From: Calycina herbarum | Taxonomy: Eukaryota > Ascomycota > Leotiomycetes > Helotiales > Pezizellaceae | NCBI GenBank assembly: GCA_001414485.1 | Contig: LLEY01000023.1 | Location: forward strand, 62,001-126,000 | DNA: 64,000 nt | Reading direction: 5' to 3' | Shown: piece by piece, positions 1 through 64,000 of the stretch | Layout: every line of letters starts with the position of its first letter | How positions within the stretch are numbered: position 1 is the stretch's first letter | Translations under genes and position numbers: made by a program | Notes under the pieces: model-generated | What the model was told of the DNA's origin: nothing | Seen by the model: the letters and a program-made list of their open reading frames with translations, nothing else | The model's database searches: none

Positions 1-1432
1 CCGTTTTAAAGAAGTACTAGTGTCGATATAATCAGAGTAAATAGCACTCTACGTAACCTTTTCGCTTAAGGTCTATTTAAGTAAACAGAGCAGCTAACTT
101 TGCTCTATATATACGAACGATAATATACTCTTTTTATATTATACTATTAGCTACTAAGTTATACTAATACTATCTAAGAATATTTCTTCTAGTAATCTAT
201 GTTTTAAGATCACTTCTCTAAGGAATATAAATACTAATTCCTTAGCTATACTTGATTCTATATATACTATTAGAATTATATACTTTATAAGTCGTTTTAT
301 AATAACTAGGATCGAGTTATACTTAACTCCTATTATTAGATCTTTAGATTTTAGTAATTTAATAATAAAATCTATAGATACTAATCTCTAAGGTACCTGT
401 AGTATTAGAGTAGTATTTATCTGTTTATAAGAAGTATAGCGGGAAGCCTTATTCCTAGTATAGGTATTATATTCCGCTATTACTTTCTTAACTATCGCGG
501 ATAACTAATTAATATAGTAATATTATCTTATTCTCTAGAGAGTTTAACGTACTCTCTAGTATCTATAAGCTAGTGCTGAATAATATTCTTTAACGAATTT
601 TCTTACGTAAAATTCTAGAACCTATAGCTTTCTGTTTTTATATCTTTCTTTATTATTATACTTATTTATAATATAGTAAATATCAGCGAAATCCCTTCTC
701 TAAACTAGGTTAGATAGTATATCTTCCTATTTAGCTAACTCTAGCTGATTCTTTTTCTACGCTTATTATATCTTCTTCTACTAAGGGTCTTTATCTCTTA
801 TAGTAGCGATTTTATGAATTATAGAAGCTAAATCTCTATTCTCGAGAGTTTTTAAGATCGCGATCTTTTTAAACTCTTTATCTCCTTTATACCTAGGTTT
901 CTAGCTAAGAGTATTAGCTTAAGTATTTAACGTCTCTTTTATATACTAAATAATAATATTAAATCCTCTTAATATTTCTAACTATCTAGCTAACTGTCTA
1001 GTTATAAGTTTCTTAGTTATTATAAATACTCTAAGATTCTCGTAGTCGGATAAAACTATAACTTAGTATTTTACTAGCTATAAATAGATTCTCTAGTGTT
1101 CTAGAGCTAATACTATAGTAAGTAATTCTTTGTTAAAGATACTATAGTTTTATTATACTAGGTTAAATATTTTAGAATAATATATAATAGGTATAAGTTT
1201 TCCTTTATTATTTAGTTATAAGTAAATTATACCTACTACTATATCTAAGGCGTCTATTTTAATTATACTAGGTTTTTCTATAAACCTTACTTTAATCTTC
1301 TAGAAAGCGTTCTTAGCTTATTTATTCTAAATAAACTTAATAGCTTTTTTAACTAGTACTGATATTAGTTTAGTAATCTTTATATAGTCTTAGATAAATA
1401 GACAGTAGAAGTTTATAAATCTAAGAAAAGAT
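1..1432 (-). mobile_element. Gypsy I retrotransposon, pol fragment (integrase to RNase H/RT)
   Basis: RIP-degraded pol of a Gypsy element, read on the minus strand and cut by the left edge. The reverse complement matches the plus-strand Gypsy II at about 15.5-16.7 kb, for example around 230-300 against about 16,520-16,620 (integrase). The frame is full of TAG/TAA stops. The fragment stops at the TA where transposon A is inserted (1433-1434) and resumes at 3295. Confidence 0.85.
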
Positions 1433-1434
1433 TA

Positions 1435-3294
1435 ACGTGGTTTATTAGGACCTAGCGCATATCAGGACCTGGCGCACTTTTCCTTAGCATTCAACTTTAA
1501 ATATTAATAAATTAACTATAATATATTAAATTAACTATAACTACTTAGAATCCGAAGAATCAGACATATCTACATCTATTTAACAAGTTCGTATATTATA
1601 ACCAGCTTTTCCGCAAGTACTACAACGCTGTCTAGACGATTGCCCCTCCTTCTTATTACCCCCCTCTACACGTAAGTCGCGTCGTACTTGCTCGTTAACG
1701 TCCTTTTAAGTTAAAAGATCTTGAACATCCTCTACTATAAGTGCCCCCCCTTAACATACACAAGTCTTTTTAGCTCTACAACGTTTGCTTAAGGCTTTAT
1801 TCGCTGCTTAAAGAGTACGTACTTCAGTAGATAATAAGGTCATCTCATAGGCTATTCGCTCTATACCTTTTACTAATACAGCAACTGTCTCAAATAGTAG
1901 AGTCGGCGAGCTCCCCTAGTAACAGGCAATCCGTTTCTAAACAAGAGTCGATTATAAAAGCGCTTTAGTAGAGTTTAAGAGAGTCTAGGAGATCTAAGTG
2001 TTAGAATTAGCAGTAAAGGGTCTTAGGGGAGTTAGAGTCTATAACCTTATATCAAGCTTTAAAAGTACTACTTACAGGTTAAAAGGTACTAGGCCAGCTC
2101 TACGGAATCCAGCTTAAGCGTTCTAGACCGTTATTGATTCTTTATATACTACTATAAAAGCTAAAAAGAACTCTACCTTCGTAATATAGTTAATATAGGC
2201 TTTAATAAACGTCTTAATCTACCGACTATACACCCGCTTTAATATACTAAAGCATCTAATATTAAGTAGTTAGGTTATATAGAATAAGTAAGGAGGTAGT
2301 CCAAGAGTTATAATATTGTATACTTTATAATACTCTTGAAATTCGGCTGATTTATAACTCTTATACCTATCTAACACCAGCATTCGATATAGACCCTTTA
2401 TATAACTAGCAGTATGTTTATCGAAGTATTTTAGCTATTCTAGACCTGTCTCGTTGTTTATCTATCTGTTACTTGTCAGTTTAATAACCTAGTCATATAG
2501 GAGGCCGCCGTCTATATACTAATTCGTAAGATGATTCTTCCCTTAGACGACTAAAAATAGAGGGACATCTCAACCCTTACTATTAATACAAGCAATTGCT
2601 ATAGCCTATTCCCAATTGCCTAGCTAAACTGCCTTACCTCTGCCACGTCGATCTACATATGTAACAACTATTATAGGGCAAATCATATCTATTATAAAGC
2701 CCGTTTCGTCAAAGTTATAGAAATCGCAATCTAAAACGCCGTATTTCACTCTTATATTTTACACAAGTTAGAACCACGCACTAATTAGGTCAAGATCTTC
2801 GCATAAGGCCCTTTAGAAGTCGTAAACGCGATTAAAACACGTCTTTAACCCTAGTTGTCGTTATATAAATCGATGTACCCAAAGCTTACTAACGCGTTTC
2901 TCTCTCTGTAATTCGAGGATATAATTTACTATATCTTCCACACTAGCTAGCCGGGGTACAAACCCTCTAGAATCTAAGTTAAGTATATTCTGAAGAATCA
3001 CTTCCTCCTCGAGTTAAGTTAATTTAATATTTGCTAGCCGTCGTTCTAGGAGAGGAAGTTAGCCGTTTATTCTACAGCAAAGGCTAGTTTCAAAGACTTT
3101 GTAGATTTTTACAACAGCCCGACGACTAAGCTTTTTAGATGATCAGATAGCCTCAATAGCTAAGATGATTCGAGCTTCTTAAGTTTGAATTTCTATTAGT
3201 AGTTGTTAAGATAACGTATATTAAAATAATAAAGTAGAGAAGATAGGAAAAGTACGCCAGGTCCTAATATACGCCAGGTCCTGATAAACCACGT
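1435..3294 (-). mobile_element. Fot1/pogo-like TIR transposon A, RIP-inactivated
   Basis: A 1,860-bp element bounded by inverted repeats of about 50 bp starting ACGTGGTTTAT, each containing two copies of an AGGACCTGGCG-type motif, and flanked by TA (1433-1434 and 3295-3296). The minus strand encodes a ruined DDE transposase: around 2,250-2,480 it reads like a pogo-family core (a DKHTAS-type stretch, then a catalytic-loop LPPY...LKRVY stretch), and near 1,590-1,630 there is a C-terminal CxxC-type motif typical of Fot1-like transposases. Multiple stops are present. The uninterrupted Gypsy II sequence near 15,470 shows the empty site with a single TA. Confidence 0.88.
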
Positions 3295-3529
3295 TATATA
3301 TCTTTTATATTCTCTAGTAACTTCTAGTTTAAGATATCTTAGATCTTTACTAGATTTATTTCTATTTTCTCTAAGCTAAATACCTATTCTAGGAAAAGTG
3401 TCTAAGTTACTCTAAACTCGTATTTTAAGAGTTTCAACTAAGAGTTTACTTTTATAAGTTATTATAAAACTTCTTTAATATATCTCTTATATTCTTCTTC
3501 TTTTTCTAAGAAGATTAAGATATTATCTA
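3295..3529 (-). mobile_element. Gypsy I, RT fragment between two insertions
   Basis: Short minus-strand piece of the Gypsy I reverse transcriptase between transposons A and B. It matches the reverse complement of Gypsy II at about 15,230-15,470. Confidence 0.8.
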
Positions 3530-5364
3530 ATATGTTTTATAAGCGAGTCGCTTATATAAGCGGGTCGTCTACTTTCCTTATCGCGTACTATATACTACCT
3601 TTAAATTATAATAGCTTAATACTACAACGTTTAATTACCTTCTTAAGAAGCTAATATTATTTTAGTACTCTAAGAACTTGAAAACAACGTGTTATTAACC
3701 GAATAAAGCGCTATAAAGATTTACTATGTTCCTTAAAAGACTCTCTCTAATTAACGCGCTAGAAAGCTCTTATAACGCGATTACTAGCCTAATTCGAAAA
3801 ATCTTATAAAGCTAGAGAAGGAGGTAATAGTTAGATATATATTAGAGTTAGATTCGCGAGGGTTTTCGCTTATAAGAGATATAGTACGAGATATAGCTAA
3901 TAATCTACTAAGAGAGCGCGATAGAAAGCCTATAGATAGAAACTAGCTAGATAACTTTATAAAACGTATACCTAAGCTTAAAACTTAATAGAGTCGTTTA
4001 TACGATTATTAGCGAGCTTTAACTAAGGATCCGCGAGTTATTAGCTTATAGTTTACGCTTATATAGTCTATTAAAGAGAAATATAGTATTTAAGATAAGG
4101 ATATTTATAACTTTAACGAAAGTAGCTTTATAATAGAAGTTATTTCGTTCTAACTTATTATTATAAGCTTAGAAACGCGTAGAAAGCGAAAGCAAGTTTA
4201 GCTAGGTAATCGCGAGTAGGTTATAGTTATTTAAGAAGTTAACGTAATAGAATAAGTAATCCTACTATTTATTATATTCGCGGGCAAAGTACTTATTTCT
4301 ACCTAGTACTAAGATATATATATACTATACGATTAGGTAATTAAGATTAGCAATAACGGCTAGATAAATAATAAGCTTAGAGTTATATAGTTAAAGTATT
4401 TTAATAAGTATATAAAGGTATAAAGTATAGAAGAATATCGTTTATTAATTATTAATAGTTATAAAAGCTATAACTTACTTAAATTCTAGTAACTCTATAA
4501 AGACTTAAATATTATTACTCTTTATATACCTCTACACTTATCGTACCTACTATAGCCGCTTAATATAGTCTGCTTCTTACTATTAAAGCGAGCGTATAGA
4601 GCTGAGATATTAGGCTTAGTACGGAATTATATTAATTATATTACTAAAGAAACCTTTCTTCTTATATTTAAAGCAGCTTTTTATAAAGTATTTATAAAGG
4701 ATAATATCTACGCGAGTTTTAAAGAGGCTAGGCTAGTCCTATATAGCCTAGAAGCTGTGTTATTAAAGCTTGATTTAAGGCTTCGTACGCTAATACTAAT
4801 AATACTAGAAGACACTCTATAGACACTTAAAATACTAAGTAACGTATATAAAATAATAGCTTAATTAACACTTATTCGAGATCGGATTCAAAGACATCAA
4901 GACTCGTTACCTATTTCTATTATTCAGTCTCTTAATTAACTTAAAAAAGGCTTAACTAGGGTGATATATAATATAGTATTAATATGTAAGGAAATTACTA
5001 GTCTTCGTATAATAACTAAGGCTATAACTAAGTGTAAAAGTCGTAAGAGGAAGTATATTAAGAGTTAAGAGATATTAATAGTAGGCGACGTAGCTGATTT
5101 AATTATATCTAAGAAAAATAGTAGCTAGAAATAAGGTAAAGAGTCTAGGAAGAGAGTTTACATAGACAGGTACTATAGCCGTTGTAGTAAAACTAGGTAT
5201 AATTCTTATACTTATTAGGTAGAAATATTAGATATAAAAGATAGCGAAAGTTCTAAAGAATACTAGATAGCTTCTATAGTAATAATAACTTTGTATAGTA
5301 TTAAGTATTTTATATTATAATAACACTAGGTTGAAAAAGTAGGCGACTCGCTTATAAAACACGT
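3530..5364 (+). mobile_element. Fot1/pogo-like TIR transposon B, copy 1 (heavily RIP-mutated)
   Basis: An 1,835-bp element flanked by TA (3528-3529 and 5365-5366). It has exactly the same length as copy 2 at 33,472-35,306 and is collinear with it. The left TIR has decayed (ATATGTTTTATAAG against ACGTGTTTCACAAG in copy 2). The plus strand carries a pogo-family transposase relic, including a PLHLSYLL-PLNIVCF-LLKRAY-type stretch around 4,540-4,600, interrupted by many TAG/TAA codons. It sits in Gypsy I RT, and the intact paralogous site is near 15,230. Confidence 0.88.
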
Positions 5365-6440
5365 TAGATAGTAGATTACTATTACTCTTAGAAGATCTCT
5401 TAAAATATTATTATTTTATCTCTAATATATAGCTAGTACGTTATAAAGTCTAAATAGTATAACTATATATTCGTAAAAGCCTAATAGTAAGATAAATACT
5501 ATTTTCTATTTATCTCTAACTTTTATTTATATAAGTCTATAAGCGTTTTATTAATCTAGTTTTATAAATCGTACTACTTTACTTAACTTATTCTATAAGT
5601 ATTAGCTAGGTAGTAGTAGATAAGCGTTCTTAACTATAGTATAATTTACTTCTTAGTAATTAATATATACTCTCTTTTCTAGGTTATCTTTTTTCTTAAT
5701 AATAAGTATATTTAAGGTAATTAGTAACTTAGATTTTCTAATATATCTCTTCTTAATACCTTCTCTTATATAACTTTTTATTCTTTATAGGCTTTTCTAG
5801 TTATATAACCGAAGCTTCTGTTTTAAGAGGTAATAATCCTCTTTTAATTTAATCTTATAATTCTATAGACGGTGTTCTAATAAGGCTTACAAGTCTTCTA
5901 GGTTTTTGAACAAAGCTCTAAATTCTTTATACTATATAGGTATTTTATTATTAGTTGCTTTACTAACTTATAGAGGACCCTAGACTAGGTGTCCTAGTAT
6001 ATTAGAAGAGGTAGCGCTAACCTTGTTCTAGCCTTATAATTATAATTATAAACCTACGTAATTATATTAACTAAAGGTTATTTTCTAAGTCTTCTAGTTA
6101 ATATCTAGATTATATTCTTAAATCTATAGTATACTAAGTATCGCTTCTTTACTTCCTATTTTAATAATATTAAATTATATATCTAAGTAATATCCTCTAA
6201 TATTAATCTTTATTAGAATAGTTTACTAATTAATAATTCTATTCTAGTATATAACGTCTATTCTATTAACTACTCCTAAGTAGTATAGCCTTATACCTTT
6301 AATTAGAACGTCTAGCTTCTTCTAAGCTACTAGAGAAAGGAAATTACCCGTCGCTCTAGAATTAATTAAGACTTAGAGTTCCTTTTCTCTTATTTTTACT
6401 ATTACTATAAGTTGATTTTCTTTAGAGATAGTATTACTTA
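5365..6440 (-). mobile_element. Gypsy I, RT/protease fragment
   Basis: Minus-strand continuation of Gypsy I. The sequence near 5,550-5,590 is the reverse complement of Gypsy II around 15,020-15,060, and that near 6,370-6,420 matches the protease region around 14,170-14,220. It ends, approximately, where the LINE is inserted. The right boundary is uncertain by tens of bases. Confidence 0.8.
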
Positions 6441-9400
6441 TATTTATACGAAAAGGAGCAGAGATTCTCTTAAGTTAACAAACACCGATTATACTCTCGC
6501 TTAAATACCGAGACCTTGTTTATATCGAGATCACGCTATTCTAAGGCCTCCTGTTATATATCCTTAATATATATAACGCCCCCCTAGGCGCTAAGGGCGC
6601 TAGAGAGGCTATTAACCTCGTCCTTCACTTATAATACATTACTATAACGAATACCCTTATAGCCGGCAACTTAAACCTAAAGAGCCAGCTCTAGTAACCG
6701 GATTTCCATAGGCAGGAAAGTATACAAGCTCTCTCGCTTACTAACTAGACAGAGGACGGAGGGCTATAACTCTCTACCCCTCCTAGGACGTAAACGTACA
6801 ACCTTAGCAACACCCTCGACCTTGCCTTTTGCTTAAGCAACCTCTACTAAAGAGAGGCGTCTACCGAGATAGACCTTACCTTTAAGTATAGCTCTAACCA
6901 CCTCCTACTTCTTACCCGGCTTCCGTATATAGGAAACCTAATAGAGAAGGATCCGCCTTTGAAACTTAGTACTCTTAACGATAAAACCTTCGAGACTACC
7001 CTCTAAAGTAAGCTCGAAACGTAATAGCTATACGAACTTACGTAATAACTAAACACGGAATCGCTAGAGGCTCTAGCAGGATTTATCACCGAGAGCGTAT
7101 ATAGCGCGTACCTCTATAGTACTAAGCGAGGTCTCGGACATAGATTCGGACACCTCTAGTAGAACAAGGAATGCTAGACGACAGCTACCGAGGCAAGGCA
7201 GGCACAAAGGCTTAACATAAGCCCTCGAGCCTTAAAGTCTCTTCGTAGAAGTCTAAGACAGGAAATCCAGTAGGTAAAGAGAGAATACTTCTGTAACCTA
7301 ATCGATAAAGCTACGAAGAGCAAAGACGTCTTTAAGATTTATAAGTAGCACTAGAGCACTAGAATATATAAGTATCCTCTCTTAAGAGACTCGGCAGGTT
7401 AGCTAGGCTTTACTACTTAGGAGAAGAAGAAGATCCTCGTATAGGAGCTGCTTATAAACAAGGCCGAAGTTAGGGATATACTATTTAATACTCTAACTAC
7501 TTCTACTTAGGCTCTCCCGTAGGCAGACCTTACTTTATATAAGGTTAAGGAATTAATCCTTAGTAAAGCTTCAACTGTACTAGGAGAAGACGAGCTAGTA
7601 ACAGGGGTCCTTAAAGTAGCCTAGCTACAGATCTCGAACCTTGTCTTCCTACTATTCAGAGGCTATATAGAGACAGGCTTCTACTTAAAGATCTTCCGAT
7701 CTACTATCGTCGCTATTATCCTAAAACCTAATAAGAAAGACAAGTCCTCCCCTCGAGTATACCAGCTAATTACTCTACTCTCGGTCCTTAGAAAAGGGCT
7801 TAAAAGGCTCCTCGCTAAGCGAGTCTCTTAGATAGCTATTAAGTACTCTATTCTAGAGCAGAACCAGTTTAGAGCTCTTCTGCTAAGAGCTGCCATAGAC
7901 CTTACTACCTGTCTTATCTTCGATAATAAGTTAGCTCTTATAGATAAGTAGGAAGCCTCTCTTCTTATACTCGATATTAAGAGCGCCTTTAACGTAGTAC
8001 TCTCTAGCCGCCTAATTAAAAGGTTAAGAGAGTAAGGATAGCTGTATTACTTCGTAGAATAGGTCTCCTCTTTCTTAACTAATAGATTAGTAAAAGTAAA
8101 GCTTAATAGAGAAGTAGGCGACGCTACCCCGCTTTAGTATAGCCTTCTACAAGGCTCGTCTATCTCACCGATCCTCTTTATGCTTTATATCTAGCCTCTC
8201 TTCAGATTAGGAGTTAGTTCTCACCTAGTAGTATAGAGATTCGGCTACGCCGACGATATTAGATTACTTGCTTTCAAGCCTTTAAAAGCAGGGAATATTA
8301 AGAACCTAGTAAAGCAGGTAGCAAGCGTACTTAAGTAGGGCATAGACGAGGGTATTATCTTTAACGCTGAAAAATCAGAACTTATCTACTTCTCTTATAA
8401 AAGGAAACAAAGAGGAAGAGGTATCTAGCCTCCCCCTGCTATTATAGTTAAAGGAAAGACAATAGAGCCTATATAGGAACTCTAGTAGCTTAGTATCTTC
8501 TTCGACCCCTGCCTCACCTTTTATAGTTATATTAAAAGAATAGCTAGTAAGGCTATACTTGTAGCTAATACTCTCAAAGGAATAATAAATATAGTAAGAG
8601 GATCCCTCTTATATCTGCTGAAATAAGCAGTCACTGCTTATATCCTCTCGATCGCCTATTTTAAACACGAGACCTAGTACTCTAGTCGTACGAAAACAGG
8701 CTAAGTAGGTACTATAAACAACCGGATCGGCCGCTACCTAACTCTCCTAGATAGAGTAGTTACAAAGTATACTAGAATCATCCTCCTAGTCTATAAAACC
8801 ACTCCTACCTCGGTACTCCTTATAGAATCTAGCCTCCTAGCTACTAAAATTACTCTTATAGTAAAAAGCGAAGCTTTTAAGACTAGAACTCGACGACTCA
8901 ACTCGGTACACCTGCTTAAGCGATGTGTAAATAACCCTTACTTAAAGGCTAGGCTTATTTACCGCTCTTCTAAACCTCTCCCCTCTTTAGAAGAAGTCGA
9001 TCTAATTCAAGACCTCTTATAGAGTAGAGGGTTTAACCGCTAAGCCCGCCTTCTCGAGGTAGCCGGCCCGAGCTCTAATAGTAATAAAGACTCCTACAAA
9101 GCCGAATTCCTTGAATTCCTCGCCTCTGTTCCGCCTATAGACCTAGTTGTATTTACCGACGGCTCTCGCTTAGACGATAAAAACATAGGAGAAGGCGTAT
9201 GCCTTATAAGAGAAGGGGTTATTTTAAATATAAAGCTCTTCTCTTTTAGTAAAACCTTAGAAATATATAATACAGAAGCGAGAGCCGCCTTACACGGTCT
9301 TAAGCTTGCTCTTATATCCCCTTTTTAGTCCTCGACTATAAAGTACTAGATTTACCTCGATAACCTCGAGGCTATACTATAGCTAACCTACCGATCCTGT

Positions 9401-10275
9401 AGTATCTCGTAAGAAACCTTTAATAAGGTATTCGACTTTACTTAGCTATACCTAGGGAAGATCTAGACACGGTAGTGCTCTAGTTATATAGGAATTCAAG
9501 AGAATGAAATTACTAACAAAGCTACAGAGAAAGCGGCTCGAACACCCCTCCCTAGCCCTTCTTTACTCTATACTACTATACTTAAGAGAGAAGTTAAAGA
9601 GACAGGGGTTAAGCTTACGAACAAGCTTTAGTAGATAACACTCCTAGATATCTATAAGAGACTAGGTCTTACTTCCTAGCTCTTGAAACCTAGAACTCTC
9701 TAGCTACTAAGAGAGGTCCTAGCTCGGCTTATTATAGCTTATACTAGTTACGGAGACTTTATAGTATACTACCTTCGATTCTACTATCTTAACATATTAC
9801 TAGAATCCGGGAATTATAAATATAAAAAGGCTAAAGTATAATTCCATCTACTCTTCTATAAGCTTACAAAGAACAAAGAGCTAAGGCTATTAGCTAAGGT
9901 AGAGGGAAATCCTTAACTCCTGTTCGAACCTAGTTATAAGAAGCTTTTTAACAAGGTCTATTCTAAGACTAAGTTCTTTATAAAGATCTATCTCTTAAGA
10001 TAGTTAAAACTCTCTTTTCCTTTCTTTTTCTATATTTTTATATATATCTCCTTTATCTTTCTCTAATTCTATAAACTAATTAAGGATAAGAGCTATTCCG
10101 AAAGTAGAGCTTCTCTTTAAACTATCTCTTATAAATTAGCTTACTCGTTTACACCCCCTGTAGCCTAGAGCACCCCTCTAGCGTCATTTGCCCTCTTTTA
10201 GAACTTTTTAGAACCTAGACTACGCGATCTAGACTCCGTCTAACGTTAAATAGAAATAAATAAATAAATAAATAT
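6440..10275 (+). mobile_element. Tad-like LINE (non-LTR) ORF2 remnant
   Basis: Plus-strand non-LTR retrotransposon, 5'-truncated and RIP-mutated. Visible parts in order: an endonuclease-like AGNLNL stretch (about 6,663-6,680); a reverse transcriptase with the catalytic FGYADDIRLLAF box at about 8,240-8,275, preceded by an LILDIKSAF-type motif (about 7,960-7,990) and LLQGSSISPILF (about 8,145-8,180); and an RNase H domain with VFTDGSRLDD (about 9,150) and NTEARAALHGL (about 9,270). A cysteine-poor remnant of a terminal zinc region follows. The 3' end is an AATA tandem tail (10,252-10,275), as expected for a LINE. RNase H in ORF2 fits the fungal Tad group. The exact 5' boundary is uncertain. 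Confidence 0.85.
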
Positions 10276-11834
10276 AGTTTATACTAAATCTATTTAATAG
10301 TTACTCTATATAATATTTTAACAGTCTACTGCTTATCTTTTATAGGTTAGTAGAATTCTTAGATTAGATCGGTCTAGAGGTCTACTTTAGTAACTCTAAA
10401 CATCTACTAATCTCCTAATCCTTTAAATACTATTATAATTCCTTTTTCAACTCTTAACACCTAATATTTTTCGTTAATTACTAACTTATAATCTTAACTA
10501 GGTAGGTAGGTAGTAATGTCTAACTTTAAATATCTATTATATTTATCAAATCTCTATAAGTAATACTACTACTAATTAGTAGTATCCTCTCTTAAATCAG
10601 TAACTATCTATAGATCTCTCTTCTCTAGGTAGTTATTTAGTATTGTCTATTCTAGTCCTAGCTTCTTAAACTTAATAGTTTCTCTTCTATTAATAGAGCT
10701 AACTATAGTTACTCGATTCTAATTATTCCTTATTATCTTATAAGTAGTTAAGATAGTAGAATTAATTCCTTAAGTAGAATATAAACTCTAAAAATCAGGT
10801 TTCTATTCTTCTATATATACCTATCTATTCCTTCTTTAAAGGTTCTTATAAATACCTATGTTTCCTCTTCTTTAGATTTATATATTCTAGGATTCATCTC
10901 TAATAAGTTAGATTCTAACTCTAATAACTCTAATAAACTTGTTAATAGTAGTAATTCGTATTCTTCTTAAAAATGCGATTTATAATCTATTTCTAACTAT
11001 ATATTATAATTATCTTTAAAGAGTAGATCTCTATTATTATTAGTATCTTATACTCTACTAACTTATAACTTAATTCCGTTGTTTAACTATAGATATATAA
11101 CGTCTGCGGTTATATCTATAGCGTCTATTTTAATCTATATACTATATTCTCTAGCTTCGAGTTCCTTATCTATAAGTTTAATTTTATTAAGTAATACTAC
11201 TTCCTTATAAACTATAGTATTAACTCGTCTCTTCTTATTAGAGTCTTTCTTCTTATTATACTTATTTACTCTATAGCTAGAGAGGCTATAGTTATAACGT
11301 AAGTTCTACTCGCGTTAACGATTTCGCTTCTTCTAGAAAAGTCCTTCTTTCTTTAGAAAGGTTTTCTTCTATATAGCGTTTATCTCCTTACTATACTTAG
11401 CGTAGGAGTGCTTCTACTTTTCTAACTCTTAGCTCTTTTCTCTATATCTAGGGTTACTCTTCCTAAATTTATATAGGCGGTTATCTAGCTAGATAACTTT
11501 CTTAATTATACTTATAATAGTTAAGAATTATATATTCTACTTAGCTATTTCTTTATAGATATATACTTTTAAACCTCTATAGAAGAGTTTTATAAGAGCG
11601 ATAGTATTCTACTCTAATTTCGTTCTTACTGAAATTCATTAGTATAATCTATTACTAATCTAGTCTAATATAATTCTAAAAGCTTATATATAGCTGTTTA
11701 AATTATATTAAAATCTCTAAAGACTTTTCTAATAGTTGCTTTAAATCCTCTCTAGGATTTAAATATAATCTTAGTTAATTCTATCTTTCTATCTTTATCC
11801 TTGTTTTTAAAGAAGTCCTCTAAATATAGCTAAG
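10276..11834 (-). mobile_element. Gypsy I, gag/protease fragment
   Basis: Minus-strand Gypsy I resumes after the LINE tail. It matches the reverse complement of Gypsy II at about 12.6-14.1 kb, for example 10,640-10,860 against about 13,600-13,830. It runs up to the CTAAG (11,830-11,834) duplicated by the Gypsy II insertion. Confidence 0.8.
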
Positions 11835-12297
11835 TATTATAAATTATAGAAAGTAGTAAGTAGTCTAGACAGCGCTCTAATAGAATAAGATACGAAATCT
11901 AGGAAAGGAAGGTAACATAGGAGGAAATTAGTAATACGAAAGATATTTAAGGGTTTTAGAATCTCACTATTATAAGACTGTTGGAAGTCACGTGTGGTCA
12001 CGTGACGTGATCGCCTTAATCGCTCTGATCGCTCTGATCGCGAGCGATATAGACGATATAAGCGATATAGGCGATGTACTTAGAGAATAGAGGTTCTATA
12101 TAAGACTAGTACGTCTACTATTAGATAGAAGCTTTATACTTAACTTTAGTTATTAATCTTATTATCTTATTTAACATCTTTAATATAAGTAACGAGTTCA
12201 CTTCTAAGTAAATAACCTATCACGTCTATACTTCTTACTTATATACTAACCTTTAAGACTTAGTTATCTTTATTTAGTTCGTTTAAGTTTTATTATA
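11835..12297 (+). repeat. 5' LTR of Gypsy II
   Basis: 463 bp, collinear with the 3' LTR at 18,182-18,644. It retains two CACGTG hexamers exactly 10 bp apart (11,989 and 11,999), followed by short ATCGCTCTG/GCGATATA repeats (about 12,013-12,075). The 3' LTR has lost both hexamers to C-to-T/G-to-A changes. Confidence 0.93.
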
Positions 12298-15200
12298 CTT
12301 TAAGTACCTACTTAGAAGTACTATTAATATAATATTAAAAACTACGCTATTCTCAGGTTCGACCTCTATACTATCCCTAGCGCTAATAATACCGGTAGAA
12401 CTAGTTACTACTCTTAAGGAGGAAGTGAAGTTGCTAGTACTAAGAACGTTTAATAGCTCCTTAGAGAAACTTACTAAGTTTATTATAAAAGCTTTAATAT
12501 ACTTAAACTTTTACTTAGTATAGTTTACTTATAAAACTAATTAAGTTATATAGCTTACTACTTATCTTAAGAGAGTAGTATATAACTAGATAGAGCTATA
12601 TTTAGAGGATTTTTAGAAGAATAAAATATTAAATAGAAAAGTATTAAACCTTATAAGTAAAAGTACTTAAGGATTATTTTTAACTATTACTAGATTTAAG
12701 AAAGGAATTAACTAGACGTTTATAGATATAGATTTAAAGAAAAAAGTAGTATAAGCTTTATATAGCCTCTAATAAAAGGGTTTAGCTACTAAATATACGT
12801 TAATATTCTAGTAATACTCTATACGACTTAGCTAGAACGACGAAGCTTTATATAAATAGTACTATAGAGAATTAAAAGACAGTGTTAAAGACGAATTAGC
12901 TAGGGATAACTTCCTAGACATACTCGACGAGTTAACTAATAATACGATTAAGATTAATAATCGGAATTATAAGCGGAGTCTAGAGAAGAAGAGTAGTTAT
13001 AGATATCGATATTAAGGAAAGAGTAGGAAAAAGAACTATAGAGATTCTATAGAAATTAATACTACTTAGAAACATTAGATCTAAGAGAAAGGAACTTAAG
13101 GAAAAAACCTACTAAAGAAAGAGCTTTCCTAGAAGGAGCGAGATCGTCGACGTAAGTAGAACTTATATTATAACTGTAGCCTCTCTAGCTATAGAGCAAA
13201 TAAGTATAGTAAGAAGAAAGACTCTAAAGAGAAACAAGCTAACGCTACTATCTAAAAAGAAGTAGCTTTAATAGAAAGAATTAAACTCTTAGATAAAGAA
13301 CTCGAGGCTAGAGGATATAGTATATAGATTGAAACAAATACCTTAGATATAATAGCAGGTGTTATATATCTATAGCTAAACGAAGGAATCGAGCTATAAG
13401 TTAGTAGAGTATAAGACACTAATAATAGTAGGAATCTACTTCTTAAAGAATATTATAATATATAGTTAGAAATAGAATACGAATTACCTCTTTAAGTAGA
13501 ATATAAGTTACTACTATTAACTAGTTTATTAGAGTTATTAGAATTAGAATCTAATTCGTTAGAAGCGGATCTAAGAATATATAAGCCTAAATAAGACGAA
13601 ATATAAGCATTTATTAGAACCTAAGAGAGAGAGAATAGATAGATATATATAGAAAACTAGAAACCTAATTTCTAGAGCCTATATTCTACTTAAGGAATTA
13701 ACTCTACTATTTTAACTACTTATAAAATATTTTAGAATAAATAAGACAGAGTAACATTAGTAAGCCTTATTACTAGAAGGGAAACTATCGAATTTAAGAA
13801 ACCTAGACTAGAATAAGTAGTATCTAATAAGCTATCTAGTCTGTCTAAGATAGGAGATATATAGATAGTCGTAGACTTATAAGAAGAAACCAGCTTATAG
13901 TAATAACAGGGTTCTAATAACTTTACTAGACGTCTAAAACCTAGTTTCTTAGGTATACTATCTAATAGTAGGGAAGCTATACTAGAAATAGAAGGCTAGT
14001 ATACTATAGTCGCTTTAGTTAGAAAAGTTAGAGTAATATTTTAGGAATCTAGAAGTAGAAAGTTATTTAGTATAATCTTTTAGAAGATAAATAAATACGA
14101 TATAGACTAAGAAACAGAGTTAGTATAGAGAGAGCTTTACTAACTAATAATTAGAGAGCTAAACGCTACCTCTAGAGAAAATCAGTTAGTTATAACTATG
14201 AAAATAAAAGAGAAGGAACTTTAAGTTATAATTAACTCTAGAGTAATAGGTAATTTCCTCTCTCTAATAGCTTTAAAAAAGCTAAACGTTCTAATTAAGA
14301 ATATAAAACCGTACTGTCTAGAGGTAGTCGACGGAATAGACATTATCTACTAAAATAGGATTATTAATTAGTAAACTATTCTAATAAAAGTTAATATTAA
14401 AGAATACTATTTAGATATATAATTTAATATTATTAAAATAGGAAGTAAGAAAGTAATACTTAGTATACTATAAATTTAAGAATATAATCTAGATATTAAC
14501 TAAAAGGCTTAAATAATAACCTTTAGTTAATATAATTATATAGGTTTGTAATTATAACTTTAAGGCTAGAACGAGGTTAGCGCTACCTCTTCTAAAGTAC
14601 TAGAATACCTTGTCTAGGGTCCTTCACAGGTTAGTAAGACAGCTTATAACGAAATACCTATATAGTATAGAGAATTTAGAGCTTTGTTTAAAAACCTAGA
14701 AGACTTATAAGCCTTACTAGAACATCGCTTATAGAATTATAAGATTAAATTAAAAAAGGGTTATTACCTCTCGAAGTAGAAGCTTTAGTTATATAACTAG
14801 AAAAGTCTCTAAAGAATAGAAAGTTATATAAAAGAAGGTATTAAAAAGAGATATATTAGGAGATCTAAGTTACTAATTACCTTAAATATACTTATTATTA
14901 AGAAGAAAGACGACCTAGAAGAGAGAGTATATATTAATTATTAAGAAGTAAATTATACTATAGTTAAAGACGCTTATCTACTACTACTTAGCTAATACTT
15001 ATAAAACAAGTTAGACAAAGTAGTACGATTTATAAAATTAGATTAATAAAACGCCTATAGACTTATATAAATAAAAGTCAGAGACGAATAGAAGATAGTA
15101 TTTACCTTACTATTAAACTTTTATAAATATATAGTTATACTATTTAGACTTTATAATATACTAGCTATATATTAAAGATAAAATAATAATATTTTAGAAG

Positions 15201-18181
15201 ATCTTCTAGTAGTAATAGTAATCTATTATCTAGATAATATATTAATCTTCTTAGAAAAAGAAGAAGAATATAAGGAATATATTAAAGAAGTTTTATAATA
15301 ACTTATAAAAGTAAACTCTTAGTTAAAACTCTTAAAATACAAGTTTAGAGTAACTTAGACACTCTTCCTTAGATAAGTATTTAGCTTAGAGAAAATAGAA
15401 ATAGATCTAGTAAAGATCTAAGATATCTTAAACTAGAAGTTACTAGAAAATATAAAAGATATATAGTCCTTTCTTAGATTTGTAAACTTCTACTATCTGT
15501 TTATTTAAAACTATATAAAGATTACTAAACTAATATTAGTACTAGTAAAAAAGGCTATTAAATTTATATAGAATAAATAAGCTAAGAACGCTTTTTAGAA
15601 GATTAAAGTAAGGTTTATAGAAAAACCTATTTTATATAACTTTAATATAGATAAACTAAGTATAATCGAGATAGATACTTTAGACATAGTAGTAGGTGCG
15701 ATTTACCTATAACTAAATAATAAAGGAAGACTTATATCTATTATATACTATTCTAAAATATTTAATCTAGTATAATAAAACTATAGTATCTTTGATAAAG
15801 AATTACTTACTATAGTATTAGCTCTAGAATACTAGAGAATTTATTTATAGCTAGTAAAATACTAAGTTACGATTCTCTCTAACTATAAGAACCTTAAACG
15901 TTTATAATAACTAGAGAGCTTATAACTAAATAGTTAGCTAAATAGGCAGAGATATTAGAAGGGTTTAATATCGTTATTCGCTATATAAAAGGAATATTAA
16001 ATACTTAGGCTAATACTCTTAGCTAGAAACCCGGATATAAGAGAAATAAAGAATATAAGAAGATTATAATCTTAAAAACTCTTAAAAATAGAGACTTAAT
16101 ACCTATAGTATATAAAATAGTAGTAATAAACAATATATAGATAGATAAAATTCAGAGTATATATAAGGGTTATAATCAGTATATAAAAGGAAAACTATAG
16201 GTTCCTAGCTTATATACGAAAGAATTTATATAAGAATACTATACTATACCTGTCTATAGTTACTAAGGAATTCAAAGAACCCTCTAGTAGATAAGATAAC
16301 ACTACTATATTAACTAGTTATCTACGATAGTTAAGAAAGTAATAGCTAAATATAATACCTATACTAGGAATAAGGCTTTCTACTATACTTCTTATAGACA
16401 GATAAACACTACTCTAATACTATAAATACCTTAGAAATTAATATCTATAGATTTTATTATTAAATTACTTAAATCTAAAGATCTAATAATAGAAGTTAAG
16501 TATAATACGATCCTAGTTATTATAGAACAACTTATAAAGTATATAATTCTAATAGTATATATAGAGTCGAGTATAGCTAAGGAATTAGTATTCGTATTCC
16601 TTAGAGAAGTAGTCTTAAAACATAGACTATCTGAAGAAATACTCTTAGATAGAGATAAGCTCTTTATCTTAAAATTTTAGATTACTCTTATAAAGCGATT
16701 AGGTGCTAAAAGAAAGCTTTCTATAGCTTTCTGTCCTTAGATAAATAGAGGAAACGAATATATAAACTAAGTAGTAGAAACATACCTTCGTTATTATATA
16801 AACTACTAGTAAGACAACTAGGTAGAACTACTGCCTCTAGCACAGTTTGCCTATAATAGTTTAGTAACGGAAACAACGCTTATTACGCTATTCTATACTA
16901 ACTTTAGATATAAACTAACGGCGTATCAAGAACCGCTATCTACGACTATTAATAACTAACTTACTCGTGTTTACGTCTTAAAAGTCAAAGAGCTATATAA
17001 GGAACTTATAGAGGATTTATAATTTATAGCTAAAAGAAATAAATACTACTATAATAAACAACGTAGTTAGGAGCTAACGCTAAAAGAGAGAGATAAAGTC
17101 TACTTAGTATAAAAAAATATTAATATAAAGAGACTAAGTAATAAACTAGATTATAAGAAACTTAGACTATTTAAAATTAAACGAGTTAAGAGACCTTTAA
17201 ATTATAAATTAGTACTACTAAAGATAATAAATATTTACCTAGTATTCTATATATTCTTACTTAAACTAGTACTACTAGGAGCACTACTAGCTCTAATTAT
17301 AGAAATTCAACTAGTAAATCTAAACGCTAAATACGAAGTTAAAAGGATTCTTAGCTATAAACTTATTAGAGGATAAGTTAAGTATTTAATTAAATAGTTA
17401 GATTACTTATACTTAGAAAACACTTAAGAACTAAAAAGTAATCTTAACTATTACTTAGCGTAACTTTAGGAGTTCTACTAGTAAAACCTAGGTTTACCTA
17501 TATCTTATAGTTAGAAGAAAAAGCTTCGAGAAAAGCTAGGTTAAAACTTAGCTTAGATTAGGAACCGACGGGAATAGGCGGGGCTACTAGACGTACGATC
17601 TCTGTCTTCTACTGTTTTTCTAATACCTTCTACTGCTCTTTCTCTTCTCTTTCTCTCTTCTTAGCTTTATCAAGCTCTTATAAGTTTATAAGACCGCGGC
17701 AGAGTATCTCTTACTCCTGCTTAGTAAGAAAGCGTTACTATTACCGTAATCGGAGAATTTTCTATATAGCCTTAGAACTTTTTTATATAGCTTCTTCTTA
17801 GATCTTAAAGGCTATCTCCTTCTCTTGTTATAGCCGCCGCTACTAAATATTAATAGATTCCTATTTAAAAAGTAAGGATATTCGGTTTTGTTTTTCAACG
17901 TTATAGAGCTTACCTTTTCTAGTATACTTAGAATACTTAGAACCGCTAGCGACACCGACGTAGTAACGACCGGCCTTTGCTCGAGTATATCGAGTATAAG
18001 GAATTATTTCGTATTCTAATCGTTTAATTCAGAGAACGTTTTAGATTCTATATTATCTAAGTCTATCTTTATAGATAGGTGTTAACGATATAATAGAAGA
18101 GAGAGAAGCCTACTAACTTCCTTATAATATTTCTTAGCTTATACTTAAGCGTAAGGATACGCTAGGCTAAGAAGAGGATAG

Positions 18182-18644
18182 TGTTATAAATCACGGAAAG
18201 TAGTAAGTAGTCTAGATAGCGCTCTAATAGAATAAGATACGACATCTAGGAAAGGAAGGTAATATAGGAGGAAATTAGTAATATAAAAGGTATTTAAGGG
18301 TTTTAGGATCTTACTATTGTAAGACTGTTAGAAGTCATGTGTGGTTACGTAACGTGATCGTCTTAATCACTCTAATCGCTCTAATCGCGAGCGATATAGG
18401 CGATGTAAGCGATGTAGGTAATATACTTAGAGAACGAAGGTTCTATATAAGACTAGTACGTCTGCTATTAGATAGGAGCTTTATACTTAACTTTAGTTAT
18501 TAATCTTATTATCTTATTTAACATCTTTAATATAAGTAACGAGTTCACTTCTAAGTAAACAACCTATCGCGTCTATACTTCTTACCTATATACTAACCTT
18601 CGAGACTTAGTTATCTTTGTTTAGTTCGTTTAAGTTTCGTTATA
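18182..18644 (+). repeat. 3' LTR of Gypsy II
   Basis: 463 bp, starting TGTTATAAATCACGG and ending CGTTATA. The TG start is intact, and the terminal CA has apparently become TA through RIP. Confidence 0.93.
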
Positions 18645-19023
18645 CTAAGCCTATTCTAACGCTGATTCTCTAAGGTAAGAGATAGCGAAGATAGTTTATA
18701 AATTATAATTACTTTTAAATTTATTAGAGTTAAAGTTGAAATAGATATCTATTTAGAGAAGGAATAAGTCAAGTTTCTTATACTTTCTATAATACGTGTC
18801 TAGTATCTTAACTTTAATAGATTTAAGTACTTCGATCTTATAGAGCTTAGAGACGTCTAGTATACTAATATTATCGTCGTTCCTAGTTAAATATATACTA
18901 GTAGGTGTTTTTCTAGTAATACTTCTAGATATTTCTATAATATTAATTTAACTAGTATTTAAGCTAGCTACGGCGAGGGTTACTAGAGCTATAGTAACTA
19001 AACTTCTAAGTAGATACTTAAAG
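18645..19023 (-). mobile_element. Gypsy I, 5' internal (gag) end
   Basis: Beyond Gypsy II, minus-strand Gypsy I sequence resumes and leads into its own 5' LTR. The reverse complement resembles the region just after the Gypsy II 5' LTR (about 12,298-12,600). Confidence 0.65.
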
Positions 19024-19236
19024 TATAATAAAACTTAAATAAACTAAACAAAGATAACTAAGTCTCGAAGGTTAGTATATAGGTAAGAAGTACAGATACG
19101 TCGGGTTATTTACTTAGAAGTGAACTCGTTACTTATATCAAAGATATTAAATAAGATAATAAGATTAATAACTAAAGTTAAGTACGAAGCTCCTATCTAA
19201 TAACAGACGTGCTAGTCTTATATAGAACCTTCTGTT
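19024..19236 (-). repeat. Truncated 5' LTR of Gypsy I (inverted)
   Basis: The reverse complement matches the last 213 bp or so of the Gypsy II LTR, including the block at about 12,110-12,295. Similarity stops abruptly near 19,236, so most of U3 is missing. Confidence 0.8.
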
Positions 19237-20648
19237 TATATTAAAGTCCTACTTAGTAGGAGTCCCGAAGATAGAGTCTAACTCTATTTCTAGAGCTTCT
19301 TAAAACTAGACTCTATTACCTAACTACTTCTAACCGAGTTATATAATATAACTATAATAAGATCCTAGGATTATATATTCTACTATATTTAATCCTTTCT
19401 TCCTTTCAGGGTTATAATAGTACTCGTCCTATTAGAGCGTCGCCTAGACTTCACTTCGTCACGTGCTAGTACGTAATTCGTAATATATAGCCTAGAGTAC
19501 GTGCCTACTATCGTCGATTACTACTAGTAGTAGAGGTTGATTCGTCTGTCCTAGTATAGGTGTTCTAGTAGTAGAGTATAGTAGGTTAATATAGAATACG
19601 TTATAGATCAATTCTAGTTTATAGAGTAGTTCTAGTTTATATACGTAAAAGTTTATAGCTTAAAGTATATAGAAGAGGCTAATATACTTAGTATTAAACT
19701 TAGGAATTAGTTTAGCTAACTTAATATTCTAGGTACTAAGTATAACTATACTCTCTACTCTATATACTAGAGCTAGTAATCGGTAGACGTTAGTAGCTTC
19801 CTCTGTCTTATCTCTTAAGATAAGAAGGTTCGTACGTAGGAGTACTAAGACGTCTCTTATCTTCGTAGCGAAGGTTATACTAGTAACTACGCTTTAAGAA
19901 TCGAGTATAGCTTAAGAAGAGCTAAAGCTTACTTAGGGATAGTAACCGTTGTTTATAAAGAAGAGTAATATATCTATAGCTGAACTACGTACGTTTCTTA
20001 AAGTAAACTCGGCTAGTAGTAAGAGCTGAACCTAATCCTTCTAAGTATAGTCGATATACTAGTAGAGGTACTTAGAAATAGACTTATTAGTAATTTCGGT
20101 TTCACTATTAGTCTTAGAGTAGTAGGTAGTAGAAAAGTCGATTCGTATACGTAATATATCGTAGACTGTTTTCTAGAATACTATAACGAATAGCGAGCCT
20201 CTATTAGAGACGATAGAGTCTAGTAGACTATAGAGCTTCTAGACGTCTTATATAAATAAGCGAGCTAAGTCGACAGTTATCTACTTTGAATAATACGGAA
20301 TAATATAGTAGTTCTTTATAAGTCTATTAGTAACTACTATAATCTAGTTATAACCGTCTATTATTATAATCAGTTTTATAAAATTAATAGATAGGTTCTT
20401 CTACTACTAGATTAGAATAGAGAGTAGCTTTAAAGTACTCTAGTACTATAGCTAGGAAAACTTATTTCAAAGGTAACTCTTATAGACTTTAACGAATTAC
20501 TTAATATTCTTATAAAGTTTAGGTTACTAGTAGTCTCTAGATACTAGCTTAAATATCTTATTCTTACTAGAGTAGCTACTCTTAACTAAATTATATATTT
20601 TCTAAAGAAGCTAGACTCTAAGCTTAGTATCTAGGACGTATAGTCTAT
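19237..20648 (-). mobile_element. Gypsy III retrotransposon, integrase/3' part
   Basis: Minus-strand pol of a different Gypsy element. Reading down from about 20,560, the reverse complement gives a decayed Gypsy integrase: NFIKLI...DGYN-IIVVTNRL, then DLARLFI, LLDSIVSNRGSLFV and LLLAEFTLRNV-type stretches, i.e. an integrase core with characteristic spacing. Many stops are present. The left (3') end of the element is not defined. Confidence 0.8.
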
Positions 20649-21100
20649 TATTACGAATTATAGTTCGCGTAGTAAGTAGTCTAGATAGCGCTCTAATAGA
20701 ATAAGATATAACGTCTAGGAAATAGAAGATAATATAGAAGAGAATCTATAGTATAGATATATTTAGAATTCTAAGATCTTACTATTAGTATAATATTAGA
20801 AATTACGTAATATATATCACTTATATCGCTAAGCGACATAAACGATATATTAATAGTATCGATAAGCGATATAGATAATAGAGAGAGAATAAAGGTTCTA
20901 TATAGAACTAGTACGTCTGCTATTAGATAGCAGCTTTGTACTTAACTTTAGTTATTAATTTTATTATCTTATTTAATATCTTTAATATAAGTAACGAGTT
21001 TACTTCTAAGTAAACAATCTAGTATATCTATACTTCTTATCTATATACTAATCTTCGAGACTTAGTTACCTTTGTTTAGTTTATATAGAGTTTCGTTATA
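20649..21100 (+). repeat. Solo LTR of the Gypsy I/II family
   Basis: 452 bp, homologous along its length to the Gypsy II LTR, with no internal region. It is flanked by the 5-bp duplication TCTAT (20,644-20,648 and 21,101-21,105). It splits Gypsy III between integrase and RT, so it inserted after Gypsy III and then recombined to a solo LTR. Confidence 0.9.
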
Positions 21101-22500
21101 TCTATCTCGAAAGTAGAGCTTACTCTTAGTAATATAATATTCTAATAAAGCTATTTCCTTTAAGTAAAGTATATAGTCTATTTTATTTATCTTCTTAGAA
21201 ACATAAGTTTAAAATAGGTCTTCTTAATAACCTAATAAAACGATAGTAAAAGTTTATAAAGCCTAGAAAGGCTTAGAAGTCTTTAAGATTTAAAGGTATT
21301 TTCTACTAGACGATTATAATAACTTTTTCAGAGTCTATTCTTACTTTATTAGTAGAGATAATTATACTAAGGTATTAAACCTCTTAGGTTTTAAATTTAT
21401 ACTTCTTAATATCTAAGTAGAGGCTAGCTTTTTAAAGAGTATTAAGAACTTAGTATACGTACTAGTAGTAAGAGTATAAGCCGTCTGAAAAGATAAGAAT
21501 ATTATTAAAATATACTATATAAAAGATATCTAAGAAGAGATGTAAAACTTTATTAATCCTAGCTTAGAATATTATAGGTGTATTAGTTAAGCTGAATAGT
21601 ATAATCAGCGACTTAAAAAGACTATACTAGGTATTAAATACTATAAGCTATTCGTCTTCTTCTTATATTCTAATACGGTTAAACGCTACGATAACGTCTA
21701 ATTTAGTATAGTACTTAGCTATGCTTAATCTCTAGAGAGTCTCTTAGATATAAGGAATCGAGTATCGATTCTTAATTATAATATTATTAAGCTGTCTATA
21801 GTCTACGTAAAAGCGTAGACCTCTCTCTAGCTTCTTTGTAAATAGTATAGACAATGCTACTAGTAACGTACTAGCTCTTATAAAGCTCTTATTAAGTTAC
21901 TCTTTCAGGTATTTACGTAGAACTTCTAATTCTCTAATAGATATATTATATAGTAGGTTATAAAGTGCTCTTATCTCTAGTTTCAACTCGATATAAAGAT
22001 CGTAGTCCTAGTAAGAGAGTAATTCGTCTACTACTTATAGTTAGAAGAGCGGAAGGTAGCGATAGTACTACTGGAGTAGTAAAGAGGCTAGGTTAATAGT
22101 CTTTAGATTATTATATTTATCGAGGCTTTTCTAAATATCGTTAAGCGAGACCTCTTAAAGATATAACTTAGCTGCTTTTTAGTAGCGTAGAAACTACTAG
22201 TATACTATATTAGTCTCTTTGAAATAAAGTTCCTTTTCTATACGCTTATAGCTAGTAAGACTATTATTAGTATAGTATTTAGCTAGTACTAGTAGATCGA
22301 GGTATTACTAACTAGTAAGCTCTTTTAGCTTCTAGTCGATTTTATATAATAATAGAGAGAATACTTTTATATCTTATTATCTAGCGTAAGTATAGAATAC
22401 AGCTACGTTAATTATCTTTAGAGTATCTTTAGTAGCTTTAGTATAACCGTAGACTAATACTTTGTCTCTTTTTATATAATACTTATAGTCTTATAAGATA
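21101..22500 (-). mobile_element. Gypsy III retrotransposon, RT/RNase H part
   Basis: Continuation of Gypsy III on the minus strand. The reverse complement of about 21,400-21,830 reads through Gypsy RT blocks: FYVDYRQLNN, then YTKLDVIVAFNRIRI, FNT-YSLFKSLIILF, and an FNNILIF in place of YADDILIF. The right boundary is uncertain; a T-rich stretch follows at 22,497-22,530. Confidence 0.8.
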
Positions 22501-22728
22501 TTCTTTTTATTTTTTTTATTTTTTTATAGATTAAGAAATAGATTGTCCGCGAAGAAGAAAGGAAGAGAGAAGCTCTTTCTTAGCTATTTATATATCTATA
22601 AAAGAATATATCCGCGATATTTATAATCTCGCTTAGTAAGCTACTTAGAAGCGAGCTTAAAAGTAGCTTAAAAGCAGCTTATTTACTAAATCGAAAACTC
22701 TTATACTTTACTAAAAATTTATATCTAT

Positions 22729-22918
22729 TTTATTAAATTAGTTTAGATTTATATATTCCTACTTAGTAATCGTTCCTAGTTTCTTTTTAAGACTATCTAC
22801 TTTCTTAATTTTAAATACGTATATTAGATATAATACTTAGTAAAAACTAGTTTTAACTTTAGATTACTATATTTAACTACTTAGAGTACTATAATATATA
22901 ATAATACTATAACTTAAA
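22729..22918 (+). repeat. Direct repeat, unit 1
   Basis: About 190 bp, repeated in the same orientation at 23,073-23,259 with RIP-type transitions between copies. The intervening 155 bp is AT-rich. No coding sequence is seen. It may be a pair of LTR fragments or a local duplication. Confidence 0.75.
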
Positions 22919-23072
22919 GTAAAGTAAAGTCTTTTATATAGAATTTTAGTTTCAAGTTTAAGTATAATATAAGTCTACTTTTATACTACTCTATAAATAC
23001 TATAGAATTAAAAGTTAGAAACTACTTTATATAAGGTTTTATACTATAGTTTATATACTCTTTTAGATAGAC

Positions 23073-23259
23073 TTTATTAAATTAGTTTAGAGTTACGTAT
23101 TCCTACTTAGTAATCCTTACTGGTTTCTTTCTAAGACTATCTACTTTCTTAACTTTAAATATATATATTAGATATAATACTAAATAAAAACTAATTTTAA
23201 CTTTAGATTACTATATTTAACTACTAAAAGTACTATAATATCTAATAATACTATAATTC
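23073..23259 (+). repeat. Direct repeat, unit 2
   Basis: Second copy of the repeat at 22,729-22,918. Both begin with TTTATTAAATTAGTTTAGA-type sequence and end with TAATAATACTATAA. Confidence 0.75.
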
Positions 23260-23479
23260 TTAGTACTATTAAAAGAGTAGCTAATAGAATAGCTAATAGA
23301 GTAGTAAATAGAGTAGATAGTAGAGTTAATACTAAAAAAAGTAATAGAGTAAGTAGTAACTTATAAAAAACGTAACTTTTAATATAAGTTTCTAGAAGAA
23401 ACTAATAGAGTAGCTAGTATCTTAGCTTATAAAGTTATTATAAAAGGTATATATAATCTATTCGAACCCTCGAATAGCC

Positions 23480-23636
23480 TAGCCGAGATTCCCCCGGCCT
23501 TAGTCGAGATTCCCCCGGGTTACTACTTATCTAATCGAGTATTCTACTATATAAAAGCGGTTTAGTCGAGAATATACCTCCTAGCCGAGAATCCTATCTC
23601 TTAGCCGAGAATCCTACCTCTTAGCTAAGAATCTAC
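23480..23636 (+). repeat. Degenerate tandem array of a 20-21 bp TAGCCGAGAATCC motif
   Basis: About seven units can be picked out, starting near 23,480, 23,500, 23,531, 23,561, 23,581, 23,602 and 23,622. All contain TAGYCGAGA or a decayed form, followed by a C/T-rich half. The last three are the most regular (21-bp spacing). The array stands out because it is C+G-richer than the surrounding AT-rich DNA. Confidence 0.75.
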
Positions 23637-23639
23637 TAA

Positions 23640-24165
23640 TTATATAATTTTATTTAAATACTAATATATATATATAAATTACTATTATTTAAATAGTATA
23701 TTATTAAAAACCTTTAGATAATAGTAGAATAGTCTTATATTAGATATAATAAGTATAATAGCTATATTATAATATAAATAGTTAGCTATAGTAGTTATAG
23801 TAGCTAGTAGTTATAGTAGCAGTTATAGTAGCTAGTAGCTATAGCGGCTATAGTAGTAGCTAGTAGTTATAGTAGCTATATAGAGTATATAGAGTATACT
23901 AGAGTATATATAGCGCTATATTATAAACTATAACTAAAGACAAAGATATAAGAGTATATATATATAAATATAAGAATTTAAAGCTATAGTTCTATCTACG
24001 AATATAATACGAGTTATATATCTAGGGAAAAGAGGTTACTAAGTAAGTATAAGCTATAAGAAGCTGAAATCTCGTACGAGCTATAAAGAGCTAGAAGTAC
24101 GTATAGCTGAGATCTCGCTATAGCTCTCGTTATAGCTCTCGTTATAGATCCACATATCCCGAGGT
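23640..24165. repeat. AT-rich low-complexity stretch with TAGTAGCTA-type microsatellite
   Basis: Low-complexity sequence. Between about 23,800 and 23,885 a GTTATAGTAGCTAGTA motif recurs, and around 24,115-24,150 there is a CTCGTTATAG repeat. No gene is seen. Confidence 0.6.
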
Positions 24166-24177
24166 GATTACCGAGGT

Positions 24178-24203
24178 CACGTGCTGTCACGTGCTGTCAC
24201 GTG
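24178..24203. promoter_or_regulatory. Three CACGTG E-boxes at 10-bp spacing
   Basis: CACGTG starts at 24,178, 24,188 and 24,198, separated by CTGT, so the sites lie on one face of the helix. They are upstream of the gag remnant at about 24,470 and are probably part of that element's LTR/promoter. CACGTG is a core site for bHLH factors; a function here is inference. Confidence 0.55.
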
Positions 24204-24469
24204 TATTCTTCCAGGTTACGGACCAGCGCCGTAACACGCTGTATACGATACGAGTCAGCCTTAGTATTCTAGTGCTAAGACTGATTCGCCTGCCGAGTTC
24301 TAGGATTACACGGTTATATAACTAGCTTTTATATATATTATCTACTATTTATATATTTATATAATTAACAAAGTTATTATATTCCTCTTATACTATTTAG
24401 CTAATAACACTGTCGTTATAATAGCTTACTACGATATCTACCTCTACTCTGTTTAGTATCGACGACTTA

Positions 24470-25620
24470 TAAGTAGTATATAATACTAGCTCTAAATACT
24501 TAAGCAGCTTTATTAAATAATATAGTAATAACTTTACTACGGGCTTAGCTAGTCTCTTCTAGATTTATAACGAATTAGTAAAGCGAGAGTAGTATCGCGA
24601 AGCAGACGCTTTATAAAAAGACGAATAATTTCAAGCCTAGCTCGCCTACTTAACAGCCTAAATCAAACTACTCTAAGACCAGCTTACTTAAGCTTAAACT
24701 ACCTAAGCCTAAGCTATTCGAACTTAAGCTTAAGCTTAACCTCTACTATAAACACAAGTCGTATAATCCCTCTACTATGCCGACCTCTAACACTTTAGTA
24801 GAAGCACTTATAAAAAGACTAATAACCTTCGTACTTATCTTATTAACCTTAACGTTAAACTTCGAGTAAATACTAACTAGTACCTAACTAAAGAAAGTAA
24901 GATAAGCTACGTACTTTATACTCTAGAGGGTAAAGTAAGGAACTATATTAACTCTTATATAGAAGAGAATAGCTCTTTTAGACCTGGTTTAACCTCTATA
25001 TAAGATATATTAGACCTTCTAAAACGTATCTTTAGTAACAAGTTCAGTTAAGAAGAAGCCTTTGCTAAGATTTAGAATAAGAAGTAAGGTAGTAAGCTAA
25101 TAATAGAGTTCTTATCTAACTACCTGGCTTTAGCTACAGTCTCTAGCTCTTAAGGATTTAACTATATATAACGACTCCTCTTAGCCGTCTACCTAACGAT
25201 TCGCGACTAAGTTCGTTCAAACCCTGCCTATTTACCTTAGATTAATTTAAATATACTCGCTAACCTAATCTACGTCGTAGATAATATTAACTAATCTATC
25301 TTTGGTAAAGTATATGTTAAGAAATCTACTACCTCTATACCCTCGCTCTACCTATCTACAGTCGTCACTACTACTAACGAATCTACTTATATAGACCTCG
25401 ACGCTGTTTGAATCAGTAGAAAGGTAGTCTAGACTAAGAAGGACATCGAAAATAAGACCTAGGCCTAAACCGACGACGAGAAGCAAGCTCGCCGTAAGTA
25501 TTAAATTAATCACAGTTTATGCTTTTACTACGACTTCGACGCCTACGACCGAGACGACTGCCTAAAGTTAAGAGAAGCTAGGAAGCGAAAGGTTAAGAAG
25601 GAGAAAGCGGGAAAAGCCTA
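24470..25620 (+). mobile_element. LTR retrotransposon gag remnant with zinc knuckle
   Basis: Plus-strand RIP-mutated gag. It reads through a capsid-like stretch (DKISYVLYTLEGKVRNYINS near 24,900-24,960, then an RIFSNKFS segment near 25,027-25,050) to a decayed CCHC zinc knuckle at 25,520-25,561. There the first and last cysteines survive and the inner Cys and His are tyrosine codons, consistent with G-to-A and C-to-T change. A Lys/Arg-rich tail follows, and the element stops at about 25,620 where normal-composition DNA begins. No pol follows, so the element is truncated. Which LTR family it belongs to is not established. Confidence 0.75.
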
Positions 25621-25716
25621 GCCTCTAGCGAAAGTCGCCGTCAGAGACGTATTCGGAAGAAGTTACTAAAGATATCTCCCAATTCTCTCTGGCATAAAAT
25701 CCATCTAGGACGAATG

Positions 25717-25954
25717 AACCTCTGACCCTGATTGCGCTTCCTCCGCTGCCTAGCCTCAAAAAAAGGAAACTAGCTGCCACGGGTAAACTTCTCGCCCTGA
25801 CTGCCAGTTCTCTCCCTAAACTGGCCATGCCAATCTGCGTCGAGCTCCTGAATCTTCTGTTGGTAAAGTTGGCCTTTGGCTCTCGGCTGGTGCAACGTCA
25901 AACTTTGTGAATCTGCTGTGAGTTCGTAGGGTTGGCCTCTGGTACCTAAATGTT
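25717..25954 (+). repeat. Dispersed repeat, unmutated copy (pairs with 46,406-46,650)
   Basis: About 240 bp nearly identical in layout to 46,406-46,650, same orientation, 20.7 kb away. Differences are largely C-to-T and G-to-A in the distal copy, so this copy is closer to the original. Any coding role is doubtful: minus-strand reading frames of 60-90 codons run through it but nothing in them is recognisable. Confidence 0.85.
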
Positions 25955-26180
25955 GTGACGTCGCACTTGTGAATCTTCTGTTGAGAGTTGCTGAGGCTGG
26001 CCTCGGCTCCGGTCTTGTACTTTGGAGCATATCCTCGCTATTAAACCAAGTAAAATCCCTTCCGCTCTATCTTCGAGTCGACGATTTTGCTGGTTGCGAT
26101 GGTGGATGACTGATGAGGTTGGCCTCGGGCTCCGGTGTTATGATCTCCTGCTCGGATTTGCTGATGTTGGCCCCTTGCTC
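25849..26180 (+). repeat. Degenerate ~60-bp minisatellite
   Basis: Units starting TGAATCTTCTGTTG or similar at 25,849, 25,908 and 25,970 each lead into a GTTGGCCTCTGG-type block. Weaker units continue around 26,105 and 26,155. A separate phrase, CTATCTTCGAGTCGAC, occurs at about 26,068 and 26,213. The stretch from here to 26,578 holds no supported gene. Confidence 0.6.
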
Positions 26181-26578
26181 CGAGATGTCTAGTATAACCG
26201 CTTTTGCCTTCTATCTTCGAGTCGACAATTTTAGTAACTTCAAACTCCTTCTCTGGTTGCTATGCTATGCGAGAAGAGAATCGAGAAGAGAATCGAGACA
26301 ATCGAGAGGAGATTGGGACTTCTATTTTGAAAGGTTATCTTAATCAATTATAATGGATTGAAACAAGCGAGAGTGTTTTTATAAACGAGGTAATAACAAC
26401 GTGTTTATCGAGATTTAGTATAATAGACCGAACCAGAAATTCAAATGTAGTATTTCTCAAAGTTCAACTACTAAAATAATGCTATATGAAGATACCTGCG
26501 ATCAAACCCACAGTAGACCCGTCTATGACCGACTAAAGCAAAGTTTTTCAAATGAAGCAGAGCAACAAAGGGAGCCAG

Positions 26579-28329
26579 TTACTTTGCATCACTCTCCGCT
26601 GCCAACCTTCTCATCTCTGCGTCTATCTCAAGTAATCTCTCCAACATTGAAATCTCCTCCAGTGCCTTCTGGTTCTGCACCGCCATCTTCAGTGACTCGC
26701 CAGTCTCTGCTACCGTCTTTCTAACAAGGGCTGCAAGATCCTTGCGTAGAGCCTTTCTCTTGGCTTTAAACTCCCCCTCCACTTTTTCCAACTCTTTCTT
26801 TGCCTTGTCTCGAGCGGCCTGCCCACTAGCAAAAACCAGCAGGTCCAGCTTACTCTTGGAGTATGCAAGATTTCTATCAACCTCGTCAAAGTTGATAGTA
26901 GAATAAGCTGCCCACTCCGCTTCTCCGGCTAACTCTTTACTCGATTGGTCCGAAACTCCAGCAACGAAAATGTTCAAGCCACCGAGCCAAATGTAACTCT
27001 GGCAGAGCCGAGAAAAAAAGCATTCCATTAAAGCTGGTTGCTTCGATGAGCGAAAGATTGCGACAGGAGTGTAAATCATTCTTAAATCTCCATCGAATAA
27101 ATGTAGAGCGATACACTCCACAAAAACCATGAATCTCGTACTTCCAGAGTGGCGTTGGTGACTTCTCATGCGAATATAAGGAGTCTTAGTCAAACCACAT
27201 TCCGACAATGGGTAAGGAGCAGAGTAAGGTTTGTCGAGGTCTTCTGCTGGTAATTGATCTAATTCTGCCTTCATTCCACCGAAAAACACCTCACGCCAGT
27301 ACTTCTGTTCCTCAGGCTTCTTTGGTTTGTGACGACGTGATTTGGTCCATTCAGTTTCGACTAGATCGAATTTCTCGTGGTTTGGCAGGTCAATCTCTTT
27401 AATGAGAGCTAGCTGTTCTTGTCTGCGAGGGGTTGATGGATCTCTTGGAATGTCTTCTAAATAGAAGATTGCCGTCTCAGCCAAGAGTTTCATTTGACGA
27501 TTTGTAGGTAGCTCGTATAATGAAGTTGGCCGAACATCGAGGAGCCAATTCATGTAAATTATGTGCGAATTGGAGCTATCTTGTCGCTGAGATCGGCAGG
27601 TCCGTGGCGTGGTTTGGTAGGATACTTTTCATGGAAGTTGCGAATCGCAAGACCGCAGTTCTCAAGAGAGTCCAAGTTCTCCCACCATCCTTCTGGCTTC
27701 CGAGCGTGACCTGTTTTCTTTTGAGCATGCCACCTTCGTAGGAAGGAGGAAAACATACATGAGCATTTGAGATCGTAATAAACTCTCTCATCATCCCCGA
27801 TCTTTGAATCCACAATCTCCTCCACGTTATGCTCCACTCCCTGTGAACCTATTTCCTCTTGTCCTTGTGTGACCACCCCTTGCTGAGAATCCAACTTCGA
27901 CTGCGACTGCGACTGCGACTGCGACTGCGACTCTGATCCTTCATCTTCTCCATCTACAGGACGTGATCCCGGAACCCAAACCAGCTGCTCTCTCAGAAGA
28001 GTACCATGCAACATGTTAGTATTCGTTTTGTAGATTCAATGGTAAGCCGAAAAGCAGTGGGTAAATATGGGTAAACAATACAAGTCCTGAGAGTGGAGCA
28101 AAGAAAGAATTACATACAATATACATCCTCGGACTACCTCCATTGGTACATCGTACACGGCCTCAAGAATTTCGTAGCTTGCGACTGCTGGATTCCGCGC
28201 AATTTTCGAGTTTTTTTGTATCATCAGATGCTGGTCATTATCTTCGTCTTGTACTACCTCTTTAACAAGAAGATAGTATCCACCATCGTCCAATGCCTGA
28301 GCATATCGCAAAGAATTTTCGCAGACCAT
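26579..28329 (-). CDS. Orphan spliced protein with SQ repeat and C-terminal coiled coil (524 aa)
   Basis: I do not recognise this protein. The three-exon model is 28,329-28,118, 27,991-27,626 and 27,575-26,579, and the reading frame is preserved across both junctions. Intron 1 starts GTATGT and contains a perfect TACTAAC branch site; intron 2 is 50 nt (GTATCC..ATAG). The N-terminal part is followed by an (SQ)n low-complexity stretch encoded by a TCGCAG hexanucleotide repeat (about 27,897-27,936). Then comes a segment rich in Trp, Cys and Arg (CSCMFSSFLRRWH, GWWENL), a globular middle, and a charged coiled-coil end (KKELEKVEGEFKAKRKALRK onwards). No signal peptide or membrane segment is visible. 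The second junction is the weaker one; a frameshift there cannot be excluded. It lies just outside the RIP zone with normal codon composition. Confidence 0.68.
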
Positions 28330-28738
28330 TGCTGCGGTGGTGGTTTTAATGAATGCAAAGTGTTGAAAGTTGAGGTCCGCGTATCGAACTTGTAGAGACG
28401 CGTCGAAACGCGAGTATGAGAGATTAGCCGAGGATGAAAGGGGTATGTATCGTAGAGTAAAATTATTGAAAAAAAATCAATTCCACGAATACTAAAAGGC
28501 CGAGAAGAAGAAGATACACCGAGGAGGCCCAGTTTCAAAGGCGGCTCTGAAAGTTTCTTAGCGCCAAACCAAACTCGAGGCCTTAGGCTGGAGGGCACTC
28601 GATATCACAAGACTGGAGAGCCCTCAACACTACAACCACGACGCGACTCTGCACAATTCTTCTCGTAGCAACGCGTGGATTATATTTTCTCTATTATAAA
28701 TCATAATTCATTCTAAATCACTCGTATAAATCCTCAAG

Positions 28739-29637
28739 ATGGACTACTCTGACGACGGCTCAGAGAGTCCTCCTGGCGCAAATTCTTCTCTCAGTGACCG
28801 GATGGAGGTAGTCCCTGGAAATCCAGCAGTAGTAGACAAGGCTACTTCAGTCAAATGGGTGAAAAAGAAGCAAGAAATTCACGCCAGCGCCATCAACTGG
28901 CTAAATTTGATTGAAAGCGAGGAGGTCGATTTGGAGGATGATAGTGTGAGGACTGCGATGAAAGAGTTCCACGACCCTCAGCAACATGTCAGTCACATCA
29001 CTTCTCTCTTAGCATCTTAGCTAATTTAAAGTAGGAGGATGAAGTACGGAACTTTAACCTTATCCAAGGAAGATTGGTTGACTTTCAGCAACAATTCGCA
29101 AACCTTCCGTCACAAATTCCAATTAAAGCACCAACCGCAGCGATGGAGGAACTAAGATTGGAGAAAGAAAAAATGATTGAGCAGCTCCGACTCCACCAAA
29201 GTAAACCAGTACCAGCAACCTTCCCTCCCCAGTGGAACAGCATCATCGACAATTACAATGGTACCATTAGTCGACTAGAAGGGGATATAGAAAGCAAGGA
29301 CCTCGAACTTCAAAACCACCACAAGGAGATAAAACGAGTGGAGTCCGAAGCTGCTGAGAAGGATAAAGAAAATGCCCGTTTAAAGAAAGAAAAGAAGGAA
29401 TTAGAAGAAAAGTTGATGGGTATTTCGCAAATGGGAATGAGCGAGGCGGATAAACAAAAGTACAGCCAGATGTGGAAAGATAGGCCTGTTAAGGAATGTG
29501 TTCGAATAATCCATAAGCCGATTGTCAATAGATTGGCAGATATGAAAGCGAGGATGGAAAAGTCATTGGCGGATTTTGAGTGGAAGAGGAAGAAGAAAGA
29601 TGTAGATGTTACGATGGAAGATGGCCCGTCGAGTTAA
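28739..29637 (+). CDS. Orphan coiled-coil protein (283 aa)
   Basis: Two exons, 28,739-28,987 and 29,035-29,637, joined by a 47-nt GTCAGT..GTAG intron in phase 0. The junction turns a frame with an early stop into one continuous protein. The N-terminus is acidic and Ser-rich (DYSDDGSESPPG). The second exon holds a long Glu/Lys heptad-rich coiled coil (about residues 115-225) and a basic end (FEWKRKKKD). No catalytic motif is recognised. The first gene upstream (26,579-28,329) is transcribed divergently with about 410 bp between starts, and the next gene (29,957) follows in the same direction 320 bp downstream. The intervening 29,638-29,956 shows nothing beyond plausible UTR and promoter. Confidence 0.75.
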
Positions 29638-29956
29638 TTTTCTGTTCAATACTATATAAAAGGGAGTGTTTGCACTGAATAATTTGAGAATACTATTTTT
29701 CATCCTCAAAGATTCATTTGAGAAGTCAACCTCATAAAATGAAAATGTAAGACTTCAGTGACCGGACTGTGTAGTAAAAGGTATGAAGCAATTTTATTTA
29801 ATAAGAAGACCCGTAAATTGGTTTTAAGATTAAAACTAGTTCAAGAAAGCGTGGTATGGCATGTTTCTGCGCGAGTGATTCTTTTTTGGAGAGGCAAGCG
29901 AGCGGTGTCAAAACCTTCCCGCTGAACGCGTCCTCCTTGCTTTTCGACAACGAAAG

Positions 29957-30805
29957 ATGGAGGAACTACTCGTAAGTTGAACAGAGTTATCGCTGTAGGT
30001 TAGTTTTAACAGTTTACAGGACTCTCGGCTCATCTCGGTGAAAACCAAACTCGTCGAAGCGTGCGAGAACTATCATAAACTGGTTATTAATGCCACGAAA
30101 GATCACGATCTTGAATCGCCCTTCGAAGAACGGGGGCCGTTCCTTGACCTAGTGTCAAAATCAATTGCAGATGTTGAGGATTTGAAAAAGGATATGCTCG
30201 CCGAGAAAGAGAAGGGGGAGTTGAGAAAGAAGAGGAGAATTGAAGAAGCTACGCGCCCTCTGCCTCAATCACGATCCCCCGCCGCCTCCTCTCCAACCAC
30301 CCTCGCCCACTCTCATACCCCCCGAAACCCTCCTCAAAATTCGACCCTCCCCTCCCATACCATCAACTCCTTCCTCTCCGCCTCCGCCTCCTCATCAGCC
30401 GCTCCAGCAGCCGCAACTCCAGCAGCACCAAACCACCGGCAAGATGCCCACGTGCTACCACTATCAAACCTCCCTGCCAGTCTCCGGGCACAGGTCCCTG
30501 ATACTCTATCGTCCACGGTGACTGCTGAGAAGGCTCAGCTTTGTTATATCCCGGTGCAGAACCACAAGCCGACCATTGAATTTTTAAAACAAATCGTTAG
30601 TTGGGATCGTTCTGTGCCAAATTGGCGCCTTACTTTGGACTCTTGCGGGAAGTGTAAAGGTGGAAAAGTTGGAGCGGGAGGCTGTGCGTCGGCTGGTTTA
30701 ATACCATGTAGTAAGTGTAAGGAGTATTGTGTTTGGCCTATTGGGCGAGATTACTTTGTTGTCTTTACCAAAGGAGGTACCAAAACTGGATTACCAGTTG
30801 TTTAG
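29957..30805 (+). CDS. Orphan protein with C-terminal cysteine cluster (266 aa)
   Basis: A tiny first exon (29,957-29,971, five codons, MEELL) is spliced by a 48-nt GTAAGT..ACAG intron to 30,020-30,805. Exon 2 is open with no ATG near its start, which is why the mini-exon is chosen. The N-terminal third is charged and helical. The centre is a Pro/Ser/Ala-rich disordered stretch, from a C-rich DNA tract (30,255-30,440). The last 70 residues carry six cysteines in a CxxC..C..CxxCxxxC pattern (CGKCKGGK, then CSKCKEYC), which suggests metal binding. It faintly recalls fungal DUF3716-type cysteine motifs, but that is a guess. No signal peptide. Confidence 0.68.
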
Positions 30806-32190
30806 TTGTTAGGTTACCTGGCTCTGCTTACCACGCAAGGAAACACCTGTATCTTCTATCCCATCTGCTACATTTATCGCTTGAGAATATTCTGCAAAGG
30901 TAGTCTAGAACGTTTTCTAGACAAACTTATTTCAGTACGAACACGAGCCCCCCCCGTACATTTTTGACTTGGAAAGATTTCAACAAAGTTTTTAAACAAT
31001 CAAAAAAGACAGACTAGAGTACAGAATTGTATTAACAGTTGCTAATTCTTCTGCGTCCTTGATCTGTCCAATCTCGCAAAGGCCTTAAAGTAAAATGAAA
31101 GAGCATAGTGGTTTCCCCACACTCACAAACGAAGATTTGCTATGCAATGAAGTACCATCCTAATTTTCGTTTCAACGCCTACGAAACAAGCAATAAATTC
31201 AAAATCTTCAAACCTCGGAAGAAACTCCATTCGAGGAAGAATACCCATGCTTTTCTTTCAGATGCCAATCGCAACTTTAAGCTTAAAACCCTTAAAATGA
31301 CACCTCATCGGTGGTATACTTCTGTGGTGTAAGAAACCCGGGCTTTGCTCCGGGAACCGCCAACCGAGTAGAAGCAACAAAAGCAGCACTTGTGTTATTT
31401 GAGTTTTATAATCATAACTTAAGTAAACCTTGAACCATACTCATTGTATTTCATAGCTGAATTTGCGCAAATGGCTTTCGTGGCTGTGACGCACTATTGA
31501 GAAAGCTTGAGGTGTTCTCGGAGCAAAGCCTAGGTTTCTTACTTCAATGGGATGACTGCAACATTCTACAGACCAAATCTGGCAATTCAACACGAAAACA
31601 TGATCTCGCTTGGTTTCTGGTATTCGGAGAATTGTCAGAGCCAAAGATGCTTGTGAGCTGACTTTCGTAAACTCTAAAATTAAATTTCTATTACTACTTG
31701 AAACTCTTATAATTCAAAATCCGCTTGTTCCAAGATTTCACTAAACAAGAGCCCATCTTATCCACCTAAGCGAAACTCGAAGGACATGATTTACGTCAAA
31801 GAGTACGGAGATCAATTAAGTAATCAAGAAACCTATTTACTATACGAAGAAAGGGTGGTATATTTCTTTCCTAAATAGCCGAAATATTAGCTTCTATATA
31901 AATCCATTATCTATACTTCATATGTCTTTTTGAATTAGAGAACATTATACGAGAGAATTTAGAAGAACTGAGAAGTTGGTTTCCATATTCTTCTCGGACA
32001 GTTCATATAATTGTCCCAGATCCTTTCACACGAAAGCAGGTGTCGTCAAAGGAAAGCACGCCCCCGTTGTCACCTCAAAGCATTTTATTCAAAGTCCCTC
32101 GTTTGACTAATTTCCCTATATATTAACTATTTAACACCACTTACCTTGGAAATTGAAATAAGCTAAAGGGCTCAACCATAGAGTTCAATC
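30806..32190. other. Intergenic, no gene seen
   Basis: AT-rich non-coding DNA. Short frames here (for example 31,108-31,332) have no coding character. The only structure noted is an imperfect inverted repeat at 31,329-31,542. Confidence 0.5.
31329..31542. repeat. 27-bp imperfect inverted repeat, 214 bp across
   Basis: The arms 31,329-31,355 and 31,516-31,542 are reverse complements apart from three transitions (GTAAGAAACC...GCTTTGCTCC). It may be the ends of a short non-autonomous element or a hairpin; no clear target duplication was found. Confidence 0.5.
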
Positions 32191-32704
32191 TAAATTATAA
32201 TTGAAAGTTAGAACAACGAGAACAAGGTAGGCAGGTATATATTGAAGTATTTACTATTACTTTTCATATCCGAGGCGGTCTACACTCGTGACAGCACATA
32301 TTGTGGTCTGTGCTTGCGGGCGACCTCTTCCTTCAAACTGATCTCATCTTTCAGCAATACTAGTTGTAAAGATTAGGTAAATACCTTCAATTTGCGCTTT
32401 TTGGTTTTGTTTTTAGATAAAGCGTTATAAAGTAATTTAGGATCTAAAACGATATATATCCTCACAAGCATAATCTATGCTGTCACGAGTGTAGACCGCC
32501 TCGATCTATTACGAGGCAGCTATTTATTGATAAGTCAAAAACCGCAAGTAATCAATAAGACGTTTCTCTCGTCCGAGTGTTTATAAATTTTTATTATACA
32601 CTACTCTTAGAAATAACCTTTCAAATCTACTTGTTTCACTCTAGGAAGCTTATTTTCTTGTCTTTCATAGTATACAGGTCTCACCACTCTTAGCTGAGAT
32701 TTTT
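32191..32704 (-). repeat. Dispersed repeat (inverted relative to 46,713-46,954), carrying a MITE
   Basis: The reverse complement of 32,504-32,704 plus 32,191-32,270 aligns with 46,713-46,954. The distal copy lacks the 233-bp MITE and about 40 bp next to it, and shows RIP-type changes. This copy is the less mutated of the two. Confidence 0.82.
32271..32503. mobile_element. MITE, 233 bp, 26-bp perfect TIRs, 3-bp target duplication
   Basis: Perfect 26-bp terminal inverted repeats at 32,271-32,296 and 32,478-32,503 (starting CGAGGCGGTCTACACTCGTG), flanked by ATC on both sides (32,268-32,270 and 32,504-32,506). There is no coding capacity. The paralogous locus at 46,875-46,877 has a single GAT, i.e. 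the empty site in the opposite orientation. A 3-bp duplication fits PIF/Harbinger-like elements, but the autonomous partner is unknown. Confidence 0.9.
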
Positions 32705-33469
32705 CAAGCAACGAGATGATTGACTTGCTATATTTGAGATGTACGATTTACTAAACATACGTTTGTACTACTGTAAAAGAGACTTAACCTATTTTAACGA
32801 AAACTACGCTATTCTAGGACGTGTATAGCCTATTTCAGGAGCTCGGTTTTGCCGGATATTATCCTAGACTCTACACGAGTTTGCACTTACTCATAAATTT
32901 TCATTTTAACATTTTTCTTACTAAGTTTCTTCAAACCCGGGAAAACACTCGTAATACCTTTTTTCCAATCTCAATCCGCCTTCTTTAAACTTTCGCCACG
33001 GAGGAGAGAAGGAATACAACGTTGAAGAGAGGACCAAAGTTTTGAAACATGATTTTGTACTTGTAGAAGAAAAGAACACAGAGAAATTAAGAGATAAGAA
33101 TGTCTTAAAGGCTTTGGGCAAGCTGAAGAGAAGCGTTAAATTGATTAACTATTTGCCTATAAAGACAGACATTATCTACTCAAATACTTATATTTCAGCA
33201 AAGGTCTTATTGAATAAACTAATTATCTCTCTTCTTTATAATTTATTAATTTAAAGTAAGTATAATAAGAGTAAACTAAAAGATAAATAATTCTTAAAAT
33301 AACCTCTTTTCTTGAAAAAAATTTCACTACTCTTATAAGGTTAACAGGCTATGCCAAGACCCTATAAAAATCAAGACAGATATAAAATTATCTGTTTTTG
33401 TCCTATAAAGTTTATAGAGTATAAGGAGATATAAGCCTCTTCTTTCCTGTTCTTATAAATAGTATATTA
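32705..33469. other. Intergenic, no supported gene
   Basis: AT-rich. A 70-codon frame (33,042-33,254) lacks a plausible partner, domain or conserved look. The sequence becomes more RIP-like towards 33,250-33,470. Confidence 0.5.
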
Positions 33470-33471
33470 TA

Positions 33472-35306
33472 ACGTGTTTCACAAGCGAGTCGCCTATATA
33501 AGCGGGTCGCCCACTTTCCTCGTCGCGTACTATATACCACCTTTAAATCATAATAGCTTAACACTATAACGTTCAATTACCTTCTTAAGAAGCTAATATC
33601 ATTTTAGTAACCTAAGAACTCGAAAACAACGCGTTATTAACCGAATAAAGTACTATAAAGATTTACTATATTCCTCGAAAGACTCTCTCCGATCAACGCG
33701 CTAGAAAGCCCTTACAACGCGATTACTAGCCTAATTCGAAAAAGCTTATAAAGCTAGAGAAGGAGGTAATAGTTAGATATATATTAGAGTTGGATTCGCG
33801 AGGGTTTTCGCCTATAAGGGATATAGTATAAGATATAGCTAATAATCTACTAAGAGAGCGCGACAGAAAGCTTATAAGCAGGAACTAGCCGGATAACTTT
33901 ATAAAACGTATACTTAAGCTTAAAACTCGATAGAGTCGTTTATATAATCGTTAGCGAGCTTTAACTAAGGATCTATGAGTTATTAGCTTATAGTTTACGC
34001 TTATATAGTCTATTAAAGAGAAATATAGTATTTAAGATAAGGATATTTACAACTTTAACAAAAGTGGCTTTATAATAGGAGTTATTTTGTCCTAACTTGT
34101 TATTATAAGCTTAGAAATACATAGGAAGCGAAAGCAAGTTTAGCTAGATAATCGTAAGTAGGTTATAGTTATTTAGAGAGTTAACGTAACAGGATAGGCA
34201 ATCCCGCTATTTATTATATTCACGGGCAAAGTACTTATTTCTACCTAGTACTAAGACATATATATACTATACGATTAGGTAATTAAGGTTAGCAACAACG
34301 GCTAGACAAATAATAAGCTTAGAGTTATATAGTTAAAGCATTTTAACAAGCATATAAAGGTATAAAGTATAGGAGGATATTGTTTATTAATTGTTAATAG
34401 TTATAAAAGCTATAACTTACTTGAATTCTAGTAACTCTATAAAGACTTAAACATTATTACCCTCTATATACCTCTACACTTATCGTACCTACTATAGCCG
34501 CTTAATATAGTCTGCTTCTCGCTGTTAAAGCGAGCGTATAAAGCTAAGATATTAGGCTTAGTACGTAATCATGTTAATTATATTACTAAAGAAACCTTTC
34601 TTCTAGCGTTTAAAGCAGCTTTTTATAAAGCATTTACAAAGGATAATATCTACGCGAGTTTTAAAGGGGCTAAGCTAGTCCTACATAGCCCAGAAGCTAT
34701 ATTATCAAAGCTTGATTTAAGGCTTCGTACGCTAACACTAACAATACTAGAAGACACTCTATAGACACCTAAAATACTAAGTAACATATACGAAATAATA
34801 GCTTAATTAACACTTATTCGAGATCGGATTCAAAGACATCAAGACTCGTTACCTATTTCTATTATTCAGTCTCTTAATTAACTTAAAAAAGGCTTAACTA
34901 GGGTGATACATAATATAGTATTAATATGTAAGGAAATTACTAGTCTTCGTATAATAACTAAGGCTATAACTAAGCGTAAAAGTTGTAAGAGGAAGTATAT
35001 TAAGAGTTAAGAGACATTAACAGTAGGCGACGTAGCTGATTTAATTGCTTCTAAGGAAAATAGTAGCTAGAAACAAGGTAAAGAGTCTAGGAAGAGAGTT
35101 CGTGTTGACAGGTACTGTAGCCGTTGTAGTAAAACTAGGTATAATTCTCGTACTTATTAGGCAGAAATATTAGATATAGAAGATAGCGAAAGTTCTAAAG
35201 AATACTAGATAGCTTCTATAGTAATAATAACTTTGTGTAGTGTTGAGTATTTTGTATTATAATAACACTAGGTTGAAAAAGTGGGCGACTCGCTTGTGAA
35301 ACACGT
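33472..35306 (+). mobile_element. Fot1/pogo-like TIR transposon B, copy 2 (mildly RIP-mutated)
   Basis: 1,835 bp, the same length as copy 1 at 3,530-5,364. The TIR of about 23 bp (ACGTGTTTCACAAGCGAGTC) is perfect at both ends, and TA flanks both sides (33,470-33,471 and 35,307-35,308). Inside on the plus strand is a pogo/DDE transposase with visible DKDIYNFNKSGFIIG (about 34,044-34,088), IPLFIIFTGK (about 34,200-34,230), a PLHLSYLL..PLNIVCFSLLKRAY block (about 34,468-34,537) and a C-terminal YCSRCSKT zinc-like motif (about 35,113). Several TAG/TAA codons, mostly at former Gln/Trp positions, inactivate it. It retains more C and G than copy 1. Confidence 0.92.
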
Positions 35307-35308
35307 TA

Positions 35309-37218
35309 TGTTGTTATTAATAAGTAAAAGAGTGTCTAAAAAGGGGGGAAATCAAGGAATTTTCTCAAAAAGCTCAGATTATAAAAAAAAGTAGGCAAAT
35401 TCAAGCTTAACTCGTAACTCACTGTAATTAAGTGAAAAATTGAAGTTTTCAGTAAAAATAAGAAGTGGAACATAGGAATAAGAAGGCGTTTTCTTTAATT
35501 TTTCAAGTACGAATCGCACTGCTTTTAGTTACTAAGTCCAGTGCTATGAATTTTGTCTAGTAGATTGCATTTTAACGCATTATACAAATAAGTGAGCTGG
35601 ATAGTCAACCTCGTTGAGTGCTCTACTCTTACGAATAGCTCTCTCTTTTTATATTATACTTTCAGACCTACCACGTAGTATCAAAACTTTGATCTTGAAC
35701 TTTATCTATAACAAACTCCATTTTTGGTTTGGGCTGTTGTCTATACGTAGGATTATGATTAGAAAGTAAGAGAAACTTTGAAATTCCAGATTTCATACAT
35801 TTTCTGAGTATTTTGGATAAAAATGAAATGATTGAGCTGATAATCGACGTCAAGGGAGGTAAGCGAGCGCGACTTAAATAGCATCAAAACTTCTTTATGC
35901 CTTAACATCATAAACTTATTAGTACATTTGACCGACTCACAAATTGCAGCAGGAAGCGGTCAATAATAACTCTCAACACTTTGGAAATCTAGCATCTCGA
36001 ATCAAAGGCATCTATTCTAAATACTTCAAGAAACAGTAGCCCAAACCTCAACTTCTTCGGTACTTCTTGGTCCTCGAAATCCGATTCGTAATCCTCTCAA
36101 GGCCTCATCAGCAGCAGCTGCTGTATTTTCTTCCTACATCTTCTCTTAGATAACTTCTTCAGACCACGCCCGGCCAGAATTTGCTTGTGGGATTCTTTTA
36201 TTCCATGAATGAACATCATTCTCTCGCGTCCCATGAACTGTCGGAATTGCGCCACAACCATCCCGAGTTGTTAGTATTTTAAATAATGATTTGATAACAG
36301 AATTAAGATAGTGTCTTTACGAAAAAACCTACTGAGACGTTATTATATCAAACGCAGCCCGATATATATTAGAAGATTTATTTTTCATTTATTTTTCAAA
36401 AAGTCCAAATGATTAAGAATGCAATCATCACCACAGTAGAAGAACTCTTAAGATATCAGTTTCTCCGGATCGAAAGAGAAGGCCGAGTTTAGGAACCGAG
36501 TCTTGATGTCTGAACTTAATGACATTTCTGCAAAAGAAAGAAACGAAGAGATGAATCTTTATTTGACGATTAGATTGTGGAAATAGTTACAAAGAACTGG
36601 AGTCTGAATACTTTTAAGAGAAGCAGAAAGCTACCAACCCACCTATTCCAGGATTCATTCATTCACTTCCCAGACTTTCATCGCTACAAACCCTAAATTA
36701 CAAGCTGTCGGGAGAACGGTTCATGCAGACTCAATACAGTTTAATGAGTTTTTCGACGCATGGAATTCTCGAACCATGAGCGGGATGCAGTACTTCCAAG
36801 CGAAAGAGAAAGCGCAAGATTCATATTTGGGCCCACAGAAAGTGTTATTTTACTCTGGGCACTTTATAAATAACTGATTCTTTGGTGTGTTGATAGTAAG
36901 AATTTGTCACAGCTATCAAAGCCGGCGAGAAGTAAGAATGTACATGGAATTTTGAAAACTTCAGGACTTGAACAAAGCGTACATAATGTGGAACTGTCTT
37001 CAATGGGTTCTCAAGTGTTACTATATGAGCCGGAAAACTGGAGTGGGTGCTGTTTATTACAAAGCTCTAATTTATTAGAACTAGAAAGCAAAGAAAATGG
37101 AAAATAAATCATGGTGTTTGGAACTGGGAAAATAACAATGAAGCGATGTAGTAATGTAGAGAGAAAGGAATTACTGAAACATAGAAGCCTGATTTGTCCC
37201 CAAGTTTCCAGCGCTTAT
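35309..37218. other. Intergenic, no supported gene
   Basis: About 1.9 kb of AT-rich sequence. Small frames such as 36,904-37,107 (67 codons) show no domain or splice context I can defend. Confidence 0.5.
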
Positions 37219-37392
37219 TTATTCGAGAAAAAAAAATCTGCAAACAGAAGAACCGAATTGAGCAACAAATTCAAGAGAAAATAATGAGATCTGTTCTTCC
37301 AGCGTAATTTTTTCGAGAAGGGCATCAATGTCAACCTCAACTTGAGGAACTGACCCTTCTGCCAGGGCTTCTGCTAATGCTGTTGCTACCAT
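37219..37392 (-). pseudogene. Truncated GH3 beta-glucosidase N-terminus (57 codons)
   Basis: The ATG at 37,392 opens a 57-codon frame ending at a TAA (37,219-37,221). Residues about 20-37 (EVDIDALLEKITLEEQISL) have the look of the conserved start of intracellular-type fungal GH3 beta-glucosidases, where the next residues should lead into the FWHT and SDGPNG motifs. Here the frame instead runs into unrelated sequence and a stop. Upstream, a GTAAGT (37,541) and a TTTTAG (37,433) could delimit a 5'-UTR intron, so the relic may keep part of its promoter and leader. No further GH3 sequence is recognised nearby. Judgement from memory of the family; an alignment was not possible. Confidence 0.55.
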
Positions 37393-37542
37393 AGTAGTAG
37401 TAGAATAGGGGCGAGTAGAGAGCCACTTGTGCCTAAAATGGAGAAATGGATTGAAGAGTTGAAGAGAAGAAGAGAAGAGAAGCTCACAGGAAAAGCATAA
37501 GAATAGGAAGATTTCCAGCTTCAGCTTGTGTGTTGACTTACC

Positions 37543-38058
37543 GTTGAACCTTGAGCGGCAGTGTTGGTCTTGATACTACTGAGCGGGGATCGTGAATTCT
37601 TGAAGCTGCAGGTATTCCGACGGCCTGAGGTTTGGAGCCTTCAGCCCGCTCGCATGCGCGTATAACTGAGACTATCCACGTGACGTATACTCAACCACCC
37701 CCCTATATTAGGCGAACAGATAAACAACTACAAATATACTGCCTCCGCAAGCAACTACCCTTTCTTCTCTGCCTGCTCTTATTTTTCTCAACCAAAACAC
37801 TAGCTTAACTAGGGTAGCTGCAATCTAAGTTTATGTCGCAATTTCAAGAACTAGCATAGTATTATTATGATTTAAGAATAGTATGTTTATTCGATTAAAA
37901 ATCAAAACCTGAAAATGAAGAAAAAACCAACAAATGAAAACCTGAAATCCAAACCCAAAATCAGAACAAAAGAAAGTTAACCAAGCAAAACGACCAAGTA
38001 CCTGAAATTCCAAACACAATAAATAAGAAGATAAGAGATTATCCAGAAGCTCCTTGGT
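37543..38058. other. Intergenic, no gene seen
   Basis: Possible promoter of the GH3 relic and the 3' flank of the protease pseudogene. No structure of note apart from an AT-rich stretch at 37,800-38,000. Confidence 0.45.
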
Positions 38059-40649
38059 CTATCCCGACCCATTGCATTTCAAATTTTCCGGGGCGCCAAC
38101 TTTTACAACGGCATTGCGTACGCAACTACGTTGGAAGACACCTGTGCGAAACTTGGCCGTCCACTCCCTCCCATCGCTCCCTAACCCGTATTGAAAATCC
38201 CAGGTGTCAGGCAGGAGGGCGCACTCGGGATTGAGTGCGCTTTTAAGAGCAGTTCCATGATCCGCACTGTCCAAACCGTGTCCCCAGACAGTGTAATCGT
38301 TAAAGGCCAGCTTGTATGTACTGTCACACCCGGCCTTCTTCCCATCCTCGGCTGGCTGGCGGGTGGCTTGCGGCTCGATGCGATAGGTGGTGTCTCCAAC
38401 CTTGATCGAACCACCGGCCTTGTAGTTTTCGGGGTTTTTGGGATCGTTCCCGTCACAGCCGTTGACCAGAATATCCAAGAGGTACTTCTGACAGTCGTCG
38501 GCGTTTGGCTTGAAAATACCAGGCGTCCCATCCATCGCAATAACGACATCCTCATGGTGCCCTCGTTGTATCGGCGCCCAAGAGATCCCGAGTTGTGGTC
38601 CAGCGTGCCTTGCTGCACGGCGGTGGGACAAAAGTCCTTTTGGATGCGATCCTTCAATTCGGCTTGGGCCACGTATTTTCGGGCCGTGAGACCCGAGCAT
38701 GTCGGTCCAGCTTGAGCGGGTGGGGGAGGAGGTGGGGGAGGAGGTGGTGGTGGCGGCGGTGTTTGTGCGATCCCCGGGTTATCTTTCTCCGTGACACCAT
38801 TCCAGACGACCCGGATATCTGGGACCCGAGGCCAGCTTCCTTTATCCGATTGCAAGTAGTCCCGTATGCTCTTGACTAACTTGCCATCGCTGGTATCAAA
38901 GGGGGGTGGCTGGTACGACAGGAGGTTAGCAACCTCGCCGGCAACGATGGGCGTGGCAAACGAAGTTCCCCTAATGGTCAGTGGTGTGTTGCCGGACTTG
39001 GGCATGCAGGTGACACCATCTCCCGGAGCGTGTATAGAGACATGGGGACCACGCTGCGAGAAGTCGGATACGGCCCCGTCAAAGGTTGTTGATCCAACGA
39101 CAACCAACGGATAATCGGGACCTTCAAAGATGGCTGGCACACTATCGACATTTCCTCGCCCCGGTTGCCGTGCGTGATTGCCCGCCGCAACAAACATGGG
39201 AACGTCCATGCCGAGAAGCCTCTTGACAACACGCTGGAGCTGTGTCTGCATCATGCTGTTCGGGCTGTATATAGAACCGGTCATCGACATACTGATCACG
39301 CTCTTCTTCCTTCGTTCGGGCCTTGCCTTGATGTCGTCCACGATCAACTTCAGCGCCCATACTATTTGGGGAAGTGTCAACCTAGCGATTTGGACTACAA
39401 CCAGCTTAGCCTGCTTTGTGGCGCCGTACTTCTTTCCCACTGCTTTGCTAGCGGTACAGGTGGGGTGCGAGTTTGGTCGTGGGTCATCCCAAGGCTTAAG
39501 ACCAAGGTCGTTCGCCGCTGGCGTCTGGAGATGTTGGTCATCCGGAACTACACGAGGAAACTCCTGCATGATCAGTATGGGTTAGCCCAACTTTCTTGCT
39601 GATATAAATAGATATATATATATGTGTGTGTGTATATTTGAACTGAAAAGGGGAAGGCTTACATCTGCTTGGTCTTTGAAAGCCACTCCGCTCTCAAGAT
39701 GGTACACGTAGCTGTCTTGCCCGCTACGCCCCTCGTAAACATAGTCCTTGACTTGTTTCAAAGGAAGCGAGCTAAAAGAATGGTTGATGGTTATTATTAT
39801 GCCACCGAATATATAAAGGACGCTTACCTCGGCTGGCTCAGAATGACCAGCTCGCTAACGGCATAGGATTGTGTAGTAGCTGAGGTCTCTTTTTACTTTG
39901 GCATTGGAGAGTTTGGCTGCAGGGGAGGGAAGCGGAGGCAGGTTGTGTGGAGGCAGATAATGGTCTTCTTCAACCACTTCTTCTTCTTCAACGGCACTCA
40001 CGCCTGGTTCTTTCCTAGTCTGGTCGCGCTGAGAGTCGGTCACTGCGAAGAATAGAATGAGTAAATCGACTGCTTCTCGCTTTTCTCGGGTGGAGGAAAG
40101 TAGGTGCAAAGGGTACTCACTGTTGGCTGACCAGAATATAATTGTACTCTCCATTATGAGTGGAGGCTCTACAGATCCTTCGCCAACGAGGTTCTTTAGG
40201 AATTGTTCCGTCTTGTCGGTTTCACCCTTGTTGCCGCCGTCCCGCGGGAAGACCACAGACCATTTGACTTCATCTCGTTCGGATAGTCATTGAACCGCAG
40301 CCGTATCGCGAGCATTCACATTGGCACTCGTAGGTTGTTCCGGGGGATGGAACTCGACAACACTCTCGACATCAGGGTAGGCTCGTAACTTGGAAGCTTC
40401 ATCAGGAGAGGCTTCCACGGTCCATGAAATCAGTTGATCTTTGAGGTTCGTCCAGGGTAAGAGGTCGTCGGTGCCAACAATGTCCTTGACAAAGTCGCTA
40501 GTCTTGGAAGTTTCGGTGCCGTTTTTTGGAAAGATTGTATAGAATGTATTGCCCGGGGTAGGCTGTCTGTCGAGTCGAGGTAGGTTAGAAGCTAGAGCGC
40601 AGCTGATAAGGCAAAGGACAGACGTAAAGAGAAGTAATGGAGAATGCAT
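38059..40649 (-). pseudogene. Secreted subtilisin-like (S8) protease with C-terminal 8-Cys module, disrupted
   Basis: The ATG at 40,649 starts a clear signal peptide (MHSPLLLFTSVLCLISCALA). A prodomain-like region, a KR site (AKVKRD), the catalytic region, a run of about 14 prolines, and the eight-Cys module shared with the gene at 43,054 follow. Exons: 40,649-40,121, 40,042-39,828, 39,771-39,663 and 39,563-38,059; all introns have good GT..AG ends, and one carries a (TA)/(TG) repeat. Active site: Ser in GTSFATP (about 38,965), oxyanion Asn in AAGN, and His in SHPTC instead of HGT. The Asp motif reads LESG (Glu codon 39,693-39,695). Lesions: an in-frame TGA at 40,287-40,289; a 1-nt shift near 39,870-39,880 before SELVILSQP; and a 1-nt loss near 38,553-38,558 at the module start. 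The reading frame continues recognisably after each. Sequencing error for one lesion is possible, for three less so. Confidence 0.85.
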
Positions 40650-41336
40650 GATGAGAAGCCGAAATTGACAGGTGTGGAATGAAATTGATGAGAGCGTTGA
40701 TATTTCCTGGACTGGTGGAACAAGACGGGACTATATAGAGCTGCCATTGTCCTACGATGGAAGGATTGCATCTATTTCCATATCCAACAAGTCTTCCACG
40801 ATATCTGAACGGGAACAACATCGGATTATTGGAAGTGGATTGAGTGCATACCTTGATCCGAATCCTTCGACCTTCTCCAAGGATTCATCCATGATGTGAT
40901 ATTGAGCCAGCGGTAATTAGCAGGATCGACAAGAACGAGGCGAGGTTAACGCGATAAGTTGTATGTGTTATGTTGGATGTTTTGTGTAGAGGGCAAAGGC
41001 AGTGCAGCCGACCGAGGACGGGGGGTTCGACACTGGGTGGCGGCTAAAACCTTGGCGTTCGTATAGGACCAACAGCCCTATAATTTAAGTGGAGCAAAAA
41101 CATTCTGCTACCTATACAAAACCTCCTCCCTGTTCGATATCCAACACCAATTTTAAGAAATAACGCTATGCTAAGTCTCCGAGCGCCACTGCTATGACGT
41201 CTTTTAGAAGCAGTGCAATGAGACCTGATTCATTGACAAGTACAGTTACATTTTCGCTGGAACAAAGTCCAGTTTTTTGTGAGGTGATTAAAAGTACATG
41301 TATGTTCTAGATTGAAACAGCTATTGAGCCTTGAGA
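40650..41336. other. Intergenic between protease relic and ATPase-like gene
   Basis: No gene supported. It should hold the protease promoter (minus strand) and the 3' UTR of the gene at 41,337. A TATA-like TATATAG lies at 40,732, but on the strand that does not serve the protease. Confidence 0.45.
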
Positions 41337-42500
41337 TCAATCTAGAACTATTTCTCCTGTGGACCATGGTGCCGGGCCTCGACGCATAAACTCGGCAGCC
41401 CCTTTTGCGGAAACCACCTGCACTGTGGCATCGACAGGTAAAATGGGTGGGACACTGCCAAGATATTCCTTCAAAGTCGACACTAAAAACTCCATGAAAT
41501 CCCCGTAGACCTTGTCACCTGTAACCAGAATCTTTGTTGGCCTAGGGAAGAGGGGAAACTCTGTCATAACGGCTAACAGTACGTCTTTTACGTTAGCCCA
41601 ATAATCACACGCTCTTGCTCCGTATCCAGGAATGGCATTGCTGCCGAGAGTGAAGTTCTCAACCCGTCGATAGTGTGGCTCCCACGCGGCCTCAGCGACA
41701 GATATTTCGGCTAGCGAGACAGTAAGGGCACTTTGGCTGTAGTGTACTGCGAGCACCGTCTCTTGTGGCAACTGTATCCTCTCCTCCTGGCATTTCTCCT
41801 CGTCCTGCCAATGCTCGCATATACCGAGACCGTGTCCAGCATACGCCGTCGCCGTCTCCCAGAGAATGGGTTTGAACTGTTTCTTCGGAGTTATATATTT
41901 GATACCGGTATAATTAGCGGCGTCTTCGAGGTCGTCTTGGTAGAGCGCAACGAGATGGCTTGAGGTAAAAACAGCCTCGTAAATGCTAATGTCAAAGTCT
42001 GCCTCCAACTGGGACCGTAGGTGTTCGATGACTTGAGCAAGAACACCAACTTCATACGAAGCCGGGAGTCCAGCCACTTTAAGAGCCAACCGGGCAGCTT
42101 TCCGAGGCATGTCGGCCCAGTACTGCCCATCATTCTGGTATGGGGGACTGAGTGATGATATGTTAGCGCTTGATTCAAGCGAGAAGTGAACATGACGGTC
42201 AACATACGCATTGTGCTTCGAAGATTCCAAAGACAACTTTGCCATAACCTGCCGATAAAGATAACCTCCATTATAAACTCGAGTGTGAGTCTCCAATTGC
42301 CCATTTGCGGCCTCGAAAATGACAGCCGCAGCTCCGTAAGAGCTCTGGAGACTGAAGCCAACACTAGAGTTGGCCTTCCATCTCAGTTCTGACTCTGCGA
42401 GAGCGAGGAACGGCTGTTGTTGGTGTTCCCCAGAGGAGGATGTAAAGGAAGCTAACAAAATGGTAGGAAGGTAAGCCAACAGGCCTAAAACAGAATGCAT
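41337..42500 (-). CDS. Secreted Hsp70/actin-like ATPase-fold protein (387 aa)
   Basis: Single exon, ATG at 42,500. Residues 1-18 or so (MHSVLGLLAYLPTILLASFT) form a signal peptide or N-terminal anchor. The body resembles a large Pezizomycotina family of Hsp70-like proteins. It has a middle motif AYAGHGLGICEHWQDEEKC, a VLAVHYSQSALTVSLAEI strand pair, the segment PRPTKILVTGDKVYGDFMEF (the phosphate/adenosine-loop region) and the end VVSAKGAAEFMRRGPAP. The N-terminal ATPase phosphate-1 loop is not evident: SSYGAAAVIFE sits where it should be. Nucleotide binding may therefore be lost. N-glycosylation sequons occur (NSS, NIS, NYT, NFT). Most relatives I know are cytosolic; the signal peptide is the odd feature. 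It is divergent from the SGNH hydrolase with 553 bp between the starts. Confidence 0.68.
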   Translation of the reverse strand: MHSVLGLLAYLPTILLASFTSSSGEHQQQPFLALAESELRWKANSSVGFSLQSSYGAAAVIFEAANGQLETHTRVYNGGYLYRQVMAKLSLESSKHNAYVDRHVHFSLESSANISSLSPPYQNDGQYWADMPRKAARLALKVAGLPASYEVGVLAQVIEHLRSQLEADFDISIYEAVFTSSHLVALYQDDLEDAANYTGIKYITPKKQFKPILWETATAYAGHGLGICEHWQDEEKCQEERIQLPQETVLAVHYSQSALTVSLAEISVAEAAWEPHYRRVENFTLGSNAIPGYGARACDYWANVKDVLLAVMTEFPLFPRPTKILVTGDKVYGDFMEFLVSTLKEYLGSVPPILPVDATVQVVSAKGAAEFMRRGPAPWSTGEIVLD

Positions 42501-43053
42501 GTTTCTTGGCGTGAAAAGAATTTTTAGAATTTTGGAAGAGATTGTTGCGTAAGATTGTTACGAGTGAGTTTTTAGTGAGTTGGTGTTGGTTCAGAGGGCG
42601 TTTGGGGACTCTTTATTCGGCAGGACTTTGGCGGCGCAGTACGGCGTTAACGAAGGATTTTGGTGGGGTATGGCCGGGTGCCGTAGGGCTACGGGTTGCT
42701 GCCAACAACAGGGGTCAATAGACACCAACACTCAGAATGACATACTGATGGAAGTCCTCCAATTTCCTTGAGAAGGTCTGTATAACTAGACCTAGTTCTT
42801 AGCGATCCTACGAGGCTTTCGAGTTCTTTTTATAGCGCATACTTTTGCATAGCAGTGGTTTCTTCGCATACTGTCATATTCAGTGGTTAAGCGAGTTGGA
42901 AAGGGGCACATATAGAGGTATATATACTTTTGTTAGAGAATTAGAATTCATCAAAGCCTAATAATACTGCTCTTGCTACATTGTCCTTTTATCCACTCTT
43001 TTCTTCTACCTGCTGTTTTCTTTTACTTCTCTTTTACCTGCCGTACTTCCACA
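42501..43053. promoter_or_regulatory. Divergent promoter region for the ATPase-like and SGNH genes
   Basis: 553 bp between two divergent starts. On the SGNH side a TATA-like GTATATATAC lies at 42,918-42,927, about 130 bp before the ATG. A long C/T-rich leader (42,975-43,050) follows, which is typical of highly expressed fungal genes. No coding sequence is supported here. Confidence 0.55.
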
Positions 43054-45044
43054 ATGGGATTTTCTTGCATTTGCAACTCATCTGCTATCCTCACGATTCT
43101 ATGCCTTGTGCAGTCTGTTTTATCAATTCCGCATATTTCCTACCAACAAGAAACTGAGAATCTCAAAAGAGCGGACACATTTGAATGGTCGGTCATCGGA
43201 GATTCATGGGCCTCTGGCGTTGCTTATAACGCCAGCAATGTATGGGGTCCCAAGGACAGAGAAGCATGCTACCGCAGTAAAGAGTCCTGGGGGGCCCAAA
43301 TGAGCAATGATAATTCCTGGCGTAGTGCCGAACTTCAAAACTTCAACTTTGCTGCTTGTGGCGGCACCTTGATGAATGATCTCAAGCGTCAGATGACAGA
43401 AAGAGCCGGCCTTCCCACAGTCGTTTGGGGCATGTTCGGAGGCAACGACGCCTTTTTTGGTGCCATAGCTCGAGCTTGCATTTACCAGCCCCCCTCAACA
43501 GATCATCCCTTCGGTTGGGGTAAACCTTGGGATGAGGACCCGGACGGGATGGGCGTGTGCAAGCAGAATCTGAAGCTGGCCGATGACTACTTGAACGACC
43601 CCGCGTCTTTTCGCAAAGCACTTACGGGTGCTCTGAATGATATCTTTGAAATTGCCCAGGATGAAAAGCACAAGAAACCCCACTTCGACCTATATCTCAG
43701 CTCGTATGTGCGTTTCTTCGACGACACCACAGATGCTTGTGACAAGTGGAGTTTTGCCCACGACAAAATCAGTGTCGGTCACCCCAAGCTTGTCAAGGGT
43801 CTTAGAAAGGAAATCAACGATATGGTTCAAAAGGCAAACAACATCCAGGCCGACGTGATCAAGAATTATCAGATACCGGCTCCGAAGCTCGCCAACTACA
43901 ACGTTCGCAACTTTCAGCCTGATAACCTGTTTGCCGGACACCGCTTCTGCGAGCCGAACCGTACGTTAGAGGACCAGTTTTACCACAAGAATCTTTGGTT
44001 GTGGAATCTGCAGTACAATGATGAGCAGAAGGGGGAACAAGCAGGAGTGGTGATGACCGACAATGGTGTTTCATTCATGGGGAGCCCAGCAGGCGTCGAT
44101 GTGACAAAAGGTTTCACAACGGTACTGGGTATTGACAACAACCCTAGGTCCCCAATTCCAGATGGAAGTGATCCTAATACTCAGCAATATGGTTTTGGCT
44201 GGACCGCTCGTCCCTTCCATCCCAAGTTCGATGGTAATACAGCTCTTGCGAACTCTTTCATTCAGAAAATGAGAGATGACAAGATCGATGGCGTTAAAAC
44301 AGTAGATACACCACCAAACCCGACGCCATCATCACCATCGGTGCACCAGAAGCGAAAAGAGTGCTACGGACTGGAAAAGAATAAGTACATCAGCCGCGAC
44401 GGTGCCAAGGATATTATCGAGAATAAGTTTTGTCCAGAAGCTATTAAGGCGGGACCAATCGAGCGCAAATATAATGATGGCACTCCGGAAGAGGTTACCA
44501 TCAGATTGCAAGGTCCAGGAAGCTTCAAGCCAAGCATTGAGGACTGCAAAAACTATCTTCTCGGTATCTTGATTGACGGCTGCGATGTCGCTAACCACCC
44601 TGAAAACTACAAAGGAGGTGGGAAGCAAACAATCGACGATGTTGTGTACGAGATTCAGCCAAGTAGTTTAAGGCAGCCGGCAGAAAAGGGGAAACAAGGT
44701 GGATGCGATTCAACGTACAAGTTGGTTTTCAACGAATATACGATCTGGGGCCACGGGTAAGTCAACGCTATATCCTAATACGTTCGCCACCAATTCTTTC
44801 AAAAACAAATGCTGATTTTAGATATGATAGTTGGGACAGTTCAGATCACGGCTCTGCGTTGTATGGTCAATTGAAAGGCTGTGCTATATTGCCTGATACT
44901 TGGCATTTCGACTATGGGCTTGGGGACGATGGACGTGAATGGACTGCCAAGTTTCGAACCGGGGTCTTTCAGAAGAAATGCGTAGGACATGCTGGAAATG
45001 CGGCGGGTGCTCAGACTGGTTTTGGATGCAATGGCTCTGGTTGA
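43054..45044 (+). CDS. Secreted SGNH/GDSL hydrolase with C-terminal 8-Cys module (638 aa)
   Basis: Exons 43,054-44,756 and 44,831-45,044; the intron begins GTAAGT. The acceptor at 44,830 is chosen over the one at 44,821 because it aligns the module with the protease copy without a gap. The upstream in-frame extension has no ATG. Residues 1-24 are a signal peptide, followed by a short propeptide ending at a Kex2-type KR (38-39). Catalytic blocks: GDSW (Ser51), CGGT (block II), GGND (129-132), and a late HP motif in RPFHPKFDG (His389). The Asp normally three residues before that His is Arg here, as far as I can see. A Pro/Ser linker (about 417-433) with a second KR leads to the module from about Cys437 to the end. 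The module has eight Cys conserved with the subtilisin relic. The likely role is a secreted esterase/lipase; the substrate is unknown. Confidence 0.85.
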
Positions 45045-46405
45045 ATACTTTCTCTTTTTATTTTGGTTATTTCTTCGGAGTTTTCATATCCGTACCTGTA
45101 CTTTGACTAGATTTGGTGTATTTCATTCGGTTAGCATATACATCATTTGTAGACTATTAGATACTCTTTTAAAGAGCGTTCAAAGATTCCAGAAACAATT
45201 AAGAATAACTTTATTATACAGAGCAAAAGAAGCAATCCAAGTTCGGTGAGAAAAAAAAAGATAGATAGGAAAGATGAGGAAAAAAAGAGATGGGGAAGAA
45301 CATACTAGCTGACATCCAAAGTGCTATTATCAGTACCCATAAGATTAGAATCGCTCTTTGCAAAACGAAACAAGCAATCGCATCAGGTGCCAAAAACTAG
45401 AGAGAGACATAAACACAAAGACGATGACAAAGATACAGAAATTCTATAGTGTAAACGAAGCCAAAAACAGATAAACGAAACGCATACCAAGTCTTCAACG
45501 CCCGCTACGCCCGCTACGCTACTAAAGTCGCAACCCCGGATATTGTATTTTTATTTGCACCTACCTTCTAAATGTTCGCTGTGTCTTTCTCGGTCCGAAC
45601 ATTAGCTGGACTCTAGATTTCTTGATCTTAGCAATTCCCGAAGAGAAATACACCGATATATGCCACACAGGATTTCGAAGTGGTACTTTAGTCTTTATGG
45701 AAAAGAAAATTATCAGACAATTACGAATTAGACGACGATACAAATTTGAGCTATTCAGTGATCGGAAACTTTGTGTGATAGTAAGCATCTCTTTTAGTGG
45801 AGCGGGGAGAGGTGGGTTGAACCTTTGGCCCGAAGAAGAATATAATACTAGATACTAGGAAAATACCGCCAATCGGATGCCTTCCAAGGGATATGCTGAC
45901 GGCAAGGCCCGGCTATTGATCCTCGGATCCTTCCAACAGCATGGTTGCGTCTGCAGACGAACATGCAAGAGCATTTCCATCTTGAAGAAAACCGCCAACA
46001 ATTGATGCTTTGGTACCTTGAATCAGAAAATTACACGCTATATATAAGCTGACCAAGCTCGCTCAAGCGCCATTGCAGCTTGAAGGATCACATCTTCACT
46101 GGTAGAAAATCCTCGTATCTATTTTAGTATAAGAAAAACTTGCTATTATACTTAGACAGTATCAGATCGTAATATGTAGCTATGAAAAAAGAAGCCGCTA
46201 CACGATACAGGTAGGTCTTTCGAGATACTATATAGTAATGACAAGGGAGGTCCGCTTAGAATACGACGAGAAAATATGTTAAAACGAGGAGACTACGAGA
46301 ATATGTCTGTAAGAAAATAAATCGAAAGAAAAAAAGTGTTACTAATACCAAATCGTTGAACTGATTTGAGAGATCTGATTCATCTGAGACACAGTAGTCT
46401 GTAAT
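45045..46405. other. Intergenic, no gene seen
   Basis: 3' flank of the SGNH gene, then about 1.2 kb with no supported coding sequence. A frame of 78 codons at 45,622-45,858 has no defensible features. Confidence 0.5.
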
Positions 46406-46650
46406 AACCTCTGGCCCTGATTGCGCTTCCTCCGCTGCCTAGCCTTAAAAAAATGAATCTAGTTATTACGAGTGAATTTCTAGCCCTAACTACCAGTTCT
46501 ATTCCTAACCTGGCTAAGCCAATCTACGTCGGGCTCCTAGATCTTCTGTTAGCTATTGGTGAGATTGGCTATTAGCCCTCAGCTGCTACAACGTCAAACT
46601 TTCTAAATCTGCTGCGAGTTCGTAAGGTTAGCCTCTGGTACCTAAATGTT
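46406..46650 (+). repeat. Dispersed repeat, RIP-mutated copy (pairs with 25,717-25,954)
   Basis: Direct-orientation copy of 25,717-25,954. The first 35 bp (from AACCTCTGGCCCTGATTGCG) and the last 20 bp are nearly unchanged. The middle has accumulated C-to-T and G-to-A changes (for example GCCACGGGTAAACTTCTCGC in the other copy against TTATTACGAGTGAATTTCTA here). Confidence 0.85.
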
Positions 46651-46712
46651 AAAAGATATTAAGTCTCTTTTATAATTATATAAATATAATAAGTTAATTA
46701 TCCTATTATACT

Positions 46713-46954
46713 AAAAATCTTAGCTAAGAGTAGTATAACTTATATACTATGAAATATAAGAAAACAAGTTCTCTAGAGTAAAGTAAGTAGATTTGAAAGG
46801 TTTTTTCTTAGAATAGTGTTGAATAAAAAGTTATATATACTTCTAACTTATTAATAAATAGCCGTCTTACGATAGATATAAAAAGTAATAGTAAATACTT
46901 TAATACGTATCTGTCTACCTAGTTCTCGTTATTCTAACTTTTTATTATAATTTA
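46713..46954 (+). repeat. Dispersed repeat, RIP-mutated copy (pairs with 32,191-32,704), MITE-free
   Basis: Aligns with the reverse complement of the repeat near 32.2-32.7 kb. It lacks the MITE; the single target GAT is at 46,875-46,877. A deletion of about 40 bp precedes it relative to the other copy. Confidence 0.82.
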
Positions 46955-47054
46955 TATAACTTATCGTATATATTTAGAATAATTTGTAATTATCTAAGAT
47001 AGTTAGAACTTAGAGTAATTAACTTTAATTTCCTAGAAAGTTAGAATAACGAGA
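46924..47054. repeat. Inverted repeat, 18-bp perfect arms
   Basis: The arms 46,924-46,941 and 47,037-47,054 (TCTCGTTATTCTAACTTT and its complement) are perfect and extend imperfectly outward (AATAGTAAATA-type sequence on both sides). They could be inner parts of the long terminal inverted repeats of a non-autonomous DNA element. The 47,055-47,515 stretch that follows should hold the SEC1 promoter. Confidence 0.65.
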
Positions 47055-47515
47055 AGGTTTTTACTATCGCTTTTTATTTACTATGAGACTATTAAGCTTA
47101 TATACGTCTGTTAATTCAAGAGAAAGAAATAATCTACGTATAGTAATAAGAGTAAAATTAAAATTAAATCTTATCAACAGAATATAATTCATAGAGACTT
47201 ATTATGGCTCGCTTATATTTAAATAGAAGAGCGAGTGCGGCTATTAGCGGGAAGGTTTTTGATTGGCCGAGGCAAAAAGTGCACCGCCACAGAATAAGGC
47301 TCGCCGAAACGTCGATGTTTCTGGTCGCAACAGAAGACCCCGCTAAGGATAATCCACGAACTTCCTGACACGACGCTTTGCCCTCGAGACCTACACGTAC
47401 ACAATCGCATTCTCGGGCTTTATGCTTCACGACTCTAACGCACGATTCTCGACAAACACTATAGAACGACTGCAGCTGGGATTGTCGTTCGAGGCGGATC
47501 CTCTTCACCCCCAAG

Positions 47516-49956
47516 ATGGGGCTCTCAGTGATCCGCGAGCAGCGCGAGAGTAAGAGCACACCTCACCACTTGTTCTTGCATGCCACTGACCGCATGCCAG
47601 TAATTATCAGCACTATCAAATCAATTACCCGGGGCGACGTAAGTTTCCTGCTCCAAACCCCCTCTTTTGAGCTCTGCTGACCGCCCATAGTGGAAGGTGC
47701 TGGTCATCGACGAATTCTCCAAGAAGATATTAGACAATGTGGTCAAGGAAGATGACATTCTCAACGAGAATATTGCGAGTGCGTGTTGGAACAAATCCCG
47801 GTCGAACAACTGCTAAATTGCACAAGATATCGAGAAGATTGAGGACAGGCGGGAGATGAACCAACATATGGACGCCATATACCTCCTGAGCCCGAAACCA
47901 CATATTGTCGATTGCCTGATGGCAGATTTTGAGCGCCATAGATACCGAAACTCCTACTTAGTATGGACCTCTTTCCTCGAGCCCAAAATACGCGACCGAA
48001 TCGACCGTTCAGACATGGCACAGGAACAAATGGCAGGGTTCTACACTTTAGCCGTGGACTATTTCCCCCGCGAGTCGAACCTGATAACGTTCCGCGATCC
48101 TTACAGTTTCCAAATGTTATACAATCCAAGCTGCAACAACCTCGTGGCCCCCCATGTGCTTGTGCTTGCCAAACAGGTCAGTGACACACTTTGATTTGGT
48201 ATATACAGAGGCTGACTCGATACAGATAGTAGATGTTTGCGTCTCACTAAACGAAAACCCCAAAGTACGATACTACCAACCTCGCCCTTTCACCCCCCGA
48301 AACGCGTCAGACCAAGATCAATACGGCGCAAGGATTCTCAGCAAATACTTGGCGGAGGTAGTGCAGGATGAATTAGATTTATATATGCGATACAACCCCG
48401 AATTTCCATCTCCCAGTTCCCGGCCTCAAGGAGTCCTCATGATTACCGATCGATCCTTCGATTTGATGTCCCCGCTGCTGCACGAATTTACATATCAGGC
48501 CATGGCTCATGATCTGCTACCAATAAAGGAAGGCGAAAAGGTGTTATACACCACAGTTGTCAACGAAGGGGCCGGGAGCCAAGAAGAAAAGGATATGGAA
48601 ATTGGCGAGAAAGACAAAATTTGGGTGGAAAACCGACATCGGCACATGAAGGACACCATCGAAAAATTGATGGGCGATTTCCAAAGATTCATCAACGAGA
48701 ATCCACATTTTACAAACACCGAAGGCGATGCGACAAGTTTAAATGCCATCAAGGACATGTTGGCAGGATTACCGCAATTCCAGGAACTCAAAGAAGCATA
48801 TTCATTGCATTTGAGCATGGCGCAGGAATGCATGAACATTTTCGAAAAACACAAGTTGCCAGATCTAGCGTTGATAGAACAAACGCTGGCTACTGGCCTG
48901 GATGAGGATTTCCGGAAGCCCAAAAACATGGCGGATCAGGTTGTAAAGATGCTGGATGACCCGAGTATTGGCCCATCAGACAGGTTACGCCTGATCATGA
49001 TGTATTGTTTGTACCGTGAGGGAGTGATACAAGAGGACATTGAAAGACTACTTCTCCATGCTGGACTCCCACACGAAACCGTCAATGCGAACGTAGTCAC
49101 GAATTTGGACTTACTCGGTGGTCGAACGCTCAAAGCGGACGTGAAAGACAAACAACTTAGCACACCACCAATTCTCGCAAAGAAAGCGGCTCCGACCGCC
49201 CAGGACGAAGAATTCGCACTTTCTCGATTTGAGCCAAATGTCAAATTGATGCTCGAGGAGCTGACCAAAGGCACCTTAGATCAGTCACTCTTCCCATACC
49301 TAATACCACCAACCGACAACTCCACAGAACTCGCTCTCCAATCTCAAACCTCCCTCCGAAGCGCTAAACCAACATGGGCTCGAAACCGCATGTCCACAGT
49401 AGACAACAGACAAAGAATATTCGTCTTCATGGCAGGAGGAGCAACCTTTTCCGAAGCCCGATCTTGCTACGAAGTCGCCAACACCCGAGGAAGAGATGTC
49501 ATGTTGCTTACCAGTCACATGCAAACCCCTGAAGTATTCGTGCGACAAATTCAAGACCTCGATGTCGATAGAATGGCATTACATCTCCCAATCGACGGGC
49601 CGAAACCTAGAGCTCCTGATTACCTCTTTATGAAAAATGATCCGCCTCCACCTCAACCTCGTCCTGTACAACCTGTTCAGCAAGCTATGCCGACTTCGAG
49701 ACCGGGTGGTCTTCCTATGCGTGGAGCTGGAGGTCCATCGCCATCTGGGAAGGCACTTCCTTCGCAACCTCCTACGTCACAGATGGCGGGTATGAGTATG
49801 AATTCTGGTTCTGGAAGACAACCTATTCAGCTTGGTACTCCGAATGGTAGTGATAACCATAAACCTGATAAGAAGAGTAAACATGATAAACATGAGGGCG
49901 AGGAGAAAGAGAAGAAGAAAAGGGGCTTCTTTGGGAAACGAAAGGATAAATCGTGA
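47516..49956 (+). CDS. sec1: Sec1/Munc18 family protein, Sec1 (746 aa)
   Basis: SM protein that binds syntaxin-type t-SNAREs and promotes SNARE assembly in exocytosis at the plasma membrane (family knowledge). Five exons: 47,516-47,549, 47,601-47,638, 47,691-47,778, 47,827-48,176 and 48,226-49,956, with four introns of 48-52 nt. The start gives MGLSVIREQRE, spliced to the conserved TRGDWKVLVIDEFSKKILDN and the NENIANIEKIEDRREMN region. Further family hallmarks are AIYLLSPKPHIVDCLMADF, DYFPRESNLITFRDPYSF and GVLMITDRSFDLMSPLLHEFTYQAM. The Sec1 fold spans roughly residues 20-640. The last 110 residues are Pro/Ser/Gly-rich and end in a highly basic tail (KKKRGFFGKRKDKS), a common fungal extension. 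Normal codon use; the repeats upstream end about 460 bp before the start. Confidence 0.95.
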
Positions 49957-51020
49957 GGCAGGGATGGTTCGTGAGATATACTAGAGGCATGAATGTTTGA
50001 TGGCGGATCCGAATAGTACACTGGATGTTTGGATTTTGCATTGGCGGTTTGTCTGTTTTAGGCGGGGTGGCAAACTTGAGCATAGCAAGGCGTTGAGCGC
50101 ATAGCGATGTGTATACAGAATCATGTGGACAGAAGAAAATGCCATTTCGAGGGTGCGAGCAAACCTGAAACATTGGTTTGGGTGGAGAGAGGGGGGAAGG
50201 AATTCGGCTGGTTTGTCTGGTATCAACTTGGTATAGTATATATGCGGTTGGTTGCTGACTGGCTGTATGGATGTGGAGATTGTGCTCATATTTTCAGAGA
50301 GAAACGCTATTAATTTATGAAAGTAGTGGATAGCATACAGAAGCAATGAAATTATAAAGATCTCAATATCACATTGCACTATGTGAATCTGAAATATATT
50401 GATAGTTGTTGTAGTGAATATATCACTCAATTTCGAGATGGAGAAATATGTTAGATTCACCACGAGCATGCGAGGCTATTCTTACCCTCAAGTCAAGGCC
50501 AAGGGAAAATGCGGGGAGATTCCTTGACCAACTTCTCTAGTGAATAGTCAACTAGGTCCGTTCTTGATGAACCGGGAAGTGAATGAGAATAAAGAAGTCG
50601 GAGATCAAGGCTGAGAAGAGGTGAGATAGTGACATGTTTTAGAGGGAGACCCTCCAGCAAGAAAGGTTACAGGGAGAAGAAGCATAAGCATTCGTCACCT
50701 CACAGACGTAGAACAATAAAACATGACAGTGATACAGTTCTCATTGAATAATATCAACCTAACGCTGGCGTACTATCTAGGTAGAAGTAACCTAATCCGC
50801 GTCCTCTACCTAGCATCTCAACCTCACGGGAACAAATATAATTACAAAGAGCTGACTGTCATCTTTCCCCGTACCTCCTCCCCCAGTGCATTCATTTCAA
50901 CATACCCCAAAGTCCATTTCATTTGCCATATTTCATTCTTCATATGAAAAAAAGTTAATAATCAATGATGTAACTTTTGTTCAGTCCAGTATGTGAGATC
51001 CAGTAGGAAAGATTGTAGAT
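49957..51020. other. Convergent intergenic region
   Basis: 1,064 bp between the 3' ends of SEC1 and the eIF4E-binding protein gene. No coding sequence is supported; it should contain both 3' UTRs. Confidence 0.5.
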
Positions 51021-53605
51021 CTACTGTCTTCGGAAGTTGCCCTGTGGAGGAGGGCCTCTTCCATCAAATGGTCCACCGAACGCCATGCTCTCTGGGCCGG
51101 GGAAGCCATTCATTCCAGGTGGTAAGAAACCCGGTGGAGCCTGTGGTGGAGCACCGAAGAAACCTCCCGGTCCCATGCGGGGTGGACCTGCCATGCCTTC
51201 AGGTGGGAAATTACCCATTGGGAATCCAGGTGGGAACATTTGTTGCGGCATTGGCATAGTGCGGTTTGGTCCATTGGCGAGTCCTGGTGGAGGAGGGATA
51301 TTTGGGTTGATACGATGTTGAGGTGGGAGCTGTGCAGGGCGGTCCCAGCCAAGATCCAGTCCTGGTGGAGGGCGTTGCAGGATTTGGGTTGGGTGAGCCG
51401 GGTTTCCAGGTTGTCTTTCGTGTTGCTGTGGTGGGCCACGCTGCTGGAATGCTTGTTGTTCAAAATCATTGAAGCCTGGAGGGCCTTGGCGCATTTGTCG
51501 TTGAGATGCGGAACGTTCTCTTTCCCGGTGTGCCGCTGCTTCTCGTTGCTGCATTTGGATTTCCTGCTCACGCTGCTCCATCAACATCTGTTGGTGTTGC
51601 TGCTGTTGCTGCTGTTGCTGCTGTTGTTGTTGCATGTGTCGTTCAGCAACCGACTTCTGACCTGGTTGCATTCTAAGAAGAACCTGCTCAGATCTTTGGG
51701 GCTCCGGAGCTGCCTTCATGAGACCCATAAGGAACTCTGATTGGCTGTTTCGTCCTGGTTGATCAGATCTTTGCGAAGACTGGCTCATTGCACTCTGTCG
51801 TTGACCACCTAAATCATGCATCATCTCTCTCATGTTATCTCTTAATTGCGGTTGGCTGTTGGCGATTTGTCGTTGAGCAAGCAAATCTTGAACTGCTTGA
51901 TGAGAAGGATTTGTAGGTTGCCGACCTTCGACGTGACGTTCAGTGCGATATTGTTGAAATGGCTCCGGTGTAGAAACTGGAATGCTCTGCTGCTTTTCCT
52001 GCGGTGGTGGCTTAGGGTGTTGCTGCATAGCGGGATTTGGAGGTGGAGTAGAGCTAGGTTGACCAGATGGCTGGGTCATCTGAAGCTTTTGTAGCAACAT
52101 TTGGAAGGCCTCTTTCTCTGCCGATGACTGCGACGAAGAATTGGTTCCTGCTCCGGCGAACATTGCCTCCAAGCCTCCTCCTTGCTGCATTGGCATAGGT
52201 GGTGGGGGTTCCGTTTGTCGGCGTACAGGTTCTTCTTGCGTAGTGAAGAATGATGTAAACCGAGAAGCTTTGCCAGTAGTCTTTGCTTTTGCAATGCCCT
52301 CCTTTCGAGATTCGATACCGGATTCTGGACTGACCTCGTCCTTTGGGGAAGCCCACTTGCCGAAAAACTTGTCTGGTCCAGTATCAATAGCAAGCGGAGT
52401 TTCTACCTTTTGTGCTGTTGTTTCCAGGCCAAAAAATCCACCACCAGTATCCGGGGGCATGTCATCCATTGGAGTCTTGGTAGCCTTGTCCTTTCCTTGC
52501 ATCTGCTCTTTCCACTTTTGGAAATCTTCCTGGGTATGCGCTTGATGCTTTTCCTCCTCGGGCTCAGCCAACCATTCAGGTTCACGCTCTTGACGCTGGT
52601 CTCTGTCCCTATCCCATCGTCTATCGCCCCGATCGCCTCTCTCACGTCGGTCTCCTCTATCATTTCTGTCACCGCCTCTGTCCTCCTTGTCCTCGCGCTC
52701 CTTCTCTCGCCAACCTCTGGTACGATCCATGAATCTGTCTCCATTACTATTACGGTCCTTCGAGGGTGTAGGTCCATCTCCGTTATCCTTGAACCAAGAT
52801 GGTTCGTTTCGGCCACGACCAGTTCCATTTCTACGGCCATCTCGTTCCTGGTCTTCGGCTTCCTTGTCCCTAGAATAGGTGTCAAAACCACGCGACGGTC
52901 GGTCCTTTACATCACGATCTTCTCGATCCTTGAATCTTCGTTCGTCTTTGTGTCTGTCCAAACCCATCTTTCCATTAAATCTCTCTGCACCTTCATTGCC
53001 AAAACTCTTGCGGGGTTTGACCGTGCTCCATCCATCGCTGTCTTGGTCGCCATCATTTCGTCGTACACGTAGGTTGTTGTTTCGTCCGTCTCGTGGTCGC
53101 TCATTTTCTCCTTCGCCGTTTCTGCCGCTGCGGAAATCAAATCTTTCGCGTGCAGCGGGGTCTCTGGTTGGGGTTCGGTCAAGGGAGTCGAAGGTTTTGC
53201 CACCAGTACTTCGAATGGAAGTGGCTGACATGAAAGAGGTTTTTGGGGGACCGAGAATGATATCTTCGGGATCTGTGCAACGTTAGCATATTAAGCGTGA
53301 TTGGAGAATGAAAGTGCGTACTAGCGCTGTTGCGGGATACATGTCGTTCAGCACCTGGGCGTTTGTTTGGCTGATCTAAAACCAGGTCAGAATCATAGTT
53401 CTTCGCCTTCTCATTTGTTGGTTTGGTGAGATTACGAGTAGGATCTGCTGGTGCTCTGCCACATGTTAGCATAGAGTTCTCTCGCATGCCAAAGAGCATG
53501 AGCCTACCCCATCCATTGCTCTGCTGGTGGCAGGCTCGAGGGTTTCACCACAAGGGGTGAATCTCGCAGGAATATCAATTCATCTGGAGTATATCGGATT
53601 GACAT
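51021..53605 (-). CDS. Disordered eIF4E-binding-type protein (827 aa)
   Basis: Three exons: 53,605-53,508, 53,455-53,322 and 53,272-51,021 (introns 52 and 49 nt). Residues 5-11 (YTPDELI) match the YxxxxL-hydrophobic eIF4E-binding motif right at the N-terminus, as in 4E-T-like and 4E-BP proteins. The rest is low-complexity: an RD/RG/RE-rich stretch (about residues 100-270), a conserved-looking EPEWLAEPEEEK..HTQEDFQKWKEQM block (about 300-335), then Gln/Pro/Met-rich sequence with a 12-residue poly-Gln (from a CAG/CAA run at 51,597-51,632) and a Gly/Pro/Met-rich end. An in-frame TAG lies upstream, which supports this ATG. Likely role: translational repression or mRNP/P-body function, inferred from the motif and composition. 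No structured domain is evident. Confidence 0.72.
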
Positions 53606-54476
53606 CGTGATGGCATGAAATCCTTCGTCTTCTAGCAATGCCAAAGACTCATATGCTTCGTGGAGAGCCTGTCGTGTGCGAGGCTATGTTGACACAGAGG
53701 GGGTGTGGCAGCTGGCGAAGACGATGTGGAACGCGAGCTGGGAGATGGAGGTGGGAGGTAAGGGTGGAAGCAGTTTCCAGGATCGATAAATCGCCGTCCT
53801 AGAGTAGGAAAACAGCAAAGAGCAAGTGACTTTGCTCAAAGCTATCTTCGAGGCAGGCTGGGCGCGAGGCGCAAACCGCCGTGGGTGCTTGCGAAAGCGA
53901 GGCTGGAAGCCGTATAGAGATAATGATGCGATCGTATCAAGGGGCAGAGAGGATGGCAATCGAGAGAGGGATCTGATAGTAAGGCTCACTTTTGTACAGG
54001 TGTCGTGTAGGTGGGCTTTGGGATGGTGTTGATGGTGTTTGCGAGGTATTGTCGTTTTCCCAAGTGCACCACTCAGGACGGCATTGGTTAGCCGAGCCTG
54101 ATCCTGCCTTAGGTTAAGGCCAAGGCAGCAAACCTTAAATAAAGTTATTACTTTGTAGAGGAGCAATTCAATGTTCCTATTGGCCAGGTAAGCTATTGCT
54201 GAGAATGAAAATACGAAGGTGATTTAATTGTGTTAAATCTGGGTAGTTAATTCGCTGAATAAAAGTCCTCAATGAGAAAAAGATATTGTGAATGTGCCAG
54301 AACAATTGGCTTTCTTTATAACGCGCCATCTTCTCACAGAGAAAAGCAAGACTCTTGCACTGTTACAAAAGGTACCAAAAATTCACTTTACATCATCATG
54401 ACCATGCAAAACAGGGTGATATACGAGAATTATCTTGTAAAACCTACAAGACCTCTGGGTATCTGTACAAGCAAAT
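53606..54476. other. Intergenic, promoter and leader of the eIF4E-binding gene
   Basis: 871 bp between two minus-strand genes. No gene supported. Confidence 0.5.
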
Positions 54477-57400
54477 CTAAAATTTCAAAGTATCCTTCTT
54501 AACAACATCAACACCTTTCGCCCATTTCCCAACCCGCTTTTTATCCGACGATTCCAAAATCTTCTCCATCAACACCTTAAGTGACATACCCGCACCCAAA
54601 GCAACCTGAGCTTGAAGCCAAGTCATGCTACTAAATCTCGTAATAAGTGTCGTGCTTCCCCCTTCAATCGTAGTAGCTCTGAAAAGTATCCGCAGTATCT
54701 TATCACGTAAACCAGGGGCAAGGTAAGCACTGTTCCACAGACTGAAGAGCTTCTCGAAGACTCGTCGCTTGCGATATATGGCCATATCTGCCGTAGTTCG
54801 AAGACCAGCAAGCATCCCAGTTAAAAGCCAACTTGTTTCCTGGTAGTATGCATCGTCCAAACTTGGAGATTCGTCTAGAATTTTGTACATCAAAGGAACT
54901 TTGTCCAATTCCCACGTAGGACCTTGCGAAAGGAACTTGTTGATCTTTGGGTAGAGGCAATGCAGCGGGTCGTTGAGAACATTGATTGCGCGAGAAGCGA
55001 AAGCTGATACCACAGTTGCTAATGGTTCCTGGCCGATGGTTTTCTTGGCGGTTTCCACAACCTCGGAAAGTAGAAGCCAAATCTGTTCCTTTTCTTCGAA
55101 AGTGGACTCCATGAGTTTGGCTGCGAACTTTGATATATTAGTTGCTGCTTCCATCCGCACACTCAAATGCTCTGATGATAGGAGCATTATGAGCGATGCC
55201 AAATGACCCCCCTCAACTACTTCTTCAACCTCCTTCGTAACCCATCTCACAAGCGATGCGTGATCCTCGTTGGATACCGGGGTATCTTCAAGCATCTTTG
55301 ACGCCACGGCATCTTTCTCTGATTCGGAAGGTCCATTGGATTTTGCGGGGTCGGCAGATTTTGGTTGTGCTTTTAAAACTGGCTCGGGAACTTCAATGTC
55401 ATCTACTAATTTGCGACAACGACCAATCGTTTTCCGGACTGTTGACTCCTTCGGCATGGTTGAAACGAGCTCTTCGGCCACTGACTTGATGACTTTTTTA
55501 TCCTCCTTGATCTTAATACCGGTCGCCAGATAAGTTGCGATGAAATGGGCAACATCAGGCAGCACCGAATCGTCTGTTGATTTCAGCAGGAATGGCCATT
55601 GTTCTACGATGACCAAAGTCAAGAGACTAACAGGTTGCTGTTTCTCGGTGGAATCATGAACTCTGGAGTGAGCTTCTTCTAGAGCGAAGAGGTACTTGAC
55701 TGGCTTTGCTGCGCATCGCGAAATGCAGTCGTCAAGAAATCCATATATGGCTGGAGAATTATCAGTGCCGGAAAGCAATCGTAATCGTAGTATCAGTGAG
55801 TCCAGAGCTGGGATCACAGTTTGCGTTTGTAAAATCTGGTTTTCCTCAATGATCGAATTTAGTACCGATTTCAGTCGAATCAATGGGATATCAACAGGGG
55901 CTGAAGCCGATAGTTTTAGCATGGCCATGAAAGGGGTTGTTGGAAATTCTGGTGTCTTCGTGAACCATCGCATTCCTGGCGAGAAATGAGCAAACTGAAA
56001 GAGGTTTTCTAATTCCATCACTCGCAGCCCTCGATCTTCGGGTTTGAGCGATGCATCTTCCGTATCACGAAGTGCCTGAGCCAGAACTCCTGACACGTCG
56101 AATTTCGCATCCAGAGCAACGCTTGGAACAACTTCATAATACAACACAAGTAACTTGGTGACAGCTTCCCTCTGTAACATGTCGTCCTGGGCCATATTTC
56201 TAAAAGCATGAATGACATCTTTGATCGAAGGGCATCTTTTGCAAAATTCTTCGGTCAAATAAGTCGCAGCTTTTTTCCATAAAGAAGATGCGCCATTTGC
56301 TGCCTCCTGGTACATGGCCAATATTTGTTTGAATTTACGAAAAGCAATGCAGAGCATTCTGATAGCGAAGAATTTGATCAAGCTCTGAGGTTGTAGCAAG
56401 CAGCCCCTTAAAACCTTCTGGCTCAGAGGCTGGGGAAGGGTACACTCTAAAACTATTGACGGGGGTGGTGGAAGTTGTGCGTATCCTTGTTGGTGGCCAA
56501 AATATTTGGGAACTGGTAACTGAAGGCAAGAGAAGAGGAATGTAGAATAACCAATCCACGTAGCTGTGAGTTTAGGATCAAATGCAAAGGTCTTCTTGTT
56601 GAAAAAGTATTCTGCCACAAGCTCGGGCGCTGCAGCAAAGATAGCCACCAACAATTCTCTTTGCTTTGTGCTTGACCATGGCCTTAGATTTTGGATGAAG
56701 TCTGATAAGATTGTATTCCGTACTGGAACTTGTTCAGTAAATTTGTCCATCCACTCAATGCTATCCAGACCCAAATCAAGCAGGGTTTGATCAGCGTCAA
56801 CGTCGTGGAGATCATCTGGATCGACGCCGCGGGGATAGAAGGCAGTCTGGCGATTGAGTACCCCTAAATCGTGAGAAGTGCAGGCCAACACAAGAAACTC
56901 ATGTGCCACAATATCGACAGGTTTGGGTTGAGTGTTTGATTCTTGTTCGGGTTGATCATATCCATACAACATGGCAATTCGACCTAACGAGGTTGCGTTG
57001 ACAACTTTAGTTCTGGCATCTCGTGGGAGTGCCTCATCCTGTAGCACATGCATTTTTAGTGTTTCCAATATCTCTCGAACCATAAATGGTGGGTCGTCCT
57101 TTATGTCTTTGGTCAATGCTGATACTATGTCTCGTTGGTATAGGAGTTCTTTTTTGATATCGGCGGGTAACAGTTTGAAAAGGGACAAGAAGAATCGCAG
57201 AGCATTAGTCCGAACGGATGGTTTTCGAAGATCTTCGGGGCCATCACCAGTATAACGAAGATTCAGATTCCGCGCCAAGCCTTTGAGAGTAAAGTCCCTG
57301 GTCCGGAAGACTTGTTTTGCCATTGCCCCTCCGTCAAAGGTGCTGATTTCCCTAAGTAATCTCAAGACTGGAGAAATGACAAAGTCCTTCCCTTTTGTCG

Positions 57401-57969
57401 CTGTCAACCCTCGAACTACCATATCCAATTGACTTTTCTGAAGGATTGTTCGACATAATCTCAAGCCATGTTCGGAAAATTCGAGAATACTGGACATTGT
57501 ACGAAGTAGTAGAGCAAGGACGGCTGGGACGGCGGATAGGATAGTTTCGGTATTGGATTGGGATGCAAAACTCCATGTCTGCATGACATCTGGTAGGTGT
57601 GCTGCATTTTTGTCCTCTGCGTCTGGCTTGAATGAATCAAGGTATTCCCTCAGAATCGCTATACGGCGTCCATTATCGAGTTCCAAAACGGCAAAGCTGT
57701 CGAGGAATGCCTTGAAAGATTGTATTCCTGGTAGTATTAATTAGTGAGAGAAGACTAAAGATATATGTCTATAACGTACCATGTCGCGACCGTGTAGGAT
57801 CTTGGTCAAAGGCCAAGAGTTGTCGTAGCTGTTTTCCAGAGTGTATTTCCTCTGCCGGGCCCAGGTTCTCTACCACATGTCCCGCAGCTTTTCCGACATT
57901 TCCAATCTTCTGGCGTTTGAGATAGGCCTGGTTGCCGTCCTCGATATCGTCTGCGGTTCGTTTCCCCAT
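54477..57969 (-). CDS. urb1: Ribosome 60S biogenesis protein Urb1/Npa1 (1,146 aa)
   Basis: Nucleolar pre-60S factor needed for early 27S pre-rRNA processing (family knowledge). Two exons: 57,969-57,780 and 57,727-54,477, with a 52-nt GTACGT..CCAG intron in phase 1. The N-terminus starts MGKRTADDIEDGNQAYLKRQ with a basic stretch suitable for nuclear import. The Npa1 N-terminal domain spans roughly residues 75-450 (ILREYLDSFKPDAEDKNAAH, SEHGLRLCRTILQKSQLD, RKPSVRTNALRFFLSLFKLL). A helical-repeat middle follows. The C-terminal NopRA1-type domain is about residues 880-1,090 (LLSSEHLSVRMEAATNISKF, YYQETSWLLTGMLAGLRTTADMA, DKILRILFRATT; residue runs abbreviated). Shorter than yeast Urb1 (about 1,760 aa), as I recall for filamentous fungi. 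Divergent from IML1, 280 bp between starts. Confidence 0.93.
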
Positions 57970-58249
57970 GGCGAGGTGTTGTGATTTGCTGTTGCGCTTC
58001 TCACAGACCGCCCATCAATAGCCTTGGATTTTCGGAGGGGTGAAGCAACTTTTTTCTGAAGATATCGGCATCGGCTCCACGCGTTGCGAGTCTCCGACCT
58101 GGCGCTAGTCTGGTTGGGGGCGATCAAAGGCGGTAGAAAGTGGCAGAATATATCTATCTATCAACACCATCAACAACACCTTATTTCACCACACCAACAA
58201 CGATGATGTGCAAATAGCACATTGCTCTTTGATCGTAATAGCAATTGCC
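57970..58249. promoter_or_regulatory. Bidirectional promoter URB1/IML1
   Basis: 280 bp separates the divergent starts of two growth-related genes, a ribosome biogenesis factor and a TORC1 regulator. No clear TATA box is seen. A CAACACCATCAACAACACC-type leader precedes IML1. Confidence 0.5.
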
Positions 58250-61200
58250 ATGTCAGCCGCCTTCCCCTCCACGCCCCGGCGTGGGACTCAGCGGGCATCG
58301 CATCTACGACATATGAGCAATGGCAGTTCAACGACCTCGCATAGTCGGCCCGTGACCTCGCCCTCAGATACAGGCACTGTTCAGCATGATCCTGTGCCAT
58401 TGCCGACTCCTGTCGAAAAGAAGTGTATCCTCTGGATTCACGAGGACCCATTCTCACTCCCCGAGGTTATCTTGAACTTGGAATTTTTCCCAGATGTCGA
58501 AGCTGGGGATCTCATGGCCATTGTCTCTTTGAAGACTGACTCCCAAGAAAATGCGTCGACTTCGAAAATGGAAGATAGTCTTCATACCACAACGCGACGT
58601 GAAAGAAGTACCTCAAACCCAAACAGCCCAGGTGGAACCAACACCAAAAATCACGATGCTGATTTTGGAAACCGCTATTTATTCATCGCAAAAGACATGC
58701 CCAAGGAGATGAAAGCAAAACAACCGCATATGGAAGTCTCCGTTGCGAGACATATTGCAGACGCCTTTCATTTTAGGTCCAGATCCCAGGTGCTTGTCAT
58801 TACAGTTTGTTTAACCCCTTCTGAATCGACGAGCATCCATTAATTGACTTCGTAGACCGATGCTACCACTAGTTCCGCGTCCCATGTCGAGCTTTCTTTC
58901 AAAGATGAATATCTCTCTCGGTCTGACATGTGGAGATTGGCTCTTCAGGAACTTGCCAACAAGACTGTGTTCAGAGGCCAAAAGATTCTTTTCATGGGCA
59001 CCATAAAAGCTCAGGTCACTTCTATATATATCGCCGGTCGTAAGGTCCAATCTGCTTTCTACTCGACAACTACAAAACCCATCTTTCGAAGCGAGTCTGC
59101 TCGTTATGTCATCTTTATCCAAATGTCAAGAGAGATGTGGGATTTTGACTCGGAAGGCTCTGGGGAAATCATGTTCAACAAGGTGGTAAATGGGTTTCTG
59201 CCCGCTCTCTTCAAGAAATGGGCTTCGATCAAAGCGAAGCATCTCGTCAGTATTGTTCTTTTCACGAGGGTTGAGTACGACACGGGAATCGCTTCAGAAT
59301 TAGCTACGGCAACCCACGACAGTACTTACCATACGGGAACACAGCCAGAGGGCAACAAGAAGCCATACAAAGACTTTTATCGGGTGGTTGTTAGTGATAT
59401 GGCTAGTGGTTCGTGGACAAGGATTTTATATCAGTTGAAGCGCGAATTCAGGTTCTTTCTTCGAGACATTTCTACACATCGCATCAACCTGATAAATTCC
59501 CTCCCCCCGCTGCCTGGTACTACAGAAGACACAAACAAAGTGCTAGGCACCCGTATAGAGGCTCAGCCATCATTGGCGATGCACGGAAATGTTTTGGAAG
59601 CAATAAATCTCGCCTCATCTCAATTCGCCCATGACTACATCGATCGAGATTTGGTTCGGACAGGAATATCTGTAGTGGTAGTTACACCATCTCCGGGTCT
59701 CTTTGAGGTTGATTACGAAACATTGAGAATGACCACGGAGACTTTGATTGGAAATGGTATTGGCATTGATCTGGTTTGTCTGCCAAAAATGCCTCTTCAT
59801 TCGGTACCCCTCTTCCGCTATCGAAATCCGCTTTATAAAGCTTTCCAGGAGGCTTTGCATATGAAATCGTTCAGAAGTGAGGATAGCACGCCACGTCAAC
59901 ACGCACCGATATTTGGAAGCAGTTTCTCCTCCCTAAACGAATCTTTGTCGCCACTCAAAGCATCACTTCACGATCGAAGCATGCGCACAGGTTCATTTTC
60001 CGCATCGGCCCCCCCAAGTGAGTGGTCTTACGCCATACCCCATTGGATTGATGTTTCGTTCTGGACTGGGGCCTCTCAGGATGTTCATCTAGGAACTCCA
60101 TCGGTAGGCCTTGTCAAAAATCATCGGAAAAAAGAACGCACTCAGAAATCGCAAGACTTTGCAATTCGATGCAAAATGTATGAGATGGAAATGGCTAGTG
60201 TGATGGAGAATGTCCTCACAGAAATCACGGTCACTCCTTTGCAACATGATGCACTCTTTCCTCAAATGGTTTTCGGCCCCCAGGAGGTGCCTGGAAGCAA
60301 AACTGGTCCAGAAGAGACGTCAGTATGCCGGGAAAAGGTTCTTGCCAGCTTCATGGAATTCGTCAATGGTCCTGCAAAGGCTCAGTTTGATCGAGGCTCC
60401 TCACAGGAAGAAAAATCGTTGTTCAAAGCATTAGACAAGTTTGATATATCCATTTCTGAGGTTTTGAGTGCCACAGCCGAATCAAAAACTCATGGGGAGG
60501 GCAGACGACTTTTCAAACCAGGAAGCGAGGAAGCCATAGGAAAAACTCTTTTGCAGGATCCCAAGGTATTCGGGACCTCATATGACGAGAAGAGAAACGC
60601 GAAGGGTGCTATACCAATGGAGTCATCTCCCTCAATCAAAACCAAACAGCATTCCCGCCACGGAGATGATACCGTTAAACCGCACAGGGATAGTGTAAGT
60701 AGTAGTATGAGCGTGAAGACCTCACCCGTTAGACCCACGAAGTTTGGTCGACAAATTAGCCTTGGGAAGTTTGGGTTTGGAATCGCGGCACCCAAAGCTG
60801 CTGTTGCAGAGATTCAAACAGAACATGCAAATGCACCTCGACCAGCTACTTCTACAAATAGAGGGTCGGATCAGAATAAAGGTTCCTCGGGAACAATGGC
60901 AAATCACTTGCTTAGCACCCCCAGCCAAGAAAGGCCGGGATCCTCAAATAGCGAAATGTCCAAAACAAAGCCAGAAACCCCACCATCCGAGAGAGCTTCT
61001 GAATCTGTCGAAAGCCCAAGAGCTCTAGGTGGGCGGCCAGCCAGACCTATGACCATAAAGAGCGCATTGCAATCGTTGGACTCCACCAACCAATTCAAAT
61101 CTCGGTCACTGCTTGGGTCTGTCTATGAAGTGCATGATAGGCTTGGTGGGGGTGACAATACCCTTGCATTGCAGAACATCAGACTGGATGATGCTCAAAA

Positions 61201-64000
61201 GGTGTTCAATTCGAAGTTAGTCGCAGGCTCAGTTCTCGAGTTACCCGCGACACTTTCGCCCACTAGAGCCATGTCTCCATGGCTGAGTGTATTGAATCCA
61301 TCCAATCCCAATGCCAACGATATTATCGGCCCAAGTCAATATAGGCGATGGCAACACGTTTTTCCTCGTCCCATAAACACCAAGACTATGAAATGGAAAT
61401 CTCTATGTTGCCCAGCATCAGTACCTTTGACGACTGAGTACTTTCCCACGAAATACCAGCTTGATACAGAGTATCAACAGAAGCCTTACAATATATACCC
61501 GAACACCGAAGATGAGCTGAATGAAGTCGGCAAGTCCAGGAATGACTTCCTCCGGGAGCTTGTTGGCCTTCGGCTTTCTCAGGGGTTTCAAATCGTGGTT
61601 GGCTCGGCAGTCGCTAAGGCGTTTGGCCAAAAGTCACTTAAGATTGCAAACCTTTTCGACCCTGGAAACATCGCAGAGGATGGTGCAAGTGTTTTCATGT
61701 CTATGGGAAATATCATTCACCAATTATCATGTGTCAAAGAAACGGAAATTGAAGTCAACATGTTTGTGCGCAAGCCAGCTGCTTCCACAACCTCTAATTC
61801 CGGTGCTGTTGTTCCTTTTTCATACAACCCTGCCATCCGGACAACTTTAGAAACTACTTACGACTCTCGTCGAGTGTTTCTTGGAAACCCCAGAGATGAA
61901 TATAACTGGAATAATGTGGATTCATTCATTGCCGGATTCGATGACCAGATGTCGGAAATTTTACGATTCTGGCGGGCTCGTTACGTACTGATACCTGTTG
62001 AGAGGCCAACCCAGGCCCAGCGGCGTCAAGGCGAGGATAACGAGGAAGAAATTCGTTTGGAGGGTATTAAGAAACTTACTCAAACTTGGCAACGACACAG
62101 AATTGTCTCTGCGTCTGAACGCAGGTATCAAAGTCTAGCTGACCGCAAGACTAGAGACCAAAATCCACTTGATATTGTTTACAAGACAGAAGATCCATCA
62201 ATCGTTGTCACGGCCGAACTCGAAACACTTCCACTTCTCGAGACTGGTGATGTAGGAATCAGACGAGGTCAATTACTGGAACACGAATGGTTTCGAAAGG
62301 CAAAGCTCGATATCAGTGCGCTAGCGGAAGCGATTCAAGCACCCGTTGAGCGTGGGGGTGTTCGAATGCAGAATAGAAGATGGCATTTCCGCCTTCATTA
62401 CAATTGTTTTATCGGATCTGATATGACGACCTGGTTACTTGAGAACTTCGAGGATATTGAGACAAGAGAAGAGGCAGTTGAGCTCGGCAATATGCTCATG
62501 GCAAAGGATGAGTTGCAGCGTATAAGAGAACGAGAGGTGGTTAAGGACAATGGAAAGGATAAGGATAGGGACATGGGTATCTTCGTCCATGTTGAAAAGC
62601 GACACCCCTTTAGGGATGGGCAATACTTTTACCAAGTCACCGGGGAATTTGCAAAGCAACGCCCAGAGAGTCGAAGTGGTTGGTTTGGATCACGACGCCG
62701 CGATATGTCTATTCCCTCTACGCCCATGTCGGAAAATATGTCGAGAGAATCTCCCCGACCCGAAAGATCAATCTCAAGTTCTCATCACGATGAAAAGTCT
62801 TCCGATTCCGGTACCACAACACCAACCACAGCTGGTGGTAGTAAAAGACCAAAGGTGGCACTAAGCAAAGTAATGAAATATGATGTTGATCCTCGTGGGA
62901 GGTCCTATCGGCCTGAGAGAATCAACCTTCATTATGACCGACTTCATAATCCCGACAACTGTTATCATATTAGAATCGACTGGATGGGTGTTACTGCTAA
63001 ACTAATTGAAGATGCGATAGAATCATGGGCGCGTACTGCCGAAGCTTACGGTCTTAGGCTTGTCGAAGCTCCTATTGGTGAAGCTTGCAGTATCACTTCT
63101 GTACACCCTTTCCGGAGTCCATATATTGTCGAACTCGCCATACAGCCTCCAGACCAGCAACCCAGAACATACTTCGATGTCAACTCTTTCGTTCCTCAGA
63201 TTCAAGGTAGTCCCGCTAGTCGTCATTACTATCAAAAAGCCATCATGAAAAAATTCAATTTTGTCCTCGATGTCGAAGCAGCCCGGAATTTTCCAAATAA
63301 TGTTGATGTCACCTATTCGTGGGGTCGACCCGACTTTAAATACACGCAATATATACATCGATCCGGAGTTTTACTTGCACAGATCACAGACAAAGGCGAC
63401 TTTCTCCTTCTCGCAAATCGATTATACAATAATCGATTATCCGCGGCATCGAAGGAGCTGGATAGGTACGTCAAAACCGACCATGAACGCAACAACCGGA
63501 TTCCATCGGGCTTGTACGGTCATTGGATCAACTCGGACAAAGCATCTCCCCCCAATTCCCCCATGATCCGCGCTCAGGCTACTACTAACTACCAAAACTC
63601 TCCTAACCTGCGTGCCACTTCTGACGTCTTGGGTCCTAGCCTTCCTGGTTCTAGGCTAAATAACATGACCACACCGGAGAGCATCAAGAATGAACTCGAG
63701 GGGTTTTGTCATAGTGCGTCGATGTTGGAGGATTTTTACAAGGAGGTTTTGGAGAGAAGTACGCCGCCTAGTGCTACGCCGCCGACGCTTAGGAGTCCGT
63801 ATGTGGGGAGTTTGTTGGATTCGCAAATTCCGGTTTTGGGGTTACCGCCGGGGGTGTTGAGTATGAGGGATTCGAGTCCGAGCCCGATGAGGTTTGGGGG
63901 CATGGGCATGGGGAGGAGACAGAGTGTTCAGACGGGGTTTAGTGGGGAGAGCGTGAGGCAGGATAGTCCGAAGGGGAGTATTGGGGAGAGTGATAAGGGG
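58250..64000 (+). CDS. iml1: Vacuolar membrane-associated protein Iml1 (SEACIT/GATOR1 subunit), 3' end missing
   Basis: Iml1 (DEPDC5) with Npr2 and Npr3 forms the GAP complex for Gtr1 that restrains TORC1 on the vacuole (family knowledge). Exons: 58,250-58,804 and 58,856 onward; the 51-nt intron is GTTTGT..GTAG. The second exon is open for 1,715 codons to the window edge, giving 1,900 residues so far. Landmarks: [20 protein letters not shown] (N-terminal Iml1 domain); [20 protein letters not shown] and [34 protein letters not shown] and [11 protein letters not shown]; a disordered Ser/Pro insert (about 730-920); an [14 protein letters not shown] block; a DEP domain (about 1,345-1,425, [18 protein letters not shown]); and the C-terminal Iml1-specific region ([20 protein letters not shown]). 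An ATG-less in-frame stretch precedes the chosen start. Yeast Iml1 is about 1,580 aa, so most of the protein is present. Confidence 0.95.

Follow-up and report, generated by a model that had tools for sequence, protein, structure and literature searches.

Carbohydrate-binding modules are C-terminal domains, often joined by a linker, that occur on unrelated catalytic domains of secreted hydrolases. Another sugar-binding protein is LDL, the alpha-galactosyl lectin of Lyophyllum decastes, described in PMC8350385 as a 10-kDa dimeric lectin and placed near KP4 in the literature. Here we describe a locus in the window, the 64,000-nucleotide stretch of Calycina herbarum DNA that was analysed, in which a subtilase and an SGNH hydrolase end in one and the same kind of module, and in which a gene for a predicted Hsp70/actin-type protein lies between the two.

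One module on two secreted enzymes

The protease gene (38059..40649, minus strand), read by three-frame translation, encodes a secreted S8 subtilase with a signal-like N-terminus, propeptide-like repeats, a catalytic domain, a Pro-rich linker and a C-terminal module. It scores 50.8 bits against PF00082 (cut-off 21.8). Visual comparison with P0011 and the paralogs at C235 and C357 shows a single in-frame stop as well as two changes of frame that leave no space for an intron. As originally predicted, the gene appears from its sequence to be a relic, and sequencing error may be an alternative source of these defects. The part of the catalytic domain with the His and Ser positions was located by profile and translation at 38802..39581 (minus), the Asp, His and Ser motifs being placed as is usual for subtilases. 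By this reading the Asp-His-Ser triad is not found in the window protein, which has Glu at the Asp place (YHLESGV) and Pro directly after the His (SHPT). Among the 31 subtilases that carry the module, Glu stands at the Asp place in 12 of 13 readable cases, and the His and Ser are kept in all those readable (26 and 19, respectively).

The SGNH gene (43054-45044, plus strand) runs from an ATG at 43054 to a stop at 45042-45044 and has one intron and a product of 641 aa. Exon 1 (43054..44756) encodes a signal-like peptide, GDSW at about 43198, GGND, FHPK, a Pro-rich linker and the start of the module, of which the exon-1 part begins at Cys437 (44362..44756). The intron (44757..44821, GT..AG) falls within the second half of the module, and exon 2 (44822..45044) supplies the rest of that half, the terminal CNGSG and the stop. 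The window protein (P0003) scores 22.9 bits against PF13472, under the cut-off of 32.9; its relative P0028 has a precomputed PF13472 tag, and P0003 contains the SGNH catalytic blocks (GDS, GxND and His) as GDSWASG, GGND and FHPK.

The two modules, of 213 aa in the protease (38059..38699, minus, in two reading frames) and 205 aa in the SGNH enzyme, align with 57% identity. None of the eight Cys columns varies, the blocks GCDSTYKL, DTW-F-YGLG, DGREWTAKFRTGVFQ and CNGSG are likewise invariant, and a Pro-rich linker precedes each module. Homologous tails and linkers had been proposed in the original prediction, which set the module length at about 190 residues; about 205 is the better figure. The module-to-module score of 235 bits compares with a maximum of 21.9 across 60 shuffles, which excludes chance similarity. 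A likeness due to Cys-rich composition alone is ruled out by the shuffles together with the profile match described below.

The original prediction left the module unnamed. By profile score, its first half corresponds to an already named domain, PF18647 (Fungal_lectin_2), to which LDL belongs. The match exceeds the cut-off of 26.5 bits in both proteins, with 34.4 bits in the protease (38383..38553, minus; profile positions 47-102) and 27.9 bits in the SGNH enzyme (about 44449-44649, plus). The second half is tagged PF28342 in relatives (35 of 39 in one set and 20 of 26 in another); these tags are precomputed and belong to the relatives. An intron or a frame change splits the window modules, so a relative, P0140, was modelled with AF2, giving a modest pLDDT. 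The first half of the model has the order beta-alpha-beta-beta-alpha-beta-beta and a structural match to 4nds_A, and the second shows only ACT/ferredoxin-like likenesses that are perhaps generic. Foldseek alone gave no match to the module model at E <= 0.001, and KP4 and Y3 were absent among the best 50 structural matches listed. When the module sequences were searched against solved structures, nothing credible came up and LDL was not reached, and an NCBIfam search with six proteins yielded no useful name.

Carriers of the module

A tabulation of the catalytic domains fused to the module, as suggested in the original prediction, gave 64 carriers: 31 subtilases, 11 SGNH hydrolases, 16 mostly HExxH metalloproteases and 6 proteins with no visible partner. 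The metalloprotease class is defined by HExxH and one sub-threshold match, since a PF14521 profile search of the genome found four places, C77 not among them. P0010, which contains HEMFH, was classed as 'M35' with itself as the reference and is a putative homologue of the other HExxH carriers. The presence of the module on three unrelated catalytic classes supports a transferable domain of binding or targeting type on secreted hydrolases, as does the module-only protein P0140. Of the roles first suggested, targeting and binding fit the carriers; nothing was seen that points to inhibition.

Two other functions can be set against these data. The module could be a killer-type or toxic effector domain, an alpha/beta sandwich of the KP4 or LDL-like kind, which the enzyme releases or delivers, so that the cluster would be an offensive or defensive weapon. 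According to PMC13211469 and PMC13324453, killer and nematotoxic domains have LDL among their structural relatives. Swapping of the C-terminal cassette and the dibasic-flanked repeat peptides borne by one module clade would also suit such a role. However, a resemblance in fold proves no function, and the active-site motifs of the enzymes are kept where readable, save for the S8 Asp and for two carriers, P0142 and P0143, in which neither GDSW nor GGN was seen. We regard a toxic module as unlikely. The repeat peptide motif WPGYGD was not found in a literature search, and in PMC6339444, which surveys Kex2-processed repeat proteins, neither WPGY nor HVFK occurs in the main text.

The module might instead be a C-terminal segment for folding, secretion or wall retention that recognises no specific target. 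Eight kept cysteines, a C-terminal place and unrelated enzymes would all be expected of such a segment. We nevertheless find this improbable: P0140 consists of the module alone behind a signal-like start, the first half is recognised by the profile of a lectin family, and the SGNH relative at C343 bears a different tail in its place.

The Hsp70-fold neighbour and the recurrent cluster

Between the enzyme genes lies a gene for a secreted-looking protein (41340..42500, minus), in which the stretch at about 42148-42207 (residues ~96-117, which are absent from most relatives) is probably an in-frame intron. Pfam profiles gave no match to this protein. Its AF2 model has a pLDDT of 82.0, and Foldseek returned a best E of 6.7e-10 (probability 1.00), the best 50 of 358 matches at E <= 0.001 being Hsp70-type chains. 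Against these 50 the TM scores are 0.42-0.50 and the rmsd is 8-13 A over the whole alignment; hence the subdomains are placed differently or agreement holds only in parts. The protein is predicted from the model to have the Hsp70/actin (ASKHA) nucleotide-binding-domain fold, which bears out the secreted ATPase-fold gene proposed at this position. In the sequence A2 we see by eye FSVGFSLQSSYG, VHYSRxALTVSL and TGD at the places of the phosphate and adenosine motifs, which in Hsp70 hold more Gly and Asp.

The cluster is the unexpected part of the locus, and it recurs both at other places in the genome and in further fungi. At three of its five loci in this genome the Hsp70-fold gene adjoins S8 and SGNH genes, a count made from approximate positions with the five strongest of the ten S8 loci, those with E below 6.5e-8. 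The C343 locus has the same gene order mirrored, with the Hsp70-like gene inverted. In four other assemblies the Hsp70-fold gene lies beside a carrier or on a contig equal in length to that of a carrier, such same-contig calls being made from equal length and, in two cases, consecutive locus tags. This recurrence suggests that the three proteins act together on one sugar-coated target.

Local duplication or domain capture had been offered as the origin of the shared tails. In the module tree the window SGNH module groups with SGNH modules from other species, and a tree forcing the two window modules together is rejected by the AU test (p 0.00085). Recent local duplication of the window pair is ruled out by these results, and the pair is, by this phylogeny, old. 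The tree omits the short modules of P0028, P0030, P0039, P0143 and P0144 and uses the spliced form of P0003; its own_S8_C6 row is partly out of frame, its C357 pair contains many stops, and its row 'own_SGNH_C357' is the S8-type copy adjoining an SGNH-like gene. The AU test further dropped own_S8_C6, both C357 rows, P0142 and P0136. Local copying did take place at the paralogous C357 locus, where an inverted repeat of 602 bp (95.7% identity, with transitions at all 26 differences) has placed a block containing little besides the module beside an SGNH gene. The DNA for a protein module was here duplicated in one piece alongside the gene of a different enzyme, a step of domain shuffling that in our judgement is seldom seen. 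That the shared module stems only from local shuffling where duplications are frequent, with no joint function for the cluster, would agree with the C357 copy and the broken window protease, but is very unlikely given the age of the window pair and a linkage that is found again in other genera and at two further loci of this genome.

Proposed function and known systems

We infer, and consider on balance probable, that these are lectin-targeted hydrolases working on one glycan-bearing surface. The module would be a disulfide-rich carbohydrate-binding appendage made of an LDL-type lectin domain and a companion alpha/beta domain, and, by analogy with carbohydrate-binding modules, it would anchor secreted hydrolases of different classes to one kind of surface. 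The cluster would bring a protease and an esterase-type hydrolase to a common target, where the protease may cut protein and the SGNH enzyme remove ester groups or lipid. The protein encoded between them may be a dedicated partner, either secreted or resident in the ER, that for example assists folding or acts as a scaffold.

A more specific version, which we offer as a doubtful conjecture, is a previously undescribed three-part secreted machine of Pezizomycotina. In it a Glu-His-Ser subtilase and an SGNH hydrolase would share a lectin tail, a mobile cassette between neighbouring genes, and attack one glycoprotein surface in dependence on a dedicated extracellular Hsp70-fold protein acting as an ATP-independent scaffold or chaperone. 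A literature search for clusters with lectin-tailed subtilases and SGNH enzymes or with actin-like ATPases returned nothing on the subject among the papers listed, and one for PF18647 Fungal_lectin_2 by name, accession and description gave no match. Most work on the secreted proteases and esterases of fungi treats them individually; the common lectin tail together with the recurrent linkage predicts, in a form open to test, that they act jointly, and offers a way into an Hsp70-like family that is uncharacterised.

Both window proteins resemble LDL in scoring above the PF18647 cut-off, whereas the lectin domain is here one half of a hydrolase-borne module whose second half adds four cysteines. 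The neighbour protein shares with the Hsp70/DnaK nucleotide-binding domain the fold assigned by Foldseek; it differs in its signal-like N-terminus, in having no substrate-binding part and in phosphate motifs that look degraded beside those of Hsp70. With carbohydrate-binding modules the tails have in common their C-terminal place, their linker and their unrelated enzymes. Unlike in those systems, the tails are borne by proteases and SGNH hydrolases instead of glycoside hydrolases, and some carriers belong to a recurrent cluster with an Hsp70-fold protein.

The two modules and their family assignment

The SGNH hydrolase gene (43054-45044, plus strand) encodes 641 amino acids once its single GT..AG intron is removed, and the closest named relatives of the protein are from Venustampulla and Halenospora (Leotiomycetes, Helotiales). 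The S8 subtilase gene is on the minus strand, running from a signal-like peptide start at 40649 to its end at 38059. Alignment to relatives, judged by eye, reveals a single in-frame stop and two changes of frame with no space for introns, so this gene is a relic unless the assembly (68.8 Mb, 379 contigs) is wrong at this point. The C-terminal modules of the two genes align over about 205 residues at 57% identity, the eight cysteines all matching in position, and the pair scores 235 bits, against a maximum of 21.9 for shuffled sequence (60 shuffles).

The first half of both modules matches the alpha-galactosyl-binding fungal lectin family PF18647 (Fungal_lectin_2), with 34.4 bits for the protease module and 27.9 bits for the SGNH protein, both above the curated cut-off of 26.5. 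For the second half, ten sequences gave no credible match in the Pfam copy searched, which has no PF28342 model. The precomputed tag PF18647 is carried by 36 of 39 proteins from the first protein search and 25 of 26 from the second, and PF28342.1 by 35 of 39 and 20 of 26. Since proteins truncated ahead of the second half (P0003, the SGNH protein of the window, and P0028) are without the latter tag, we infer that PF28342 covers this half. The original prediction gave the module no name and is refuted for the first half, which is the named domain PF18647; for the second half there is a bare accession, PF28342.

Two further features of the window were observed. Positions 1-24000 form a strongly AT-rich block (GC 26-33%) with TpA/ApT of 1.6-1.9 and (CpA+TpG)/(ApC+GpT) of 0.10-0.36, ratios typical of repeat-induced point mutation. 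A short minus-strand frame at 37219-37575 contains VDIDALLEKITLEEQISL, which resembles the beginning of a GH3 beta-glucosidase; among the frames listed there, none extends this GH3-like start further.

Catalytic partners and history of the module

We examined 64 module-bearing proteins (carriers) from two protein searches (39 plus 25 further), with partner class assigned by similarity of the region ahead of the module; three of them (P0003, P0018 and P0120) are this genome's own or 100% matches to it. S8 subtilases account for 31 (17 named Fusarium), a metalloprotease class for 16 and SGNH hydrolases for 11, and the six without a partner include several that resemble gene fragments. One metalloprotease frame of this genome scored 25.8 bits with PF14521 (Aspzincin_M35), under the cut-off of 30. 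A Pro-rich linker precedes the module in many carriers and is absent from most Fusarium S8 proteins. The carriers with organism names belong to Leotiomycetes, Sordariomycetes (Hypoxylon and Fusarium), Dothideomycetes (Elsinoe) and Eurotiomycetes (Arthroderma). Within this genome the module is found on contigs C146, C6 and C357 (two sites each), C235, C24, C77, C57 and C374, and PF18647 alone on C47, C118 and C23.

HExxH is present in 14 of the 16 metalloprotease-class carriers, the remaining two being fragment-like. The SGNH carriers show GDSW in 6/11, GGND or GGNN in 8/11 and FHP in 11/11, with neither GDSW nor GGND/GGNN seen in P0142 and P0143. Among the 31 S8 carriers, His (readable in 26) and Ser (readable in 19) are kept in every readable case, and Glu replaces the catalytic Asp in 12 of 13 readable cases, as it does, by eye, in the window relic. 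Either the triad would function with Glu or these carriers may be pseudoproteases.

Modules of one clade terminate in repeats with the pattern WPGY(G/S)Dxx(K/R)HVF, mostly after dibasic KR, on a metalloprotease, SGNH hydrolases and module-only proteins (L039 on C77, ~6500-6667; L041 on C374, ~3985-4143; also P0139, P0140 and P0141). In this genome, DNA that would encode WPGY[GS]D is present at four places, all of them in the C77 and C374 repeat sites. These repeats look like Kex2-processed peptides.

The partner label switches 11 times across the 68-module tree (30.8 in shuffles), and 9 times (28.0) with five unsafe rows removed. The window SGNH module clusters with its SGNH counterparts from Halenospora, Venustampulla and C6 (support 99/95). 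In path distance the protease module is closest to S8 modules, strong support lacking, and has its top identity, 66%, to the metalloprotease carrier P0010. A tree constrained to keep the two window modules together was rejected (p-AU 0.00085, unsafe rows out). The sharing between the two enzymes is thus old.

Modules nonetheless do move. A 602-bp inverted repeat of 95.7% identity on C357 (169897-170498 and 178201-178802; L035 and L036) holds little beyond the module, beginning four codons ahead of the first cysteine of an S8 module and ending about 17 codons short of the module end. The second copy begins about 170 bases past the end of an SGNH-like open frame, whose gene also has a module remnant of its own. 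All 26 differences between the copies are transitions. The S8 copy contains seven stops, every one TAG, and three of these replace a conserved Trp. Repeat-induced point mutation would leave such a pattern. An SGNH relative on C343 (301313-301957; L051) has another cysteine-bearing tail after a Pro-rich linker, homologous to a C118 piece that follows a lectin half-domain (31% over 108 columns; 39.7 bits, shuffle maximum 23.5, n=60).

The recurring cluster and its Hsp70-fold member

The gene between the two enzymes (41340-42500, minus strand) has 387 codons and a secreted-looking product, for which a profile search matched no Pfam family. Its structure model (pLDDT 82.0) matches Hsp70/DnaK nucleotide-binding domains (E 6.7e-10, probability 1.00), with poor superposition over the whole length (TM 0.42-0.50, rmsd 8-13 Å). 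Among 7996 scored candidates, 80 proteins of this family are listed, the window's own included; the listed members with organism names are Pezizomycotina.

Three of the five Hsp70-like loci in this genome (C146, which holds the window at 62001-126000, C6 and C343) have an S8 gene as well as an SGNH gene within 10 kb, the C77 locus adjoins a module-bearing metalloprotease, and the C324 locus is near none of these enzymes. Under random placement, the probability that three or more of the five fall close to any of the five S8 loci used is about 3e-8, a figure to be read with the loci as non-independent, because C6 repeats the gene order and directions of the window and C343 mirrors the order with the Hsp70-like gene reversed. 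The three trios may descend from one block.

Linkage in other fungi is stronger evidence. Locus tags are consecutive in Venustampulla (BP5553_04860, SGNH; BP5553_04861, Hsp70-like) and Phialocephala (PAC_15919, S8; PAC_15918, Hsp70-like), an ENA contig of 210878 bases holds SGNH and Hsp70-like genes, and in Hypoxylon FL0543 the S8, SGNH and Hsp70-like genes are each on a contig of identical size. Against linkage, the metalloprotease carrier and Hsp70-like protein of Hypoxylon FL1857 are on contigs of differing size, and most assemblies are present in just one list, of carriers or of Hsp70-like proteins. On a rival reading, module sharing reflects shuffling and the cluster has no joint function.

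Proposed function

The homology, the lectin family match, the partner classes and the linkage form the established part of our reading. Beyond these, we give slightly better than even credence to a lectin-type module that would anchor different secreted hydrolases on one glycan-bearing surface, the cluster acting as a working unit in which the putatively secreted Hsp70-fold member may aid folding of the enzymes or scaffold them. Other rivals make the module a killer-type effector domain, or nothing more than a secretion or folding segment. In the open-licence literature, judged in part from titles and abstract openings, we found no paper on the module with the three protease and esterase classes, or on a recurrent link to an Hsp70-fold protein. 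The lectin half of the module is itself already known, and the other half has a catalogue entry.
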